From contig JAFTYI010000011.1 in the NCBI GenBank assembly GCA_017464815.1, positions 1-64,000 on the forward strand: a stretch of 64,000 bases of DNA, given 5' to 3'. Positions 1-64,000 of this stretch are shown piece after piece. The number at the start of each line of letters is the position of its first letter. Positions within the stretch are counted from its first letter, which is position 1. The notes beneath the pieces are model-generated. The model was given only the letters and a program-made list of their open reading frames with translations. It was not told the origin of the DNA and searched no databases. The DNA comes from Bacteroidaceae bacterium (GTDB taxonomy: Bacteria; Bacteroidota; Bacteroidia; Bacteroidales; Bacteroidaceae). A program made the translations under genes and the position numbers.

Positions 1-39
1 ATCCCTATATGCATATCTGCTCCGATTTAGAATCGGAGG

Positions 40-47
40 CAAAGGTA
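40..47 (-). promoter_or_regulatory. candidate -7 box for a transcript leaving the left edge
   Basis: Read on the minus strand this is TACCTTTG, the Bacteroidota -7 consensus. A 7-bp inverted repeat with a 3-base loop (21-37) lies at the expected start of transcription. No convincing -33 box is seen, and the gene it would serve is outside the window. Confidence 0.35.
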
Positions 48-125
48 AGCATTTCAAAACCCGGACAGGGTATCAAAGGAATAAAACGTTGTGCATGAAA
101 GATTTAAATTTGAATTTAAACAATT

Positions 126-1916
126 TTAAGAGACACTAATGAGTTTCATCAACTCGTTTTCATTCCATGCAGAGGCGTACCAACTGTGCCTCATTCCTGC
201 AAACTTGCTTCTCCGTGATTCCTTGACCTCCAACTCGGGCAACACGTATGTCATGTAACCCATAAACGAGGGGAAATACTTCCTGATGGGTTCATAGTCG
301 ACACCTTTCAATCTGAAATTGTGGTATTTATACGCCGATTTGGGATATTGAATCTTATCAAAGTATATCCTTTTATTCGCACTTCCCCTTGCCACAATCC
401 GAACGTTGAAATAGGTGGAGTCAACAAATTCCAATCCTTTCAAACAGAAGGTCCCATCGCTATTCACCCTGTCAAGAATCAGCCGGTTCTCATAGGTGTT
501 GTGGGTGCTTACGAACACTTTCCGCGAGTTTGGCAACCCTCCTTCAATGCGTCCGCTGATGTATTGCATGTTCTCTATGCAATAAGGCAAGTCGTATTCA
601 TTGTTTCGGGCGAGGTTATCCGTCTTGAAGCCACACCACCCATGCGTGAGCATCACCAGGTCAAGTTCCCTCATCCTGTCTGTGCCCTGATGGAAATACC
701 ATGCAGGGTTTTCTATTCTCCCGTTAAGTGTGTTCGTCAGCAACAGATGCGAAACGATGTCGTTGGCCAACGTGTCCGGTTCAATGACCTTGGCATCCGT
801 CACACTGATTGAGAAATCACCCAACAGGGGTTCTCCCTTCTCGTCATGCAATTCAAAGTCCAACCGGACACGTTGCCGTTTGTCGCTCGTTGCCCCTTCA
901 ACGCTCATCGACCACTCTTCCTTGTTTATCAGATTGTTGATGAACACTAACCTACGGCTCACCACCTTTCCAGTGGTGTCGCATAACAGAATCTGATTGA
1001 CCCCATCCAACCACTCTTTGGTGGAGAATACATGCTCATTGCCATGAACTTCGCAATGCTCTTGCAAGAAGCCTTCGGAATGCACAATCAAGCGGAACTT
1101 TCCGTGTAAGGAATCCGCCTCGTTACAGGCATTTATCCGCACCTTCAATGAGTCGTTTGAGCGACCTACGGACAGTGCGAAACCGCTCTGCTGTATGTCC
1201 GGCAATGCAACCTCCTTTGCATGATTATCCGATGCGATGGTGTGTGCAATGAGTCTGCCACTTGTCGGGACATCAATCATCACTGTCCCCATTCCCGCAT
1301 GAAGGGTGGAGAAGTGGCTCAATGTGTCCCCCTTTTCGTTACAGATGAATCCTCGGACATCTTCAGAATATCCGTCGTTACGCAAAGCCTTGAAGGCAAC
1401 CACCTGTTTGGTTCCTGCCAACAAGTGTCCTCCCTCTGGCAGAAAGTCTACATGATAATCGCGCTCTTTCAATGGAAAAGACGACGAGGTTTTCTTCAGG
1501 TTGTTGCAGATGGATATCTTCTTTTCAAAAACAAACGTATCACCAAAATTCAACATCCATTCACTGTAACCTCGCAGATAGTAATATCCTTCATTCAGAG
1601 TTATTTCCAAAGGTATCGAATGATGAAAGCACACCCCTTCGCGCTTTACCTTCTTGCGACATACCAAGGAATCTGTAGCCGACAAAAGCTCCACATAAAT
1701 AAAGTTCGTCTGTATGTTATACGACAATGTTTCGGCATTAACCAATGTCCCCCTGAACCAGATGGTGTCTCCTGCCGAGTAATAAGGTTTGTCGGTGTGG
1801 AGGTAGAGCTTTTCGCGTAGCAATCCCTGCTCATTCTTGAAAAATGATTCTATGTCCTGCGCGTATCCGACCATGGAAACTGACAACAACAGAAGGGATA
1901 ACAACATGTGTTTCAT
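126..1916 (-). CDS. exported macroglobulin-like (MG2-type) protein, possibly 3'-truncated
   Basis: Seen: 596 residues with a signal peptide (residues 1-20, ending VGYAQ) and, from about residue 38, the block YLHTDKPYYSAGDTIWFRG, the hallmark of Bacteroidota exported proteins with an alpha-2-macroglobulin MG2-like beta domain. The rest looks like further beta-sandwich repeats. Known: relatives are usually longer, about 800-900 residues, and continue into a TonB-receptor plug-like segment after a short strand such as LPELEV. Here that strand is present (about residue 564), but the frame stops some 30 residues later, so the plug-like part is missing. The protein may be a natural short form or a 3' truncation. 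It is probably periplasmic or outer-membrane associated, with unknown substrate. It sits downstream of mutS on the same strand behind its own promoter (1973-2004). Confidence 0.7.
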   Translation of the reverse strand: MKHMLLSLLLLSVSMVGYAQDIESFFKNEQGLLREKLYLHTDKPYYSAGDTIWFRGTLVNAETLSYNIQTNFIYVELLSATDSLVCRKKVKREGVCFHHSIPLEITLNEGYYYLRGYSEWMLNFGDTFVFEKKISICNNLKKTSSSFPLKERDYHVDFLPEGGHLLAGTKQVVAFKALRNDGYSEDVRGFICNEKGDTLSHFSTLHAGMGTVMIDVPTSGRLIAHTIASDNHAKEVALPDIQQSGFALSVGRSNDSLKVRINACNEADSLHGKFRLIVHSEGFLQEHCEVHGNEHVFSTKEWLDGVNQILLCDTTGKVVSRRLVFINNLINKEEWSMSVEGATSDKRQRVRLDFELHDEKGEPLLGDFSISVTDAKVIEPDTLANDIVSHLLLTNTLNGRIENPAWYFHQGTDRMRELDLVMLTHGWCGFKTDNLARNNEYDLPYCIENMQYISGRIEGGLPNSRKVFVSTHNTYENRLILDRVNSDGTFCLKGLEFVDSTYFNVRIVARGSANKRIYFDKIQYPKSAYKYHNFRLKGVDYEPIRKYFPSFMGYMTYVLPELEVKESRRSKFAGMRHSWYASAWNENELMKLISVS

Positions 1917-1972
1917 CGCTCAAATCCTTTAATTTGTATTGTACAACATTTCTTTTCCATTGCATTTCGGTG

Positions 1973-2004
1973 CAAAGGAAAAGAAAAAAGCTTAATATTA
2001 CAAA
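1973..2004 (-). promoter_or_regulatory. promoter of the MG2-like protein gene
   Basis: Minus strand: TTTG (2001-2004), 20-base spacer, TTCCTTTG (1973-1980). The -7 box differs from TAnnTTTG at one position. Its distance to the ATG at 1916 is normal for the phylum. Confidence 0.45.
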
Positions 2005-2078
2005 TTAAATGACAAAAATAAGTCGTTCAGATTCTTGAAAATAGTGATTTTTAACGTTTGCCTTATGATTATAATTTA

Positions 2079-4694
2079 TCACAACAATCGCTTTATTGCA
2101 TCCAGCTTGTTCAGTGCCTCCAAGGGTGTCAGACTGTTTACGTCGAGGTTAAGCAGTTCGTCGCGGATTTGACAAAGAACGGGGTCGTCCAACTGGAAGA
2201 AACTCAGTTGCATACCTTCGCGCTCGGTGGCCACTTCGTTGAGAGGTTTCACGCTGATGTCCTGTTGACGGTTGTCGCGCTCCAATTGGCCGAGTATCTG
2301 TGTGGCACGTTTCACAATGCTGCCGGGCATACCGGCCAGTTTGGCTACGTGGATACCAAAGGAGTGTTCGCTTCCGCCACGCTCCAGTTTGCGAAGGAAG
2401 ATGACTTTTCCGTCCACCTCGCGCACCGACACGTTGTAGTTCTTGATGCGGGAGAAGGAGGACTCCATTTCGTTCAGCTCGTGGTAATGTGTGGCAAAGA
2501 GGGTGCGTGCCTTGGCTCGCGGATGTTCGTGGATGTGCTCCACAATGGCCCAAGCGATGGAGATGCCGTCGTAGGTGGATGTGCCTCGTCCCAACTCGTC
2601 GAACAACACCAGGCTTCGTGGTGAAAGGTTGTTCAGGATGTCGGCTGCTTCGTTCATCTCCACCATGAAGGTTGATTCACCGACCGAAATGTTATCACTG
2701 GCTCCAACGCGGGTGAATATCTTGTCCACCAATCCGATGCGTGCACTCTCGGCCGGCACGAAACTACCCGTCTGTGCCAACAGGGTGATGAGCGCCGTCT
2801 GGCGGAGCAGGGCACTCTTACCGGCCATATTCGGACCTGTGATGATGATAATCTGTTGGTTGTCGGTGTCGAGCTTCACGTCGTTGGCCACGTATTTTTC
2901 ACCGACGGGCATTTGTCGCTCGATGACCGGATGGCGTCCTTGGCGGATGTCCAACACATCGCTATCCTCCACCACGGGGCGCACGTAGCGGTTCTCCATT
3001 GCCACGGTGGCCATGCTGAGCAGGCAATCGAGCTGAGCCACGGCTGTGGCATTCACCTGTATGGCCGGTATGAAGTCCGACACGGCCAACACCAGCTCCT
3101 GGAAGAGGCGGCTCTCCAAGGCAAGAATCTTTTCTTCCGCGCCCAATATTTTTTCTTCGTATTGCTTCAGTTCCTCAGTGATGTATCGTTCGGCGCTCAC
3201 CAATGTCTGCTTGCGTATCCACTCGGGAGGCACCATTTCCTTGTAGGTGTTGCGCACCTCGATGTAGTAGCCGAAGACGTTGTTGTAGCCAATCTTCAGG
3301 CTCTGTATGCCCGTGCGCTCCACTTCGCGTTGTTGCATCTCCAGCAGGTATTCCCTGCCACTGTAGGCGATGCGTCGCAATTCGTCCAGTTCGTTGTTCA
3401 CTCCATCGGCTATCACTCCGCCTTTGGCAATCAGTATGGGCGGGTCGCTCTTCACCTCCCGCTTGATGCGTTCCTTTATCGTCTGGCAAGGATTCAGTTG
3501 TTCGCCCAACGTGCGCAAACTGTCGTTTCCCTCCTCCATGCAGAGGGTGCGGATGGGTTCGATGGCCTCGAGTGCCACGCGCAACTGCACCATTTCACGC
3601 GGATTCACACGACCCACGGCCACCTTTGAGATGATGCGCTCGAGGTCGCCGATGTGAGTGAGCAGTGTGCGCACCTCTTCGCGCATGTCGGGATGGCGGA
3701 AGAAGTGCTCCACCACCTCCTGACGTTGCACAATGGGCGCCACGTCTTTCAAAGGGAACACCAGCCACCTTTTCAACATGCGTGCGCCCATGGGGCTGAT
3801 GGTGCGATCCACCACGTCCAGCAGGGTGGTGCCTCCCTCGTTCATCGAGCCCACCAGCTCCAAGCTACGGATGGTGAACTTGTCCATCCTCACGTGGCGG
3901 TCTTCCTCGATGCGACGAAGGCTTGTGATATGTTTGATCTGGGTATGTTGCGTTATCTCCAGGTATTGCATGATGGCACCTGCGGCGATGATGCCGCTTT
4001 GCAGATGCTCCACGCCGAATCCCTTCAGGTTCTTCGTCTCGAAGTGGCGCGTCAATCGCTCGCGTGCCTGTTGCAAGGTGAACACCCAATCGTCCAGCTG
4101 ATAGGTGAAGTATTTGGTGCCGAAGGCAGCTTCGAATTGCTCTTTCCGCCCACGCTCATAGAGGATTTCTTTCGGAGCAAATCCGGCCAACAGTTTGTCG
4201 ATGTAATCCGTTGTTCCTTCGGCCGTAAGGAATTCTCCTGTCGAGATGTCCAACAGAGCCACCCCCGTCACACCTTTTCCCCAATGCACGGCTGCCAGAA
4301 AGTTGTTCTCCTTGTAGCTGAGTACATTGTCCTGTGTGGCCACGCCTGGTGTCACCAACTCAGTAATGCCACGTTTCACCAGTTTCTTGGCCAGCTTCGG
4401 GTCTTCCAACTGGTCACAGATGGCCACGCGGCGCCCGGCCCTCACCAGTCGGGGAAGGTAGGTGTCGAGTGCATGATAGGGGAATCCGGCCATCTCCAGC
4501 GAATCCGTCTGTCCGCCATTGTTGCGCCTCGTCAGGGTGATACCCAGTATCTCCGATGCCACCACGGCATCTTCGCCGTATGTCTCGTAGAAGTCACCAC
4601 ATCGGAAAAGCAACACCGCATCCGGATGCTTTGCCTTGAAATCATAGAATTGCTGCATCATGGGGGTCAGTTCCCCCGCTTTCTGTTTGGCCAC
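2079..4694 (-). CDS. mutS: DNA mismatch repair protein MutS
   Basis: Recognises base mismatches and small loops and starts methyl-independent mismatch repair with MutL. 871 residues, the normal bacterial MutS1 length. The mismatch-contacting Phe-x-Glu motif lies in GDFYE (residues 33-37), followed by connector, lever and clamp domains. The C-terminal ATPase carries Walker A GPNMAGKS at about residue 618, Walker [14 protein letters not shown] and the helix-turn-helix dimer region; the end ([17 protein letters not shown]) matches the usual dimerisation tail. The start codon is GTG at 4692-4694, preferred because [20 protein letters not shown] is the conserved N-terminus. Transcribed alone from a promoter at 4737-4770. 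No terminator is obvious downstream. Confidence 0.98.
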
Positions 4695-4736
4695 CGTTAT
4701 TATTGGATATTATCGGGTTTCGTAATAAATGGGAAA

Positions 4737-4770
4737 CAAAGGTACGGAAAAAATAGGAATATGTGGCAAT
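4737..4770 (-). promoter_or_regulatory. mutS promoter
   Basis: Minus strand: ATTG (4767-4770), 22-base spacer, perfect -7 box TACCTTTG (4737-4744), about 43 bases before the GTG start of mutS. The spacer is slightly longer than the usual 19-21. Confidence 0.6.
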
Positions 4771-4841
4771 GAATGAAGATTAATTTGAAAAATCTGTTGA
4801 TAACACATCTTCAGTGCGTCTTCATCACATTATTCATAAAC

Positions 4842-4915
4842 CTACCTTAACCCTGGCATAAGGATAGATTAAGCCAAGGTTAAGGCAACCTTAACCCAAG
4901 GCTAAGGTTCTTTAA
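4842..4915. repeat. intergenic array of AAGGTTAAGG-type words with hairpin
   Basis: Four or five variants of CCTTAACC or GGTTAAGG occur here. The centre is a perfect 8-bp inverted repeat with loop CAA (4878-4885 and 4889-4896). It lies just beyond the GH115 stop and upstream of the mutS promoter. It may act as the 3' end of the GH115 transcript, but there is no U-tract. Confidence 0.6.
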
Positions 4916-4926
4916 CAAATTTCCCA

Positions 4927-7386
4927 TTACTCATACGGCTCGCAACTATCGTCGAGGATGTAGATTTCATCCAGGATGATGCCTTCGTCGAGTGCCGTAA
5001 GGGTAAAAGTGTGACTCCCCTTCATCGGGTCAATGGGTACGCGGACGATGCGCTTGGCACGATTCCACAAGATGTTTTCCTTCCACTCCTCGCTACGTCC
5101 CTTGGTGGCATAATCCACCACGTGAGGTTTGCCTCCATCGATTGAGAGGGCTACGCGCAAACTCTTGTCGTTCACCGGATGGCGGGGGACAAAGGCCAAT
5201 ACTATATCTACCGAATCACTCATACTCTTTTCAGTTTTGTAAGTGACTGAAGTGCCTTGAGGGATAAGAGTAGCATCACTATGATATCCAAGCCCTTCTT
5301 GAGGAATCAAATGAGAATTATCCGATTTAGAATAACTCAAAGCATATTTTCTTCTGTGCTCTTTATGCATAGGAGTGTCCACCGTGTCGCGCTTCACTTT
5401 GTCGAACACAGGTAATTTACGCGGACGATAATCCATCATACTTCGCCATTTACCTTGGTTATTGATACCTTCGTTGTAAATTCGTGTAAGCGAAACAATG
5501 CTGTCGTAAGCCGCATCGCTCTCTGCCCACTCGGCTTTTCCATGACGCGCCAATTGGGCTTTCAAGAGCTTCTCGTTCATCTGTGCAGAGGCTTGCACAC
5601 GGTATTTCACCAAGTGAAACCATGCATCTTGTTTCTCTGGAGAAATCTGAGTACTCATTTGCTCCACTACGTCAGAAAGTTGTTTCCACAATGCCAATCG
5701 ATTATGGATTTTCTCTTCGTCCCAAGGCAAATCTTTCACCACCTTCCACGAAGCTGCTTTCTCTTCCGTACGAGTGTTTCCTAAAAATTCAGGACGACGT
5801 TCATAATTCAATACGTAGTAATTTTTCATAATACTTTCTAAATTGAGTTTCGGAGAGATATTTTTCATATCCATCTTTCCGAACTCACGGGCAAGGAAGC
5901 GGCGCTCGTGCTCCTGCCATCCGATGCGGCGCACGCCATCGAGGTCCCAAGCCATGTCCATCAGCAACTCCAGCAGGTATTCGCCCGGCTTGATGTCGCC
6001 CACGTTGATGATCCACATCTTCTGGATGCCCCGGTCGTAAGCCTCGCCCATCTGTTGATAAGCCAAGGCGGGAGAGAGGGTGTTCAGCCACAGGTAATCG
6101 TGCGGACGTCCCCAGTAGGAGATGTGGTAATAGATGCCGTTTCCACCCTTGCGCGCACGCTCTTCTTCGGTGGGGAAGTGGCGGATGTAGCCATAGTTGT
6201 CGTCGCACCAGATGAGGGTCACCTCCTCGGGCACTTCAAGGCCGGCATGATAGATGTCGAGCACCTCTTTATAAGGGATAAAGGCTTGAGGCACTTGGGT
6301 GACATCCTCGTTCACATACTTCGCGAGCAAGCCACGCTGATCCTTCAACACCCGCTCGAGCACGGCTTTCTGCTCGGCCACCGTCTTGGCACCTTGCATC
6401 TTGCCATCGTGCACACCACGCATACCCAGGGTGTAGATGTTGTCCTGTCCGGCCACCTCCTGCACGCGCTTTTCCCAAAAGTTATAAACCTCCTCACTAT
6501 TGTTCACGTAGTCATAGGCACCTTCTCCTCTGCGACTCCATTCACCAGCGGCATTGCACACCATGGGTTCGCAATGCGAAGTGCCGATGAAAATGCTGTA
6601 GTCAGCAGCAGCCTCACGGTTTCCTTCGGTGAGGAAGAAGGGGAGCGTGCACTCGTGCATGGCCGGCCAAAGGGTGTTGGCACGCAAGCGGAGCATCAGT
6701 TCGAAGATGCGGCGATAAGTCTTAGGGCCTATGTGATTTTTATCCTTATGTGGCTCATACGTTTGGTTGCTCCAAGGAAGTAATCCCCAATCCTCATCAT
6801 TCAGAAAGATTCCTCGGTAAGGCACCGTAGGTTCTTGCATTTGGCTATATCCGGCAGGCAGGTGAAAAACTTCGCGCTTCTCAGGCGTAGCATCGGCCCA
6901 CCATTCCCAAGGCGAAACACCTAATTGGCGCGAAAGCTCGAGCACACCGTAAGCCGTACCTCGCTTGTCGCTACCGACAATCAGCAATTTCCCGTTCTCC
7001 AACACCTTCATAAGGAAAGCTTCGTGCTTGCCTTTGAGGACAGAGAGGTCTTCGGGGCAAGTCTCCAATAAGGCCGATTCACCTACTGTGCCGACAATCA
7101 GTTTCAATCTTTCATCGTTTCTGCACGTGGCATCTTCATCTTTTGTGGTTTCACTTTTCTCTATTTTCTGGACTTTCAACAAAGTCAGTTCAGCATCCAT
7201 CACCGCCTTCACGTCGCGCTTCAGCAGGTCGATGGCCAAGTGAACCACTTTCTCCTCATTATTTTCCACTACGAGAAAAATATTTTTTCCCCGTTGGAGC
7301 GTAAAAATTTCCTCGTTGGAGTCTTTTGCCTGCCCAACCAATGAAAGAAAAGTGAATAAAAGAAATGGTATCAGTTGTTTTCTCAT
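4927..7386 (-). CDS. GH115 family alpha-glucuronidase
   Basis: Predicted to remove glucuronic or 4-O-methyl-glucuronic acid from internal xylose units of glucuronoxylan. Seen: 819 residues with a signal peptide (MRKQLIPFLLFTFLSLVGQAK), so probably periplasmic or surface exposed. The N-terminal domain contains LIVGSDKRGTAYGVLELS. The catalytic barrel carries the family blocks PYRGIFLNDEDWGLLPW, LRANTLWPAMHE, GTSHCEPMV and TLGMRGVHDG, then WCDDNYGYIRHFPTEEE and YYHISYWGRPHDYLWL. A C-terminal beta domain follows. Length and block order fit characterised Bacteroides GH115 enzymes. No SusC/SusD or other xylan genes flank it, so it is not part of a classical polysaccharide-utilisation locus here. 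A promoter is not clear; the upstream 60 bases are mostly AT. Confidence 0.93.
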   Translation of the reverse strand: MRKQLIPFLLFTFLSLVGQAKDSNEEIFTLQRGKNIFLVVENNEEKVVHLAIDLLKRDVKAVMDAELTLLKVQKIEKSETTKDEDATCRNDERLKLIVGTVGESALLETCPEDLSVLKGKHEAFLMKVLENGKLLIVGSDKRGTAYGVLELSRQLGVSPWEWWADATPEKREVFHLPAGYSQMQEPTVPYRGIFLNDEDWGLLPWSNQTYEPHKDKNHIGPKTYRRIFELMLRLRANTLWPAMHECTLPFFLTEGNREAAADYSIFIGTSHCEPMVCNAAGEWSRRGEGAYDYVNNSEEVYNFWEKRVQEVAGQDNIYTLGMRGVHDGKMQGAKTVAEQKAVLERVLKDQRGLLAKYVNEDVTQVPQAFIPYKEVLDIYHAGLEVPEEVTLIWCDDNYGYIRHFPTEEERARKGGNGIYYHISYWGRPHDYLWLNTLSPALAYQQMGEAYDRGIQKMWIINVGDIKPGEYLLELLMDMAWDLDGVRRIGWQEHERRFLAREFGKMDMKNISPKLNLESIMKNYYVLNYERRPEFLGNTRTEEKAASWKVVKDLPWDEEKIHNRLALWKQLSDVVEQMSTQISPEKQDAWFHLVKYRVQASAQMNEKLLKAQLARHGKAEWAESDAAYDSIVSLTRIYNEGINNQGKWRSMMDYRPRKLPVFDKVKRDTVDTPMHKEHRRKYALSYSKSDNSHLIPQEGLGYHSDATLIPQGTSVTYKTEKSMSDSVDIVLAFVPRHPVNDKSLRVALSIDGGKPHVVDYATKGRSEEWKENILWNRAKRIVRVPIDPMKGSHTFTLTALDEGIILDEIYILDDSCEPYE

Positions 7387-7451
7387 AATGATAATGATAT
7401 ATATAATATGTGTGTCAGCATTCAGTTGTTTTTCAAGGAAAGAAGAAAAAC

Positions 7452-7495
7452 AAGGTCATCAGTCATTCTTAAAAAAAGCAATGGCCGATGACCTT
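7452..7495 (-). terminator. intrinsic terminator of the outer-membrane barrel gene
   Basis: Inverted repeat with 9-bp outer arms (AAGGTCATC / GATGACCTT), continuing inward with two imperfect pairs to CATT/AATG. On the minus strand it is followed by a T-rich run (TTGTTTTTC). It sits 26 bases past the stop of the 7522-8175 gene. Confidence 0.8.
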
Positions 7496-7521
7496 ATTTA
7501 TATTATATCAGGTTTTTGCTC

Positions 7522-8175
7522 TTAGAAGATGTAAGCTACGTGGATTTTCCAAGTCTTGTTCTTGGCACCTACCACAGTAGAGATAGCTTCGTACTGATTC
7601 GTTACATCATTGTAGTCAAAATCTTCGAATTCAGCCGTGTCACCAAGAGGAATGTTATAAGTAACACCTGCCTGAAGGTGGCTGAGGAGCTTCACACCCA
7701 CACCCAAGTTCAAGCTGAGCTGGCTCTTCTTCAAAGGCTTTGAAGTGTAGTTTGCCAAGTCATTTTTCCACTCATCCTGTGAAAGGGCGAAAGCAAACTG
7801 AGGACCGGCAGCTGCATACACCGAAGCCAGCTTGCCAAGGCCAAGAGAATACTTCAAGTTGATGGGAATCTCGATGCTGTGGCTCTTCAATGTTTCATCC
7901 ATACCATTGTCACCAGTGAACGACATACCTGTCTGAGAATAGAGCAACGAACCGTCTACGCCCAAACCGATGATGGGGATAGTGAACTCGGCCATAGGAC
8001 CTACGAAGAAGCCGGTGAAGTTGTCGGGCTTCAGATTAGCGGTGGCATTCTCGAAGTCGGCCTTCTGAAGGTTCAAACCGCCCTTGATACCCCAGCTGAA
8101 CTGGGCTTGCGCTGACTGCACACCTGCAAACATCAAGGCTACAGCCACGAATAAAGTACTGATAATCTTTTTCAT
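7522..8175 (-). CDS. small outer-membrane beta-barrel protein (PorT/OMP_b-brl_2 type)
   Basis: 217 residues with a clear signal peptide (MKKIISTLFVAVALMFAGVQSAQAQ), then FSWGIKGGLNLQKADF, the usual first strand of the PorT-like 8-stranded barrel family. Alternating amphipathic strands follow, with a terminal aromatic (AYIF) as needed for outer-membrane insertion. Function is unknown; such proteins act as structural or porin-like proteins, and PorT proper is a type IX secretion accessory, but nothing here shows that role. Single-gene unit with its own -7 box (8205-8212) and terminator (7452-7495). Confidence 0.85.
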   Translation of the reverse strand: MKKIISTLFVAVALMFAGVQSAQAQFSWGIKGGLNLQKADFENATANLKPDNFTGFFVGPMAEFTIPIIGLGVDGSLLYSQTGMSFTGDNGMDETLKSHSIEIPINLKYSLGLGKLASVYAAAGPQFAFALSQDEWKNDLANYTSKPLKKSQLSLNLGVGVKLLSHLQAGVTYNIPLGDTAEFEDFDYNDVTNQYEAISTVVGAKNKTWKIHVAYIF

Positions 8176-8204
8176 TGTTGTTTGATTTTAATAGTTTAAC
8201 GCTG

Positions 8205-8212
8205 CAAATATA
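8205..8212 (-). promoter_or_regulatory. -7 box of the outer-membrane barrel gene
   Basis: Minus strand TATATTTG, a perfect TAnnTTTG, 29 bases before the ATG. The -33 region is AT-only and not decisive. Confidence 0.55.
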
Positions 8213-8258
8213 ATTAAATAATTTATAATAAATGAAAAAACACGAATAATATTACAAA

Positions 8259-9251
8259 TTAAAGACCCAACTCGGCCGAAATCTCCAACATGCGATGGAT
8301 GGGACGCACGGCTTTCTTGGCAATCTCAGCATCCACCTCCACGGCCGGCCACTCATATTTCAACGTGTTGTAGAGCTTCTCCAACGTGTTCAGGCGCATG
8401 AAGTTGCACTCGTTGCACGCACAAGTGCTGTCCTCCGGCGGAGCAGGGATGAAGTTCTTCTCGGGACATTGCTTCTGCATCTCGTGCAAAATGCCGCTTT
8501 CGGTAGCCACGATGAAGTTCTTCCGGTCGCTCTTCACCGCATGTTTCAACAAGGCAGCCGTTGAACCCACCACATCAGCCAGCTTCACCACCGCCCCCTT
8601 ACATTCGGGATGAGCCAACACAAGGGCATCAGGATACTGTTGCTTCAACTCCACAATCTTCTGCACCGAGAACTGCTCGTGCACGTGGCAAGCACCATTC
8701 CACAAGAGCATCTCCCGACCAGTGACAGCATTGATGTAGCTACCCAAGTTACGGTCAGGGCCAAAGATAATCTTCTCCTCTTTCGGGAAACTCTCCACAA
8801 TCTGGCGGGCATTGGTGCTGGTCACCACCACATCCGTCACCGCCTTCACGGCCGCTGTGGTGTTCACGTAGGAGATGACCGTATGGTCGGGATGCTCGCC
8901 CACAAACTTGGCAAACTCCTCGGCCGGACAACTGTCGGCCAACGAACATCCGGCATTCAAGTCAGGCACAAGCACCTTCTTCTCAGGACACAGCACCTTA
9001 GCCGTTTCGCCCATGAAGTGAACACCGCACATCACAATGATGTCAGCATCCGTCCGTGCCGCCCATTGCGCCAATGCAAGACTGTCGCCCACGAAATCAG
9101 CCATGTCCTGTATCTCGCCACTCTGGTAATAGTGTCCCAGTATGACCGCATTCTTCTCCTTGCGCAACCTGTTTATCTCCGCTTTCAAGTCAATGGACCT
9201 GTCGATGGGTTCGTCCACAAATCCCTTTTCCAACCAATTCTCGTTAACCAT
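8259..9251 (-). CDS. nadA: quinolinate synthase NadA
   Basis: Condenses iminoaspartate with dihydroxyacetone phosphate to quinolinate in NAD synthesis, using an oxygen-sensitive [4Fe-4S] cluster. 330 residues, full length. Family motifs are present: GHYYQSGEIQDMADFVGDSL, VMCGVHFMGETAKVL, GCSLADSC, HPECKGAV and the C-terminal ACNECNFM block; the cluster-ligand cysteines fall in the MCGV, HPECK and CNEC segments. nadB and nadC are not adjacent. The likely promoter (9483-9490) leaves a leader of roughly 225 bases that holds several DnaA-box-like 9-mers. Confidence 0.97.
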   Translation of the reverse strand: MVNENWLEKGFVDEPIDRSIDLKAEINRLRKEKNAVILGHYYQSGEIQDMADFVGDSLALAQWAARTDADIIVMCGVHFMGETAKVLCPEKKVLVPDLNAGCSLADSCPAEEFAKFVGEHPDHTVISYVNTTAAVKAVTDVVVTSTNARQIVESFPKEEKIIFGPDRNLGSYINAVTGREMLLWNGACHVHEQFSVQKIVELKQQYPDALVLAHPECKGAVVKLADVVGSTAALLKHAVKSDRKNFIVATESGILHEMQKQCPEKNFIPAPPEDSTCACNECNFMRLNTLEKLYNTLKYEWPAVEVDAEIAKKAVRPIHRMLEISAELGL

Positions 9252-9312
9252 AAATCATTATTTTATCTTTTTTCTTTTTTAAATTGAAAAATCTATGTTG
9301 ATGATGATAGCC

Positions 9313-9466
9313 TGTGAATAGTGTGGATAACATTTTCCTCATTTTCTTGGTAAATAAGTTATTAGCCTCCCATCTCCACTTATCATCAAGTTATCAACAG
9401 GCCGTGTTTTCGCTTTATCCATTGAAATAGAGCACACTTGAGAAACTCCTCCTCCAGTTATCAACA
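9313..9466. other. cluster of DnaA-box-like 9-mers (candidate oriC or DnaA-binding region)
   Basis: A perfect TTATCCACA box lies on the minus strand (9322-9330), abutted by a one-mismatch box (9313-9321). Plus-strand TTATCAACA occurs at 9391-9399 and 9458-9466, and weaker TTATCATCA at 9380-9388. Further variants lie outside: TTATTAACA at 9671-9679, TTATCAACA on the minus strand at 9908-9916, TTATCAACT at 10032-10040. The tract is AT-rich and non-coding, and flanking genes are transcribed away from it on both sides. It could be a replication origin or a DnaA-regulated nadA leader; AT-rich background could produce some of the weak matches. Confidence 0.4.
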
Positions 9467-9482
9467 CCCTGTTAATTGCGGG

Positions 9483-9490
9483 CAAAGTTA
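9483..9490 (-). promoter_or_regulatory. candidate -7 box for nadA
   Basis: Minus strand TAACTTTG, with a TTTG 24 bases upstream, a longer spacer than usual. It would give nadA a leader of about 225 bases that overlaps the DnaA-box cluster. Confidence 0.4.
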
Positions 9491-9702
9491 AGAACTTTAT
9501 GCGAGAAAAGCATTCAAAATGGGCTGAAAAGTGTGTTCAAACTCCATAATTAACTTCCTTCCTTTATTTTTGGAGATTTCATACCCCCTGTTGGGATATA
9601 CAGTTTTCCTGAATCTGCAAATATCTCATCCACTTTTTATCCCTCCAAGTTTCAACCATCTTTCCACAAGTTATTAACAAGTGGTGAAAAGAAATTGTTT
9701 AT

Positions 9703-9939
9703 TCATTCAATTACGCATGAAATTCTATGTTTATATTCAATCTTTGGTATATAAATCAATGTATAGCTACTATGTTTAATCAATCCTGCTTCCAACGTAT
9801 CTGATATAATACGGGAAGCTATTGAAGAATCATTTTTAGATAATTCAAATCTTTCTCTTACAGATTGATTGTTTATTCTTTCTCCATCTTCATACATAAG
9901 GCATGCATGTTGATAACAAACAGAAATTTTTTCCTTATA
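9703..9939 (-). pseudogene. C-terminal remnant of an AlbA/divergent-AAA ATP-binding protein
   Basis: The open frame reads ICYQHACLMYEDGERINN then QSVRERFELSKNDSSIASRI and DTLEAGLIK. This is recognisable as the winged-helix C-terminus of the Bacteroidota AlbA_2-domain ATP-binding/transcriptional regulator family, whose full proteins are several hundred residues long. A stop at 9940-9942 cuts it off upstream, and the last 20 residues no longer match the usual ending. No ribosome-binding site or promoter is evident. Interpreted as a 5'-deleted relic inside the nadA-trmH gap; a small expressed ORF from the Met at 9897 is less likely. Confidence 0.65.
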
Positions 9940-10150
9940 TCAATGTTTACACTTAATAAATCAGTCACTTCCAACTGTCAACATTCTTTTTACCTTATTG
10001 TAAATAAATAGAAAAAAGAGAGGATTATTCCTTATCAACTGTGACATAAGGGTGGTTCATACGAGAAATATATTTCATGCATCAGATATTTGAATATCAA
10101 TGATTTACGTTGTAGTTCTGATTTTCATAAATTTCGAAGTAAATAGAAAT

Positions 10151-10512
10151 GCTTGCGCATATACGCAATTCTCGTGCGGTCAATTTTGCATATTCATGCA
10201 AAATGGCGGTATAATTATGCAATCAAAAGCAGACAGGATGAGAGCACCTCTCCTAAACATCCGATGAATCGTTCCTAAACATCCGCCGAAAAACTCCTGT
10301 ACATACTCTGATTCTTAGGTGTATATGAACAGAAATTCTCCTACGCTTCTGCGGATATTTAGGAGAGGAAGGCGGGAAATGTCCTTTTTGTACAATTGCT
10401 CCACTCATTTTGTTACTGGCTTCTTTTCGCTTTATGCATAATATGCGACCTCTAACTTCGATGAAGTAGGAATAAAATGGCTATACAGAAATTATTACCA
10501 AATAATGTAAAG
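10151..10512 (+). repeat. element A, copy 1: structured interspersed element
   Basis: This stretch aligns along its whole length with 24775-25182. Shared landmarks in order: a GCATATACGC block; a TGCAT-ATTC-ATGCA palindrome (here with 8-bp arms); TATAATTATGCA; two direct copies of TCCTAAACATCCG; a TCCTACGCTTC block; and CGGATATTTAGGAG (10352-10365), which pairs with CTCCTAAACATCCG (10250-10263) over 14 bp with one mismatch. After these come ATGCATAATATGC and the closing TTATTACCAA block. No ORF is conserved. It is not a known insertion sequence to me. It ends just before the trmH promoter. Confidence 0.75.
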
Positions 10513-10531
10513 GAAAAACAAACTCATTTTT

Positions 10532-10562
10532 TTTGTTCTCCGCTCAATTTGTACTACCTTTG
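10532..10562 (+). promoter_or_regulatory. promoter of the SpoU-type methyltransferase gene
   Basis: TTTG (10532-10535), 19-base spacer, TACCTTTG (10555-10562): a consensus match. The -7 box ends only 8 bases before the ATG at 10571, so the mRNA should be nearly leaderless. Confidence 0.8.
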
Positions 10563-10570
10563 CACCCAAT

Positions 10571-11104
10571 ATGAAAAAACTGAGTATATTGGAGATGAAC
10601 CGCATCAGTGCGGAGGAGTTCAAGCAGGCGGAAAAGTTGCCTCTGGTGGTGGTGTTGGACGAGGTGAGGAGCCTTCACAACGTGGGGTCGGTGTTTCGTA
10701 GCAGCGATGCTTTCCGCGTGGAGGGCATCTGCTTGTGTGGCATTACGGCTACTCCGCCACAACCGGAGATTCACAAGACGGCCTTGGGTGCTGAGGACAC
10801 GGTGGATTGGACCTATTATAAGGATACGCGCGAGGCTGTCCGCCACTTGCACGAGGCGGGCTACACGGTGCTTGCCATCGAGCAATGCCAGGGAAGCACC
10901 TTGTTGCAGGATATGGAGCTGGACAAGGGGCGGAAGTATGCCGTTGTCCTTGGCAACGAAGTGAAGGGTGTGAAACAGGAGGTGGTGGACATGTGCGACG
11001 GGTGCATCGAGATTCCTCAGTTCGGCACGAAGCACTCGCTGAATGTCTCCGTCACGGCAGGCATCATTGTTTGGGAGTTTGCCCGTCGGTTGCTGATAGA
11101 TTGA
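10571..11104 (+). CDS. TrmH/SpoU family RNA 2'-O-methyltransferase
   Basis: Predicted SAM-dependent ribose methyltransferase acting on tRNA or rRNA. 177 residues, the short form without an extra RNA-binding domain. The three SPOUT knot motifs are present: motif 1 RSLHNVGSVFRSSDAF, motif 2 YAVVLGNEVKGV and motif 3 IPQFGTKHSLNVSVTAGI, the last forming the SAM-binding trefoil knot. The exact target base cannot be told from sequence. The start at 10571 is supported by the conserved MKKLSILEMNRIS N-terminus, but the promoter geometry leaves almost no leader; the internal Met at 10595 (MNRIS) is an alternative. First plus-strand gene to the right of the long AT-rich gap. Confidence 0.92.
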   Translation: MKKLSILEMNRISAEEFKQAEKLPLVVVLDEVRSLHNVGSVFRSSDAFRVEGICLCGITATPPQPEIHKTALGAEDTVDWTYYKDTREAVRHLHEAGYTVLAIEQCQGSTLLQDMELDKGRKYAVVLGNEVKGVKQEVVDMCDGCIEIPQFGTKHSLNVSVTAGIIVWEFARRLLID

Positions 11105-11110
11105 TGCTGT

Positions 11111-11200
11111 TTTTAGGCACGGATTACACGGATTTATATACCCAAACGGTTATAGACAATCCGTGAAATTCCTTGGGCAAAGCGAAAAATTCGTGTCTGA
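11111..11200. repeat. element B, copy 1 (MITE-like GGCACGGATTAC repeat)
   Basis: Begins TTTTAGGCACGGATTACACG. The reverse complement aligns closely with most of the 25261-25394 copy, including the inner TTTTTCGCTTTGC, TTCACGGAT and TATAACCG blocks. Its distal inverted arm is degenerate. It lies between the methyltransferase and the RND operon, in opposite orientation to copy 3. Confidence 0.7.
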
Positions 11201-11288
11201 TATTATTAAGGTAAGTGGAACTTAAATATTCCTAATTAGTCCGACCTTTACGCCGCACAATCGAACATATTTGCACAATCTTTCATAC

Positions 11289-11314
11289 ATATTGATGTAT
11301 AGATTCATCAATAT
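11289..11314. promoter_or_regulatory. 9-bp inverted repeat abutting the RND adaptor start codon
   Basis: ATATTGATG, 8-base spacer, CATCAATAT, ending at the base before the ATG at 11315. A -7-like CATATTTG (11266-11273) lies just upstream. The symmetry fits an operator for a dimeric repressor. As RNA, the hairpin would occlude the ribosome landing site. No regulator gene is adjacent. Confidence 0.55.
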
Positions 11315-12373
11315 ATGCGGCGATATATCTATTATCTTATGATGATGTGGCTGGCGGCAAACGTCGTTAGTTGCGGCCATCGGCCCGATGAGGGGGCGGC
11401 CATCGTGAGGGTGAAGTGTGACACGGTGAAAACCGCCACTTTGCCTGACAATCTGCAATTTCCTGCGCGGGTGAAGGCGGCCGAGGAGGTCAACCTGGCA
11501 TTCAAGGTGAGCGGCGAGCTGATGCGGGTGTTTGCCCAAGAGGGGAAGCATGTCCGACAAGGGGAGTTGTTGGCGGAAATTGACCCCCGTGATTATGCAA
11601 TTCAGTTGCAGGCGGTGGAGGCTGAGTGGCAACGCGTGAATGCCGAAGCGGAGCGCGTCATTGCCTTGTATGCCGACAGTGTGGCGACGGCTTCTGATTA
11701 CGACAAGGCCCGCTATGGCTTGCAACAGATGACGGCGAAGCGCGAATATGCCCAAAATCAGCTTGCCGACACAAAACTGTATGTTCCCTTTGACGGCTAC
11801 GTCAAGCATTGCCTGTTCGACCCCCCTGCGGTGGTCGGTGCGGGTATGCCTGTGGTGACGATGTACTCGTCGTCAATGCCTGAGGTAGAGATTTTCATCC
11901 CCTCATCAGCCTTTCGTCGGTGGGGTGATGTCGCATCGTTCAAAGTGAAGTTTGATTTCTTGAAGGAGGCGGTGCCACTCAGCCTTGTCAGCATCTCGCC
12001 CAATGTCAATTCCAACCAATTGTACGCCGTGCGGCTTGCATTGCCTTCGTCGATGGAGGAGCAGCCGTCGGTGGGTATGTCGGCTATGGTCGAGGTCGGG
12101 TTTCGTGCCACGTCCGACGATGTGGTGGAGATACCTGCGAATGCCATTTTTCATGAGGATGGCTCCGACTATGTGTGGATTCTTGCAGGAGACAAGGTCG
12201 TAAAGCGTCCGATAGGGATGGCCCAACTTCACACGGATGGCACTGCCACTGTCACATCTGGATTGGAAGCGGGTGAAATAGTCGTATCTGCCGGGGTGGA
12301 CAAGCTCAGAGAAAATCAGCAAGTGAAACCTTTGCCACAGGCAAGCAAAACAAACGTGGGAGGGTTGCTATGA
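11315..12373 (+). CDS. RND efflux periplasmic adaptor (membrane fusion) lipoprotein
   Basis: Links the inner-membrane RND pump to the outer-membrane channel. 352 residues. The signal sequence ends in lipobox VVSC (Cys at about residue 20), so it is a lipoprotein. The lipoyl half-motifs are LAFKVSGELMRVFAQEGKHV and TKLYVPFDGYVKHCLF, with a short alpha-hairpin between (LQAVEAEWQRVNAEAERVIA) and beta-barrel and membrane-proximal domains after residue 190. First gene of a three-gene adaptor-pump-channel operon; its stop overlaps the next start by 4 bases (ATGA). An inverted repeat directly before the ATG suggests regulation. Substrate is unknown. Confidence 0.93.
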   Translation: MRRYIYYLMMMWLAANVVSCGHRPDEGAAIVRVKCDTVKTATLPDNLQFPARVKAAEEVNLAFKVSGELMRVFAQEGKHVRQGELLAEIDPRDYAIQLQAVEAEWQRVNAEAERVIALYADSVATASDYDKARYGLQQMTAKREYAQNQLADTKLYVPFDGYVKHCLFDPPAVVGAGMPVVTMYSSSMPEVEIFIPSSAFRRWGDVASFKVKFDFLKEAVPLSLVSISPNVNSNQLYAVRLALPSSMEEQPSVGMSAMVEVGFRATSDDVVEIPANAIFHEDGSDYVWILAGDKVVKRPIGMAQLHTDGTATVTSGLEAGEIVVSAGVDKLRENQQVKPLPQASKTNVGGLL

Positions 12374-15300
12374 TTGATGTTGGCAAATGGGCGTTCGACA
12401 ACAAGCGCCTTGTGTGGTTCCTCATAGCCGTGCTTCTGCTGGGAGGCGTTCGTGCCGCCTACGAGATGGGCAAGTTGGAGGACCCCGAAATAAAGGTCAA
12501 GATGGCCATGGTGGTAGCCACCCGTCCGGGCGCATCGCCCACGGAGATGGAGTTGGAGGTGACAGACCCATTGGAGCGTGCCATCCGCACGATAGGGGAT
12601 GTGAAGTATGTGCAGAGCTGGTCGCGTAGCGATGTGGCCATATTGCAGGTGGAGTTGTACCCGACGACGAAAGATGATGAGTTGGAGCAATGTTGGGACA
12701 TGCTCCGCCGAAGGGTAAACGACACCGCTCTGGACTTGCCCGATGGCACTTCGGTCAGGGTGCAGGACGATTTCAACCTTGTCTATGGCATGTTTTATGC
12801 CCTGACGGGGAATGGCTACACCGAGCAGGAGCTATCCGACTACGCCACGCTTATCCAACGCGAGCTGACCAATCTCGACGGAGTAGGGCGGGTGTTGGTT
12901 TACGGCGAGCGGGAGCGTGCCATCAACATATCGCTCTTGCCGGAGAAGATGGCCTCGCTGGGTGTGTCGCCTGCCGAAGTGCTGACCACGCTGAAGGGAC
13001 ACAGCGATGTCTATTACGCCGGATACTACACGAGTGGCGACAACCGCGTGAGGGTGACGGTTGCCGACAAATTCCGCACCCAAGAACAAATAGGGCAGAT
13101 GATTATTCAGGGGCACGAGGACGACCAGTTGCGATTGTGCGACATTGCCCGTGTGGAGAGCGGTTATGCCGAGCCGGTAAGGAATCAGATGAAATACAAC
13201 GGTGAACCGGCTCTTGGCATTGCCGTTGCCGCCGCTTCGGGCACCGACATTGTCAAGGTGGGTCAGGCGGTGGAGGAGCGGTTGGCCACACTCACCGGCG
13301 GGCAACTGCCCGTAGGGGTCGCTTGCCATAAAATATTTTATCAGCCCGAACGGGTGACGGACGCACTGACGACATTCTTTGTGAATCTGTTGGAGTCGAT
13401 TGTGATTGTCGTGGTGGTGCTGATGCTCACGATGGGGTTGAGGAGCGGCCTGATTATCGGCTTCAGTTTGCTGACCATCGTCGTAGGCACTTTCCTGTTA
13501 CTCGGCTATTTCGACGGCTCGATGCAACGTGTGTCGTTGGCTTCGTTCATTTTGGCAATGGGTATGCTGGTCGACAATGCCATTGTCATCATCGACGGCA
13601 TTTTGGTTGACCTCCGTCGGGGCAAATTACGGCGTGAAGCCCTGACCTCCATCGGGCGTAAGACGGCAATGCCTCTTTTGGGAGCGACACTTATAGCCAT
13701 ACTCGCCTTCTTGCCGATATTCCTGTCGCCCGACACGGCCGGAGTCTATGTGCGCGACCTGTTCATCGTGTTGGCGGTGAGTCTGATGCTCAGTTGGATT
13801 TTGGCACTGACTCACGTACCGCTGTTGGCTGAACGCTGGCTGAAACCACCTGCCAATGGCGGTGGCGACGACATTGCGTTGTACGATGGGCGGATATACC
13901 GGGTGTTGCGTTCGACATTGCGCTTCGGACTCCGCCACCGTTGGATGATGGTGGTGGGCGGAGTGGTGATGGTGGCATTGAGTGGGTGGGGATTCCGATA
14001 CGTGAAGCAGGGATTTTTCCCAGATATGACCTACGACCAGTTGTACATGGAGTACAAACTGCCCGAGGGTACGAACTACACCCGGGTAGAGGATGACTTG
14101 CGCGAGATAGAGGCTTATCTGAAATCACGTCCCGAAGTGACCGACATCACCACATCAATAGGCAGCACACCGGCACGTTACAACTTGGTGAGAAGCATTG
14201 CCACACCGTCGCTCTCCTACGGCGAACTCATCATCTCGTTCACCTCGGCAAAGGGCCTTAAAACGAATATGGCTCAGATTCAGGAGTATCTCACCGACAA
14301 TTATCCCGATGCTTATGTCAAACTCAAGAAGTACAACATCATGTACAAGAAATACCCCATTGAGTTGCAGATTATAGGCCCCGACCCGGCGGTGTTGAAT
14401 GCGTTGGCCGACCAAGTGAAAGAGGTGATGGCCACGACTCAAGAGGTGTGCCTCGTCACATCGGATTGGGATGCTGAACGTCCCCTGTTGGAGGTCGGTT
14501 ACAATCAGATGTTGGCGGCCCGTGCGGGCATCAGGCGGGAGGACATTTCAATGTCGTTGCTTACGGCAACCGAGGGCATCCCCATCGGCAGGTTTTACGA
14601 AGGAAAGAGGGAGAACACCATCTACCTGAAGATGGAGGGGAGCGATGGCCGGGCAATGGACAACCTGGAGAATGTCCCCATCTTCTCAATGCTTCCAAAC
14701 ATAAACGGATTGCTTGACAAGGAGACACTCCTGAAAGTCAAGAGCGGGACAATCGGGCGCGACGACCTTATCCACTCGTTGTTTCACTCCACCCAACTTG
14801 CCGCCTTAGGGCGTGGTGTGGATATCGGGTGGGAGCATCCCGTCATCGTCCGTTACAATGGGCAAAGGGCACAGAGTGTGATGTGCTCCCCTGTGGATGG
14901 CATCGAAACCGAAGCCGCCCGACAAATGGTTGCCGAGAAGATTGCCACCATTGACTTGCCCGATGGATACTCGCTCCGTTGGGGAGGCGAGAAGGAGGCA
15001 AGTGACCAGACGATGCACTACCTCTTCAAACAGATTCCGTTGGGGGTGATATTGATTGTTGCTGTACTGATTTTCCTCTTCAAGGACTATCGCAAGCCGG
15101 CACTGATACTGTGTTGCGTACCCCTGTTGGCGGTTGGCATAGTTGGCGCTATGTTGCTGAGTGGCAAGGTGTTCAATTTCTGTGCCATTGTGGGTGCATT
15201 GGGGTTGGCCGGTATGCTTATCAAGAGCTGCATTGTGCTGATGGATGAAATCAACCAGCAGATGGCCGATGGCCAGGTGGCTGCGTCGGCTCTTGTTGAG

Positions 15301-15492
15301 AGTTCGTGTGTGCGTCTGCGGGCGGTGATGATGGCGTCGTTGACCACCATCCTTGGCATGATACCTCTGTTGTCGGATGACCTGTTCGGCTCGATGGCGG
15401 TGACCATTATGGGAGGGCTGCTCTTTTCGACCATCGCCACGCTTGTATATCTTCCTGTTCTGTATGCTATATTTTTCAAAATCAAGATATAA
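12370..15492 (+). CDS. RND family efflux pump, inner-membrane permease
   Basis: Proton-driven exporter of the AcrB/HAE1-like group. 1040 residues, normal length: 12 expected membrane segments with two large periplasmic loops. The first helix is in FDNKRLVWFLIAVLLLGGVR. Also seen: porter-domain sequence (VVATRPGASPTEMELEVTDP), the TM4 relay region FILAMGMLVDNAIVIIDGIL with the paired acidic residues (here DN...D) needed for proton transfer, and the second-half repeat GALGLAGMLIKSCIVLMDEI. It belongs to the divergent Bacteroidota branch. Drug, bile-salt or fatty-acid substrates are all possible. Translationally coupled to the adaptor and 1 base from the channel gene. Confidence 0.95.
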   Translation: MIDVGKWAFDNKRLVWFLIAVLLLGGVRAAYEMGKLEDPEIKVKMAMVVATRPGASPTEMELEVTDPLERAIRTIGDVKYVQSWSRSDVAILQVELYPTTKDDELEQCWDMLRRRVNDTALDLPDGTSVRVQDDFNLVYGMFYALTGNGYTEQELSDYATLIQRELTNLDGVGRVLVYGERERAINISLLPEKMASLGVSPAEVLTTLKGHSDVYYAGYYTSGDNRVRVTVADKFRTQEQIGQMIIQGHEDDQLRLCDIARVESGYAEPVRNQMKYNGEPALGIAVAAASGTDIVKVGQAVEERLATLTGGQLPVGVACHKIFYQPERVTDALTTFFVNLLESIVIVVVVLMLTMGLRSGLIIGFSLLTIVVGTFLLLGYFDGSMQRVSLASFILAMGMLVDNAIVIIDGILVDLRRGKLRREALTSIGRKTAMPLLGATLIAILAFLPIFLSPDTAGVYVRDLFIVLAVSLMLSWILALTHVPLLAERWLKPPANGGGDDIALYDGRIYRVLRSTLRFGLRHRWMMVVGGVVMVALSGWGFRYVKQGFFPDMTYDQLYMEYKLPEGTNYTRVEDDLREIEAYLKSRPEVTDITTSIGSTPARYNLVRSIATPSLSYGELIISFTSAKGLKTNMAQIQEYLTDNYPDAYVKLKKYNIMYKKYPIELQIIGPDPAVLNALADQVKEVMATTQEVCLVTSDWDAERPLLEVGYNQMLAARAGIRREDISMSLLTATEGIPIGRFYEGKRENTIYLKMEGSDGRAMDNLENVPIFSMLPNINGLLDKETLLKVKSGTIGRDDLIHSLFHSTQLAALGRGVDIGWEHPVIVRYNGQRAQSVMCSPVDGIETEAARQMVAEKIATIDLPDGYSLRWGGEKEASDQTMHYLFKQIPLGVILIVAVLIFLFKDYRKPALILCCVPLLAVGIVGAMLLSGKVFNFCAIVGALGLAGMLIKSCIVLMDEINQQMADGQVAASALVESSCVRLRAVMMASLTTILGMIPLLSDDLFGSMAVTIMGGLLFSTIATLVYLPVLYAIFFKIKI

Positions 15493-15493
15493 T

Positions 15494-16828
15494 ATGAAAC
15501 GATATTGTATATGGCTCGCTCTGTTGGTTTCCTCCGTTGCGTTTGCCCAATCGCCCTTGTCATTGGAGGATTGCATCACCCGTGCCAAAGAACACAACAA
15601 ACGCATCTCGGCGGCAGACTTCCGGGTGAAATCGGCGAAATACGAACGGCGGGCAACATTCGCCAATTTTCTGCCTACATTGTCGGTGGAAGGATTAGGG
15701 GCCTACTCCACATCCAAAGGTTCATTCGGTGTGGATGAAGGATTGTTGCCAGTTGTCGGAGCCGGTGGTGTGCCAACGGGTGAGAGTGCCTATTTCCCGG
15801 GGATTGACGTTGGTTATGAGATGGGGTGGCTCTATGGTGCAGGAGTGAAACTCCAGCAACCGGTATTCATGGGAGGCAAAGTGGTGGCCGGATACAGAAT
15901 GGGGCGCATCGGTGAAGCCATTGCCCGGCAGAACCGCCGCCTTACGGAGGCGGAAGTGGTGGTCGGGACGGCTCGTGCCTATGCCAACGTGGTGCAAGCT
16001 ACGGAGCTGCAACGGGTGGCTATGTCCTACAACACATTGCTGGGCGAATTGATGCACTCGGTTGAAAAGGCATACGAGCGTGGTGTGAAGTCGCGCAACG
16101 ATGTGTTGAAAGTCAGTGTCAGACTTGATGAGAGCAAACTGAATCTGCGTCGTGCCGAAAATGCCATCCGGCTTGCAACGATGGATCTGTGTCGCTATAT
16201 AGGGCATCCACTGGCCGACACGATTGAGGTGAGTGGCGGACTTCCCTCTGTAGATTACAATCCCGCTTTGTCAACTGACATTTCCGCCCGTCCCGAGGTG
16301 CAGATGCTTGCCCATAAGAGCGAACTGATGCACCAGAAAGTGAATTTGGCACGAGCCGAACTTTTGCCACAAGTGGGATTGGTGGGGCAATATGGCTATC
16401 TGGACGGGGTTAAGCTTGGCGGTAACAAGTTGTTTGGCGACTGGAATTTTGCCGCAGGATTGCAGGTGTCTGTTCCTCTTTTCAATATGGGTGCCCACGC
16501 GCGTTATCGCTCTGCAAAGATGCAGTATCATCAGCAAAAGGCCGAGGAGGAAGATGTTATCGGATTGTTGAATCTGGAGGTTGTGCAGGCGGTCAACAGA
16601 CTTGACGAATCGGCTTTGGAGCTGACATTAGCCGAGCAGGGAGTGGCTTCAGCCACAGAGAATCTGCGCGTCAGCAATCGCCAATATGAGGTGGGAGTGG
16701 AGGCCCTGAGTGAACTTCTCGAAGCACAGGTCCTTTGGCAAAAGGCCCATCAGACGCTTGTCGAAGCTCGTGTCAACCGTTTCCTCCGTTGGATTGAATA
16801 CCGCAAAACAACTGGAACTGTTGAGTGA
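15494..16828 (+). CDS. TolC-like outer-membrane efflux channel
   Basis: Outer-membrane factor completing the RND system. 444 residues with signal peptide MKRYCIWLALLVSSVAFAQ. Internal repeats typical of the TolC coiled barrel are present: LSLEDCITRAKEHNKRI near the start, and a second half with ELTLAEQGVASATENLRVSNRQYEVG. The ATG at 15494 is chosen because it begins the signal peptide and follows the pump stop by one base; an in-frame start at 15443 would lie inside the pump gene. Its stop is 8 bases from the convergent DUF4294 gene, so the transcripts overlap. Confidence 0.93.
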   Translation: MKRYCIWLALLVSSVAFAQSPLSLEDCITRAKEHNKRISAADFRVKSAKYERRATFANFLPTLSVEGLGAYSTSKGSFGVDEGLLPVVGAGGVPTGESAYFPGIDVGYEMGWLYGAGVKLQQPVFMGGKVVAGYRMGRIGEAIARQNRRLTEAEVVVGTARAYANVVQATELQRVAMSYNTLLGELMHSVEKAYERGVKSRNDVLKVSVRLDESKLNLRRAENAIRLATMDLCRYIGHPLADTIEVSGGLPSVDYNPALSTDISARPEVQMLAHKSELMHQKVNLARAELLPQVGLVGQYGYLDGVKLGGNKLFGDWNFAAGLQVSVPLFNMGAHARYRSAKMQYHQQKAEEEDVIGLLNLEVVQAVNRLDESALELTLAEQGVASATENLRVSNRQYEVGVEALSELLEAQVLWQKAHQTLVEARVNRFLRWIEYRKTTGTVE

Positions 16829-16836
16829 ACGGTGCG

Positions 16837-17454
16837 TCAGAGCTGTCCGTTTTCCACCAACACGATGACGCGCTCGGTGATGGCATCATCTTCCACATGG
16901 TCGGGGTCGTATTCCTTTTTGAGGCTGGCGCCGAAGAGCGAGGCAAACGTCTGGTAGAAGCCGGCTTTGAACGAACCCATGAAGGACTTCACCAATTGGT
17001 ACGACGTCTGGTTACACTCCCTATCGACCAGCTTTATCAGCAGTTTGCCTTGCGAGAAGGTGAGTTTCTTCATGCGTGGTGTGTAGGTCTCCTTCAGCTG
17101 CTTCTCCATCTGTCGGATGTAGCGCTTGCGCTCCTTCTCCGTGGGGATGGAGTCGAGTTTGAGCGATGTCTCTATGATGATTCCCTTGATTTCCTTGGCG
17201 ATGGGCAGCGTCTTCTTCACGTTTCGCACCAGCCGGCTATAGCTTCGTTGCTGGCGGTTGCTCTTGAACTTCAGCGGTTTGTACACATACACGGGGCGCA
17301 ACTCTATCCACAGGATCGTGTCGCCCTTGTACAGGCTTTGGCGGGCAAAGGCGCGTCGTGTCTGTGTCGTCGTATGCTCCTGTGCCTGCATGGCGGATAA
17401 CCCGAGAGTCATCAACACCCCTGCCAATAACATGATGTGCAATTTTCTTAGCAT
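16837..17454 (-). CDS. DUF4294 family exported protein
   Basis: 205 residues with a signal peptide (MLRKLHIMLLAGVLMTLGLSAMQAQ). The central part has the DUF4294 features WIELRPVYVYKPLKF, RYSRLVRNVKK-like basic helix, IRQMEKQLKETYTPRMKKLT and RECNQTSYQLVKSFMGSFKAGFYQ. A periplasmic or envelope protein common in Bacteroidota with no established function. No terminator fits in the 8-base gap to tolC. The SulP gene lies upstream on the same strand behind a strong terminator, so this gene is probably transcribed separately. Confidence 0.85.
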   Translation of the reverse strand: MLRKLHIMLLAGVLMTLGLSAMQAQEHTTTQTRRAFARQSLYKGDTILWIELRPVYVYKPLKFKSNRQQRSYSRLVRNVKKTLPIAKEIKGIIIETSLKLDSIPTEKERKRYIRQMEKQLKETYTPRMKKLTFSQGKLLIKLVDRECNQTSYQLVKSFMGSFKAGFYQTFASLFGASLKKEYDPDHVEDDAITERVIVLVENGQL

Positions 17455-17536
17455 GGGGCAAAAATAAGCATAAATTCATTTGCTTGCACATTCTATTAAC
17501 TTACTTTCAGTCAGATAAGGCGTTTTTATGCAAAAA

Positions 17537-17570
17537 AGTGGGGTGCACCACCAAAATGATGCACCCCACT
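17537..17570 (-). terminator. intrinsic terminator of the SulP transporter gene
   Basis: Perfect 11-bp inverted repeat (AGTGGGGTGCA / TGCACCCCACT) with a 12-base loop. On the minus strand it is followed directly by TTTTTTG. It sits about 50 bases past the SulP stop. Confidence 0.9.
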
Positions 17571-17620
17571 CGGGAAAATATAATTGATTTTACGAATGTT
17601 TGCTCCCCCGCTTTTCTTGC

Positions 17621-19309
17621 TTACTTCATCCGCTTGCCTTCTACCGTGGCTTTGGCTTTCTCCAACGCCTCGTTGATGTTCGAGCAGATGTTCTCCTTGC
17701 CGAGCAGGTCGTAGAAGTGGCTCTTCTGGAGCACCTTGTGTACCTTTTCGTTCACACCCGAGAGAATAATCTGAATGCCCTCGCGCTGACAGATTTCGCA
17801 GAAGTTCGTCAGGTTGTGAATACCTGTGGAGTCGATGAAAGGCACCTTACGCATGCGGATGATGCGCACCTCGGGACGGTCGCCCATGTTTTGCATCACC
17901 TCCTCGAAGCGGTTGGCCACGCCGAAGAAGTAGGGACCATTGATTTCGTACACCTCCACACCTTCGGGCACGGCCAGGTGCTCTTCGTGAATCTCCACAT
18001 CGCTCTCGGCGTTGGGGTCAATCTCGTCGGTGATGACCGACACTTGTGTCGTTTCAGCCATGCGGCGCATGAAGAGCAGGCAGGCAATCACCAATCCCAC
18101 CTCGATGGCGATGGTGAGGTCGAAAATGACGGTGAGGATGAAGGTGATGAGCAGCACAGTGATGTCCGACTTCGGATTCTTCAACAACTGCTTGAAGGTG
18201 CGCCATTCGCTCATGTTGTAGGACACGATGACCAGCACACCGGCCAGGCAAGCCATGGGGATGTACTGCGCCAACGGCATGAGGAAGAGGAAGATGAGCA
18301 GCAACATGGCGGCATGGATGATGCCCGCGATGGGTGTGCGTCCGCCATTGTTGATGTTGGTCATTGTGCGGGCAATGGCACCCGTGGCAGGGATACCTCC
18401 GAAGATGGGCGACACGATGTTGGCAATACCCTGTCCCACCAGTTCCTGGTTAGAGTCGTGATGATCGCTCACCACACCATCGGCCACGGTGGCCGAGAGC
18501 AGCGATTCGATGGCTCCCAACACGGCAATGGTGATGGCCGGTGAGATGAGCTGTTTGATGGTTTCCCACGTCATGTCGGGCATTTCGGCATCGGGCAATG
18601 TGCTGTTGATGGTGAACCGATCGCCGATGGTTTCGATGCTCGTCACTCCACCATACACCTTCAGCAGATAGGCCGCAATGGTCATCACAATGATAGCGAT
18701 GAGCGAGCCGGGCACCTTCTTGCTGAACTTGGGAGTGATTGCAATGATGGCCACACTCAGCAACCCCACGCCTGTCGACCACCAGTCGATGGTGTGGAAG
18801 TGGTTGAAATATACCCCCCACTTGGCCATGAAGTCGGCCGGCACACTGGCTATCTCCAGTCCGAAGAGATCCTTTATCTGAGTGGTGAAGATGGTGAGCG
18901 CAATACCGCTGGTGAAACCCACCACAATGGGGTAAGGGATGTACTTGATGATGGTACCCAAGTGAAACACACCCAATAGGATGAGGAACACACCCGCCAG
19001 GATGGTGGCAATCGTAAGTCCCTCCATGCCGTATTGCTGGATGATGCCGTAGATGATGACGATGAACGCACCCGTAGGGCCACCAATCTGCACCTTGCTG
19101 CCACCGAATGCCGAGATGGCAAAACCGGCTACTATGGCAGTGATGATACCCTTCTCGGGCGACACACCCGAAGCAATTCCAAACGCAATGGCCAACGGCA
19201 AGGCCACAATACCAACAATGATACCGGCCATCAGGTCGGCCATAAACGTCTCCTTGTTGTATCTACGCAAAGATTTCAGGAGAGCAGGCTTGAATACAAA
19301 ACCTTTCAT
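17621..19309 (-). CDS. SulP family inorganic anion transporter with STAS domain
   Basis: Transports sulfate, bicarbonate or related anions across the inner membrane. About 562 residues. The membrane domain includes the SulP signature region GIIVGIVALPLAIAFGIASG and GGPTGAFIVIIYGI near the N-terminus, then about 14 hydrophobic segments. A C-terminal cytoplasmic STAS domain follows (VYEINGPYFFGVANRFEEV, VPFIDSTGIHNLTNF). The start is placed at the ATG at 19309 (MKGFVFKPALLK); an upstream TTG at 19318 is less likely. Single-gene unit between its -7 box (19363-19370) and a strong terminator. Substrate is not decided by sequence. Confidence 0.94.
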   Translation of the reverse strand: MKGFVFKPALLKSLRRYNKETFMADLMAGIIVGIVALPLAIAFGIASGVSPEKGIITAIVAGFAISAFGGSKVQIGGPTGAFIVIIYGIIQQYGMEGLTIATILAGVFLILLGVFHLGTIIKYIPYPIVVGFTSGIALTIFTTQIKDLFGLEIASVPADFMAKWGVYFNHFHTIDWWSTGVGLLSVAIIAITPKFSKKVPGSLIAIIVMTIAAYLLKVYGGVTSIETIGDRFTINSTLPDAEMPDMTWETIKQLISPAITIAVLGAIESLLSATVADGVVSDHHDSNQELVGQGIANIVSPIFGGIPATGAIARTMTNINNGGRTPIAGIIHAAMLLLIFLFLMPLAQYIPMACLAGVLVIVSYNMSEWRTFKQLLKNPKSDITVLLITFILTVIFDLTIAIEVGLVIACLLFMRRMAETTQVSVITDEIDPNAESDVEIHEEHLAVPEGVEVYEINGPYFFGVANRFEEVMQNMGDRPEVRIIRMRKVPFIDSTGIHNLTNFCEICQREGIQIILSGVNEKVHKVLQKSHFYDLLGKENICSNINEALEKAKATVEGKRMK

Positions 19310-19362
19310 TTTGGACAAGTTCTTTTTTTACCTTAAAAATACTATTTTTCTCTAAGAGGCTG

Positions 19363-19370
19363 CAAAATTA
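19363..19370 (-). promoter_or_regulatory. -7 box of the SulP gene
   Basis: Minus strand TAATTTTG, perfect TAnnTTTG, 53 bases before the ATG at 19309. No clear -33 element. Confidence 0.5.
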
Positions 19371-19528
19371 GATATAATTGAGAAAATGGCAAAGAAAAAG
19401 GGGAGAAAAAGCGAAGGAACAGGTCATGAAAAACCGCCAAAAAGGGTGTCTGTGTGCGCACACAATTGCCTTTTTCGGTTGATTTAGGTCAAGAAAATCC
19501 GCCTTTTTGTGCGATAAGTCCCCTTTTC

Positions 19529-19560
19529 TTTGGTGGCATCAGAAAAATACCCTACCTTTG
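19529..19560 (+). promoter_or_regulatory. promoter of the 31-residue ORF transcript
   Basis: TTTG (19529-19532), 20-base spacer, TACCTTTG (19553-19560): a full consensus promoter on the plus strand, although the annotated neighbours on both sides are on the minus strand. Confidence 0.8.
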
Positions 19561-19678
19561 CACCGTGTTTGAAAGACATCAAGGATAACAACAACAATTT
19601 GGAAGCAGACTTGGGCCGTGAGGTTCGGCTGTGGAGAGATTATAATTATTGGTATTAATTTAAAAAGGTAAAAAGATT

Positions 19679-19774
19679 ATGAGTACTTTAACACCTATCG
19701 CTCTTGCAATAGTAGCTATTGCAGCGATTGCAAGCAACGCTTCATTTTTCTCAGGAAACATGAGGGGTGCTTGA
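19679..19774 (+). CDS. small hydrophobic protein, 31 residues, unknown
   Basis: Not recognised. The predicted peptide begins MSTLTPIALAIVAIAAIASN and ends SGNMRGA. Residues 4-18 are an uninterrupted small hydrophobic stretch rich in Ala and Ile, enough for a single membrane segment. It is preceded by a purine-rich AAAAAGG about 12 bases before the ATG. The ORF lies within its own unit: a consensus promoter at 19529-19560, a leader of about 110 bases, and an intrinsic terminator at 19823-19856. It may be a small membrane protein, a type I toxin-like peptide, or a chance ORF in a small RNA of about 290 bases. A minus-strand frame over the same bases has no promoter and is disregarded. Confidence 0.5.
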   Translation: MSTLTPIALAIVAIAAIASNASFFSGNMRGA

Positions 19775-19822
19775 CACCACAAGGAAAGAGAAAAAAAAGA
19801 TTGTTTATTAATGTATGTAAAG

Positions 19823-19856
19823 AAGGGATTGCGTCGCGATGACACAATCCCTTTTT
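19823..19856 (+). terminator. intrinsic terminator closing the small transcript
   Basis: Inverted repeat AAGGGATTG / CAATCCCTT with a 13-base loop, followed by a T run (TTTTT to 19856). The complement also has a modest T-rich tail, so it could serve the minus-strand thioesterase gene ending at 19892. Confidence 0.85.
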
Positions 19857-19891
19857 CCTTGTTTATACTGGGAAGCGAAAATTTATCATTT

Positions 19892-20350
19892 TCATTTCTT
19901 CTTCGAGAGTTCTTCGGCTGTGCGCCCTTCGTAGTCACAGATGGCTTGTTTGTAGTCTTCGGGCATGGGGATGGGGGTTTGGGTCTTCAGGTCGTACACC
20001 ACCATCACGGTGCGGCACTCGCACTTCACTACGCCGCTTTCGGGGTCGACGGCGCGTTGCAACAGGGTGAAGCTCTTGGTTCCCAGTTCGATGGTGGAGG
20101 TTTCGATGTTCACATTGTCCATGAAGAATATGGGGTTCATGAAGTTGGCGCTGATGTTGGCCACTACAATGCCGACTTCGTTCCATTTCATGCGTCCTGA
20201 GAGCACGTCTTTCACATAGGTGGTCTTGGCCAGGTCGTACAGCGAGAAATAGACGGAGTTGTTCACATGCCCGAATTGGTCGACATCGCTGAATCGGATT
20301 TGGGCGGGCATTGAATGCTTGAATGTTACGTTTTCTATCATAAATGGCAT
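19892..20350 (-). CDS. acyl-CoA thioesterase, 4HBT hot-dog fold
   Basis: Hydrolyses an acyl-CoA thioester; the specific acyl group is unknown. 152 residues from the chosen start. The catalytic motif of the YbgC/FcbC-like group is RFSDVDQFGHVNNSVYFSL, with the conserved Asp (FSDVD), His-Val-Asn and Tyr. The start is set at the ATG at 20350 (MPFMIENVTF) because the longer frame (to 20407) overlaps the -7 box TACCTTTG at 20373-20380 and so cannot be fully transcribed from it. The C-terminus is rich in Lys (EELSKKK). Monocistronic, facing the small transcript tail to tail. Confidence 0.9.
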   Translation of the reverse strand: MPFMIENVTFKHSMPAQIRFSDVDQFGHVNNSVYFSLYDLAKTTYVKDVLSGRMKWNEVGIVVANISANFMNPIFFMDNVNIETSTIELGTKSFTLLQRAVDPESGVVKCECRTVMVVYDLKTQTPIPMPEDYKQAICDYEGRTAEELSKKK

Positions 20351-20372
20351 GATGTTTTTGTTATTCGGGCGG

Positions 20373-20380
20373 CAAAGGTA
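20373..20380 (-). promoter_or_regulatory. -7 box of the thioesterase gene
   Basis: Minus strand TACCTTTG, 23 bases before the ATG at 20350. It settles the choice of start codon. Confidence 0.6.
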
Positions 20381-20500
20381 CGAATAATTCTTGGTCGGCA
20401 GAATCATTTTTCTCTAAATATTCAAGAAATCGTGTTATTTTGTCAGTTTATCGGGTGGTTTTGGTGACGTTATTCATTAAGGGGTGAATCTTTAGGGTGT

Positions 20501-20580
20501 TTTTAGGCACGGATTACGCGGATAAATTTATAAGATAGAAATAGGAATCCGTGTAATCCGCGCCTGAATTTATTTTTGAC
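20501..20580. repeat. element B, copy 2 (short, near-perfect inverted repeat)
   Basis: Two 18-base arms (GGCACGGATTACGCGGAT and its near complement ATCCGTGTAATCCGCGCC) enclose about 24 bases, followed by GAATTTATTTTTGAC, which also follows copy 3 at 25380-25394. The internal blocks present in copies 1 and 3 are missing, so this is a shortened form. It lies 13 bases past the rubrerythrin stop. Confidence 0.75.
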
Positions 20581-20593
20581 TTGACAGAGGGGC

Positions 20594-21172
20594 TTAGAAA
20601 TTCTCTTCTTCCAACTGGAAGTAGGCCTGTGCATGTTGGCAGGCGGGACATTTCTTGGGTGCCTCTTTGCCGCGGTGGATGTAGCCACATTTGCGGCATT
20701 GCCAGGTGACCTCGTGCTCGCGGTTGAAGACTTGGGCGCGCTCGATGTTCATCATCAGGCGTTGGTAGCGTTTCTCGTGGGCCTGTTCGGAGATGATGAT
20801 GCGGCGATACATTTCGGCTATTTCGGGAAATCCTTCGTGGTCGGCCGTTTCGGCAAAGGCGGGATAGAGTTCGAATGCCTCTTCGTGTTCGCCGGCGGCG
20901 GCTTCCTTCAGGTTTTCCAGCGTGGTGCCGATGATGCCTGCGGGGTAGGCGGCGGTGATGTTGACCATGCCCCCCTCCAGGTGCTCAAACATGCGCTTGG
21001 CATGCATGCGCTCCTGTTCGGCCGTCTCCAGAAAGATGGCGGCAATCTGTTCGTAACCATCCTTCATGGCCTGCTTGGCAAAGAAGGTGTAGCGGTTGCG
21101 TGCTTGCGACTCACCGGCGAAGGAGGTGAGCAGATTCTTCTCGGTCATGGTGCCTTTGATGCTCTTTTTCAT
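20594..21172 (-). CDS. rubrerythrin
   Basis: Non-heme diiron peroxidase of anaerobes that reduces hydrogen peroxide. 192 residues. The N-terminal four-helix ferritin-like domain has the iron ligands in FAGESQARNRYTFFA, ETAEQERMHAKRMFEH, AAAGEHEEAFELYP and IIISEQAHEKRY. The C-terminal rubredoxin-like domain has two Cys pairs, WQCRKCGYIH and KKCPACQH. Full length and intact. A promoter was not clearly found. The element B repeat follows its stop directly. Expected to be cytoplasmic and induced by oxygen or peroxide, as in relatives. Confidence 0.96.
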   Translation of the reverse strand: MKKSIKGTMTEKNLLTSFAGESQARNRYTFFAKQAMKDGYEQIAAIFLETAEQERMHAKRMFEHLEGGMVNITAAYPAGIIGTTLENLKEAAAGEHEEAFELYPAFAETADHEGFPEIAEMYRRIIISEQAHEKRYQRLMMNIERAQVFNREHEVTWQCRKCGYIHRGKEAPKKCPACQHAQAYFQLEEENF

Positions 21173-21281
21173 TGTTACATTTTTTTAGGGTTAGTGATAA
21201 ATATTCCATGCCAAAACATGAAAAAGGGTCGTTTTGTTCGGAAAAAAGGGATTGTTTTACGATGTTTCCGCAAAATGTGAG

Positions 21282-21289
21282 TACATTTG
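21282..21289 (+). promoter_or_regulatory. -7 box of the pectate lyase gene
   Basis: TACATTTG, a perfect TAnnTTTG, 34 bases before the ATG at 21324. It rules out the longer frame beginning at 21234. Confidence 0.5.
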
Positions 21290-21323
21290 TGGCGTAGAAA
21301 TCAAACTATTATTGCATAATGCC

Positions 21324-23534
21324 ATGATGAGAAGAGACATTTTCAAGTGGTGGGGGATTGTTGTGGCCATGATGATGCCTTTGCAACTCCTCTCCCTCAC
21401 CGTAAGTGAGGCCGTTGGCTGGATAGAGTCGGCATACGTCACCTGGATGCCCGTGGAGGGGGCAGCCACTTACCGTGTGATGTGCCGGCCGATAGGGGGC
21501 GAATATGCCCCATTGGACGCTTCGCTGGTGCGCAACTATGGTAGCTATGGGCGGGCCGATGCGTTGGGGTTGAAAGCGGGTGAATACCAGTTTGAGGTGA
21601 CGGCCGTGGATGCCGACGGGAATGCCATACTGGGCGAGACGGCCGAGACGACGCCCCTTGCCGTGCGTGCTCACGACCGCGGAGGATTTGCCCACTTGAA
21701 TCATGCAGGCGTGGGGGCTTACAACGACGACGGCACGCTGAAGAGTGGCGCCAAGGTGCTGTATGTGACCGGCAAAACTGCCAAGACGGTGACCTGTGAC
21801 GTGGTGACCAAGAGCAACGGCACGGCACAGACCTGCACCGGCCTGCAGGCCATCCTCGATGCCCGGCAGAAGGGATACGACAAGACCCCGCTGGCCATCC
21901 GCATCGTGGGAACCATCGAGGCGGAGGAGATGGACAAGTTTTCGAGCAGTTCTGAAGGGTTGCAGATAAAAGGGAAAAGCGCCCATGCCGAGATGAACAT
22001 CACCCTGGAGGGGGTGGGATGCGATGCCGCCATACGCGGGTTCGGCATTCTGATGAGAAATTGCAGCAGTGTGGAACTGAGGAATTTTGCCGTCATGCTG
22101 TGTATGGACGACTGCATCTCCATCGACACCGACAACAGCCATTGTTGGGTACACCACATCGACTTCTTCTACGGGCAGACGGGCGGTGACAGCGACCAGG
22201 CCAAGGGCGACGGCTCGCTCGATTGCAAGGGCGATTCGCAATACATGACCTTCTCGTACAACCGCTTCTGGGATTGTGGCAAGATGGCCCTGTGTGGCAT
22301 GACGGGCGAGAGTGGCGAGAACTTCATCACCTATCACCACAACTGGTTTGACCACAGCGACTCGCGCCACCCGCGTGTGCGCACCATGACGGTACACGTC
22401 TATAACAACTATTTCGACGGCGTGGCCAAGTACGGCGTGGGAGCCACCATGGGCAGCAATGTGTTTGTCGAGAGCAACTATTTCCGCCATGTGGACAAGC
22501 CGATGCTCATCTCCAAGCAGGGGAGCGATGTGGCCGGTGGGGGCAAAGGCACCTTCTCGGGCGAAGACGGCGGAATGATAAAGGCATACGGCAACGTGTA
22601 TGCCGAGCAGTCGGAGAACTTCCGCCTGGTGACCCACAAGCAGAATGCCACGGCCTTTGACTGCTACGAGGCCGATGCACGCGACGAACAGGTGCCCACC
22701 ACCTACAAGACATTGCAAGGGGGCACCACCTACAACAACTTCGACACCGACCCGGCCAAGATGTACGCCTACACACCCGATGAGGCTGCCGATGTGCCGG
22801 CCGTCGTAACCGGACTGTATGGTGCCGGCCGCATGCAGCATGGCGATTTCCAATGGACATTTGACAATGCCAAGGACGATGCCGACTACGAAGTGAACGC
22901 AGCTCTGAAAAGCGCCATTGCCGGCTACACTCCCTCCCTTATAGGAATCTGTGGCGAACCGTCCGCCGATGGAGGTGGCAGCGAGGATGACACGCCGGGC
23001 GAGGGTGGCGACGACGGTGGTGGCGACACACCGGGCGGGGAGACTCCCGTCGTGCCTGCCGACGGCGACTATGCCTGCCACTTTACGGGGCGGAAGCCGT
23101 CGAACAGTTTCTATGCCATCACGGGAAACTACTCGGGCAGCAAGGGGCAAGCCACGGTGAACGGCACCACCTACACCGACTGCCTGAAGATTGAGAGCAG
23201 CACCACCATACGCTTCACCATCAGCCAGGAGATGGTGCTCACGCTGGTGTTTGCCGAGGGGACGGTGCCCAACATCAAGATTGACGGCACCAGTGTGACT
23301 GCCGTCGGCAGCCACATCATCACCCACACCCTGCAGGCCGGTGCACACGAAATCACGAAGGACCGCACGTTCAACCTTTTCTACATCAATCTGACCCCTA
23401 CGGCCGACGCCATCCGCCAACCGCAGACGGACGTTTCGGGCGACAACGCCCCCTACTACGACCTGCAGGGACGCAGCGTGAAACACCCCACACACGGCAT
23501 CTATATCCATCGGGGAAAAAAGGTAATGAGATAA
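21324..23534 (+). CDS. secreted PL1-family pectate lyase with C-terminal add-on domain
   Basis: Predicted to cleave homogalacturonan by beta-elimination. 736 residues. An N-terminal signal or anchor (GIVVAMMMPLQLLSLTV) precedes an fn3-like domain (about residues 30-120). The parallel beta-helix then carries PL1 features: CMDDCISIDTDNSHCWVHHI with Ca-binding acids, GDGSLDCKGDSQYMTFSYNR, and YHHNWFDHSDSRHPRVR containing the catalytic Arg region. An acidic Gly-rich linker (about 590-625) leads to a C-terminal beta domain ending in the sorting-like tail YDLQGRSVKHPTHGIYI. The start at 21324 (MMRRDIFKWW) is set by the -7 box at 21282. No SusCD pair adjoins it. Product use would need kduI/kduD, found 30 kb away. 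Confidence 0.9.
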   Translation: MMRRDIFKWWGIVVAMMMPLQLLSLTVSEAVGWIESAYVTWMPVEGAATYRVMCRPIGGEYAPLDASLVRNYGSYGRADALGLKAGEYQFEVTAVDADGNAILGETAETTPLAVRAHDRGGFAHLNHAGVGAYNDDGTLKSGAKVLYVTGKTAKTVTCDVVTKSNGTAQTCTGLQAILDARQKGYDKTPLAIRIVGTIEAEEMDKFSSSSEGLQIKGKSAHAEMNITLEGVGCDAAIRGFGILMRNCSSVELRNFAVMLCMDDCISIDTDNSHCWVHHIDFFYGQTGGDSDQAKGDGSLDCKGDSQYMTFSYNRFWDCGKMALCGMTGESGENFITYHHNWFDHSDSRHPRVRTMTVHVYNNYFDGVAKYGVGATMGSNVFVESNYFRHVDKPMLISKQGSDVAGGGKGTFSGEDGGMIKAYGNVYAEQSENFRLVTHKQNATAFDCYEADARDEQVPTTYKTLQGGTTYNNFDTDPAKMYAYTPDEAADVPAVVTGLYGAGRMQHGDFQWTFDNAKDDADYEVNAALKSAIAGYTPSLIGICGEPSADGGGSEDDTPGEGGDDGGGDTPGGETPVVPADGDYACHFTGRKPSNSFYAITGNYSGSKGQATVNGTTYTDCLKIESSTTIRFTISQEMVLTLVFAEGTVPNIKIDGTSVTAVGSHIITHTLQAGAHEITKDRTFNLFYINLTPTADAIRQPQTDVSGDNAPYYDLQGRSVKHPTHGIYIHRGKKVMR

Positions 23535-23570
23535 AAAAACGCCTGCAAACTGAACTTTTTCAAAAAAATA

Positions 23571-23602
23571 TTTGTCGGTGTCGCAAAATGTGCGTACCTT
23601 TG
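23571..23602 (+). promoter_or_regulatory. tRNA-Gln promoter
   Basis: TTTG (23571-23574), 20-base spacer, TACCTTTG (23595-23602), 18 bases before the mature tRNA. Confidence 0.85.
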
Positions 23603-23620
23603 CACCGCATTTAGCAAAAT

Positions 23621-23691
23621 TGGGGTATGGTGTAATGGTAACACTACAGATTCTGGTCCTGTCATTTATGGTTCGAGTCCATATACCCCAA
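23621..23691 (+). tRNA. tRNA-Gln (anticodon CTG)
   Basis: Cloverleaf by eye: acceptor TGGGGTA/TACCCCA, D-arm GTGT-AATGGTA-ACAC, anticodon loop TTCTGGT with CTG at 23653-23655, variable CATT, T-arm TATGG-TTCGAGT-CCATA, discriminator A. CCA is not encoded. The 31-39 pair is an A-C mismatch. It stands alone with its own promoter and terminator. Confidence 0.93.
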
Positions 23692-23705
23692 CAATAGGGG
23701 TGAGT

Positions 23706-23747
23706 GCCCGCTTCCGTCGGACTTCGGTCTTGGAGGCGGGCTTTTTT
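23706..23747 (+). terminator. intrinsic terminator of tRNA-Gln
   Basis: GCCCGCTTCC / GGAGGCGGGC pair over 10 bp (one G-T), 16-base loop, then TTTTTT (23742-23747). Confidence 0.92.
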
Positions 23748-23826
23748 GTGCCGCATATCGAACCGTTTCATCCCCCCTTCCTCCTCTTTCTCGGGTCAGT
23801 CCTAAAACCCATTTGTAAATTATGCC

Positions 23827-23927
23827 GTCTCTGTCATTCTGAACGCAGTGAAGAATCTGTAAACGCAAGCAGAACACTATAATGCTGACGTATTCAGATT
23901 CTTCACTGCGTTCAGAATGACAGAGAC
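23827..23927. repeat. 33-bp perfect inverted repeat (GTCATTCTGAACGCAGTGAA family)
   Basis: Arms 23827-23859 and 23895-23927 are exact reverse complements, separated by 35 bases. The core word resembles an interspersed sequence seen in genomes of several phyla (the GTCATTCTGA-GCGAAG-like repeat), so it is probably a selfish or REP-like palindrome. It lies between tRNA-Gln and the lipocalin gene. The rest of 23748-24039 shows nothing else. Confidence 0.85.
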
Positions 23928-24039
23928 ATCATGTAAACCAATTATATATAACCGACTTTTCGGACTGGCCCCCTTTCTCCGAAACATTTTACTGATGCAG
24001 TTGTTGTCTCTTTCGTAGTGTAAAAAACCATGTTGGATT

Positions 24040-24576
24040 ATGTTGAAAATGAACAGACTGTACGTGTGGATGTTGTCGTTGGCCGGATTGTTTTCGGGAA
24101 CATCGTGCATGAGTAGTGGACGCACAAGGCTAGACACCTCCACGGTGAAGCAGTTGGATGTGGCCCGCTTCATGGGGAAATGGTATGAGATTGCACGTTA
24201 CGAACATCGTTTCGAGAAAGGCATGTCACATGTGACGGCCCAGTATACGCTGTTGCCTGACGGGGCAATCCGGGTGGTGAATCGCGGATTGAAGGGTGAC
24301 AAGCCGAAAGACATTGTCGGCAAAGCCCGACAACCGGATCCGGTGAAATATCCGGGACGGCTGGAAGTTTCGTTCTTTCTGTGGTTCTATTCCGACTATT
24401 ACATTTTGGAACTGGGCACCGATTATCAGTATGCCGTCATAGGAAGCAGTTCCGACAAGTATCTGTGGATTCTTTGCCGGAAGCCCGAGATGCCGCAACA
24501 GCAGCTGGAGGGAATCCTTACCAACTTGCGCAAGCGCGGCTATGACTTGTCGCGCCTGGTTTATGTTGAGCAGTGA
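24040..24576 (+). CDS. lipocalin (Blc-type) outer-membrane lipoprotein
   Basis: Binds small hydrophobic ligands, perhaps for membrane lipid maintenance. 178 residues. The signal peptide ends in lipobox GTSC (Cys at about 23). Lipocalin signature 1 is FMGKWYEIARYEHRFEKG, the middle strands include VNRGLKGDKPKDIVGKA, and motif 3 lies near YAVIGSSSDKYLWILCR, all in family order. Length is normal. The Met at 24049 is an alternative start. Single gene; a weak hairpin (GAAGTGG / CCACTTC) follows the stop. Confidence 0.9.
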   Translation: MLKMNRLYVWMLSLAGLFSGTSCMSSGRTRLDTSTVKQLDVARFMGKWYEIARYEHRFEKGMSHVTAQYTLLPDGAIRVVNRGLKGDKPKDIVGKARQPDPVKYPGRLEVSFFLWFYSDYYILELGTDYQYAVIGSSSDKYLWILCRKPEMPQQQLEGILTNLRKRGYDLSRLVYVEQ

Positions 24577-24774
24577 AGTGGAGAAAACAACCCACTTCCT
24601 GTAAACATACGAGAATTATGCTTGTAAACTTTTAGAAAAACGGAGCAACTCACTTGGCCTTATCACGTGGATGGGGCAGGCTCCACCTTGGGATGACATC
24701 TGTTTTTCTATCTGTTGAGCATCAGACGCTTATGAGTGTGGCGAGATTTTCTCCATTTTCCGTTCACGGAGAAA

Positions 24775-25182
24775 GTCGCATGCATATACGCGATTCTCGC
24801 GCGGCCAATGGTGCATATTTATGCAGGGCGGGTGCATAATTATGCATTCAAGCGCAGTCGGGAGGGCGATTACGTTCTTCTTCCCACGACCTCTTCAAGG
24901 CAGCACTCCTAAACGTCCGATGATTCGCTCCTAAACGTCCGCCAGAATTCTCCTGCACACGTCCCGATTCTTTGGTGCGCACGGGCGGATGTTCTCCTAC
25001 GCTTCAGCGGATGTTTAGGAGAGGATGGGAGAGGTGGTCTATCAGTAACCGCCCCACCCGTCTCTTCCCCTTTTCCCCTCTATGCATATTTATGCAGAAA
25101 CGCCCCCGCTATACACCCTTTCCCTCTGACGAAACAGGGATGAAATGGAAGTGCGGGATTTATTACCAAGTGGTGTAAATAT
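24775..25182 (+). repeat. element A, copy 2: structured interspersed element
   Basis: Same order of blocks as 10151-10512, more GC-rich. CTCCTAAACGTCCG (24906-24919) pairs with CGGATGTTTAGGAG (25008-25021) over 14 bp with one G-U wobble, and the arm-to-arm offset of 102 bases is identical to copy 1. Palindromes TGCATAATTATGCA (24833-24846) and ATGCATATTTATGC (25082-25095) and the TTATTACCAA end are shared. The 24577-25433 gap holds this element, element B copy 3 and no gene I can support. Confidence 0.75.
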
Positions 25183-25260
25183 GTGTGAGGATAGCAATAA
25201 AATGAGACGTGGAGCTTCCAAATGACAAAGGGGGTGTTTCAAAATGATGCCTTTTGTTTT

Positions 25261-25394
25261 TTTAAGGCACGGATTACGCGGATTTTTCGCTTTGCTCAAG
25301 GGAACTTCACGGATAAATTATAACCGCTCGGGTATAAAAATGAAATATAAATCCGCGTTAATCCGTGTAATCCGTGCCTAAATTTATTTTTGAC
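25261..25394. repeat. element B, copy 3 (MITE-like, full form)
   Basis: Terminal inverted repeats GGCACGGATTACGCGGATT and AATCCGTGTAATCCGTGCC enclose about 80 bases that match the inner part of copy 1 in reverse orientation. It is flanked by TTTAA and AAATTTATTTTTGAC. It lies 39 bases past the comM stop. Confidence 0.8.
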
Positions 25395-25433
25395 ACACCC
25401 TCTTGTTCCAACTGCTGAGGCGGGAAACTTTTC

Positions 25434-26975
25434 TCACCGTTCGGCCCAGTTTTCGCGGTCGAGGTTGCGGTAGCCGATGGCTTCGGCAATGTGCATGGAT
25501 TGCACGGTGGGCGAGGCATCGAGGTCGGCAATAGTGCGGGCTACCTTGAGGATGCGGTCGTAGGCACGGGCCGAGAGGTTGAGCCGCTCCATGGCATTGC
25601 GCAGGAGGGCGAGGCCGGTGGCGTCGGGGGTGGCATACTCGGCGAGCATCTTGGGAGTCATCTGGGCGTTGCAATGCACGCCGGGCACATGGGCAAAGCG
25701 CTGTTCCTGCACCTTGCGGGCGGCAACCACGCGCTGGCGGATGACCTCACTGGCTTCGCCCGGGCGGGTTTCGGAGAGTTTTTCAAAGGGGACGGGCACT
25801 ATCTCCACCTGAATGTCGATGCGGTCGAGCAGGGGACCGGAGATGCGGTTGAGGTACTTCTGCACCTGTCCGGGGTTGCACACACAGGCTTTGGTAGGAT
25901 GGTTGTAGTAGCCACAGGGGCAAGGGTTCATGCTGGCAATGAGCATGAATGAGGCGGGGTATTCCACCGTGTATTTGGCTCGCGAGATGCTGATGGTGCG
26001 GTCTTCCAGAGGTTGGCGAAGCATTTCCAGAACGGAGCGGTTAAACTCAGGGAGTTCGTCGGCAAACAGCACTCCGTTGTGGGCCAGACTGATTTCACCG
26101 GGCTGTGGATTGGCTCCGCCTCCCACGAGGGCCACGGATGAGATGGTGTGGTGGGGGCTACGGAAGGGGCGGTGGGCAATGAGGGAGGTGTTTTTCCCTA
26201 ATTTGCCGGCAACGGAGTGTATCTGTGTGGTTTCCAGACTCTCAGACAGCGAGAGAGGGGGCAGGATGGAGGGCAGGCGCTTGGCCATCATGGACTTTCC
26301 ACTGCCCGGGGGGCCTATCATGATGAGGTTGTGTCCGCCGGCGGCGGCTACCTCGAGGGCGCGTTTCACGCTCTCTTGGCCTTTCACCTCGGCAAAATCG
26401 TATTCAAAGCTGTTCTGTTGGGCATAGAATTCCTCGCGCGTGTTCACTTCGGTGGCTTCGAGCTGGCGTTCGCCGTTCATGAACTCAATCACCTCTTTCA
26501 GATTCTCGGCGCCATACACCTTCAGGCGGTTGACCACGGCTGCTTCGCGGGCGTTTTCTTGGGGGACAATCAGTCCCTCAAAACCCTGTTCGCGGGCCTG
26601 GATGGCTATGGGCAGAGCGCCTTTCACGGGTTGCAGGGTGCCGTCCAGACTGAGTTCGCCAATCATCATGTAGCGACCGAGTTTTTCTCCCGAAACGGTT
26701 CCGTTGGCTGCCATGATGCCGATGGCCAGCGGCAGGTCGTAGGCCGAGCCTTCCTTGCGGATGTCAGCTGGTGCCATGTTGACGATGATTTGTGCCACAG
26801 GGAACTTGTAGCCGTTCACCTGCAGGGCCGACACAATGCGCTCGTGGCTCTCCTTGACGGCGTTGTCGGGCAGGCCCACAAGGAAGAATTTGATGCCTCG
26901 TGAGAGGTTCACTTCGATGGTGACAGTGGTGGCTTCAACGCCCTGTACGGCTGCACTGAATACTTTGACTAACAT
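25434..26975 (-). CDS. comM: YifB/ComM family Mg-chelatase-like AAA+ ATPase
   Basis: Hexameric helicase that in other bacteria promotes branch migration during natural transformation. 513 residues, full length. Order: N-terminal ChlI-like (Lon-fold) domain (MLVKVFSAAVQGVEATTVTI, LPLAIGIMAANGTVSGE); AAA+ core with Walker A MIGPPGSGKSMMAKR, Walker B NGVLFADELPEFNRSVLEML and sensor AKYTVEYPASFMLIASMN; zinc-like cluster NPCPCGYY with CVCNPGQVQKY; C-terminal Mg_chelatase_C. Encoded 18 bases after the redoxin-like lipoprotein gene, hence co-transcribed. Element B follows its stop. Confidence 0.95.
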   Translation of the reverse strand: MLVKVFSAAVQGVEATTVTIEVNLSRGIKFFLVGLPDNAVKESHERIVSALQVNGYKFPVAQIIVNMAPADIRKEGSAYDLPLAIGIMAANGTVSGEKLGRYMMIGELSLDGTLQPVKGALPIAIQAREQGFEGLIVPQENAREAAVVNRLKVYGAENLKEVIEFMNGERQLEATEVNTREEFYAQQNSFEYDFAEVKGQESVKRALEVAAAGGHNLIMIGPPGSGKSMMAKRLPSILPPLSLSESLETTQIHSVAGKLGKNTSLIAHRPFRSPHHTISSVALVGGGANPQPGEISLAHNGVLFADELPEFNRSVLEMLRQPLEDRTISISRAKYTVEYPASFMLIASMNPCPCGYYNHPTKACVCNPGQVQKYLNRISGPLLDRIDIQVEIVPVPFEKLSETRPGEASEVIRQRVVAARKVQEQRFAHVPGVHCNAQMTPKMLAEYATPDATGLALLRNAMERLNLSARAYDRILKVARTIADLDASPTVQSMHIAEAIGYRNLDRENWAER

Positions 26976-26993
26976 ACGCGCGTGGGGGGTGGG

Positions 26994-28055
26994 TTATTTT
27001 CTCTTCTTTTTACTCTGTTCCTTTTTCTTTTGCTCTTTTTCCCAACTTTCGACTTGCTTGTCCAGGAGGTTTTCGAGCTGTTTGCCCCACATGTTTGTGG
27101 TGATGATTCTGCCCGTTGTGTTGGCAATGTACAGTGTTGGGATGTCCTGTGTGTTGGTCTGCTTGGCCAGTGGTGTGTTCCACCCCTTGAAATCACAGAG
27201 GTGCAGTCCGCCCAGTTGCCTGTCGCGGATGGCCGACAGCCATGCTTCGCGGTCGGTGTCGAGTGAAAGGCTGACAAATGTCACGGGGCGTTTGGCAAAT
27301 TTCTTGATGGTGGCCTGCAGGGAGTCCTGCATCTCGATGCTTTCAGGATGCCACGATGCCCAAAAGGAGAGCACGATGAACTTGTTCTTGTATTCGCTGG
27401 TCTTGACGACGGTTCCTGTGGTGTCGGGGAGTGCGGCCATCTGCAGGCGTTTGTCTTTACTCGTCTGGCTGTTCAGCTTGTTTTGCAGGCGGCTGATGTA
27501 GTGGTTGTCGTGCATGTTGCCGCTGAGCTGTTTGATCATTGTTTCAATCAGCTCCTTGTTAGGGTAGGGCACCTGCACGAAATATTTCTGTATCAGATAG
27601 ATGCTGACAACTGACTGAGGGTGTTTCACAATGAAACTGTCAGCTTCCTGGCGTATTTCGACATAGCTTTTCAGGTGGGAAATGCTGTCTTTGAACGCAT
27701 TGTACTCTTCCTGTGCCTTTCCGCCAGTGATGGACAGTTGGTGCAATCGGGCAGTGTCTCCCTTTATGCGCATGTCTACACCCTTGTCGGCAAAAATGGG
27801 ATATTCCATCCGGCTGCTTTCCAGTAACAGACACATGGGGGTGATGGTGTCCAAGGGAAGTTCGCAACTGAACTTTCCATCTTTCACCGGTATTCGGATG
27901 ACGCTGTCGGGAATGGAAAAGAGGCCGTATAGCATGACGGTGGAGTCGCCCAGTCCTTGGATGTTGCCTGTGAGCCGGAAGAGGTTCCCCCCTTTCTGAC
28001 AGCCACAAACAATCAGCAGCATACCAAGGAAGAGTGGCAGGAAGATTTTTTTCAT
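26994..28055 (-). CDS. DUF4369/thioredoxin-fold lipoprotein lacking the redox CxxC
   Basis: 353 residues. The signal peptide ends in a lipobox (LLIVCGC), so it is a periplasm-facing lipoprotein. The N-terminal DUF4369-like beta domain (LTGNIQGLGDSTVMLYG) is followed by a helical linker and a TlpA/AhpC-like thioredoxin domain (NKFIVLSFWASWHPES, PVTFVSLSLDTDREAW, IPTLYIANTTGRII). Odd: the redox motif, normally WCxPC in this family, reads SWHPES, so neither Cys is present and thiol-disulfide exchange is unlikely. The C-terminus is a Lys-rich tail. Upstream partner of comM in a two-gene transcript. Possibly a binding rather than a redox protein. Confidence 0.85.
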   Translation of the reverse strand: MKKIFLPLFLGMLLIVCGCQKGGNLFRLTGNIQGLGDSTVMLYGLFSIPDSVIRIPVKDGKFSCELPLDTITPMCLLLESSRMEYPIFADKGVDMRIKGDTARLHQLSITGGKAQEEYNAFKDSISHLKSYVEIRQEADSFIVKHPQSVVSIYLIQKYFVQVPYPNKELIETMIKQLSGNMHDNHYISRLQNKLNSQTSKDKRLQMAALPDTTGTVVKTSEYKNKFIVLSFWASWHPESIEMQDSLQATIKKFAKRPVTFVSLSLDTDREAWLSAIRDRQLGGLHLCDFKGWNTPLAKQTNTQDIPTLYIANTTGRIITTNMWGKQLENLLDKQVESWEKEQKKKEQSKKKRK

Positions 28056-28092
28056 ACTATATATTATATATAATAAGGTATAGGGAAAAAGA

Positions 28093-28155
28093 TAAGAGTT
28101 AAAGGTTAGCCACGGGGACTTTCGTCTCGCATGAGCTCCTAACCTTTAACTCTTA
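28093..28155 (-). terminator. strong intrinsic terminator of the TPR lipoprotein gene
   Basis: Perfect 17-bp arms (TAAGAGTTAAAGGTTAG and complement) enclose a 29-base loop with its own small GGGAC/GTCTC-type hairpin. On the minus strand it is followed by TCTTTTTCCC. It begins 27 bases after the stop at 28182. Confidence 0.88.
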
Positions 28156-28181
28156 CCGGATTGTAAGTTAATCAGTTATTC

Positions 28182-29903
28182 TTACTTCAGTGCGTTCAAG
28201 AAGTCAGCGCTTGTCACGTACTTAGAGAACTCAACGTCCTTCAAAGCCTTCTCAGCAAGATCCTTGTCCTTCTTAACGGCAGTAGCCAAGTTAGAAACAA
28301 CCATTGAAGCATTGTTTGTGCGGGCACCTACGACAGCCTTCAAGTAGCTTGTGTAAGCGTCGGGGTTAGCAATAGCGTCCAATGTGTTCTTTGCCTTGTT
28401 GTAGTCCTTAGCCATAATCTGAGCTACGGCAGCACTGTTAGTCTTGGCATCAGCGAATGAGCTGACAGCGCGGTCGTACTGACCCTGAGCAACGAAAAGG
28501 TTACCCATAGCCTCGTTCAGCTTGTTGGCACCTGTGCTCTTAGCCAAGTAGGTCTCAGCCTTAGCCTTGTCGCCATTGATGAGAGCGAGCAAGCCCAAGT
28601 TGTTGTTCACCTCAGCGGCAGAGGGGTTCAGGTTGGCAGCCTTCTGCAGGTAAGAAGTAGCCTTAGCGATGTCGCCATTCTTGTAGGCGATGTCAGCCAA
28701 GTTGTTGTATGCACGGTAATCGTTGGGGTAGATAGAAGTTGTCTTTTCATAAACAGCCTTCTTGTCAGCCTCGCTCTTCACCAAAGTGGCAGCGTACAAC
28801 ATTTCCTCTACGCTCAGGTCCTTGGGAGAAGTTGAATAAGTGTTCAGGATTTCGTCATCGCTGCGACCGATAACCTCGTAGTTCAAGGTCAAGCGTGCAC
28901 GACGCAACTGGGGCAGGATTTCGTCAGCCAAAGTGGCGTATACAGAAGAGAGGTTCTTGATCTCAGCCTCACGCTTTTCGGGGTCGTTGTACATAGAAAG
29001 TACGCGCAGAATCACTTCCTTGTCCTGAATGTTGCTCTTCTCAACCAAAGTCTTGAAGCCGTCCCAGTCCTCTGCAGTGTACTTGGTATCTACGTTACCT
29101 TCCATCTTCTGCTTCTTCATCTGACGCTTGATGTACTTGGTGGCGTTGCTTTCGCGGTTGCCGGCCAAAGTCTCGTTCAAGCCGAGTTCACCATCGGGAG
29201 AAGCGTAGGCAGTAACCTCTACGTTAGTCAGAGCCAAGTTCTTGGTGTCTGCCACGATGTTGCCCATCTGCTCGTTCAAGGCGTTCATCTCGTCAGTCTT
29301 CAACTGGTTGGCGCGAACGTTAGCCTGCTGGATAAGGAACATGATGTTAGCCTCCTTAGCCTGCTTGATGATGCGCTGGAACTTGTCAGTGCTCTGTGAG
29401 GGAGTAGAAGCAGCTACAGTGTACTTGGCAGTCTGAGCTGTAGACAGGATTTCACCAGTAGCCAACACACCGTCAGCAATCTTCACTTCGGGAATCTCAA
29501 CCTCTTTTTTACCCACCTTGGCAGTGAACTGCAAGTAGAGTTCGCTCTTAGCCATCTCGGGAACATAGTCGAAAGTAGTCTTCATTGTGTAAGAACCACC
29601 AGCCTTGTAAGCGATAGTCTGGTCATTGCCTTCCACTTTCTCACCCTGGAAAGTTGCAGGAGTACCTACAGCCTGTCCACCATCCCACTTCAAAACGGGA
29701 GTAACAGTCACAACTGCTTTCTTGTTGAAGAACTTTTCGGGGAATTTTCCGTTGATAGTTACGGGAACCTTACCACCTACGGCTTCCAACACTTGAGGAT
29801 TTGTAGTGAAGTAGTCAGCAGACAACTCACCCAACTTGCTGCCGCATGATGTCAACACGGCAACCATTGCCACCAAAAGGGGCATGTACAGTTTTTTAAT
29901 CAT
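28182..29903 (-). CDS. TPR and OmpA-like lipoprotein
   Basis: 573 residues. Lipoprotein signal with lipobox LTSC (Cys at about 20). N-terminal beta-rich region (residues 25-165); a central segment with OmpA-C-like character (TNVEVTAYASPDGELGLNE, then LAGNRESNATKYIKRQMKK), normally a peptidoglycan-contacting fold; then TPR units from about residue 390 (YPNDYRAYNNLADIAYKNGD, LNPSAAEVNNNLGLLALINGD). Related proteins are abundant envelope proteins in Bacteroidales. Codon choice looks restricted and the gene has a long leader and a very strong terminator, so high expression is likely (inference). Probably an outer-membrane scaffold; the partner is unknown. Confidence 0.85.
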   Translation of the reverse strand: MIKKLYMPLLVAMVAVLTSCGSKLGELSADYFTTNPQVLEAVGGKVPVTINGKFPEKFFNKKAVVTVTPVLKWDGGQAVGTPATFQGEKVEGNDQTIAYKAGGSYTMKTTFDYVPEMAKSELYLQFTAKVGKKEVEIPEVKIADGVLATGEILSTAQTAKYTVAASTPSQSTDKFQRIIKQAKEANIMFLIQQANVRANQLKTDEMNALNEQMGNIVADTKNLALTNVEVTAYASPDGELGLNETLAGNRESNATKYIKRQMKKQKMEGNVDTKYTAEDWDGFKTLVEKSNIQDKEVILRVLSMYNDPEKREAEIKNLSSVYATLADEILPQLRRARLTLNYEVIGRSDDEILNTYSTSPKDLSVEEMLYAATLVKSEADKKAVYEKTTSIYPNDYRAYNNLADIAYKNGDIAKATSYLQKAANLNPSAAEVNNNLGLLALINGDKAKAETYLAKSTGANKLNEAMGNLFVAQGQYDRAVSSFADAKTNSAAVAQIMAKDYNKAKNTLDAIANPDAYTSYLKAVVGARTNNASMVVSNLATAVKKDKDLAEKALKDVEFSKYVTSADFLNALK

Positions 29904-29979
29904 TGTTAATTTAATTAATAGTATTAATAGTTTGTTTCTTTTGCTTTTAAGAGCGGCACATTACTTTGCAGAATGCGTA

Positions 29980-29987
29980 CAAAGGTA
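29980..29987 (-). promoter_or_regulatory. -7 box of the TPR lipoprotein gene
   Basis: Minus strand TACCTTTG, leaving a leader of about 70 bases before the ATG at 29903. Confidence 0.6.
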
Positions 29988-30071
29988 AAAAAATAGCTTT
30001 ACTGTGGTGTATTCTTCCTGCAATAATTAATATTTTTTAATCTTTAATCCTGCCAAATTGGATTTTATCAC

Positions 30072-30079
30072 TACCTTTG
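30072..30079 (+). promoter_or_regulatory. -7 box of the class I methyltransferase gene
   Basis: TACCTTTG, 29 bases before the ATG at 30109. It excludes the longer frame that begins at 30058. Confidence 0.6.
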
Positions 30080-30108
30080 CGCTCATATTACGTCAAAATT
30101 GGGATAAG

Positions 30109-30843
30109 ATGAACGATTTATTGCTTTCAGAAGAAAAGGACCCGATGGGGCAGGCAATTGCTGATTTTTACAAGAATGGGCGAGCTGATTTGTTGAGAGT
30201 TTTTTCTTCTCAGTTCGAGGAGGATGAGATACCTGTCAGACAATTGTTCCGTACTGAGGCTCAAATGCCGGCTATAGAGCGGAAAGCATTGCAGCTGGCC
30301 AGTGGGAGAATTTTGGATGTGGGCGCCGGAAGCGGTTGTCACTCGCTGGCTTTGCAGCAAGCGGGTAAAGAGGTGTTGGCCATCGACATTTCGCCATTGT
30401 CGGTTGAAACGATGCTGAAGCGTGGAGTGCGCCAGGTGCGTCAGGTGAATCTGTTTGACGAGCGGTTTTGCGACACATTTGATACGGTGCTGATGTTGAT
30501 GAACGGGTCGGGCATTGTCGGTCGTTTGGAAAATCTGCCCGCATTCTTCTGCCGCATGAAACAATTGTTGCGTCCGGGCGGGAGCATACTGATGGATTCC
30601 AGCGATTTACGATACCTTTTTGAAGAAGAAGACGGCAGTTTCTCCATTGATTTGGCGGCGGGCTATTATGGCGAAGTGGATTTTCAGATGCAGTACAAGC
30701 AGGTGAAGGGTGAACCTTTTGATTGGCTTTACATCGATTTCCAGACACTTTCATTCTATGCTGCCGAAAGTGGTTTTCGGGCCGAATTGGTCATGGAAGG
30801 AAAGCACTACGACTATTTGGCCCGGTTGTCGGTTGTCAATTGA
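30109..30843 (+). CDS. class I SAM-dependent methyltransferase
   Basis: 244 residues from the chosen start (MNDLLLSEEKDPMGQAIADF). The Rossmann methyltransferase core shows motif I RILDVGAGSGCHSLALQQAG, motif II EVLAIDISPLSVE, the post-II aspartate in FDTVLMLMNG and an LRPGGSILMD loop. The substrate cannot be deduced. The start is set by the -7 box at 30072-30079. Its last 8 bases overlap the 3' end of the convergent permease gene. Confidence 0.85.
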   Translation: MNDLLLSEEKDPMGQAIADFYKNGRADLLRVFSSQFEEDEIPVRQLFRTEAQMPAIERKALQLASGRILDVGAGSGCHSLALQQAGKEVLAIDISPLSVETMLKRGVRQVRQVNLFDERFCDTFDTVLMLMNGSGIVGRLENLPAFFCRMKQLLRPGGSILMDSSDLRYLFEEEDGSFSIDLAAGYYGEVDFQMQYKQVKGEPFDWLYIDFQTLSFYAAESGFRAELVMEGKHYDYLARLSVVN

Positions 30844-32062
30844 TGAGTCTTTTACTCAGATATTTCACCGGATACCACACTGACAGGCAGCCCATTGCCA
30901 ACACAGTGAAAAAGATCAGAATGACATCGCCTGCCTGTATGCTCACCGGATAAGCGTCTACCACGAAGCCGCCTTGTGAACCAAGCGCAATCAGTCCGTA
31001 GTGTTCTTGCAGGAGGCAAAGTCCGATTCCTGCGACAATGCCTATGAGGGCACCGACCAATGAAATCAGGCATCCTTCGGTAAAGAATACACGAACAATC
31101 AACCGGTTGTCAGCTCCTAAGTTGCGCAAGGTTTTCACGTCCTCTTTTTTGTCGATAATCAGCATGGAGAGTGAACCGATGATGTTGAAACAGGCCACCA
31201 ACAATATGAAGGAGAGAAAAAGGTAGGAAATCAGCTTCTCAATCTCCATGATGCGGAAGACGTCGGCCTGCTGTTCATAGCGATTCTGCACGAGGAATTT
31301 CTCTCCCAGCAGTTTCTGAATGTTTCTTTGCACCCGTTCAATGTTTGTCCCCTCTTTCAATTTCAGCTCCAAGGAGGTTATTTCGGTGTTGTAGTCAAAC
31401 AATCGGCGGGCGAAGTCCAACGAAGCCAGTATGTAGGTGGCGTCATACTTTTCTTGATTGACGGCGAACACCACGCCGGGTGAGAACAGGTAGGCTTGTT
31501 CAAAACTGCCGGTCGGATTGGCCATGTTCACAGTTTGTCCCCGTTTGGGAGCATACACTTCGATGGGGTCAATGGGACGTATCCCCGTACCGAGTGTGGA
31601 AGTCAATTGGATGCCAAGGATGCCATAATCCACAATTTCGTCGCGCAACGTGAAGTTGCCATAGCCATACAAGATACTGTCAATCTCGGTCTGTTGTTCG
31701 AAGTTGTCCTCTACGCCCTTGATGGTGACCACGGCCTGTCGGCCTTTGTACTGCACCATGGCATTTTCTTCGATGCAGAGGGTTGCCACCTCCACTTCGG
31801 GCAGTTCCCTTACGCGGACAACCAATGAGTCCTGACTGTCAAACGTCTTGCTCTCCGTGGCCGTTATCTTCAGCTCGGGGTCAAAGGCAGTGAAAAGTCC
31901 TGCCACCAGTTCCTGAAATCCGTTGAAGACCGATAGGGTGCACACCAAGGCGAGCGTAGCCAATGCCACGCCGCAGGCCGATATTCCTGAAATGATGTTT
32001 ATCGCGTTGTGCGACTTCTTCGAGAACAGGTATCGTTTGGCAATGTACAGCGAAAGGTTCAC
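30836..32062 (-). CDS. LolC/LolE-type ABC transporter permease (FtsX family)
   Basis: Inner-membrane permease of the lipoprotein-release class. 408 residues. An N-terminal membrane helix (NIISGISACGVALATLALVC) is followed by a large periplasmic domain (about 45-270) and three C-terminal helices: LFLSFILLVACFNIIGSLSM, the FTEGCLISLVGALIGIVAGI segment, and a last helix near VILIFFTVLAMGCL. The LIIDKKEDVKTLRNLGA cytoplasmic loop is the FtsX-family coupling helix. The start codon is GTG (32060-32062), overlapping the rbfA stop by 4 bases, so translation is coupled. The partner ATPase is not in the window. Lipoprotein sorting is the likely role, but other FtsX-class functions are possible. Confidence 0.88.
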   Translation of the reverse strand: MNLSLYIAKRYLFSKKSHNAINIISGISACGVALATLALVCTLSVFNGFQELVAGLFTAFDPELKITATESKTFDSQDSLVVRVRELPEVEVATLCIEENAMVQYKGRQAVVTIKGVEDNFEQQTEIDSILYGYGNFTLRDEIVDYGILGIQLTSTLGTGIRPIDPIEVYAPKRGQTVNMANPTGSFEQAYLFSPGVVFAVNQEKYDATYILASLDFARRLFDYNTEITSLELKLKEGTNIERVQRNIQKLLGEKFLVQNRYEQQADVFRIMEIEKLISYLFLSFILLVACFNIIGSLSMLIIDKKEDVKTLRNLGADNRLIVRVFFTEGCLISLVGALIGIVAGIGLCLLQEHYGLIALGSQGGFVVDAYPVSIQAGDVILIFFTVLAMGCLSVWYPVKYLSKRLIN

Positions 32063-32391
32063 TTCAGCAGTCGGTCGATGTTTTCTATGTAGTCCAGCGA
32101 GTCGTCCACAAAGAATTTCAGTTCGGGTATGATGCGCAACTGGTGGCGTACGCGGTTGCCCAATTCGAAGCGGATGGACTTCATGTTGTTGTTGATATTC
32201 GTCACAATTTCCTCGCTACGCTCCGAGGGGAACACGCTCAAGTAGGCTCGTGCCACACTCATGTCGGGACTGATGCGCACCACGCTTACGCTCACCAGCA
32301 CACCGTTCATCGCTTTTGTCTGCAGCAGGAAAATGTCGCTCAGCTCCTTCTGGATGAGGCGTGCAATTTTGTTCTGTCTGGTTGTTTCCAT
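32059..32391 (-). CDS. rbfA: ribosome-binding factor A
   Basis: Helps mature the 17S end of 16S rRNA on the 30S subunit. 110 residues with the KH-like fold: TRQNKIARLIQKELSDIF at the N-terminus, VSVVRISPDMSVARAYLSVF in the centre and FELGNRVRHQLRIIPELKFF near the end, all standard. Located between the O-methyltransferase and the permease in the aroQ-OMT-rbfA-permease run, with a 92-base gap upstream that holds a period-9 array. Confidence 0.95.
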   Translation of the reverse strand: METTRQNKIARLIQKELSDIFLLQTKAMNGVLVSVSVVRISPDMSVARAYLSVFPSERSEEIVTNINNNMKSIRFELGNRVRHQLRIIPELKFFVDDSLDYIENIDRLLK

Positions 32392-32397
32392 TCTTTT

Positions 32398-32479
32398 TTA
32401 TAATAGTTTTATAGGGCCTATAGTTCCTATAGTATCTATAATACCTATAGTTCCTATGGTTTCTATGGTTTCTATGAGA
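32398..32479. repeat. period-9 array, word TATAGTTCC (CTATAG family)
   Basis: Eight consecutive 9-base units: TATAGGGCC, TATAGTTCC, TATAGTATC, TATAATACC, TATAGTTCC, TATGGTTTC, TATGGTTTC, TATGAG. They fill nearly the whole gap between the O-methyltransferase and rbfA. Confidence 0.85.
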
Positions 32480-32483
32480 TAGT

Positions 32484-33119
32484 TTATGATTCTTTTTTTC
32501 TAATTATTGTCAGACCGTCTCTTAGGGGGAGTATCACCTTCTCCACTCGGCTGTCTTTGGCTACCAAGTCATTGAATGCTTTGATTCCCAATGTCTGGCG
32601 GTCGGTGTAGTGGGTGTCGGTCTCCAACACATGGCCGTCCCACAGGGTGTTGTCGGCAATGATGTATCCGCCCGGATTCAGGTGTTCCAACGCCATTTCG
32701 TAGTAATCGATATAGCGTCGTTTGTCGCCATCGACAAAGGCCAAGTCAAATGTCACTCCCATTCGGGGAACCAATTCCAGGGCATCACCGATGTGGAACG
32801 TTATTTTGTCGGCCCAAGGTGAACCTTCCAACCATGGTCGGGTAAAGTCCTCTTGTTCGTCGTTGATCTCAAAGGTGTGCAACATTCCACCCTCGACCAA
32901 CCCCTCGGCCAGACACAGTGCCGAATAGCCACTGTAGGTCCCTATCTCCAGGATGTTCTGTGGGCGAATCATCTCCACAAACATCTTCAGCATCCGCCCC
33001 TGCAGGTGCCCCGACGCCATGCGCGGCCTTAGCAGTTTCACGTGCGTCGCCCGGTAGAGAGCTTTCAGATAGTCGCTCTCGGGGTCGATGTGTTGCAATA
33101 TGTATTCGTCAAGAGTCAT
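32484..33119 (-). CDS. O-methyltransferase (catechol-OMT-like family)
   Basis: 211 residues, SAM- and metal-dependent O-methyltransferase fold. SAM site NILEIGTYSGYSALCLAEGL, acidic ribose-binding segment MLHTFEINDEQ, metal-site region FDLAFVDGDKRRYIDYYEM and IADNTLWDGHV. Natural substrate unknown; bacterial members methylate small phenolics or hydroxylated nucleosides. Between aroQ (67 bases upstream) and rbfA on the same strand. Confidence 0.92.
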   Translation of the reverse strand: MTLDEYILQHIDPESDYLKALYRATHVKLLRPRMASGHLQGRMLKMFVEMIRPQNILEIGTYSGYSALCLAEGLVEGGMLHTFEINDEQEDFTRPWLEGSPWADKITFHIGDALELVPRMGVTFDLAFVDGDKRRYIDYYEMALEHLNPGGYIIADNTLWDGHVLETDTHYTDRQTLGIKAFNDLVAKDSRVEKVILPLRDGLTIIRKKES

Positions 33120-33186
33120 TGTTCAAAGTTGCAAGTTTCAGGTTTTAGGTTCCCAACTTCAGGTTTCAGGTTTTAAATCATTGCCA

Positions 33187-33612
33187 TCAACGACCATTCC
33201 CTTTCAATGCCTCCACGGCCAGTCTGTACGAGTCCATGCCAAATCCGCAGATGACGCCCACACAGGCCGATGAAATCATTGATTTATGTCGGAACTCTTC
33301 GCGCTTGTGCACGTTGGAAATGTGTACTTCGATGACGGGAGTCTTCACGGCCCGTATGGCGTCCTGCAGGGCCACAGAGGTGTGTGTGTAGGCACCGGCG
33401 TTCAGGATGATGCCGTCGTAGTCGAAGCCAACTTCGTGTATTTTGTTTATCAACTCTCCCTCTACGTTACTTTGGTAATAGTCCAAAGCCAAGTTGGGAT
33501 AGAGGGCGCGTAACTCCTTCAGGTAGTCTTCGAATGATGTGGCACCATACACCCCTGGTTCGCGTTTCCCCAGCAGGTTCAGATTGGGGCCGTTGATGAT
33601 TTGTATTTTCAT
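33187..33612 (-). CDS. aroQ: type II 3-dehydroquinate dehydratase
   Basis: Third step of the shikimate pathway: 3-dehydroquinate to 3-dehydroshikimate. 141 residues, full-length dodecameric type II enzyme. N-terminal MKIQIINGPNLNLLGKREPG with the catalytic loop Arg and the Tyr in GVYG; YYQSNVEGELI; DGIILNAGAYTHTSVAL with Asn and His; VEVHISN-like IEVHISNVHKREEFR. First gene of the aroQ-OMT-rbfA-permease run, divergent from xerD. The gap to the O-methyltransferase (33120-33186) contains CAGGTTT direct repeats. Confidence 0.96.
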   Translation of the reverse strand: MKIQIINGPNLNLLGKREPGVYGATSFEDYLKELRALYPNLALDYYQSNVEGELINKIHEVGFDYDGIILNAGAYTHTSVALQDAIRAVKTPVIEVHISNVHKREEFRHKSMISSACVGVICGFGMDSYRLAVEALKGNGR

Positions 33613-33702
33613 TATTATTTCCCTTATTGGTTCTTATATTCATTATCTTTTGCTTTCGCGAAGGTAGGCGGCGGCTCGGGATAAAAAATAAACGGGGTTT
33701 AT

Positions 33703-33733
33703 TTTGTTCTTCTCTCGCCTTGCACTATCTTTG
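33703..33733 (+). promoter_or_regulatory. xerD promoter P1
   Basis: TTTG (33703-33706), 19-base spacer, TATCTTTG (33726-33733): full consensus. Confidence 0.75.
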
Positions 33734-33782
33734 CTTTCGCGAAGATAGGCGGCGGCTCGGAAATAAAAAAGAATGGATTCTT

Positions 33783-33813
33783 TTTGTCTTTCTCTCGCCT
33801 TGCACTATCTTTG
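33783..33813 (+). promoter_or_regulatory. xerD promoter P2
   Basis: TTTG (33783-33786), 19-base spacer, TATCTTTG (33806-33813), exactly 80 bases after P1 and 23 bases before the ATG. Confidence 0.8.
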
Positions 33814-33835
33814 CAGCGCAAAGGTAGGCAAAAGA

Positions 33836-34762
33836 ATGGAAAGTAACAAGAAAAATCCCATCATTGAGCGCTATAAACAATATCTCAGGCTGGAAAAGTC
33901 TTTTTCGGCTCACACGTTGGATGCTTATTGCAAAGACCTGGACAAGCTGAAGGCATACGTCGAGGTCGAGGATAAAAGTCTGCTCGACGTTACTCCCGCC
34001 GACTTGCACCATTTCATTGCCGGATTGCACGACGTGGGCATTCATCCGCGTTCCCAAGCCCGCATTCTTTCGGGCATACGCTCGTTTTACCGTTTTTTGT
34101 TATTGGAGGACTACATCTCTGCCGACCCTACCGAACTGATTGAGAGTCCTCGCATCGGGATGCATCTGCCCGATGTGCTTTCGGTAGAGGAGATTGACGC
34201 CATTATTGCCTCCATCGACCTCAGTAAGATTGAGGGCCAGCGCGACCGTGCCATTCTGGAAGTGCTCTACAGTTGCGGTCTGCGTGTGAGCGAGTTGTGC
34301 AACCTCCGCTTGAGCGACCTCTATCTGCGCGAGGGTTTCATTCGTGTGTTAGGAAAGGGCAACAAGCAACGCTTGGTTCCCATTTCGTCCCGTGCGGTGG
34401 ACGAGTTGCAGCGCTACTTTGAACAGCGGGCGGACATTGTGCCCAAGCGCGACCACGAGGATTACGTGTTCCTCAGTTTCCGCCGTGGCTCCAAGCTGTC
34501 CCGCATCATGGTTTTCCACATAGTGAAGGTGCAGACCGAGGCTGCTGGCATCCACAAGACGGTCAGTCCCCACACCTTCCGCCACTCCTTTGCTACCCAT
34601 CTGCTCGAGGGGGGCGCCCATTTGCGGGCCATTCAGATTATGTTGGGCCACGAGAGCATCACTACCACCGAGATATACAGCCACATCGACACCCATCGCA
34701 TGCGTCAGGAAATCATCGGGTGTCATCCGCGTAACATCAAGTTCGGCCGGCGGAAGTCCTGA
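33836..34762 (+). CDS. xerD: site-specific tyrosine recombinase XerD
   Basis: Resolves chromosome dimers at dif with XerC. 308 residues, the standard Xer length, so not a phage or transposon integrase. SAM-like N-terminal domain (YKQYLRLEKSFSAHTLDAYC). Catalytic domain with Arg in YSCGLRVSELCNLRLSDL, His-x-x-Arg in SPHTFRHSFATHLLEGG, and GHESITTTEIYSHI with the His and the nucleophilic Tyr. The ATG at 33836 follows promoter P2 closely; longer frames begin inside the duplicated promoter region. No att-like repeats flank it. Confidence 0.94.
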   Translation: MESNKKNPIIERYKQYLRLEKSFSAHTLDAYCKDLDKLKAYVEVEDKSLLDVTPADLHHFIAGLHDVGIHPRSQARILSGIRSFYRFLLLEDYISADPTELIESPRIGMHLPDVLSVEEIDAIIASIDLSKIEGQRDRAILEVLYSCGLRVSELCNLRLSDLYLREGFIRVLGKGNKQRLVPISSRAVDELQRYFEQRADIVPKRDHEDYVFLSFRRGSKLSRIMVFHIVKVQTEAAGIHKTVSPHTFRHSFATHLLEGGAHLRAIQIMLGHESITTTEIYSHIDTHRMRQEIIGCHPRNIKFGRRKS

Positions 34763-34780
34763 GCAGAGCCTGTTCCTTTT

Positions 34781-36769
34781 TTACTTTTTCTTCGGCATCC
34801 TTCGCGCCCATCCCTCTTCGGCAAAGTCCGGCTCTTCGCCACGCAAGGGGCGGTCGTCGTGCTGGAAGAACTGTTTCCAGTCATCCTTCTTCTTAGGGCC
34901 GCGTGGAGCGGAGTATCCGCGCTCTTCGCGCGAGGGTTTGCGGCTTTGCGCCTCCTGTTGTTTCTTCTTCGATTTCTTCTGGAACTTTTCGAAGGGGTCG
35001 TTATCGATGAACTCATCCTGTCTGCGCCCTTCTGCCGCCTTTCTTTTCGCGGGTTTTGCGGCCTGCTGACGTGCTTCGCGGGCAGTTGTCCGCTTGGCTT
35101 TCCCTGTAGCCGGAGCGGGAGAGTCGCCCTCATCGGCCATCTCCACCACCACTTTGCGGCCGGCCACTTTCACACCCCGGTTCAGTGCCTTCACCACGCG
35201 GGCGGCGTCCTCCTCAGCCACGTCGAAGAACGAGAAATTCTTCATCAGGTCAATGCGCCCAATCTGTGGCTTTCCCTGCACGTGACGGTTCACCAAGTCG
35301 ATGATTTGTGCGGCAAAGAAGTTGTCCATCTTTCCCAGATTCAGGAACAGACGGGTGTAGCCCTCTTCGGCCTTGCGTCCGCTCTTGCCTCCCTGTCGCT
35401 TGCCTTTATCACCTTGAGCACCCTCCTTGCGCGAGCGTTCGGCGGGCGCCTCTATTTCGGGCATCTTACTGTAGTAATCGATGAAACGACTCATCTCGCG
35501 GCTCACAATACGCTTGACAAGGTCCTCCTTCTCCAGCCACTCGAGCTTACGCAGCACCTCGTGCATGAACGGAGCAATCATCTCTTCATTCACCTGTACG
35601 CGTTCGATGTCGTCAATCCCCTTGTACAGCTGCTTTTCGCAAATCTGCTGTCCGGTGGGGATCTCGCCGCGCTGGAACTGTTTGCCGATGATACGCTCGA
35701 TGTCGCGCATCTTGCCCCGTTCGCGCACGTGAATGATGGCGATGCTGGTGCCCGTCTTACCGGCGCGACCGGTGCGTCCGCTGCGGTGGGTGTAGCTCTC
35801 GGTGTCGTCGGGCAGGCCGTAGTTGATGACGTGTGTCAGGTCATCCACGTCCAGTCCGCGGGCAGCCACGTCCGTAGCCACCAACAGCTGTATGCGCCGC
35901 TGGCGGAACTTCTGCATCGTCAGGTCACGCTGTTGTTGTGACAGCTCACCGTGCAGGGCGTCGGCGTTATAGCCGTCCTGAATGAGTTTGTCGGCAATCT
36001 CCTGTGTCTCCAACCGCGTACGGCAGAAGATGATGGCATATATCTTGGGATTATAGTCGGCGATGCGTTTCAGGGCAAGGTACTTGTCTTTGGCGTGGAC
36101 AAGGTAATAGACGTGGTTGACATTCTTGCTGCCCTCGTTCTTCGTTCCAATGACTATTTCCTTGGCATCGTACAGATACTTTTTGCTGATGCGCGATATT
36201 TCGGGACTCATGGTGGCCGAGAAGAGCAGGGTGTTCCGCTCCTCGGGTACGTCGGCCAAGATGGCGTTGATACTGTCGGTGAATCCCATGTTCAGCATCT
36301 CGTCGGCCTCGTCCATTACTACATTCTCGATGGTGGCCAGACTCACCACGCCGCGCTCCATCAGGTCGATAAGGCGGCCGGGCGTGGCCACAATGACGTG
36401 CACACCCCGTCGGAGCGAGCGTATCTGGCTCTCGATGGACGAACCACCATAAACGGGCAACACGTGCAGGTGGTCGATGTACTTCGAGTAATCGTTCAGG
36501 TCGCCTGCAATCTGCAGGCACAGTTCACGCGTGGGACACAGGATAAGGGCCTGCGGCTCCACCCGTTCCACCTCAATCTTTTGCAACAGGGGCAGTCCGA
36601 AGGCGGCAGTCTTTCCCGTACCGGTCTGTGCCAGGGCCACCACATCGTTGCCGTTTCCCAGCAGGTAGGGAATCACCTCTTCCTGCACAGGCATGGGGCT
36701 TTCGTAGCCCATCTCTTCTATGGCGCGGCGGATAGGTTCGCACACGCCCAACTCTTCAAATGTCTTCAA
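34781..36769 (-). CDS. DEAD-box RNA helicase with DbpA-type RNA-binding domain
   Basis: ATP-dependent RNA helicase for ribosome assembly or RNA turnover. About 662 residues. Helicase domain 1: FEELGV with the Q motif (YESPMPVQEEVIPYLL), Walker A AQTGTGKTAAF, PTRELCLQIA, DEAD in NVVMDEADEMLNMGF and SAT. Domain 2: ATDVAARGLDVDDLTHVINY and HRSGRTGRAGKTG. Then a DbpA-like RNA-recognition domain (TRLFLNLGKMDNFFAAQIID) and a basic low-complexity tail of about 120 residues. No ATG precedes the Q motif: the longest frame uses a TTG inside the -7 box (36797-36804), so TTG at 36767-36769 (MKTFEELGV) is the likelier start. It lies behind the LOG-family gene. Confidence 0.93.
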   Translation of the reverse strand: MKTFEELGVCEPIRRAIEEMGYESPMPVQEEVIPYLLGNGNDVVALAQTGTGKTAAFGLPLLQKIEVERVEPQALILCPTRELCLQIAGDLNDYSKYIDHLHVLPVYGGSSIESQIRSLRRGVHVIVATPGRLIDLMERGVVSLATIENVVMDEADEMLNMGFTDSINAILADVPEERNTLLFSATMSPEISRISKKYLYDAKEIVIGTKNEGSKNVNHVYYLVHAKDKYLALKRIADYNPKIYAIIFCRTRLETQEIADKLIQDGYNADALHGELSQQQRDLTMQKFRQRRIQLLVATDVAARGLDVDDLTHVINYGLPDDTESYTHRSGRTGRAGKTGTSIAIIHVRERGKMRDIERIIGKQFQRGEIPTGQQICEKQLYKGIDDIERVQVNEEMIAPFMHEVLRKLEWLEKEDLVKRIVSREMSRFIDYYSKMPEIEAPAERSRKEGAQGDKGKRQGGKSGRKAEEGYTRLFLNLGKMDNFFAAQIIDLVNRHVQGKPQIGRIDLMKNFSFFDVAEEDAARVVKALNRGVKVAGRKVVVEMADEGDSPAPATGKAKRTTAREARQQAAKPAKRKAAEGRRQDEFIDNDPFEKFQKKSKKKQQEAQSRKPSREERGYSAPRGPKKKDDWKQFFQHDDRPLRGEEPDFAEEGWARRMPKKK

Positions 36770-36796
36770 AATCGTTTGGTTTTCAGTCTCAGCGTA

Positions 36797-36804
36797 CAAA
36801 GGTA
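36797..36804 (-). promoter_or_regulatory. -7 box of the DEAD-box helicase gene
   Basis: Minus strand TACCTTTG, 28 bases before the proposed TTG start. A -33 box is not clear, and read-through from the LOG-family gene is possible. Confidence 0.5.
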
Positions 36805-36826
36805 ATGATAAAAAAGGAAATTTCCC

Positions 36827-37891
36827 CTATTTCCCCTCAGCAAACTTCTCTATTGTGTCCACAATAAGGTCTTCGTCATCGGTGAGGGTGAGCAACAGGT
36901 TCTTGTACTTCCCCTTTTCCACCAGATGCTCCAGCAGGCGATAAACGGGCATCTCCTGTGTCCAGTACTCCGTGCCGAGGAATATCATGGGGCTGGCATA
37001 GCCGAAGCTGAGGTAGTGGTTCTGCACCGCTTCTTGAAAGATTTCCTGCATGGTGCCTGCACTGCCGGGCGAGTAGATGAGGCCTCCCTTGGCGATAGTC
37101 AGCAGGCCGTCTTCGCGCAGGGCGTTCTCGAAGTACTTGGCAATGTGAGTGGCAAAGGGGGTGGCCGGCTCGTGGCCGTAGAGCCAGGTGGGAACGCCCA
37201 GGCTGACGTAATGCTCCTGCGGGAAACGGGCACGCACCCTGAAAGCGGTGTCGAGCCACTCGCGGTCGTTGAACGAGGGGGCCACGGCCAGCAGCTCCAG
37301 CGCCTCGTCCACCTCTTCGCGGGTGCGGCCGGCCAGCCAGGCACCCAAGTGGGTGGCCTCCATGGCACCCGGTCCGCCACCGCTGACGAGCAGATAATCC
37401 ATCTCGGTCAGCCGCTTGCTGATGCGCACAATCCGGCGGTAGGCCTCGTCGGTGCGCAGCAAGCCATGTCCGCCCATGATGCCCACGATTCGCCGCTCGT
37501 CGTGGTCGGCCAACAGGCGGTTCATAGCATGGGTGATGGCGTGGTCGTGCAGTGTGCGGGCCAGCGTCTCGCGCATGTCGTCGGAGTGTTTGCCTTTCTG
37601 CAGGTAATGCTGATAAACGCGGCTGTCGTAGCTGTCGGCGTAACTTTCCGGCTCGCCCATGCGGTATCCGTCGTAGAGGCTCTCGGGCGTGTAGAGTGTC
37701 TGCCGATGGCGTCCGGCCAACTGCTTCTCCTCGGCCAAGGTGATGAAGGTCTCAATGTCCTCCACCTCCTGATAGGGAGCCGACGGTTTCAGCGCGGTCT
37801 TCACCTGCGGCCGTTTCTTCTTTGCTTTTTCCCAAGCCGCCTTGCGTGCCTGGTACTGCTCATACTGCTTCTCCAGATAGTTGTCTGCCAT
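36827..37891 (-). CDS. LOG-family (lysine-decarboxylase-like) nucleotide-binding protein
   Basis: 354 residues. A Rossmann-like core with VGIMGGHGLLRTDEAYRRI, LLVSGGGPGAMEATHLGAWL and IYSPGSAGTMQEIFQEAVQN, the last being the family PGGxGTxxE motif with Ser in place of the second Gly. Known relatives are LOG phosphoribohydrolases, which release cytokinin-like bases from nucleotides, and nucleotide-binding proteins of unknown use. The N-terminal 90 residues are charged and helical, making this longer than typical LOG proteins of about 190 residues. Probably co-transcribed with the helicase (57-base gap to its proposed start). Confidence 0.85.
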   Translation of the reverse strand: MADNYLEKQYEQYQARKAAWEKAKKKRPQVKTALKPSAPYQEVEDIETFITLAEEKQLAGRHRQTLYTPESLYDGYRMGEPESYADSYDSRVYQHYLQKGKHSDDMRETLARTLHDHAITHAMNRLLADHDERRIVGIMGGHGLLRTDEAYRRIVRISKRLTEMDYLLVSGGGPGAMEATHLGAWLAGRTREEVDEALELLAVAPSFNDREWLDTAFRVRARFPQEHYVSLGVPTWLYGHEPATPFATHIAKYFENALREDGLLTIAKGGLIYSPGSAGTMQEIFQEAVQNHYLSFGYASPMIFLGTEYWTQEMPVYRLLEHLVEKGKYKNLLLTLTDDEDLIVDTIEKFAEGK

Positions 37892-37984
37892 GATTCACTG
37901 TTTTACGGGGCGAAGTTAGTGCAAACTTGCAGAACAACAAAGGGAAACGGCCACTTTTTTCAAAATATCAAAGAATCTCAAAAA

Positions 37985-38065
37985 TCTATCCAAGATAGAA
38001 TTTCAGCTATCAGCTGATAAAAGTTTGACCATCAGCTGATAAAAATTTCTCGATTAGCTGATAGA
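37985..38065. repeat. TATCAGCTGATA palindrome array
   Basis: TATCAGCTGATA (38008-38019), ATCAGCTGATA (38031-38041) and TTAGCTGATAG (38054-38064) recur with about 23-base spacing between two divergent genes. The rest of 37892-38166 shows only a weak -7-like TATCTTCG (38133-38140) before the glycosyltransferase. Confidence 0.65.
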
Positions 38066-38166
38066 TTGGAAGGGAAGTGCGTCAGATGAAAAGAAATTTG
38101 AGAAAACAGTCGGTGGGAAGCATATTTTTCCTTATCTTCGCGGCTGACATCTGAAAAGGAACTACC

Positions 38167-39423
38167 ATGAGAGTACTCATCGTCAATACATCCGAGTGCA
38201 CGGGCGGGGCTGCCGTAGCGGCCAACCGTCTGACCGAAGCGCTGAACAACCATGGCGTGAAGGCCAAAATGCTGGTGCGCGACAAGCAGACCGACAGCAT
38301 CACCACTGCATCACTGCCCCCTTCGTGGCGGCTGCGGTGGAATTTCCTGTGGGAGCGGTTCGTCATCTGGTGGAAGAACGGTCTCCGCCGGAAGAACCTC
38401 TTTGCCGTCTCCATTGCTAACAGCGGAACGGACATCACCCGCCTGCCGGAGTTCCGCGAGGCCGACATCATCCACCTCCATTGGGTGAACCAGGGAATGC
38501 TTTCGCTGAAGGGCATCCGCCGGATTTTAGCATCGGGCAAACCGGTGGTATGGACCATGCACGACATGTGGCCCTGCACCGGCATCTGCCATCATGCCCG
38601 CGAGTGCAACGGGTTTCACGATGCGTGCGGACAGTGTTGGCTCCTCAGTTTCCCCAAGGATAAGGACCTTTCGCACCGTGTGTTTCTGAAGAAACAGCAA
38701 GTCTATGCCGAAGGACGGCTTCACATGGTGGCCGTCAGCCATTGGCTGCAACAGCAGGTGCAGCAGAGTGCCCTCACGCGGGATATTCCTTCAAGCGTCA
38801 TCCCCAACACACTTTCTTTGCAGAAGTTCCACATCCGGGAGAAGACCAAGGCACGCCGCCAGTTGGGACTTCCGACCGACCGGTGTATCATCCTCTTCGG
38901 CGCGGCACGCATCGACGACCCCATCAAAGGATTTCCCACCCTGCTGAAGGCCATTGGCCACCTGTTGAGCAATGGTTTCTACAAGAAAGAGGAACTGCAC
39001 CTGGCCTTCTTCGGAAAAATAAAGTTCCCCGACGCGGTGCTCCACCACATTCCTGTAGAATACACCGACCTGGGATGGGTGAACGACTCCGACACGCTGT
39101 CGGCTATCTACTCGGCGGCCGACACCACGGTGTGTGCTTCGCTCTACGAAACTTTTGGGCAGACGCTCATCGAGGCACAGGCCTGCGGATGCTTGCCCGT
39201 CTCCTTTGGCAACAGCGGACAGGCCGACATCATCCGCCATCGCGAAAATGGTTATCTGGCACAAGCCTATTCTGTAGAGGACTTGGCCGCCGGCATCCAT
39301 TGGGCTTTCACCGAAGGCAAGGAGCACATCTCACCCGAAACCATGCGCAACGAAGTGGTGCACAAGTATGCCGGCGACGTAGTAGCCAGTCAATATATCC
39401 AACTCTACGAAAAACTGAAATAA
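38167..39423 (+). CDS. GT4-family glycosyltransferase
   Basis: Predicted retaining glycosyltransferase for surface polysaccharide. 418 residues, GT-B fold. N-terminal MRVLIVNTSECTGGAAVAAN (nucleotide-loop region), acceptor-domain HLHWVNQGMLS and PVVWTMHDMWPCTGICHHA with a Cys cluster (CNGFHDACGQCW) common in this Bacteroidota subgroup. The C-terminal donor domain has FGAARIDDPIKGF, LGWVNDSDTLSAIYSAADTT and the E-x7-E region ASLYETFGQTLIEAQACG. First gene of a small plus-strand run whose gaps hold CTATAG arrays. Sugar and linkage are unknown. Confidence 0.9.
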   Translation: MRVLIVNTSECTGGAAVAANRLTEALNNHGVKAKMLVRDKQTDSITTASLPPSWRLRWNFLWERFVIWWKNGLRRKNLFAVSIANSGTDITRLPEFREADIIHLHWVNQGMLSLKGIRRILASGKPVVWTMHDMWPCTGICHHARECNGFHDACGQCWLLSFPKDKDLSHRVFLKKQQVYAEGRLHMVAVSHWLQQQVQQSALTRDIPSSVIPNTLSLQKFHIREKTKARRQLGLPTDRCIILFGAARIDDPIKGFPTLLKAIGHLLSNGFYKKEELHLAFFGKIKFPDAVLHHIPVEYTDLGWVNDSDTLSAIYSAADTTVCASLYETFGQTLIEAQACGCLPVSFGNSGQADIIRHRENGYLAQAYSVEDLAAGIHWAFTEGKEHISPETMRNEVVHKYAGDVVASQYIQLYEKLK

Positions 39424-39431
39424 CCATCAAC

Positions 39432-39488
39432 AACTATAGAAACTATAATTATAGATACTATAGTCACTATAGGAACTATAGAACTATA
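39432..39488. repeat. period-9 CTATAG array (gap before the GT2 gene)
   Basis: About six units of ACTATAGNN with 9-base repeat length, some degenerate (ACTATAATT, ACTATATAA). They end about 20 bases before the next ATG. Confidence 0.85.
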
Positions 39489-39508
39489 TAAAACAAAGAA
39501 AAATTCCA

Positions 39509-40324
39509 ATGAACAACATAACCTTCACCCTCATCACCGTCACCTACAACGCCGAACAGACGCTGGAGCGCACCTTGCGGAGCGTGGCCGAACAGACCTA
39601 TCCGCACATCGAGCACATCCTCATCGACGGTGCATCGAAGGACCGCACATTGGAGGTGGCCCGCACCCACGGAAAGCACCTTGCCAAAGTGGTGAGCGAA
39701 CCTGACCGTGGTCTGTACGATGCCATGAACAAGGGCCTCCGCCTCGCCACGGGCGATTACGTCTGCTTTCTCAACGCCGGCGACAAACTGCATGGCGCGG
39801 ACACCATAGAAAAAATAAGCCTCTCACTAACCCGCCCCCAAAGGGAGGGGACGGTAGGTGCAACCTCCCCCCTTGGGGGAGATGGAGGGAACCTTGAAGG
39901 GGGCTTTGACAGTAGCCTCTTACCCGGCGTCCTCTACGGCCACACCGACATTGTGGATGACGATGGCCACTACCTTGGTCCGCGCCGCCTCACTCCACCC
40001 GAGCAGTTGACTTGGAAGAGTTTCAAGCAGGGAATGCTCGTCTGCCACCAAGCCTTCTATGCACGCCGTGACCTCTGCCCGGAGTACGACACGACCTTCC
40101 GTTTCTCGGCCGACTTCGACTGGTGCATCCGCGTGATGAAGCAGACCGACAGCCTTGTCCACCTCCCCTTCTCCGTGGCCGACTACCTGCAAGAGGGAAT
40201 GACCACGCGTAACCATCGTGCCTCGCTCATCGAGCGCTTCCGCCTGATGTGCCGCCACTACGGCCTCTTCTCCACCATCGCCCACCACCTCTGGTTCGCC
40301 ATAAGAGCCGTAATCAAAAGATAA
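39509..40324 (+). CDS. GT2-family glycosyltransferase with an in-frame repeat insertion
   Basis: Inverting GT-A glycosyltransferase for surface glycans. 271 residues: FTLITVTYNAEQTLERTLRS at the N-terminus, metal/nucleotide region HILIDGASKDRT, EPDRGLYDAMNKGLRLATGD and FLNAGDKL, and C-terminal FSADFDWCIRVMKQT. Odd: residues about 104-137 (SLSLTRPQREG...GGFDSSL) do not look like the family and are encoded by a GC-rich palindrome (arms 39835-39850 and 39864-39879). Before and after this piece the fold continues normally, so an intergenic-type repeat has apparently been inserted without breaking the frame. Activity is probable but uncertain. Confidence 0.88.
   Translation: MNNITFTLITVTYNAEQTLERTLRSVAEQTYPHIEHILIDGASKDRTLEVARTHGKHLAKVVSEPDRGLYDAMNKGLRLATGDYVCFLNAGDKLHGADTIEKISLSLTRPQREGTVGATSPLGGDGGNLEGGFDSSLLPGVLYGHTDIVDDDGHYLGPRRLTPPEQLTWKSFKQGMLVCHQAFYARRDLCPEYDTTFRFSADFDWCIRVMKQTDSLVHLPFSVADYLQEGMTTRNHRASLIERFRLMCRHYGLFSTIAHHLWFAIRAVIKR
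39835..39879. repeat. GC-rich palindrome inside the GT2 coding sequence
   Basis: Two 16-base arms (CCCCCAAAGGGAGGGG and CCTCCCCCCTTGGGGG) pair with two mismatches around a 13-base loop. The flanks (CTCACTAACCCG, GATGGAGGGAACC) are unlike the gene around it in base use. It resembles palindromes usually found between genes in this phylum. Confidence 0.7.
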
Positions 40325-40376
40325 CTCCTATAGGAACTATAGCCCCTATAGATACTATAGTTACTATAGTCCCTAT
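40324..40376. repeat. period-9 CTATAG array (gap before the four-helix gene)
   Basis: Seven 9-base steps: CCTATAGGA, ACTATAGCC, CCTATAGAT, ACTATAGTT, ACTATAGTC, CCTATAGTT, CCTA. It begins within three bases of the GT2 stop. Confidence 0.9.
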
Positions 40377-40418
40377 AGTTCCTACTAAAAAAACAGAAAA
40401 CCCTAAAAACAACCAACC

Positions 40419-41108
40419 ATGCAAGAAAGGCCCTCTTCCAAATATCAGATACTCAAGCGCCAGAAGCCCTGGCGTGATGCCTACTATTACCAGAAGACGG
40501 AGGTGCTTTACCAGCTGACTTTCCACTTTTGCAAACGTTTCCTGCCTGCTCACGGCGACCGCACGGTTGATCAAATGATACAGGCAGCCCGAAGTGGCAA
40601 GCAGAATATCATCGAGGGAACAGAGGACGGAGTAACTTCAACCGAAATGCACGTCAAGCTGCTCAACGTGGCCCGTAGCTCCATACAGGAACTGCGCGAA
40701 GACTATCGCGACTATCTGCTTTCGCGCAATCTCCTGATTTGGACACCGGCTCACAGCCGATACGATGATATGCGCACTTTCTGCAAACACCATAATCGGG
40801 TAGAAGACTATCAACTCTATTTTGACAAATGGAATGCCGAAGAGATGGCCAACATCGCTCTGACCTTGTGCTACATGACCGATGCCATGCTTAACCGCCA
40901 CCTTATCAACATCGAACAGGAGTTCGTTACACAGGGCGGAATCAAAGAGCGGATGCACGCCGCCCGCACTGGTTATCGCCAGGAACAAGACCGTGAATTG
41001 CAAGAACTGAGACTGTTGACTGCCCGCCAAAAAGAAGAGATAACCCGCCAAAAAGAGGAACTCATCCAATTGGAAGCCGAAATAGCCCGCCTCAAAGCCC
41101 TACTATAA
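40419..41108 (+). CDS. four-helix-bundle suffix-domain protein
   Basis: 229 residues. N-terminal KPWRDAYYYQKTEVLYQLTF and a helical body (AARSGKQNIIEGTEDGVTST, LLNVARSSIQELREDYRDYL) belong to the four-helix-bundle family that includes the 23S rRNA intervening-sequence protein and Avd-like proteins; the extended form is the four helix bundle suffix group. The last 45 residues form a charged coiled coil (RQKEEITRQKEELIQLEAEI). Members of the wider family bind nucleic acid or form pentamers; the role here is unknown. It is flanked on both sides by CTATAG arrays, and a truncated relative at 56843 also follows such an array. Confidence 0.85.
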   Translation: MQERPSSKYQILKRQKPWRDAYYYQKTEVLYQLTFHFCKRFLPAHGDRTVDQMIQAARSGKQNIIEGTEDGVTSTEMHVKLLNVARSSIQELREDYRDYLLSRNLLIWTPAHSRYDDMRTFCKHHNRVEDYQLYFDKWNAEEMANIALTLCYMTDAMLNRHLINIEQEFVTQGGIKERMHAARTGYRQEQDRELQELRLLTARQKEEITRQKEELIQLEAEIARLKALL

Positions 41109-41117
41109 AACCTATTA

Positions 41118-41178
41118 AGAACTATAGTAACTATAGATACTATAGATACTATAGGCACAATAGTTACTATAGCCCCTA
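41118..41178. repeat. period-9 CTATAG array (gap before the GH2 gene)
   Basis: Seven 9-base units: ACTATAGTA, ACTATAGAT, ACTATAGAT, ACTATAGGC, ACAATAGTT, ACTATAGCC, CCTATAA. They end 34 bases before the GH2 start codon. Confidence 0.9.
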
Positions 41179-41211
41179 TAAAAAACAGAAAAACCATAAA
41201 AACTCTATAAA

Positions 41212-43698
41212 ATGAAAAAGAACCTACTTATTGCGGCAGCGCTCCTTGTCTGCCACTTGCTCCCCGCCGGAGCACAGCGCACCGAAGTGCTGTTGGAGAA
41301 AGGGTGGAAGTTTATCCACCAGGATGAAACTGAAGCGATGAAAATCGAGTACAACGATGCCAAATGGGAGGATGTCACTGTGCCTCACGATTGGGCCATC
41401 TACGGTCCCTTTGACCGCAAGCACGACCTTCAGAAGGTGGCTGTCACACAGAACGGCGAGAAGATTGCCACCTGGAAGACAGGGCGCTCGGGCGGATTGC
41501 CCTATACCGGCACAGGATGGTATCGCACCCGCTTCGATGTGTCGGGCTTGGACAAATCGACCCAGCGCGTCACCCTGCTTTTCGACGGAGCCATGAGCGA
41601 AGCGCGTGTCTATGTAAACGGCAAGGAGGCTATCTTCTGGCCCTACGGTTACAACGCCTTCCACGTGGACGTGACCGACCTGCTGAATGCCGATGGGCAG
41701 AACAATCTGTTGGCCGTGCGCCTGGAAAACCGCGAACAGTCGTCGCGTTGGTACCCCGGTGCCGGACTCTACCGCAACGTACACCTTATCACCACCAACC
41801 GCACGCACATCCCCGTGTGGGGAACCCATGTGACCACTCCGCACGTTGAAAAGGAGTTTGCCACCGTGCGCCTGCGCACCAACCTGAACACCGTGAAGGG
41901 CGAGGACCTGACCGTGAAGACCATTATATATAATAAGGTAAAGGAAAACGTGGCTGAGAAGACCACCACCCTGAAAGCCGGCAGCGCACAAGAGAAGATT
42001 GAACAGAACCTGTTGGTGGAACATCCAGCCCTGTGGAGCCCTGAAAGCCCTTCTCTTTATACGGCGGTAACTACCGTAAGCGTAGGTGATAAGGAGGTGG
42101 ACAGCTACGAGACACGCTTTGGTTTCCGCACCGTAGAGGTGGTGGCCGAGCGGGGATTCTACCTCAATGGTGAGCGTCGTAAGTTCCAGGGCGTATGTAA
42201 TCATCACGACCTTGGCCCCCTCGGAGCGGCCATCAATGAAAAGGCATTGCGCCACCAGTTGGAGCTGTTGAAGGAGATGGGATGCGACGCTGTGCGCACC
42301 TCGCACAACATGCCGGCTCCGGAATTGGTACGCCTTTGTGACGAGATGGGACTGATGATGATGGTGGAACCATTTGATGAGTGGGACCGCGCCAAGTGTG
42401 CCAACGGATACCATCGCTATTTCAACGAATGGGCCGAGAAGGACATGATGAACATGCTGCACAACTTCCGCAACAATCCCAGTGTGGTGATGTGGAGCAT
42501 CGGCAACGAAGTACCCACGCAGTGCAGCGCCCAGGGTGCTCAGGTGGCAGCCTTCTTGCAGAACATCTGCCACCGCGAAGACCCCACCCGCCCCGTTACG
42601 TGCGGTATGGACCAAGTATCGTGTGTGCTGAAAAACGGCTTTGCTGCCGTGCTCGATGTGGTGGGACTCAACTACCGCACTTGGCGCTACCTCGAGGGGT
42701 ACGAGAAACTTCCCCAAGGCGTAGTGTTGGGTAGCGAAACAGCCTCCACCGTCAGCTCACGCGGTGTCTATAAGTTGCCCGTGGGACTGAAGCCTCAGGC
42801 CCTCTACGACGACAACCAGTGCAGCGCCTACGACGTGGAGTATTGCAGTTGGAGCAATGTGCCCGATGTGGATTTTGCCTTGGCCGACGACTACGAATGG
42901 ACCATGGGACAGTTCGTCTGGACAGGCTTCGACTACCTGGGCGAACCCTCGCCCTACGACACCGATGCATGGCCCAATCACAGCTCCATGTTCGGCATCA
43001 TCGACCTGGCCAGCATCCCCAAGGATCGCTACTATCTCTACAAAAGCATCTGGAACAAGAACGAACATACCCTGCACATCCTGCCTCACTGGAACTGGGA
43101 GGGACACGAGGGCGACACCGTGCCGGTATTCGTCTACACCGACTATCCCGAAGCCGAACTCTTCATCAACGGCAAGAGCTATGGCCGCCAGCGCAAAGTG
43201 ACCGATGCCCCCATCGCCAAGGGAAAGATTTACGACCCCGAAGTGCTGAAACGCTACCGCCTGATGTGGATGGATGCCATCTACCAGCCGGGCGAGGTGA
43301 AAGTGGTGGCTTACGACAAGCAGGGCCAAAAGGCCGCCGAAAAGGTGCTGCGCACAGCCGGCAAGCCCCATCACTTGGAACTTGTTACCCGCCACTCAGC
43401 CATCAAGGCCGATGGTAAGGACTTGGCCTACGTCACCGTGCGCGTGGTGGACAAGGATGGCAACCTCTGCCCCGTGGACAGCCGCGAAGTGAAGTTCAAC
43501 GTCAAGGGGGCAGGCTTTTTCCGTGCCACGGCCAACGGCGATGCCACCAACCTGCAACAGTTCCACTTGCCTCGCATGAAGGCTTTCAGCGGACAACTGA
43601 CGGCCATCGTACAGGCCGGTGAATCGGCAGGCGAAATCGTCCTCACCGCCTCAGCTAAAGGGGTGAAGAGCGGGAAGATAACCATCAAGGCAGAGTGA
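41212..43698 (+). CDS. GH2-family glycoside hydrolase (beta-galactosidase-like)
   Basis: Secreted exo-glycosidase. 828 residues with signal peptide MKKNLLIAAALLVCHLLPAGAQ. Sugar-binding domain (LPYTGTGWYRTRFDVSG, RWYPGAGLYRNVHL), immunoglobulin-like domain and TIM barrel with KFQGVCNHHDLGPLGAA, acid/base Glu in VVMWSIGNEVPTQ and nucleophile Glu in VVLGSETASTVS. C-terminal DUF4982-like and further beta domains (NGKSYGRQRKV, YVTVRVVDKDGNLCPVD). Known relatives cleave beta-galactosides or beta-glucuronides; the substrate is not settled. It sits in the CTATAG-array run after the four-helix gene, not in a SusCD locus. Confidence 0.94.
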   Translation: MKKNLLIAAALLVCHLLPAGAQRTEVLLEKGWKFIHQDETEAMKIEYNDAKWEDVTVPHDWAIYGPFDRKHDLQKVAVTQNGEKIATWKTGRSGGLPYTGTGWYRTRFDVSGLDKSTQRVTLLFDGAMSEARVYVNGKEAIFWPYGYNAFHVDVTDLLNADGQNNLLAVRLENREQSSRWYPGAGLYRNVHLITTNRTHIPVWGTHVTTPHVEKEFATVRLRTNLNTVKGEDLTVKTIIYNKVKENVAEKTTTLKAGSAQEKIEQNLLVEHPALWSPESPSLYTAVTTVSVGDKEVDSYETRFGFRTVEVVAERGFYLNGERRKFQGVCNHHDLGPLGAAINEKALRHQLELLKEMGCDAVRTSHNMPAPELVRLCDEMGLMMMVEPFDEWDRAKCANGYHRYFNEWAEKDMMNMLHNFRNNPSVVMWSIGNEVPTQCSAQGAQVAAFLQNICHREDPTRPVTCGMDQVSCVLKNGFAAVLDVVGLNYRTWRYLEGYEKLPQGVVLGSETASTVSSRGVYKLPVGLKPQALYDDNQCSAYDVEYCSWSNVPDVDFALADDYEWTMGQFVWTGFDYLGEPSPYDTDAWPNHSSMFGIIDLASIPKDRYYLYKSIWNKNEHTLHILPHWNWEGHEGDTVPVFVYTDYPEAELFINGKSYGRQRKVTDAPIAKGKIYDPEVLKRYRLMWMDAIYQPGEVKVVAYDKQGQKAAEKVLRTAGKPHHLELVTRHSAIKADGKDLAYVTVRVVDKDGNLCPVDSREVKFNVKGAGFFRATANGDATNLQQFHLPRMKAFSGQLTAIVQAGESAGEIVLTASAKGVKSGKITIKAE

Positions 43699-43722
43699 AA
43701 AGAATAAAAAAGCAGGCAAAAG

Positions 43723-43754
43723 TTTGCGCGTCTCATTTTTAAGCCTTACCTTTG
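43723..43754 (+). promoter_or_regulatory. greA promoter
   Basis: TTTG (43723-43726), 20-base spacer, TACCTTTG (43747-43754): full consensus. Leader of about 140 bases to the greA ATG. Confidence 0.85.
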
Positions 43755-43777
43755 CCGAAGAATATGACGAGAAGGGG

Positions 43778-43811
43778 TTCCGACACGAACAAATGTCGGA
43801 ATTCTTTTTTG
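43778..43811 (+). terminator. promoter-proximal intrinsic terminator (attenuator) in the greA leader
   Basis: Perfect 8-bp arms TTCCGACA / TGTCGGAA with an 8-base loop (43778-43801), followed by TTCTTTTTT. It lies only about 20-50 bases after the expected transcription start and 92 bases before greA. A second GC hairpin (GCCCG / CGGGC, about 43825-43850) follows without a T run. Confidence 0.8.
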
Positions 43812-43902
43812 TTATGTCCTAAGCGCCCGACATGAAGTATCTGTGCGGGCAGAGATTATTACCTTAAACAGTAACAAACTAAAAAATATAGGAGGAAAAG
43901 AA

Positions 43903-44367
43903 ATGGCTTATATGTCAGAAGAAGGCTACAACAAACTGGTGGCCGAACTAAGAGAAATGGAAACCGTGCAGCGTCCCGAAATCTCGCGTCAGATTGCCGA
44001 GGCACGCGACAAGGGCGACTTGTCTGAAAACTCAGAGTACGATGCTGCCAAAGAGGCACAAGGCATGTTGGAGTTGAAAATCAACAACCTGAAGGCGATC
44101 ATCAGCGAGGCAAAGATTATCGACACCTCGAAGCTGGACACTAGCACCGTGCAGATTCTCTCCAAAGTGGAGATGAAGAACGTGAAGAATGGCATGAAGA
44201 TGGTCTACACCATCGTGTCGGAAAGTGAAGCCAACCTGAAGGAGGGCAAGATTTCCGTGAACACCCCCATCGCACAGGGCCTGTTGGGCAAGAAGGTGGG
44301 CGACGTGGCCGAAATCACCATCCCCCAGGGAAAGATTACTTTGGAAATCGTTAGCATCTCATTCTAA
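43903..44367 (+). CDS. greA: transcription elongation factor GreA
   Basis: Rescues backtracked RNA polymerase by stimulating transcript cleavage. 154 residues. N-terminal coiled coil with the acidic tip (DKGDLSENSEYDAAKEAQGM) and a C-terminal FKBP-like domain (VSVNTPIAQ-like ISVNTPIAQGLLGKKVGDVA). The start at 43903 follows a strong GGAGGAAAAGAA ribosome-binding site; a longer frame from 43843 lies in the leader. The leader contains an intrinsic terminator. Two bases separate its stop from the HIT gene, so the two form an operon. Confidence 0.97.
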   Translation: MAYMSEEGYNKLVAELREMETVQRPEISRQIAEARDKGDLSENSEYDAAKEAQGMLELKINNLKAIISEAKIIDTSKLDTSTVQILSKVEMKNVKNGMKMVYTIVSESEANLKEGKISVNTPIAQGLLGKKVGDVAEITIPQGKITLEIVSISF

Positions 44368-44369
44368 CT

Positions 44370-44765
44370 ATGGCAACCATATTCAGCAGAATCGTAGCCG
44401 GCGAAATTCCCAGCTACAAAGTGGCAGAGAACGAGCGCTTCTATGCCTTCCTCGACATCAATCCCCTGCAGAAGGGACACACCTTGGTCATTCCCAAGCG
44501 TGAAGTGGACTACATCTTCGACCTCGAGGACGAAGAGTTGGCCGCCATGCACCTCTTTGCCAAGCAGGTGGCCGCCGCCATCCGTCGCGCTTTCCAGTGC
44601 AAGAAGGTGGGCGTAGCCGTCATGGGCATGGAAGTTCCCCACGCCCACATCCATCTTATCCCTATCAATCAAGAAAAGGATATGATTTTCACCAACCCCA
44701 AGCAGCAGCTCACTCCCGAAGAGTTTGCCGCCGTAGCCGAGGCTATTGCCAAGGAAATGAAGTGA
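44370..44765 (+). CDS. HIT-family nucleotide hydrolase/transferase (HinT-like)
   Basis: 131 residues. N-terminal FSRIVAGEIPSYKVAENERF and the catalytic histidine triad HAHIHLIPI near residue 93. HinT-type enzymes hydrolyse adenosine phosphoramidates; the physiological role is unclear. Co-transcribed with greA. Convergent with the radical SAM gene across a hairpin-rich gap. Confidence 0.95.
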   Translation: MATIFSRIVAGEIPSYKVAENERFYAFLDINPLQKGHTLVIPKREVDYIFDLEDEELAAMHLFAKQVAAAIRRAFQCKKVGVAVMGMEVPHAHIHLIPINQEKDMIFTNPKQQLTPEEFAAVAEAIAKEMK

Positions 44766-44795
44766 TTACAAAATCTGAAAACAGCGCCGAATTAT

Positions 44796-44916
44796 CGCTT
44801 AAGCGTTAGCTCCGTATCTCTTAAGCGATAAGTTCGTAACTCTTAAGCGTTAGCAAACTAACGCTTAAGAGATATCCAGCCACGCTTAAGGGTTACTCAA
44901 TAACTCTTTAGCGTGG
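44796..44916. repeat. CTTAAGCG word array forming two hairpins between convergent genes
   Basis: CGCTTAAGCG palindrome (44796-44805). A perfect 14-bp hairpin CTCTTAAGCGTTAG / CTAACGCTTAAGAG with loop CAAA (44840-44871). A 16-bp hairpin with one mismatch between 44880-44895 and 44901-44916. All share the word CTTAAG. Probably a two-way transcription barrier, though without U-tracts. Confidence 0.75.
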
Positions 44917-44932
44917 CTGAGTTATACTTAAG

Positions 44933-45712
44933 TCAATATGAAGCAGTGGCAGGTATGCCTTCCTTTTGCAACAGCGCCACGATGCGGTCCAACTCGGCCG
45001 GAGTGGCCTTTTGCAGATTGGGGTCGGGTGTCTCGCGGTCGATGGTGTAAATCATCACCTGTCGCGGAGCAATCCTTTTCACAGCAGCTATCCAAGGAAG
45101 CACGTAGCGGTCGGTCGTGTTGTCCACATCGTGTCCATCGGCCGAACGGCCTTTCAGGAACATGGTCTGTATCACCAGCCTCCCTTGCATCAGCGTCAGT
45201 GCCTCCACAATCTTTTCCACATCGTAGTGCCCCGTCGGACGGTCCAGCAGGCGGATGTAGTCAGCATCCACCGTATCTAATTTCATAATAGCATTGTCCA
45301 CCCTCATCAGTGCCTCGCGCACAGCCGGCGCAGTCACCCGTGTGGAGTTGCACAGCACGCTCACTTTCGCCTCGGGAAAATACTCATCCCTCAAACTCAG
45401 CGTATCACCTATGATTTCAGGGAATTGCGGATGTGCCGTCGGCTCCCCGTTTCCGGCAAAGGTCAGCACGTCGGGTGTCGGCCCTTCGGCCTGCATCCGT
45501 TTTAATCGTTCCTCCAAGGCGCGTCGCACCTCGTCGCGCGTAGGCATCGGCAACTTGGGCCTCCGCTCGGCATTGAACCCACATTCGCAATAGATGCAGT
45601 CAAACGTACACACTTTGCCGTCAGCCGGCAACAGGTTGATACCCAATGAAACGCCCAACCTGCGGCTGCGCACAGGCCCAAAGATGGGAGAAGGATAGAT
45701 GACTGTAGACAT
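44933..45712 (-). CDS. radical SAM protein (COG0731-like)
   Basis: 259 residues from the start MSTVIYPSPIFGPV. The [4Fe-4S]/SAM motif is CTFDCIYCECG (C-x3-C-x2-C). Then VLTFAGNGEPTAHPQFPEII and KLDTVDADYIRLLDRP, both typical of a compact radical SAM barrel. Substrate unknown; relatives include wyosine-type tRNA and activating enzymes, with no decisive feature. The longer frame to 45751 overlaps the -7 box CAAAGGTA (45738-45745), so 45712 is preferred. Monocistronic. Confidence 0.9.
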   Translation of the reverse strand: MSTVIYPSPIFGPVRSRRLGVSLGINLLPADGKVCTFDCIYCECGFNAERRPKLPMPTRDEVRRALEERLKRMQAEGPTPDVLTFAGNGEPTAHPQFPEIIGDTLSLRDEYFPEAKVSVLCNSTRVTAPAVREALMRVDNAIMKLDTVDADYIRLLDRPTGHYDVEKIVEALTLMQGRLVIQTMFLKGRSADGHDVDNTTDRYVLPWIAAVKRIAPRQVMIYTIDRETPDPNLQKATPAELDRIVALLQKEGIPATASY

Positions 45713-45737
45713 ATAACTTTTTGTTTGGAATCGGACG

Positions 45738-45745
45738 CAAAGGTA
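45738..45745 (-). promoter_or_regulatory. -7 box of the radical SAM gene
   Basis: Minus strand TACCTTTG, 25 bases before the ATG. A 6-bp inverted repeat GTAGCA/TGCTAC lies just upstream (45744-45761). Confidence 0.55.
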
Positions 45746-45895
45746 GCACATTCCTGCTACAACAGCAAAGATAAGCGTTGATATTTAACATTCTCAAAGG
45801 ACCTTTCTTGTAGAGTGAAGCTCTTGCTTGCTGTGATTATTCCGATAAAACACAACTTTTCTGTTGAAAAGAGTGATTTTATCAGATTTTCTTTA

Positions 45896-45903
45896 TACTT
45901 TTG
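45896..45903 (+). promoter_or_regulatory. -7 box of the fimbrillin locus
   Basis: TACTTTTG, a match to TAnnTTTG, about 80 bases before the proposed first start codon (45984). No good -33 element; the upstream 100 bases are AT-rich. Confidence 0.4.
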
Positions 45904-45983
45904 CTGTGTCTGTCGAATGTCGTTTAATGATGTGTTTGACATGGCAGAAATGGGCATTACGGAATCAAGGACGAAAAACGACT

Positions 45984-47240
45984 ATGAAGATGCAATCAGG
46001 TGTGAGATTCAAACACGTTATGCTTGTTATTATAGGCACAATTCTGTTTGGTTGGGCGCGCACTTCGGCTCAGGGAGTGATGCACGATACTACACGTGTG
46101 CATTTTCATCAGAGTGTATTCATTGTCGACACCCTTTATCTGATAGAAGGCGAGTCTTTGCCAGCCTTTGTTGAACGCAATAAGGAGCGGTTCAACGACC
46201 CTTCTTTCGTCTTGAAAAACATTCAAGTGGTTGGTGCAGCTTCGCCCGAAGGAACTCTCCGCTTCAATCGGACGTTGGCTCAGCGGCGTGCTCTCTCTGT
46301 GGCGGCTTATCTGAGAACTCATCTCTCCATAGCAGACAGTTTGGTGCAGGTGACTTCGATTGGGGTTGATTGGGAAGGGCTCGAAGCCATGGTGGTGAAC
46401 TTGGAAAACATGCCCAACCGCGACGAAGTGATGCATGTGTTGCAACATCCCGACTATGGTCACAACGAACGCTTGTGGCGCTTGAAACAGATTGACCGTC
46501 GCATCCCATACCAGTGGATGTACAAGCATCTCTTTCCGTCGTTGCGTTATTCGAGGGTGATAGTGAGTTACGAAGTGAAACCTTTGCCCGGAGTACCCCA
46601 ACTCTTCTTTGACGAATCCCTTTCTGCAGAATCTGTTCTTCCGGACACCATCCCTCTTCCCGTGTCTGCTTCTGCTGTCGGCTCGGCCTCTTCCAAGCGG
46701 TTTTACTGGGCATTGAAGACCAGCGCGCTTTATGATGTCGCCGCAGTGCCCAATATAGGTGTGGAATTGTACGTAGGTAAAGGGTGGAGTGTGAATGCCA
46801 ATTGGATGTATGCTTGGTGGAGCAACCGTAGCAAAAACCGTTTTTGGCGCATCTACGGAGGCGATGTTGAAGTGCGCCGATGGTTTGGAGAGCAAGCCTC
46901 AAGGAAACCTCTGCAAGGCCATCATGTAGGCATCTACGGACAAGGCGCGACCTATGATTTCGAGTTTGGCGGACGTGGTTACTTGGGTGACAAGTGGGCT
47001 TTTGGCGGAGGCCTTTCCTATGGCTACAGCATGCCTGTGGGCAAACGGTTGAATGTGGATTTCACCCTCGGATTAGGGTATTTGGGGAGTGAATATAAGG
47101 AATATCTGCCCATCGAGGGACACTATGTGTGGCAAGTTACCAAGCGTCTGCACTGGTGGGGACCCACCAAGGCCGAAGTGTCGTTGGTGTGGCTCTTGGG
47201 AGGTGAAAATGTCAACCGACAGAAAGGAGGTGCCCGATGA
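45984..47240 (+). CDS. DUF3575 (OmpA-like plus barrel) pilus-locus outer-membrane protein
   Basis: 418 residues. Signal peptide after MKMQSGVRFKHVMLVIIG (ending ARTSAQ). The N-terminal half has an OmpA-C-like stretch (VVGAASPEGTLRFNRTLAQR, RALSVAAYLRTHLSIADSLV). The C-terminal half is DUF3575, a predicted outer-membrane barrel (WALKTSALYDVAAVPNIGVE, GYGYSMPVGKRLN-like strands). Such genes stand at the head of Bacteroidales fimbrillin loci and are thought to help assembly. The ATG at 45984 is chosen because earlier starts lack a signal peptide. The stop overlaps the next gene by 4 bases. Confidence 0.85.
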   Translation: MKMQSGVRFKHVMLVIIGTILFGWARTSAQGVMHDTTRVHFHQSVFIVDTLYLIEGESLPAFVERNKERFNDPSFVLKNIQVVGAASPEGTLRFNRTLAQRRALSVAAYLRTHLSIADSLVQVTSIGVDWEGLEAMVVNLENMPNRDEVMHVLQHPDYGHNERLWRLKQIDRRIPYQWMYKHLFPSLRYSRVIVSYEVKPLPGVPQLFFDESLSAESVLPDTIPLPVSASAVGSASSKRFYWALKTSALYDVAAVPNIGVELYVGKGWSVNANWMYAWWSNRSKNRFWRIYGGDVEVRRWFGEQASRKPLQGHHVGIYGQGATYDFEFGGRGYLGDKWAFGGGLSYGYSMPVGKRLNVDFTLGLGYLGSEYKEYLPIEGHYVWQVTKRLHWWGPTKAEVSLVWLLGGENVNRQKGGAR

Positions 47241-48280
47241 AATCGGTGGCGTGTGTGTTGATGCTTGTATGCCTTTTTTCTACGGCTTGTGAACACAAGG
47301 AACTGTGTCTTGACCACCAGTCACACACCGAGCGTGTGGAATATCACTTGGCCTTGACCTATGACATAGAGTGGGAGTACAACCTCGAAAGTCACATCGA
47401 TTGGGAGCAATATTGGGACGAAGATTTTGGCATCAGTTATGACGAAATACGCCCTGACGAGCCCGATGGAGTGCGTGTGCATGTGTTCGATGACAAAGGT
47501 CGTTCGGAGATTGTGCGCAACTTGGATGTGGGTGGCTCCACCATCCACTTTAATAACGAGGGACGCCATTCTGCCTTGTTTCATAACAACGACACGGAGT
47601 ACATCATCTATCAGGGATTGGAATCCTTCTCGTCAGCCTATGCCACCACCCGTGGCGTAAGTCGTGCATCGTACAGAGGAAACTCGCTGATGAGCCGTGC
47701 CGAGGGGGAAGAAGAGGTGACGGTGAATCCGCCCGACATGTTGTTTGGTGCCTACATCGACACGCTGCATGTGTGGAAGTCGACCAAAACAGATACATTG
47801 AGGGTGAAACTGCATCCCTTGGCCTTTACCTACCTGATACGTTACGAGATAGGAAAGGGCAGTGAGTACGTGGCCTTGGCTCGTGGGGCGCTTGCCGGTA
47901 TGGCGCGAGGCGTGAATTTGGGCAACGGACGAACTTCGGCCGATGAGGCCACTGTGATGTTCGATGCCCAGGTTACGGATTTTGGAGCGCAGGCCTTGGT
48001 CAAATCGTTTGGCGTACCCGATTATCCCAACCCCAACTACACCCGTGGTGCCCATCAGTATGGTTTGAACCTGGAGGTGCGACTGAAAGATGGAAGCATC
48101 CATCAGTTTGAGTTCGATGTGACCGAACAACTTGAAAAACAGCCCCATGGTGGAGTGATTGTGGTGGATGGCATCGAAATAGAAAAGCCCGAACAGGGTG
48201 GAGGCGAAGTTGCTGGTGGCGGATTCGACATTGGTGTTGAAGGTTGGGGCGAACAGATTGACATCCCTTTACCCTTGTGA
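47237..48280 (+). CDS. DUF5119 pilus-locus lipoprotein
   Basis: 347 residues. Lipoprotein signal MKSVACVLMLVCLFSTAC with Cys at 18. Contains the DUF5119 features VEYHLALTYDIEWEYN, DGVRVHVFDDKGRSE and the MLFGAYIDTLHVWKSTKTD region. Second gene of the fimbrillin locus and translationally coupled to the DUF3575 gene. In related loci DUF5119 proteins neighbour fimbrillins and may be accessory or anchor subunits; direct evidence is lacking. The last 30 residues are Gly/Glu rich. Confidence 0.85.
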   Translation: MKSVACVLMLVCLFSTACEHKELCLDHQSHTERVEYHLALTYDIEWEYNLESHIDWEQYWDEDFGISYDEIRPDEPDGVRVHVFDDKGRSEIVRNLDVGGSTIHFNNEGRHSALFHNNDTEYIIYQGLESFSSAYATTRGVSRASYRGNSLMSRAEGEEEVTVNPPDMLFGAYIDTLHVWKSTKTDTLRVKLHPLAFTYLIRYEIGKGSEYVALARGALAGMARGVNLGNGRTSADEATVMFDAQVTDFGAQALVKSFGVPDYPNPNYTRGAHQYGLNLEVRLKDGSIHQFEFDVTEQLEKQPHGGVIVVDGIEIEKPEQGGGEVAGGGFDIGVEGWGEQIDIPLPL

Positions 48281-48339
48281 TTACGTAAGAAATTAGAGAC
48301 AGAATTATATATATGTTTAACTATTAAATGAATACGATT

Positions 48340-49446
48340 ATGAAAAAAAGTTTTTGGATGCTTGGAATGGCTGTAGCAGCCTTGGCAAGTTGTACAGAAA
48401 GTGAAGTGGTGGAGATTCCGGAAGGCAGAGTGATTGGATTTGAACCGTTTGTTGACAAAATGACAAGAGCGGTACAAAACATTACTACTGTAAACCAAAT
48501 CACTTATTTCAATGTATTTGGTTATCATGCTGATTTTACCACCGCAGGCGATGGAACGATAACTCCGGGAGATTTTGAAGAAGAATTTATTAATGCTTGG
48601 GTAGCATATACACAAGGAACAGGTGGAAATTATTACTGGAAGAGTGAAAATGCAGGCTATTGGGAAGCAAATAAATTGTTCCGTTTTGCAGCTTATACCA
48701 ATGGTAGTAATGCAGAAGAATTGACTGCTGCCTATGACGCAGCTGAGGATAAGTTGACAATTACTGCTTATGAAGTGACAGATGCATCAGTAAGTGATCC
48801 ATCTGAAAAGCCTGATTTGCTGGCTGCTATTTCGGGTGATAGAATAACAACCTCTGTTACAGGTAATACAGATGTGATATTCAATTTCCGCCATATGCTG
48901 GCAAAGGTTACTTTGGTGTTGTACAATAATTCTGCCAATATGGATTTGCACTATCATAACTTATCAGTTGCCGATGTAAGCAAGAAAGGCAATTGTAATA
49001 TGGCTTATAATAGTGGCAATATTTCTACTACTTGGGATAATTTGGCAGAATCAGGAGCATTCAGTTATGGTTCTGAAATAGTTGTGCCACACCCTACAGA
49101 AGGTTCTGCTACACATACCACCCATGAAGTAGATTTTTATATGATTCCTCAATCCAGTAATAAGACATTAACTTTCGAAACTCACCAAGTTGATGCTAAT
49201 GGAAATGTTGCTTATGATAAGACGTACTCGGCCAATATGTCCGTTTCGAGTGTAGCAGGTACAGGCAATAATAATTGGGAAGCTGGCCATCATTACAGAT
49301 ATATCATTAATTTGGGTGAAACAGGTCATACCATTTCATTTAATGTGAGCAGTATTCAAGGTTGGGTTACTGACATTAATGGTTCAGGAACTACCGACAA
49401 TACCGACTACATTGCTTTGAGTTTAACAGAAACGGCCTCTAACTGA
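48340..49446 (+). CDS. fimbrillin family (Mfa/FimA-like) pilus subunit
   Basis: 368 residues. Lipoprotein precursor: MKKSFWMLGMAVAALASC with lipidated Cys 18. The junction DKMTRAVQ (Arg43-Ala44) matches the Arg-x processing sites of type V pilins, which are cleaved outside the cell so that donor strands can exchange. Two beta domains follow, with FNFRHMLAKVTLVLYN and EAGHHYRYIINLGETG, both typical Mfa_like_1 signatures. Base composition is clearly more AT-rich than the flanking metabolic genes. An upstream Met at 48328 is possible. Probably the main shaft subunit. Confidence 0.88.
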   Translation: MKKSFWMLGMAVAALASCTESEVVEIPEGRVIGFEPFVDKMTRAVQNITTVNQITYFNVFGYHADFTTAGDGTITPGDFEEEFINAWVAYTQGTGGNYYWKSENAGYWEANKLFRFAAYTNGSNAEELTAAYDAAEDKLTITAYEVTDASVSDPSEKPDLLAAISGDRITTSVTGNTDVIFNFRHMLAKVTLVLYNNSANMDLHYHNLSVADVSKKGNCNMAYNSGNISTTWDNLAESGAFSYGSEIVVPHPTEGSATHTTHEVDFYMIPQSSNKTLTFETHQVDANGNVAYDKTYSANMSVSSVAGTGNNNWEAGHHYRYIINLGETGHTISFNVSSIQGWVTDINGSGTTDNTDYIALSLTETASN

Positions 49447-49451
49447 TAGTG

Positions 49452-51716
49452 ATGAAAAAGTATTCTCTTTCAATGTTGACCCGTTCCTTTTGGGTGATGT
49501 CGGCACTTGTGGTATTTGTATCGTGTGCTGATAAAGATTTGCTTGAAAATGAGACGGTGCAACTGAGTGATAAAAGAATATCTTTCGGAGTTTCCAAGAG
49601 CATGCGCTCTTGGATACCCGATTCGCGTGCTTTGGAAGGGAATACATGTGTCAGTTTGCCAAGTGTGAGCGATGACCCTACTTTCAATGTGGGTGTAGAA
49701 ATCACAACAAAAGCGAACCATAGTAGAGGAATACAAATTATCGAGGCCTCCGATTTGAAAGAATTCGATGTTTCGGCATATTATTTCAAAGAAGGAAAGG
49801 ATGAAGCCGAATTGTTCTTTACGGAAGAAGTGACCGATGGGGTGAACATTTCGGACAACACTTATTATTGGCCCGAAAAGGGAGTAATGGATTTCATGGC
49901 TGTTTCGCCTATAGATGCGGTTGCAACGATGCCTACAGCAGGTGATTATAACTCCCAAAATATTAGTTTTGATTATGTGATAGCTGATGACGAATCTCTA
50001 CACAATGATTTGATGGTTGCCCATTCCATAAGCATAAATAACTTTGCTACGGGTGATGCTGTTCCTTTAAATTTCAAACATTTATTGGCTTCTGTTCGTT
50101 TTAAAGTGGGAACCATGCAGTTTATTAGGATAGATGCACTGACTTTGTCGGGCGTTTATGGAGGAGAGGTGACCTTTACTTACGATAAGAATACAAATGC
50201 ATGGACAAATTCTGTTCCTACAACGATAAAGACATACACTCCCGATTTTGTGGATACGTCGGGGTTGCCCGAAGATTCCGAAATAGCAGGCAATGAAAAC
50301 AATGCCACTTTGTTTATGGTGCCACAAACTCTTCCCGAAGGAGCCAAGATAACCGTGTCTTATACAGAATTGCTTACGGGAGAATCAGATACAGGTGAAG
50401 CTGATATAAGCGGACAAATTTGGGAGGCTGGCAAAGATTATGCGTATTCTTTTAATATAGGTACGACATTCGATGTTACTATCCCAACTCCTTCTGATCA
50501 AGATGCACATTACATTATGTTGGAAATGCCTTATAAATTAGGTGGTCTTTCTTCTTATGTAAGTTCTATTAAGGCTACCGCTCGTTTCTTGGATGATGGT
50601 AGCAACACTTCTTCTAAATCGGGTATATCGTTGAAGTTTAAGGAGGATTTGTCGGAAACACAAAAATTGGGTTTTTGGACAGATAAGCAATATCAAGAGA
50701 CAATAACAATTGATAGTGAGGGAAACTCATCTTCTTCCGGGATTCAAGAAATTGGTAATATTCGTGGCGATAGTGAATTGAATATCAATAATTATACTGG
50801 TACGATTGTATTGTTCATTGAAGAAAATAACGGAACTACCCATCGTAATGGTGAATTGGTGTTTACGGCGACATTGAAAAATGGAACAAATGTGATTATT
50901 GGTCAGGGGAATTTCAAACAATTGTCTCCCTGCTGGAATGATGCAGGAATCGGAGTTGAACGTATAGAAAGTTCCAATGCAGTTTATCCTTATGGATTTG
51001 ATTATACAAGAAAAGTGATATACCGGACTACGGGGTGGACAGCGGTTTCAGCTATTTTATCTTGGATTCTTGAATGGTCTATCAGTAGTACCATAACTGC
51101 TGATGGAAAATTTGTGAAATTTAATTATGGTAGTGTGGGATTTTTAGGATGGAATGCTCTTGTTTCTATTGAAATAGATTATTCAGCATTAAATAATGTT
51201 CAGACGGTTGCTGCGGGGAATAATGGATTAGATAATACAAGAGCTTTGTATAATACTACAGGAAATTCTGACATAGCAGATATTGAAGAGACGTTAAATG
51301 GAAATTCATCTCTTAGTGTTAGTAGTACTACAGGAAGTACTGAAATTCCTAAAGATTATGCTGCGTTTATAGCACTTGCTCGTAATAGGATGTATGAATT
51401 GGAGACCGTTGTAAAGAGTAGTGGTGAGGATGATGCGATTTCACACAATGCAGCTCTATACGAAGACAGCAATGGTGAAGACATCATTGAATGGTATCTC
51501 CCATCATCAACGGAAGCTCAAAGATTGGTAGAAACAGGTGTAGGCTCGGATGCCATTTCTCCTTTGCATGGGGAATATTGGTCATCTACCGCAGGTTCGG
51601 ATACAGAGGCGTATGCACATTCTTATACATTCTATAATAATACGTTTGGTTCCGTAAATGAGAACAAACCGCGTATGAATACACTTAAAGTCCGTGCCGT
51701 CCGCAACAAACCCTAA
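49452..51716 (+). CDS. large fimbrillin-like lipoprotein with C-terminal FGE/DUF1566-like domain
   Basis: 754 residues. Lipoprotein signal with VVFVSC (Cys about 25). A pilin-type Arg site (DSRALEG) and a fimbrillin-like first part follow, with NFKHLLASVRFKVG and WEAGKDYAYSFNIG. The middle (about 360-520) is beta-rich. The C-terminal 150 residues (EYWSSTAGSDTEAYAHSYTF, LKVRAVRNKP) match the DUF1566/Lcl-like or paralogous fibrobacter-type domain often found on surface adhesins. At twice the size of a shaft pilin and last in the locus, it is a candidate tip or adhesive subunit (inference). AT-rich like its neighbour; 5-base gap. Confidence 0.82.
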   Translation: MKKYSLSMLTRSFWVMSALVVFVSCADKDLLENETVQLSDKRISFGVSKSMRSWIPDSRALEGNTCVSLPSVSDDPTFNVGVEITTKANHSRGIQIIEASDLKEFDVSAYYFKEGKDEAELFFTEEVTDGVNISDNTYYWPEKGVMDFMAVSPIDAVATMPTAGDYNSQNISFDYVIADDESLHNDLMVAHSISINNFATGDAVPLNFKHLLASVRFKVGTMQFIRIDALTLSGVYGGEVTFTYDKNTNAWTNSVPTTIKTYTPDFVDTSGLPEDSEIAGNENNATLFMVPQTLPEGAKITVSYTELLTGESDTGEADISGQIWEAGKDYAYSFNIGTTFDVTIPTPSDQDAHYIMLEMPYKLGGLSSYVSSIKATARFLDDGSNTSSKSGISLKFKEDLSETQKLGFWTDKQYQETITIDSEGNSSSSGIQEIGNIRGDSELNINNYTGTIVLFIEENNGTTHRNGELVFTATLKNGTNVIIGQGNFKQLSPCWNDAGIGVERIESSNAVYPYGFDYTRKVIYRTTGWTAVSAILSWILEWSISSTITADGKFVKFNYGSVGFLGWNALVSIEIDYSALNNVQTVAAGNNGLDNTRALYNTTGNSDIADIEETLNGNSSLSVSSTTGSTEIPKDYAAFIALARNRMYELETVVKSSGEDDAISHNAALYEDSNGEDIIEWYLPSSTEAQRLVETGVGSDAISPLHGEYWSSTAGSDTEAYAHSYTFYNNTFGSVNENKPRMNTLKVRAVRNKP

Positions 51717-51804
51717 GGTCAAGGGATCTTATCCTAAGGATGATGTTACCTTATCCTTGGGATGGGCATCAGTCGGTTGGTAGCAATGGTCGTTTGGAAA
51801 AAAT

Positions 51805-51905
51805 GCGGCTTGCATTTTTTCATGTGCTACTTGCAAAAAATATTTTGCGCCTTGCATTTCAGGTAAGTGCAAGCCGCAGAATTTAAAATGCAAGTCGCAT
51901 TTTTC
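51805..51905 (+). terminator. TTGCA-word hairpins and terminator after the pilus locus
   Basis: A 10-bp inverted repeat GCGGCTTGCA (51805-51814) / TGCAAGCCGC (51868-51877) encloses GCAAAAAATATTTTGC. It is followed by AAAATGC-AAGTC-GCATTTT (51885-51903) with a T run to 51904. Upstream, 51725-51765 holds ATCCTAAGGAT-type repeats. No gene is seen in 51717-52073. Confidence 0.7.
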
Positions 51906-51988
51906 CTTCATCTGAAAGCTTTTGGTTGGAATTGCCCCTCTGATGAGACTCTAGGAGTGCCACAAACGAAGAAAAAAACCTTTATTCC

Positions 51989-52020
51989 TTTGGCACTTCT
52001 ACAGAATTGTCGTAATTTTG
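51989..52020 (+). promoter_or_regulatory. metK promoter
   Basis: TTTG (51989-51992), 20-base spacer, TAATTTTG (52013-52020). Transcription would begin near 52027, just before the riboswitch. Confidence 0.8.
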
Positions 52021-52034
52021 CGCCCGAAAACCAA

Positions 52035-52084
52035 TTGTGGAGAGATTTGGGCAGCTTGCAACCACAGTAAAAAATGCTAAAATG
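52035..52084 (+). ncRNA. SAM-II-like riboswitch in the metK leader
   Basis: P1 arms TGTGG (52036-52040) and CCACA (52062-52066) enclose GATTT and a CTTGCAA segment; A-rich AGTAAAAAAT and GCTAAAA (52076-52082) follow. The order GATTT, TTGCA, closing P1 arm, A-rich strand, GCTAAAA is that of the SAM-II (metA-motif) pseudoknot. Location at the very 5' end of a metK transcript supports SAM feedback control. It lies about 105 bases before the metK ATG, so it does not directly cover the metK ribosome site; see the overlapping short ORF. Confidence 0.7.
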
Positions 52085-52166
52085 GACAGCCATGGGGCTG
52101 TGTGCATCGTTTTTTCTACTTCTACCCATTTTCTTTCCCGAGGGCTATAAAATAACGGAGAAATAA
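52074..52166 (+). CDS. possible leader peptide ORF overlapping the riboswitch
   Basis: 30 codons starting [20 protein letters not shown]. The ATG (52074-52076) lies inside the 3' strand of the predicted riboswitch and the stop is 23 bases before metK. Hydrophobic middle. A small hairpin ACAGCC-ATGG-GGCTGT (about 52085-52100) and TTTTTT (52109-52114) fall within it. It may be a chance ORF; no homologue recognised. Confidence 0.25.
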
Positions 52167-52189
52167 TAACTAAAATAAACAAAAAGAAA

Positions 52190-53482
52190 ATGGGATATCT
52201 GTTTACATCCGAATCGGTGTCTGAGGGACACCCCGACAAAGTGGCCGACCAAATATCGGACGCGGTATTGGACAAACTGTTGGCCTACGACCCCCAGTCG
52301 AAGGTGGCTTGCGAGACATTGGTGACCACCGGACAGGTGGTGATTGCCGGCGAAGTGAAGACAAAAGCTTATGTTGACTTGCAGTTGATTGCCCGCGAGG
52401 TGATTAAGAAAATTGGTTATACAAAGGGCGAATATATGTTTGAGAGCAACTCGTGTGGTGTGCTCAACGCCATACACGAGCAAAGCCCCGACATCAACCG
52501 TGGCGTGGAGCGCCAAGACCCCATGGAGCAGGGTGCCGGTGACCAGGGCATGATGTTCGGTTATGCCACCAACGAGACGGAGAACTACATGCCCTTGTCG
52601 CTCGACCTGTCGCACCGCATCCTGCAGGTGTTGGCCGACATCCGCAAAGAGGGTGAGGTGATGACCTACCTGCGTCCCGATGCGAAGAGCCAGGTGACCA
52701 TTGAGTACGACGACGAGAACCGCCCCGTGCGCATCGACACCATCGTGGTGTCGACCCAACACGACGACTTCATCCTGCCTGCCGACGACACCGAGGAGGC
52801 GCAATTGAAGGCCGACGAGGAGATGCTGGGCATCATCCGCGAGGATGTCATCAACATCCTGATGCCGCGCGTCATCGCCTCTATTCATGCCGAGAAGGTG
52901 TTGGCTTTGTTCAACGACGACATCACCTACCACGTGAACCCCACGGGCAAGTTTGTCATTGGTGGTCCGCATGGTGACACGGGACTGACGGGACGCAAGA
53001 TTATTGTTGACACATACGGTGGAAAGGGTGCTCACGGTGGTGGAGCCTTCAGTGGCAAAGACCCCTCGAAGGTGGACCGCAGTGCCGCCTATGCCGCCCG
53101 CCACATTGCCAAGAACCTGGTAGCTGCCGGCGTGAGCGACGAGGTGCTGGTGCAGGTGTCGTACGCCATCGGTGTGGCCCGCCCCATCAACATCTATGTG
53201 AACACTTACGGCCGTAGCCGCGTGAACATGACCGACGGCGAGATTGCCCGCAAGGTGGACGAGCTGTTTGACATGCGCCCCAAGGCCATCGAAGACCGCT
53301 TGAAACTGCGCAACCCCATCTATCAGGAGACAGCAGCCTACGGCCACATGGGCCGCCAGCCGCAGGTGGTGACCAAGCAGTTCCGCAGCCGCTACGAAGG
53401 CAACAAGGACATCGAAGTGGAACTCTTCACTTGGGAGAAACTCGACTATGTGGAGAAGGTGAAGGAGGCATTTGGAGTGTAA
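52190..53482 (+). CDS. metK: S-adenosylmethionine synthetase MetK
   Basis: Makes SAM from methionine and ATP. 430 residues, normal for Bacteroidota. Family blocks: [20 protein letters not shown] at the N-terminus, [32 protein letters not shown] and [20 protein letters not shown], containing the ATP, Mg and K ligands. Transcribed from the promoter at 51989 through a SAM-II-like riboswitch, which suggests product feedback. Followed at 110 bases by the independently promoted kduI. Confidence 0.98.
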
Positions 53483-53538
53483 CTCCCCCTCCAAATCTTA
53501 ATTTTAGTAAAAATGTGCGCGCATACCATTCTTTTTCG

Positions 53539-53546
53539 TACATTTG
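53539..53546 (+). promoter_or_regulatory. -7 box of the kduI operon
   Basis: TACATTTG, 46 bases before the kduI ATG; the -33 region is unclear. Confidence 0.5.
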
Positions 53547-53591
53547 CTCAATTATTGTAAACAGTAACAATCTTTATTAAAATCATTTGAT

Positions 53592-54434
53592 ATGAAAACA
53601 AACTATGAAATCCGTTATGCGGCGCATCCCGAGGATGCAAAGAACTACGATACCAAGCGTATCCGCCGCGATTTCTTGATTGAAAAAGTGTTTGTCGCCG
53701 ACGAGGTGAACATGGTGTACTCCATGTATGACCGTATGGTGGTGGGTGGTGCCATGCCCGTGAACGAGGCACTGAAGCTGGAGGCTATCGACCCGTTGAA
53801 GGCTCCTCACTTCACTACCCGTCGCGAGATTGGTATGTTCAACGTAGGTGGCCCCGGCGTAGTGAAGGCCGGCGACGAGACATTTGAACTCGACTACAAG
53901 GAAGCCCTCTACATCGGCTCGGGCGACCGCGACGTCATCTTTGAGAGCAAAGATCCGAAGAACCCCGCCAAGTTCTACTTCAACTCATGCACCGCTCACA
54001 CCAGCTATCCTTGCAAGAAGGTGACCAAGGAGAATGCATTGGTAATGCACTTGGGAAGCCTCGAAGGCTCTAACGACCGCAACATCAACAAGATGCTGGT
54101 GAACCAAGTGTTGCCCACCTGCCAGATTCAGATGGGTATGACCGAGTTGGCTCCCGGTAGCGTGTGGAACACCATGCCGGCTCACGTACACAGCCGCCGC
54201 ATGGAGGCTTACTTCTACTTCGAAGTGCCCGAAGAACATGCCGTTTGTCACTTCATGGGCGAGGTGGACGAAACACGCCACATCTGGATGAAGGGCGACC
54301 AGGCTGTGCTCTCTCCCGAGTGGTCGATCCATAGCGCTGCCGCCACACACAACTACACCTTCATCTGGGGTATGGGTGGCGAGAATCTCGACTATGGCGA
54401 TCAGGACTTCTCGCTGATTACAGATTTGAAATAA
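53592..54434 (+). CDS. kduI: 5-dehydro-4-deoxy-D-glucuronate isomerase KduI
   Basis: Converts 5-keto-4-deoxyuronate, the unsaturated end product of pectin and glycosaminoglycan lyases, to 2,5-diketo-3-deoxygluconate. 280 residues, full-length cupin enzyme. Markers: RYAAHPEDAKNYDTKRIRRD near the start, VYSMYDRMVVGGAMP, and the Zn-site motif PAHVHSRRMEAYFYFEV with two His and Glu. First of kduI-kduD-DUF4861; 24 bases to kduD. Confidence 0.97.
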   Translation: MKTNYEIRYAAHPEDAKNYDTKRIRRDFLIEKVFVADEVNMVYSMYDRMVVGGAMPVNEALKLEAIDPLKAPHFTTRREIGMFNVGGPGVVKAGDETFELDYKEALYIGSGDRDVIFESKDPKNPAKFYFNSCTAHTSYPCKKVTKENALVMHLGSLEGSNDRNINKMLVNQVLPTCQIQMGMTELAPGSVWNTMPAHVHSRRMEAYFYFEVPEEHAVCHFMGEVDETRHIWMKGDQAVLSPEWSIHSAAATHNYTFIWGMGGENLDYGDQDFSLITDLK

Positions 54435-54458
54435 TAACAACTAATAAATAACATAATT

Positions 54459-55259
54459 ATGGCTAATATTTTTTCATTAGAAGGAAAGAATGCCTGGATT
54501 ACCGGTGCCTCATACGGCATTGGATTCAACATTGCCAAGGCATTCGTGCAGGCTGGTATCAAGAACATCATCTTCAACGACATCAATGAAGATGCTCTTG
54601 CCAAAGGATTGGCGAACTACAAGGAAGCCGGTATCGAGAACGTACACGGATATGTGTGCGACGTGACTAACGAAGTGGCTGTGAAGGAGCTCGTTGAGAA
54701 GATTCACGCCGAGGTGGGCCAGATTGACATCCTGGTGAACAACGCAGGTATCATCAAGCGCATCCCCATGCACGAGATGAAACGCTCAGAGTTCCAGCAG
54801 GTGATTGACATCGACCTCGTGGGTCCGTTCATCTGCTCAAGCGCCGTTATCCCCGAGATGATGGAGCGTCGCGAAGGTAAGATTATCAACATCTGCTCAA
54901 TGATGAGTGAGCTGGGTCGTGAAACCGTGTCGGCTTACGCCGCCGCCAAGGGTGGATTGAAGATGCTGACCCGCAACATCTGCTCAGAGTATGGCGAATA
55001 CAACATCCAGTGCAACGGTATCGGCCCGGGCTACATTGCCACTCCTCAGACAGCTCCGCTCCGCGAGCGTCAGGCTGACGGAAGCCGCCATCCGTTCGAC
55101 TCGTTCATCTGCGCCAAGACCCCCGCTGGCCGCTGGCTCGACCCCGAAGAACTGGGCGGACCCGCTGTGTTCCTCGCCTCTAAGGCTTCGGATGCCGTAA
55201 ACGGACACGTGCTCTACGTTGACGGTGGTATCTTGGCTTATATCGGTAAGCAACCCTAA
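54459..55259 (+). CDS. kduD: 2-dehydro-3-deoxy-D-gluconate 5-dehydrogenase KduD (SDR family)
   Basis: NAD(H)-linked reduction of 2,5-diketo-3-deoxygluconate to KDG. 266 residues, classical SDR: cofactor motif TGASYGIGFNIA, NNAG in ILVNNAGIIKRIP, catalytic Ser-Tyr-Lys in ICSMMSELGRETVSAYAAAK, and PGYIATPQT. A close alternative is gluconate 5-dehydrogenase, but pairing with kduI decides for KduD. Separated from the DUF4861 gene by a 130-base hairpin-forming spacer. Confidence 0.94.
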   Translation: MANIFSLEGKNAWITGASYGIGFNIAKAFVQAGIKNIIFNDINEDALAKGLANYKEAGIENVHGYVCDVTNEVAVKELVEKIHAEVGQIDILVNNAGIIKRIPMHEMKRSEFQQVIDIDLVGPFICSSAVIPEMMERREGKIINICSMMSELGRETVSAYAAAKGGLKMLTRNICSEYGEYNIQCNGIGPGYIATPQTAPLRERQADGSRHPFDSFICAKTPAGRWLDPEELGGPAVFLASKASDAVNGHVLYVDGGILAYIGKQP

Positions 55260-55270
55260 GAATAACAACA

Positions 55271-55375
55271 GAGGAGTGTAGGAGTGACAGGAGTAAAGGA
55301 GTGTAGACATATGTTTAGCGATGCGTTTGCTAGACTATTGTCTACACTCCTGCCTCCTACACTCCTACACTCCTC
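55271..55375 (+). repeat. long GGAGTGTAG hairpin inside the kdu operon
   Basis: Outer arms 55271-55286 and 55360-55375 are perfect 16-bp complements; inner arms GGAGTGTAGAC (55298-55308) and GTCTACACTCC (55340-55350) are perfect 11-bp complements. The repeated word is GGAGTGTA with 8-9-base spacing. It fills the gap between kduD and DUF4861. Confidence 0.8.
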
Positions 55376-55391
55376 AAAAAATAGATTCCCA

Positions 55392-56645
55392 ATGAAAAAA
55401 ACATTCTCATTCCTTGCCGCCGCCCTCATGCTGGCAGCGTGTGGCAAACAGGGACCGTTGCAGGTGACGGTGACCAACCCCCTCGACATCGACCGCAAGG
55501 GCGAACTCGTGGAGGTGTGCATGAACAAAGTGATTGACCAACTCAAACCCAGCGACACGACCGATGTTATCGTGTTGAACGAAGCTGGCGAACAGGTGCC
55601 CTATCAGCAGACCCATGATGGCAAGCTCATCTTCCCCGTTGAAGTGGCTGCTGGAGCAAGTGCTGTATACACCATCCAGACAGGCGTGAAGCAGGAAGAA
55701 CTCTTCGAGATGGCTGTCTTCGGAAAGAAATACCCCGAACGTGTGGACGATGTGGCTTGGGAAAACGACCGCACGGCTTACCGCACCTATGGCCCTGCTC
55801 TGCAAGCCAATGGTGAACGTGCCTTCGGCTACGACGTGTGGTTGAAGCGTGTGCCCGAGCTGGTGGTGGAAGACCGCTACGAGATGGAACTGAATCCCGC
55901 AACGAAGGCTCAGATTGACAGCCTCCGTCGGGTAGGAAAGGGCAACGAGGCCAATGCACTGTACCAGTCAGTCTCTTACCACGTGGACCATGGCAATGGT
56001 CTCGACTGCTACAAGGTAGGTCCTACCTTGGGTGGTGGTGCTGCCGCCTTGTTGGTGGACGATGCTATCGTATATCCCTACTGCTACGTGGGTGAACCCG
56101 AGATTCTTGACAACGGCCCGCTCCGCTTCACCGTGAAGCTGAACTATGCCCCCACAGCCATCAAGGGCGACTCTGCCGTGGTCGAAACACGCATCATTTC
56201 GCTCGACAAGGGTTCGCAGATGAACAAGACCGTCATTACTTACAGCGGCCTCACCGTGGCTACCCCTGTGGCTGCCGGAATCGTGATTCATCCTGAAAAT
56301 GCGGAGGCTTACACCACCGACGCAGATAACGGCTTTATCACCTACACCGACCTGAGCGACAATGTGAACAATGGCAATGGCGAAATCTACCTCGGCGTGG
56401 TGTTCCCCGGCGAGATGAAGGAGGCCAAGCCCGTGCTTTTCACCGAAGAGGAGAGCAAGACCTTGCGAGGTGGTGCCAGCGGCCATGTGTTAGCCGTAAC
56501 CGAGTACCAACCGGCCACCGAGTTCACTTACTACTGGGGTAGCGGATGGAACAAATATGGCTTTGCCGACGCCGCAGCTTGGAATACCTACGTTTCCGAG
56601 TTTGCCCAAAAGGTGCGCAACCCCTTAACCGTAAAGGTTAACTAA
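55392..56645 (+). CDS. DUF4861 family lipoprotein
   Basis: 417 residues. Lipoprotein signal MKKTFSFLAAALMLAAC. DUF4861 features: VTNPLDIDRKGELVEV, WENDRTAYRTYGPALQANGE, HVDHGNGLDCYKVGPTLGGG and EFTYYWGSGWNKYGFAD, suggesting a carbohydrate-active beta-sandwich. Family members are often found with uronate and lyase genes, and it follows kduI-kduD here, so a role in handling unsaturated uronic oligosaccharides is inferred, not shown. The start at 55392 is set by the lipoprotein signal; the longer frame runs back into the hairpin spacer. Confidence 0.85.
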   Translation: MKKTFSFLAAALMLAACGKQGPLQVTVTNPLDIDRKGELVEVCMNKVIDQLKPSDTTDVIVLNEAGEQVPYQQTHDGKLIFPVEVAAGASAVYTIQTGVKQEELFEMAVFGKKYPERVDDVAWENDRTAYRTYGPALQANGERAFGYDVWLKRVPELVVEDRYEMELNPATKAQIDSLRRVGKGNEANALYQSVSYHVDHGNGLDCYKVGPTLGGGAAALLVDDAIVYPYCYVGEPEILDNGPLRFTVKLNYAPTAIKGDSAVVETRIISLDKGSQMNKTVITYSGLTVATPVAAGIVIHPENAEAYTTDADNGFITYTDLSDNVNNGNGEIYLGVVFPGEMKEAKPVLFTEEESKTLRGGASGHVLAVTEYQPATEFTYYWGSGWNKYGFADAAAWNTYVSEFAQKVRNPLTVKVN

Positions 56646-56681
56646 TCAAGCAGGCTGGAAGCTTTGGAAATCCTGGATAAA

Positions 56682-56793
56682 CTAGAATCTCTAGATAATC
56701 TAGACCCTCTAGACAATCTAGATAATCTAGAACTTCTAGATTTTTAGAACTTCTAGGCTATCTAGTTCCTCTAGACAATCTAGAACTTCTAGG
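56682..56793. repeat. period-9 TCTAGA array
   Basis: About twelve units of CTAGANNNT or TCTAGANNN at 9-base spacing (for example CTAGATAAT, CTAGACCCT, CTAGACAAT, CTAGAACTT), some degenerate. The longest array in the window; 50 bases before the four-helix fragment. Confidence 0.9.
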
Positions 56794-56842
56794 ATTTCCA
56801 ACCCTTCCAGCCCTTTTACCAACCCTTAAACCCTCTTTACCT

Positions 56843-56956
56843 ATGCAACAGAAGTCTGCCAGTGAAATAGCATCCGTCCTGCGGCAGCAGACAAATTGGA
56901 AGGAACTCTGGTTCTTCCAGAAGACGGTGGTTCTGTATCAGCTTACGGTTGCTTTT
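56843..56956 (+). pseudogene. N-terminal fragment of a four-helix-bundle suffix protein
   Basis: Residues 18-36 of the frame (NWKELWFFQKTVVLYQLTV) match KPWRDAYYYQKTEVLYQLTF of the intact protein at 40419. The similarity stops where the 3' end of lgt begins (56955), and the frame closes at 57028 with unrelated sequence. Read as a gene cut off after about 38 codons by a rearrangement or deletion. It keeps the usual start context after a period-9 array. Confidence 0.7.
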
Positions 56957-57794
56957 ACACTCCTTTTTTCTCCTCCCAACGGCGGAGCCATGGGCCGCCT
57001 ATCATGCAGGCAATTCCCAACACAATGAAGGGGATGCTCAGCCATTGGCCCATGTCGAGCATCATTCCCTGCTCGAAATCGACCTGCACCTCTTTGCAGA
57101 ACTCTACAAAAAAGCGGAAGATGAAGATGGTGGCCAGGCAATAGCCAAAGAAATAGCCGGTGCCTACGCGGGAAGGACGTTTTTTGTAGATTGTCCACCC
57201 TATAATAAATATAATAAGGTACGCGATGGCCTCATAGAGCTGTGCCGGATGGCGGGCAAAGTCCTCACCGTTCCTTACAAAAACAAATCCCCAAGGCAGG
57301 TCGGTTGCCTTTCCCACAATCTCGCTGTTCATCAAGTTGCCAAGGCGTATCATACATGCCGTGATGGGGGTGGCAATGGCTATGTTGTCCAATACGCGCA
57401 GGATGTTCACCTTTGTGCGGCGCACATACAGCCACAGGGCAATCATCAGTCCCAGGGTGCCGCCGTGGCTGGCCAGCCCTTGGTAACCCACCATTTTCCA
57501 TCCATTGGCGGTTTCACGAATGGGAAGCAGCATCTCGATGGGATGGCTCAAATAGAAGGCCGGCTCGTAGAACAGGCAGTGTCCCAGTCGCGCACCGATG
57601 AGGATGCCAAAAAAGCAGTAGAATGCCAACGGGTCGAACTTCTCTTCGGGGATGCGCTGATCCTTATAGAGACGTTGCACGATGTAATAGGCCAGCGCCA
57701 GGCCGATAATCCAGCAGAGGGAATAGTACCGCAACGGGAAATTGCCGATGCTGAACAACTCCAACGATGGGTTCCAGATGATACTCAGTTGCAT
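56955..57794 (-). CDS. lgt: prolipoprotein diacylglyceryl transferase
   Basis: Attaches diacylglycerol to the lipobox Cys of prolipoproteins, which are numerous in this window. 279 residues with about seven membrane helices. Markers: [71 protein letters not shown] (Lgt signature) and [13 protein letters not shown]. Its 3' end touches the four-helix fragment; its 5' side faces the ychF 3' end across another period-9 array. Confidence 0.97.
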
Positions 57795-57810
57795 AATTTC
57801 CTTTTTAAAC

Positions 57811-57889
57811 TTTCTAAAGACTTTAAAGACCTTAGGGACTTTAGAGTCTTTAATGACCTTAGTGACCTTAATGACCCTAAAGACCTTTA
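57811..57889. repeat. period-9 array, word CTTTAAAGA / CCTTAATGA
   Basis: Units CTTTAAAGA, CCTTAGGGA, CTTTAGAGT, CTTTAATGA, CCTTAGTGA, CCTTAATGA, CCCTAAAGA, CCTTTA at exact 9-base steps. They reach into the ychF stop codon and start 16 bases before the lgt ATG (minus strand). Confidence 0.9.
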
Positions 57890-58990
57890 CACATTAAACC
57901 GGAAGTGCATGATGTCACCATCCTGCACCACATATTCCTTGCCTTCCACGCCCATCTTTCCGGCTTCCTTCACAGCGGCTTCGGAGCCATACTTGATGTA
58001 GTCGTCGTATTTGATGACCTCGGCACGGATGAATCCTTTTTCGAAGTCGGTGTGGATGACACCGGCACATTGAGGAGCTTTCCACCCCTTGCGGTAAGTC
58101 CAGGCCTTCACCTCCATCTCTCCGGCGGTGATGAAGGTCTCCAGATTCAACAGCTTGTAGATGGCCTTGATGAGGCGGTCGCAGCCCGACTCCTTCAAGC
58201 CCATGTCCTCCAGGAACATCTGCTTCTCTTCGTAGCTCTCCAGCTCGGCAATGTCGGCCTCGGTCTGTGCACTGATGATGAGCAACTCGGCCTCCTCGTC
58301 CTTGATGGCTTCGCGCACCGCCTCCACGTAGGGGTTGCCGCCAGCAGCACTGGTGTCGTCCACGTTGCAGACGTAGAGCACCGGCTTGGTAGTGAGCAGG
58401 AACAGGTTCTTGGCGGCCGTCTCTTCATCCTCCGTTTCGAAAGTCACGGTGCGGGCCGACTTGCCCTGCAGCAATGCATCGCGATAGCGCAGCAACACGT
58501 CGTATTCAATCTTTGCCTGTTTGTCGCCACCTACTTTTGCCTGTTTCTCCACGCGCTTGATGCGGTTCTCCACCGTCTCCAAGTCCTTCAGTTGCAGTTC
58601 GGCATCAATAATCTCCTTGTCGCGCACGGGATTCACCGAACCGTCTACATGCACGATATTGTCGTTGTCGAAGCAGCGGAGCACATGGATGATAGCGTCC
58701 GTTTCGCGGATATTGCCCAAGAACTGGTTGCCCAACCCCTCGCCTTGACTGGCACCCTTCACCAAGCCGGCAATGTCCACAATGTCGCATGTGGCGGGCA
58801 CAATGCGTCCCGGATGCACCAGTTCGGCCAGTTTGTTCAGTCGTTCGTCGGGAACCGAAATCTGTCCCTGTTGTGCATCAATCGTGCAGAAGGGATAGTT
58901 TGCACTCTGCGCCTTTGCGCTGGACAGACAGTTGAAAAGTGTAGATTTTCCCACGTTGGGAAGGCCTACGATACCTGCTTTTAATGCCAT
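57887..58990 (-). CDS. ychF: redox-regulated ATPase YchF (Obg-related)
   Basis: Universal P-loop protein that hydrolyses ATP and binds ribosomes. 367 residues. G1 [18 protein letters not shown]3-like [20 protein letters not shown], a coiled-coil insert ([20 protein letters not shown]), and a C-terminal TGS domain beginning near [14 protein letters not shown]. Upstream of lgt on the same strand, possibly co-transcribed through the period-9 spacer. Confidence 0.97.
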
Positions 58991-59079
58991 AGTTTCTTTA
59001 TTCCTTAATACAAATACTCTCTATTCGGTGTGCAAAAATACGGCAAACCCAGCGATTAACAAAACGAAACGCTATTTTC

Positions 59080-59111
59080 TTTGGTAAATCAGCAGGATAA
59101 ATGTATTTTTG
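59080..59111 (+). promoter_or_regulatory. promoter of the polysaccharide cluster
   Basis: TTTG (59080-59083), 20-base spacer, TATTTTTG (59104-59111), 16 bases before the flippase ATG. Confidence 0.8.
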
Positions 59112-59126
59112 CAGGAAAATAGAAAC

Positions 59127-60575
59127 ATGGCATCCCCGACACTGAAAGAAAAGACGGCGCGCGGCCTCCTGTGGGGAGGACTGAGCAACGGAGTGCAGCA
59201 GGTGCTGAACCTGGTGTTCGGTATCTTCCTTGCCCGTGAACTTACCCCGGCTGACTATGGTATGGTGGGGATGCTGGCCATCTTTTCGCTGATAGCTGCC
59301 GCTTTGCAGGAGAGTGGATTCACTTTTGCATTGGTAAATATCAGAGATATACAGCACAAGGACTATAATGCGGTGTTTTGGTTCAGTATACTGATGAGTG
59401 TGACCATTTATGCTATTTTGTTCTTCTGTGCACCTTTGATTGCCGATTTTTATGAAACTCCGGAGTTGACGGCGTTGGCACGATATTCCTTCCTTGGATT
59501 TGTAATCAGCAGTTTCGGTACGGCACAGAGTGGTTTTATCCTCAAGAATTTGATGGTAAAGCAACGGGCCATTTCGGAATTTGTAGGGCTTGTCGTTTCG
59601 GGTTGTGTAGGACTCCTTTTGGCTTATAATGGTTTTGCCTACTGGGGAATAGCGACACAATCGATGGTTTACACATTGATTGTCACTCTTATGCTGTGGC
59701 ATTACTCGTCGTGGCGACCCACATGGAAAATTGATTTTACCCCTCTCAAGAGTATGATAGGCTTTAGTGTGAAGCTGTTGATAACAAGGATTCTTACTCA
59801 GGTGAACAACAACATATATGCTATCCTGCTGGGTAAATTCTACACCAAAGAAGTGGTGGGTTATTACAATCAAGGTTATAAGTGGAGCAGTATGGGAGGG
59901 CAGTTTATCCTACGCATGGTTGCTAATGTGGCTCATCCTGTGCTGGCAGAAACGAGAAACGACCAAGAGCGTCAGCTGCGCACATTTTACAAAATGTTGT
60001 CGTTTACGGCTTTCGTCTCTTTCCCAATCATGTTCGGATTGGGATTTATAGCGGAGGAGCTGATAGTCATCATGATTAAGGAAAAGTGGTTGCCTTGTGT
60101 GCCCATTATGCAATTGTTGTGCATCAGTGGGGCATTTGTGCCATTGATTGATATGCATAAGAATTTGCTCGTCAGTAGAGGAAAATCCAACATATACATG
60201 TGGAACACCATAGCCATGTTTGTTGCTCTGTTGACAGGTTCATTGTGCAGCTATTCATTTGGAATCATTCCCATGGTGACGGTGTATGTGGTTATCTCCA
60301 TCTCATGGTTGCTGGTGTGGTATTGGCAGGTGAAAAAGGAGATAGATGCACGGCTCGGAGAAGTACTGAAGTGTATATTCCCTTATGCTATCATGACTGT
60401 TGTCGCAATCGCTGTCAGTTGGTTCCTGACAAAGGGTATGTCCGACATGTATCTTGTGCTAGCAACTAAAATTGTGCTTACGGCCATGTTATACATCGGT
60501 ATGCTTTGGATTGGAAAATCGGTCATGCTGAAAGAGGCATTTGCCTTCCTCCTCAAACGAACAAGGAAAAAGTAA
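59127..60575 (+). CDS. Wzx-type lipopolysaccharide/O-antigen flippase (MOP superfamily)
   Basis: 482 residues with about 12-14 membrane helices. Flips undecaprenyl-linked glycans across the inner membrane. Markers: GLLWGGLSNGVQQVLNLVFG (first helix), LARELTPADYGMVGMLAIFS, QSGFILKNLMVKQRAISEFV and GYYNQGYKWSSMGGQFI, the usual polysaccharide-biosynthesis exporter sequence. The start at 59127 (MASPTLKEKTARG) follows the promoter. First gene of a plus-strand cluster running off the right edge. Confidence 0.93.
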   Translation: MASPTLKEKTARGLLWGGLSNGVQQVLNLVFGIFLARELTPADYGMVGMLAIFSLIAAALQESGFTFALVNIRDIQHKDYNAVFWFSILMSVTIYAILFFCAPLIADFYETPELTALARYSFLGFVISSFGTAQSGFILKNLMVKQRAISEFVGLVVSGCVGLLLAYNGFAYWGIATQSMVYTLIVTLMLWHYSSWRPTWKIDFTPLKSMIGFSVKLLITRILTQVNNNIYAILLGKFYTKEVVGYYNQGYKWSSMGGQFILRMVANVAHPVLAETRNDQERQLRTFYKMLSFTAFVSFPIMFGLGFIAEELIVIMIKEKWLPCVPIMQLLCISGAFVPLIDMHKNLLVSRGKSNIYMWNTIAMFVALLTGSLCSYSFGIIPMVTVYVVISISWLLVWYWQVKKEIDARLGEVLKCIFPYAIMTVVAIAVSWFLTKGMSDMYLVLATKIVLTAMLYIGMLWIGKSVMLKEAFAFLLKRTRKK

Positions 60576-60585
60576 TGAATACGTC

Positions 60586-61635
60586 ATGGATGCTCCTATT
60601 TTATCAATAATAATCCCCGTATACAATCTTGAAAGCTACGTCAGGTTGTGCCTTGATTCAGTGTATTCACAGCAGGTGGATGAACTGCTCTATGAGGTGA
60701 TTGCCATTGATGATGGATCGGGCGATGCAAGTCTGGAGCGCTTGAATGAGTATGCCTGCACACACTCGAACTTACACGTCGTTTCCCAAAAGAACGGAGG
60801 TGTGTCGGTGGCACGCAACCGTGCATTGGAAGAGTGCCGGGGAAAATACATTACCTTCCTGGATGGTGACGACGAATTGCACAGCGGGTCCATTCAAGCA
60901 ATCATTGATGCAGTGTCGGGCAACAATGATTTCGACATCATGTATTGCCGGGGATTCAAACGGATATCCGGCGAAGCGGAGTTGCACGAGGTTCATGCTT
61001 GGAAACACCTTTTTAACGAAGGCTCTTGTTATGCCGACCTTGACTTGGCCAAGCAACGGTTCATCAATGGCGGAAGCGTATGTGGCGGCGTGTTCAGAAA
61101 AGATTTCTTTGTGCAAAACCATCTGCAATTTGCCGAAGGGGTAGCCAACGGCGAAGACACGATATTCACTTACTTGATGTATGCCCGCCATCCGCGTGTG
61201 ATATTCAGGGACATCAAACTCAATGTCATCAATGTGCGCGAGGGCAGCGCCACCCATAATTGTACGATGGAGCGAGTCCGCAAGATCGAGAACAACCTGT
61301 TGTACTTGCTTCGGCAACGTACGTTATATGGGAACGAGCCCTCTGTGGCTGAAGCGATAGATAAGGCTGCTTATCACTCCATTATGTTGGCCATAGAGAT
61401 GTATCTGAGCGTTGAGAAAAGATCGTCGTTAAGGGAACTGTGCAAGATTCTCCATATAGGTGAGATACGTCCATTGCGCATCCATGAAGCCCCACTTCAC
61501 CAGCGGGTAAAGTCTTTCTTGCTTAATCTTAATTTTGCGTTATGCGTAAGGTTGATAGAATTGGAAAATTGGAAAAATGGGCAGGTGAATCGTTTGATTA
61601 AAGATGGTGAAAATAGGTTGAATAACAGAGATTAG
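60586..61635 (+). CDS. GT2-family glycosyltransferase
   Basis: 349 residues. GT-A N-terminus LSIIIPVYNLESYVRLCLDS, DDGSGDASLERL nucleotide motif, QKNGGVSVARNRALEEC and ITFLDGDDELHS with the DxD metal site. Transfers an unknown sugar to the lipid-linked glycan. The ATG at 60586 starts directly before the conserved N-terminus; earlier frames overlap the flippase gene. Confidence 0.93.
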   Translation: MDAPILSIIIPVYNLESYVRLCLDSVYSQQVDELLYEVIAIDDGSGDASLERLNEYACTHSNLHVVSQKNGGVSVARNRALEECRGKYITFLDGDDELHSGSIQAIIDAVSGNNDFDIMYCRGFKRISGEAELHEVHAWKHLFNEGSCYADLDLAKQRFINGGSVCGGVFRKDFFVQNHLQFAEGVANGEDTIFTYLMYARHPRVIFRDIKLNVINVREGSATHNCTMERVRKIENNLLYLLRQRTLYGNEPSVAEAIDKAAYHSIMLAIEMYLSVEKRSSLRELCKILHIGEIRPLRIHEAPLHQRVKSFLLNLNFALCVRLIELENWKNGQVNRLIKDGENRLNNRD

Positions 61636-61639
61636 TACT

Positions 61640-62218
61640 ATGCTGGGTTATATAAAAACAATTATTGGGAAGTTCAAGTTGAAACGACGCTTGAAAGATT
61701 TTTCCCGACAAGGCATTGATATTCAATATCCCTTGACTATTTCGAGTTTTGACAATTTGTCGATAATCGAGCCACCTGTCTACATGGGGCCTGGAGCGTG
61801 GCTGCAATTGAGAGGCAGACTGCACATCGGTTCGGGTACCATTATTGGCCCCCGCCTCAAGGTGCACACCGGAAATCACAGATGGACGGGCGAGATGATT
61901 CCCTATGATGATATTTACATTGTGAAGGATGTTCATATTGACAAGAATGTCTGGATAGGGGCAGACGTGACCATAATGCCAGGTGTGCATATAGGTGAAG
62001 GGGCTGTAATTGCGGCTTGTTCATGTGTCACCAAAGATGTCCCTCCGATGGCTGTCGTGGGAGGATGTCCCGCCAAAATCATAAAATACCGGGATGAAGA
62101 GAAGTACAATAGGTTGAAACAGGAAGGGAAAATCTATCTTGTATTAAAACAGAATGGAAAAACGATTCGTAATGAACAAGCAAGAAATGTCGCTATTCTT
62201 CCAGAAGAAAATAGATAA
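61640..62218 (+). CDS. left-handed beta-helix acyltransferase (WbbJ/maa-like)
   Basis: 192 residues. Hexapeptide repeats (LHIGSGTIIGPRLKVHTGNH, VHIDKNVWIGADVTIMPGVH, IGEGAVIAACSCVTKDVPPM) end in VVGGCPAKIIKYR, the standard C-terminus of sugar O-acetyltransferases, with the catalytic His in the HTGNH loop. Modifies a cluster glycan, probably by O-acetylation. Four bases after the GT2 stop; its 3' end overlaps the next gene by about 47 bases. Confidence 0.9.
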   Translation: MLGYIKTIIGKFKLKRRLKDFSRQGIDIQYPLTISSFDNLSIIEPPVYMGPGAWLQLRGRLHIGSGTIIGPRLKVHTGNHRWTGEMIPYDDIYIVKDVHIDKNVWIGADVTIMPGVHIGEGAVIAACSCVTKDVPPMAVVGGCPAKIIKYRDEEKYNRLKQEGKIYLVLKQNGKTIRNEQARNVAILPEENR

Positions 62219-63098
62219 GGTTCGGCTTATAGCAAAAAAGCTGTCAGAAACAATCCGCTTTTTCGGCACAAAAGATAAGGTGCTGTTGAATGTATGGATA
62301 CGGCTTTTTGACGGTCAAGTTATCCACTCAAATTTGGGGGACGACTTGAATTTCTACATCTTGGAATCTCTCACTCGTAAACCATTGTTCAATTTATCAA
62401 GTATCCTGTGTAAAAGCAGGGAGAACATACTGATGATAGGCTCTATCATAGAGGCTCTTGCCAATAAAGACAGTGTCATCTGGGGAAGTGGGGCGATGTA
62501 TGGTGGAGAAATGCCATTGAAGGAGAAGCCGAAGAAGGTTTTGGCTGTCAGAGGTCCACTTACGAGAGGATATCTGTTGTCGCAAGGCGTTGATTGTCCG
62601 GAAGTTTATGGAGACCCTGCCTTGCTCTTACCCCGAATCTATAATCCGCAACCTGCGAAGAAATACAAATTGGGGGTAATACCTCATAATGTCGATATTG
62701 AAAGCGAATACCTCTCTGAACTGAGACACGATGTTGATGTTAGAATCATCAGATTAAAAGGGTATGAAGATTGGCATAAAGTAATAGATGAGATTTGCGA
62801 ATGTGAGTTCATCATATCAAGTTCTCTGCACGGATTGATTATCTCCGATGCTTACGGAATACCCAACCTGTGGATAAAGTTGTCAAATAAAGTATTGGGA
62901 GGTGATTTCAAATACTTCGATTACTTTATGTCTGTCGGTAGAGAGGTTTCAGAAGCCTTCCTTGTTGAATCATCTCTTTCGAAAGAAGATTTCTTGGCTC
63001 ACAGGAAGCATTATGCCCCGATAAAATGGGATTCGGAAAAACTGTTGGAATCTTCACCGTTTGACTGGCGGGAAATTGACAATCTGTTGCGGAATTAA
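62172..63098 (+). CDS. polysaccharide pyruvyl transferase family protein
   Basis: 308 residues from the Met at 62172. GT-B-like pyruvyltransferase fold with SNLGDDLNFYILE, VIWGSGAMYGG, VLAVRGPLTRGYLLSQG and IISSSLHGLIISDAYGIPN, all usual for PF04230. Adds a ketal pyruvate to a glycan, or acts in a related transfer. Starts inside the acyltransferase 3' end; MSLFF at 62187 is an alternative start. Confidence 0.9.
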   Translation: MNKQEMSLFFQKKIDKVRLIAKKLSETIRFFGTKDKVLLNVWIRLFDGQVIHSNLGDDLNFYILESLTRKPLFNLSSILCKSRENILMIGSIIEALANKDSVIWGSGAMYGGEMPLKEKPKKVLAVRGPLTRGYLLSQGVDCPEVYGDPALLLPRIYNPQPAKKYKLGVIPHNVDIESEYLSELRHDVDVRIIRLKGYEDWHKVIDEICECEFIISSSLHGLIISDAYGIPNLWIKLSNKVLGGDFKYFDYFMSVGREVSEAFLVESSLSKEDFLAHRKHYAPIKWDSEKLLESSPFDWREIDNLLRN

Positions 63099-63118
63099 GA
63101 AAAAGCTATTACCTTTGC
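63087..63118 (+). promoter_or_regulatory. internal promoter before the last glycosyltransferase
   Basis: GTTG (63087-63090), 20-base spacer, TACCTTTG (63111-63118), 29 bases before the ATG. The -33 box lies in the stop region of the upstream gene. Confidence 0.7.
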
Positions 63119-63147
63119 CAAATATCTATTAAAGGAAAAAAAGAGTT

Positions 63148-64000
63148 ATGACCACCACCACTGCTTTATCCCCCATCATCCTGTTTGTATATAACCGCCC
63201 TGACCACACGAAGAGGTGTGTCGCATCGTTGCTGGCCAATGAGTTGGCCGCGCTGAGCGACCTGTATATCTATTCTGATGCCCCGAAGAATGAAGAGGCC
63301 GAAGAGGCTGTGGCACGAGTGAGGGAGTACATCCACACCATCCGGGGATTCAAGAGCGTGACCATCGTGGAGCGCGACCACAACTGGGGATTGGCTGCCA
63401 GCATCATTGACGGAGTGACAACCCTCACGCACCAGTACGGCCGTGTCATTGTGTTGGAAGACGACTTGGTGACGGCACCCCATTTTCTCCGCTTCATGAA
63501 CGATGCACTGGAGGCTTATAAGGACGAGCCGCGTGTGGGACACATTCAGGCCTGCGACTTCACGCAAGACCCTTCGTTGCCGGATATGTTCCTCATCAAG
63601 TTTGCCGGCAGTTGGGGATGGGCTACTTGGGAGCGGGCTTGGCAACACTTCAATCCCAACGGGCAGGAGCTGTTGGACGAGATGGTGAGCCGCCAGCTGA
63701 CCCGCACCTTCGACTTCAACGGGAAGTATGGTTTCACCCGCATGTTGCGCCGCCAGATTGAGGGAAAGAACAATTCATGGGCCATCCGCTGGAATGCCAC
63801 ACTGTTTCTGAAAAATATGCTTTCGCTCAACGTGGGCCGCTCATTGATTCAGAACGAAGGGTTCGACGGGAGCGGCACCAATTGCGGGGGTGGAAGCCTT
63901 TATGCCAGCAATCTGTGGATTATGCCCCTACCTGTGAAAAAAATTTCTCCCGTTGAGGAAAATATTCAAGCACGTCAATGCTTTGAGCGCTACTATGCTC
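63148..64000 (+). CDS. glycosyltransferase (GNT-I-like/GT2 type), cut by the window edge
   Basis: At least 284 residues, open to the right edge. N-terminal IILFVYNRPDHTKRCVASLL with the GT-A entry sequence, WGLAASIIDGV, RVIVLEDDLVTAPHFL with the metal-binding EDD, and FAGSWGWATWERAW, typical of the sugar-transferase group found in Bacteroidota polysaccharide clusters. It has its own promoter (63087-63118), so it may be expressed apart from the flippase genes. Confidence 0.85.
   Translation, partial: MTTTTALSPIILFVYNRPDHTKRCVASLLANELAALSDLYIYSDAPKNEEAEEAVARVREYIHTIRGFKSVTIVERDHNWGLAASIIDGVTTLTHQYGRVIVLEDDLVTAPHFLRFMNDALEAYKDEPRVGHIQACDFTQDPSLPDMFLIKFAGSWGWATWERAWQHFNPNGQELLDEMVSRQLTRTFDFNGKYGFTRMLRRQIEGKNNSWAIRWNATLFLKNMLSLNVGRSLIQNEGFDGSGTNCGGGSLYASNLWIMPLPVKKISPVEENIQARQCFERYYA

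Follow-up and report, generated by a model that had tools for sequence, protein, structure and literature searches.

The window analysed here is a stretch of 64,000 nucleotides from a Bacteroidaceae bacterium (contig JAFTYI010000011.1 of assembly GCA_017464815.1, positions 1 to 64,000). It carries two intergenic stretches that the initial annotation had singled out for sharing one ordered series of blocks, and pairwise comparison bore this out. The stretches were originally placed at 10151-10512 and 24775-25182; their homology holds, but the left limit had to be moved, since conservation sets in at YTGTAAACATTTC, 176 bp farther out, in an alignment of 13 complete copies from the genome with their flanks. 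The elements so delimited and their parts are listed in Table 1. A 13-copy nhmmer profile, which includes copy 2 and excludes copy 1, recovered both with the scores given there, whereas shuffling the window three times yielded nothing above 3.3 bits.

Table 1. Coordinates of the two element copies and their parts within the window
Feature	Position	Length	Strand	Score
Copy 1, whole element, type A middle	9975..10517	543 bp	+	nhmmer, 216 bits
Copy 1, left end: TGTCAA and TGTAAA boxes, 23 bp apart	9976..10004		+	
Copy 1, conserved core (CATATACGCAATTCTC) and two TGCATA-type palindromes	10158..10221		+	
Copy 1, array (type A): 22-bp lattice of TCCTAAAC-type units, final unit inverted	10250..10365		+	
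Copy 1, 3' module, end ATTATTACC...TGTAAAGGAAAA (inner limit approximate)	10418..10517		+	
Copy 2, whole element, type A middle	24599..25185	587 bp	+	nhmmer, 497 bits
Copy 2, left end: two TGTAAA boxes, 23 bp apart	24600..24628		+	
Copy 2, conserved core (CATATACGCGATTCTC) and palindromes at 24812-24825 and 24833-24846	24783..24846		+	
Copy 2, array (type A): 22-bp lattice of TCCTAAAC-type units, final unit inverted	24906..25021		+	
Copy 2, 3' module: third palindrome at 25083-25096, right-end TGTAAA at 25174-25179	25083..25185		+	

The palindromes are conserved across copies, and no long open reading frame is present, the longest per copy having a median of 55 and a maximum of 117 amino acids versus 45 in shuffled copies. 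An Rfam scan of the window at gathering thresholds returned only tRNA and SAM-II, the latter a riboswitch at 52031-52090 (53.4 bits), and no family at either stretch, as had been supposed. At the places orthologous to the window copies, the element was found in 0 of 12 relatives for a SpoU-family gene and in 0 of 11 for a Mg-chelatase-family gene (one second G007 locus is left out of these counts); these absences say little because gene order there is rearranged. Just past copy 2, at 25262-25380, lies a long inverted repeat (GGCACGGATTACGCGGATTT ... AATCCGTGTAATCCGTGCC).

A dispersed element with sharp ends

The element had been described as present twice, which is true of the window and not of the genome (2.63 Mb, 58 contigs), where a search with copy 2 found at least 39 matching places. 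These were grouped by hand from 50 rows and are a lower bound, because 40 of 45 candidates were scored. By profile, 35 of the 39 have both ends, L025 lacks the left one, and L019, L027, and L055 each consist of a solo middle array. A 97-position sequence profile of the core matched 7 of the 251 family genomes sampled, all 7 within the element's own genus (15 genomes), and gave no match in the 236 other family genomes sampled (E value of 1e-5, stricter filters); the single copy of G014 breaks off past model position 215. Among named genomes, the exact core pattern matched 29 stretches, all in MAGs labeled "Bacteroidaceae bacterium" from sheep rectum, goat cecum, and water buffalo rectum, in a scan that may omit genomes very near the window's own. 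Neither the plasmid nor the phage collection held a match to the element, and the single viral-contig match proved to be host DNA, with 1.7 kb matching G005 at 95.5% identity. All loci fetched comprise 87 distinct two-ended copies, identical inner sequences being counted once and some named loci possibly sharing the genome of G005. Their length is 507 to 641 bp in 69 copies, and one of the 87 measures 430 to 439 bp.

The frame starts at a sharp left end, YTGTAAAYATTT, with a pair of TGTAAA boxes 23 bp apart in 81 of 88 listed spacings. There follows an array of CCAAGGCTAAG units, spaced by 22 bp in 36 of 39 cases, of which 135 instances with at most three mismatches occur in the 87 copies; shuffled copies gave 25 and no 22-bp pair. 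Then come a nearly invariant core, CATATACGCGATTCTC..GCGGTCAGTTTTG, two TGCATAWWTATGCA-type palindromes 19 to 22 bp apart, the middle, a third TGCATAWWTATGCA-type palindrome, and the equally sharp right end, TTATTAC-N8-TGTAARGAAAA, whose TTAC...GTAA hairpin is nearly invariant (each pair kept in 67 to 69 of 69). The window also has, at 4846-4905 and 51707-51780, solo arrays that look like the 5'-module array of CCAAGGCTAAG units, and an exact F-array hairpin pattern matched none of 15 genomes.

Information content is close to 0 outside the element and reaches 1.8 to 2.0 bits inside it at both ends, as measured on 87 copies for the left end and 82 for the right. Because TGTAAA, with one mismatch tolerated, served as the anchor of this profile, the values within the anchor are inflated; positions outside the anchor are equally sharp (left A7, 1.84 bits; right TTAC, 1.9 to 2.0 bits). 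By eye, the left end, YTGTAAAYATTT, and the right end, GTGTAARGAAAA, form no terminal inverted repeats; they share TGTAAR in direct orientation. Nor was a target duplication detected: the longest word common to both 20-bp flanks is 3.96, versus 3.73 to 4.22 for mismatched flanks, in a test that would miss very short or variable duplications. Right flanks often show other intergenic repeats (AGCCCCCTCCGACTCCCCC-like or ACAAATACAGCTGCCGGCTATGGC-like) starting at or soon past the right end (L026, L033, L042, L072, L082, and L219).

Unrelated arrays on a shared period

At least four unrelated middle types occupy this one frame. Classified by motif counts, the middles of the 87 two-ended copies are of type C (33 copies), A (31), B (17), and D (5), with one copy not assigned. 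Type A is built on TCCTAAAC, type B on TTAGCCGCTAA with GAGAGG, type C on GTGTGCACAC, and type D on CGCTTAAG, while a fifth type, E (AGTACT), was met only as a solo array and never framed. Of 77 same-strand spacings in type A, 75 measure 22, 44, or 66 bp, and an inverted unit stands 14 bp past the last direct unit in 29 of 30. The leading same-strand lags are 23/46/69 bp in type B (17 copies), 22/45/67 bp in type C (18 copies), 22/43/65 bp in type D (4 copies), and 22/44 bp in type E, where steps of 14 and 8 alternate (5 loci). Autocorrelation over the whole element peaks at lags 22 (z of 4.9) and 44 (z of 3.2); the left flanks have no peak at 22 or 44, their top z being 2.0 at lag 9. The middles, with mean identities of 0.90 in type D (4 copies), 0.89 in B (17), 0.75 in C (18), and 0.67 in A (30), are more conserved than the outer 170 bp, where a mean identity of 0.55 to 0.60 gives no sign of a recent burst.

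Arrays of types A, D, and E are also found without the frame, and a diverged frame in G002 bears B and C arrays too (by eye). One solo type D array lies in an intergenic, frameless stretch of the window (44798-44890) and has five CTTAAG sites at steps of 21 to 22 bp. Another array of the same plan, shortly upstream of the SAM-II riboswitch (51809-51894), has CTTGCA three times at 21-bp steps and then, inverted, TGCAAG twice with a 21-bp spacing, and three near-identical AGCTGATA-type palindromes follow one another at a 22-bp step at 38007-38060. Solo AGTACT arrays (L234, L249, L236, L237, and L244) number at least 15 in G012 and one in G007; by core profile, G012 has one framed copy and G007 none. 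The histogram of noncoding palindrome spacings peaks at 22 (13 pairs, with 8 at 18). In the noncoding part of 463 kb, runs of at least three identical palindromic hexamers number 3 at 22, 9 at 19, 3 at 28, and 1 at 37; because 22 does not stand out among them, the idea that palindromes arrayed at 22 bp are a theme of the whole genome is unproven and a lead only.

Does the array act as RNA or as DNA? Selection on a structure, either RNA or a DNA fold, had been proposed from a 14-bp pairing kept at a 102-base offset in both window copies. The pairing is there (10250-10263 with 10352-10365 in copy 1; 24906-24919 with 25008-25021 in copy 2), as are the A-C mismatch in the former and the G-U wobble in the latter, but the offset does not stand alone and belongs to the 22-bp site lattice. 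Across 30 copies, this helix has 89.7% of its cells paired, 3 double-change pairs versus 2.2 in shuffles, and a covariation score of 0.085 versus 0.060, reached by 9 of 500 shuffles. A mutually exclusive alternative, in which unit 2 pairs with that 3' arm, performs equally well (88.4% paired; 2 double changes versus 1.7; score of 0.088 versus 0.058, reached by 1 of 500). The scores exceed those of shuffles, but the signal is weak and not specific to a helix; that both exclusive pairings score alike suggests a single motif present in related copies, not a single helix, and the proposed selection on RNA structure is not supported by it. The RNAalifold covariation term is -0.03, and the variable dinucleotide of the units matches between inverted arms in 23 of 115 cases, with 22.1 expected.

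One 5'-module stem has about 83 A-C versus about 70 G-U cells (summed by hand from printed rows). When the fold of the 5' module is predicted for each strand separately, G-U cells outnumber A-C cells on both (391 versus 251 sense, 531 versus 289 antisense), so that no strand stands out, and an excess on either strand is expected because the fold is chosen per strand. The middles do fold better than shuffles on both strands, with mean z-scores that range over types and strands from -2.3 to -4.6 (30 shuffles for each of 28 copies). Sense and antisense values are -4.5 and -2.3 in type A, -4.0 and -4.6 in B, -3.3 and -3.2 in C, and -4.6 and -3.5 in D; 5' modules score about -1.6 to -2.7 and 3' modules -1.1 to 0.3, and the sense RNA of the whole element scores -4.3 in copy 2 and -2.0 in copy 1. 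The G-U and A-C counts per strand and the dinucleotide comparison of the units favor DNA over RNA, and a DNA fold or protein-bound DNA may be what the element forms.

Gene neighborhoods, empty sites, and probable exchange of middles

The element avoids genes and gene starts. Under gene calls from a codon-score heuristic rather than a standard gene caller, none of the 87 copies is inside a gene. Gene 3' ends face the element in 72 cases, 26 of them within 50 bp, and gene starts in 73, where only window copy 1 is nearer than 115 bp; its 53-bp gap contains, by eye, putative promoter boxes. Between tandem genes, the sense orientation prevails over the antisense (27 versus 5; two-sided p of 1.1e-4), and 16 of the 59 copies with both neighbors called lie between divergent starts. 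A cruder ORF count over 69 copies goes in the same direction (left, 44 plus and 24 minus; right, 47 plus and 17 minus). In a subset of 22 copies, with 6 tandem sense to 2 antisense, there is no replication-strand bias: GC skew and the strand of genes 3 to 12 kb away are followed in 11 of 22 each, so the orientation bias is local. A promoter role was considered, as matches to a Bacteroides-type promoter consensus occur in 76 of 87 copies on the sense strand, 63 of 87 on the antisense strand, and 55 to 65 after shuffling; it was not adopted because the sense excess consists mostly of AT-rich palindromes with mismatched boxes.

Presence and absence were compared at loci of relatives that match the left-flank gene of G000 copies. 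Of 24 left-gene segments prepared, 23 were searched (L053 was left out but for a few letters), and 18 of the 23 copies found a match. After three short, weak, or cut loci (L189, L190, and L272) were dropped from the 43 listed, the element is present in 2 and absent from 38 of 40 loci: 2 of 19 in a first set from G012 and G013, and 0 of 21 in a second set from G002, G005, G012, and G013. The absence is weaker at L253 and L256, which end at contig ends, and likewise at loci resting on short or weak matches (L188, L270, and L271) or paralogous within one genome (L257 and L260). The cleanest empty site is L175 in G012, where both flanking genes are common with L014 in G000 and about 163 bp lie between the aligned flanks instead of 706 bp; because the gap at L175 holds other inverted repeats, this site does not place the ends to the base, and neither does any other empty site. 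At the site orthologous to L004, G012 has a solo type D array, and G013 has an inverted repeat similar to the one just past copy 2.

No autonomous relative or longer element with the same ends was present among the loci fetched. G000 contains a single match to a Y1-transposase-like (RAYT-like) protein (L168:1261-2298), which at 345 amino acids is longer than the 121-position domain; G005 and G013 have similar matches. Across the 15 genomes of the genus, a search for Y1_Tnp found no enzyme correlating with the element: a Y1_Tnp-like gene occurs in 3 of 7 carriers (G000, G005, and G013, and not found in G006, G002, G012, and G014) and in 2 of 8 noncarriers, all counts coming from incomplete drafts, and in the loci examined it is not flanked by the element. 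In the absence of a clean association with carriers, the RAYT was rejected as the mover.

Two orthologous left junctions bear different middles in two species. The alignment of L023 (G000) with L082 (G013) is continuous for 1573 bp at 87% identity, from the left gene to about 250 bp inside the element, past which one has a type C and the other a type D middle and the right flanks are not common. L049 and L104 align over 1525 bp from the left at 73% and then diverge into B and C middles. Other pairs with different middles are L048/L080 (B, D) and L109/L114 (B, C), each with a common left gene and extra sequence ahead of one element (about 339 and 108 bp), and L003/L077 (A, C), with the right flank alone in common. 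Middle type is kept in L007/L063 and L006/L062 (A) and in L020/L111, L070/L086, and L035/L083 (C), the last with both flanks in common. L021/L060 (B, A) have a left gene in common, with the element at differing distances from it. The nearest neighbor has the same middle type in 55 of 87 copies by the outer 5' part, 62 of 87 by the inner 5' part, and 66 of 87 by the 3' module, versus about 26 when shuffled; frame and middle type are linked, but not fully. Of the five different-middle pairs from L023/L082 to L003/L077, four share one flank alone, the fifth (L109/L114) having short right-flank similarity, which makes recombination between loci at least as likely as an in-place exchange of cassettes.

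Comparison with known repeats and interpretation

Our search of the open PMC literature returned no prior report of the element. By gross features it resembles MITEs, being short, noncoding, multicopy, and intergenic, and it may well behave like one; lacking terminal inverted repeats and a detectable target site duplication, it is not a MITE by those two tests. Short protein-binding sites about two helical turns apart are also known from the iterons of plasmid origins, which have one motif per replicon beside an initiator gene and no movable frame; the element has similarly spaced sites, predicted to bind proteins, but of unrelated motifs and in a probably movable frame. REP sequences are palindromes of 20 to 40 bp with a GTAG or CGTC tag, and REP/BIME elements are extragenic, often at gene 3' ends, and assumed to spread in trans; a 585-bp frame with exchangeable arrays is much longer. 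Porphyromonas gingivalis belongs to the same order as the host of the element. According to its description, the BrickBuilt repeat of that species is always intergenic, with 19 copies in one strain, and consists of a leader, a middle array of 23-nucleotide repeats, and a tail, with long stem-loops predicted; the array is a uniform tandem repeat of variable number, and the ends carry small terminal inverted repeats, GAGACCTTTGCA / TGCAAAGGTCTC, like those of the IS5-family elements ISPg1 and ISPg9 (PMC4596501). The likeness is one of layout: leader, array of about 23-nucleotide units (22 to 23 bp here), and tail. The ends of our element differ from GAGACCTTTGCA / TGCAAAGGTCTC as given there and are not inverted repeats by eye, its array is a nearly constant series of diverged units whose final part is inverted, and one frame accommodates at least four unrelated arrays. 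Separately, an inverted repeat with ATGAGTTCGGGATAAGGAAT to the left of the element at L014 looks by eye like the terminal repeat ACGTGAGTTCGATATAAAGGAA in Table 2 of the BrickBuilt description (PMC4596501). PINSR of Prevotella intermedia and Prevotella nigrescens is described as a clade-limited intergenic repeat of 188 bp in 177 to 184 copies, held to be noncoding and without terminal inverted repeats, whose functions and source call for further study in the words of its authors (PMC4755523). By description rather than sequence, our element is alike in being intergenic, noncoding, clade-limited, and free of terminal inverted repeats; it differs from PINSR in size and in its exchangeable middle, a feature that the available part of that description does not mention.

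The copies are dispersed, their ends are sharp, and their arrays are periodic. With moderate confidence, we read the element as a nonautonomous, dispersed, noncoding mobile DNA element with fixed ends and exchangeable arrays, of 22- to 23-bp period, that are predicted to be protein bound. It would move between genes as a unit, helped by an enzyme encoded elsewhere in the genome. Its ends would be read in trans by a recombinase or transposase without duplication of the target; sharp, non-inverted ends and the lack of target duplication speak against a classical DDE transposase and fit a trans-acting recombinase or a single-strand transposase. From helix geometry, a lattice of sites every 22 to 23 bp suggests DNA-binding proteins arranged on one face of the helix. 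Middles would be exchanged through recombination between copies within the shared frame, an account of the differing middles that is as good as, or better than, a dedicated exchange of cassettes. Interchangeable arrays on one geometry further suggest, as the weakest step, that the geometry serves a common assembly and the motif gives specificity.

Several of the observations above go against this reading, among them the excess of sense orientation between tandem genes, for which DNA binding alone gives no explanation, and the better folding of type A middles as sense than as antisense RNA. Together with the placement near gene 3' ends, these two make the best argument for a role in transcripts and keep alive an RNA rival, in which the element is part of the 3' untranslated region of the upstream gene and its hairpins stabilize, end, or process the message. 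The local nature of the orientation bias, the good folding of the middles, and the sense advantage of type D as well as A agree with it. We nevertheless hold it unlikely, because the two strands of types B and C differ little in how well they fold, G-U pairs are not favored on one strand, the inverted arms do not covary beyond chance in the unit test, 16 of 59 copies sit between divergent starts, and no Rfam family matches.

Mobilization of a REP/BIME-type element as single-stranded DNA, by a Y1 (RAYT-like) transposase reading hairpins near the ends, would account for ends that are not inverted by eye, for the missing target duplication, and for palindromes near both ends, including the nearly invariant right-end hairpin, and RAYT-like proteins exist in three of the genomes. 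It is nonetheless quite unlikely, given the distribution of Y1_Tnp over carriers and noncarriers, the Y1 gene unflanked by the element, the lack of a strand bias of the lagging-strand type, and a length far beyond that of REP. Improbable, too, is a patchwork of older, immobile intergenic repeats whose presence and absence reflect loss and rearrangement through recombination between copies. Low identity between copies, flank sharing that is commoner on the left than on both sides, and the separate occurrence of F-array-like units of the 5' module and of type A, D, and E arrays fit such a patchwork; the information kept at several positions of both ends and the 38 of 40 matching loci without the element between close species argue against it.

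Small intergenic repeats are recurrent in Bacteroidales, and one frame with unrelated but geometrically alike middles is a natural experiment: what all arrays have in common, the 22- to 23-bp period, is likely what matters, and what differs, the motif, is likely to confer specificity. Since unrelated middles stand on one geometry, a binder can be searched for by pull-down, and the presence and absence of the element between close species make its movement testable. Quite tentatively, the frame could be a socket that takes unrelated arrays of two-turn geometry as plugs, each addressing a different DNA-binding protein. If so, swapping the array would change the protein that controls the element or the adjoining gene ends.
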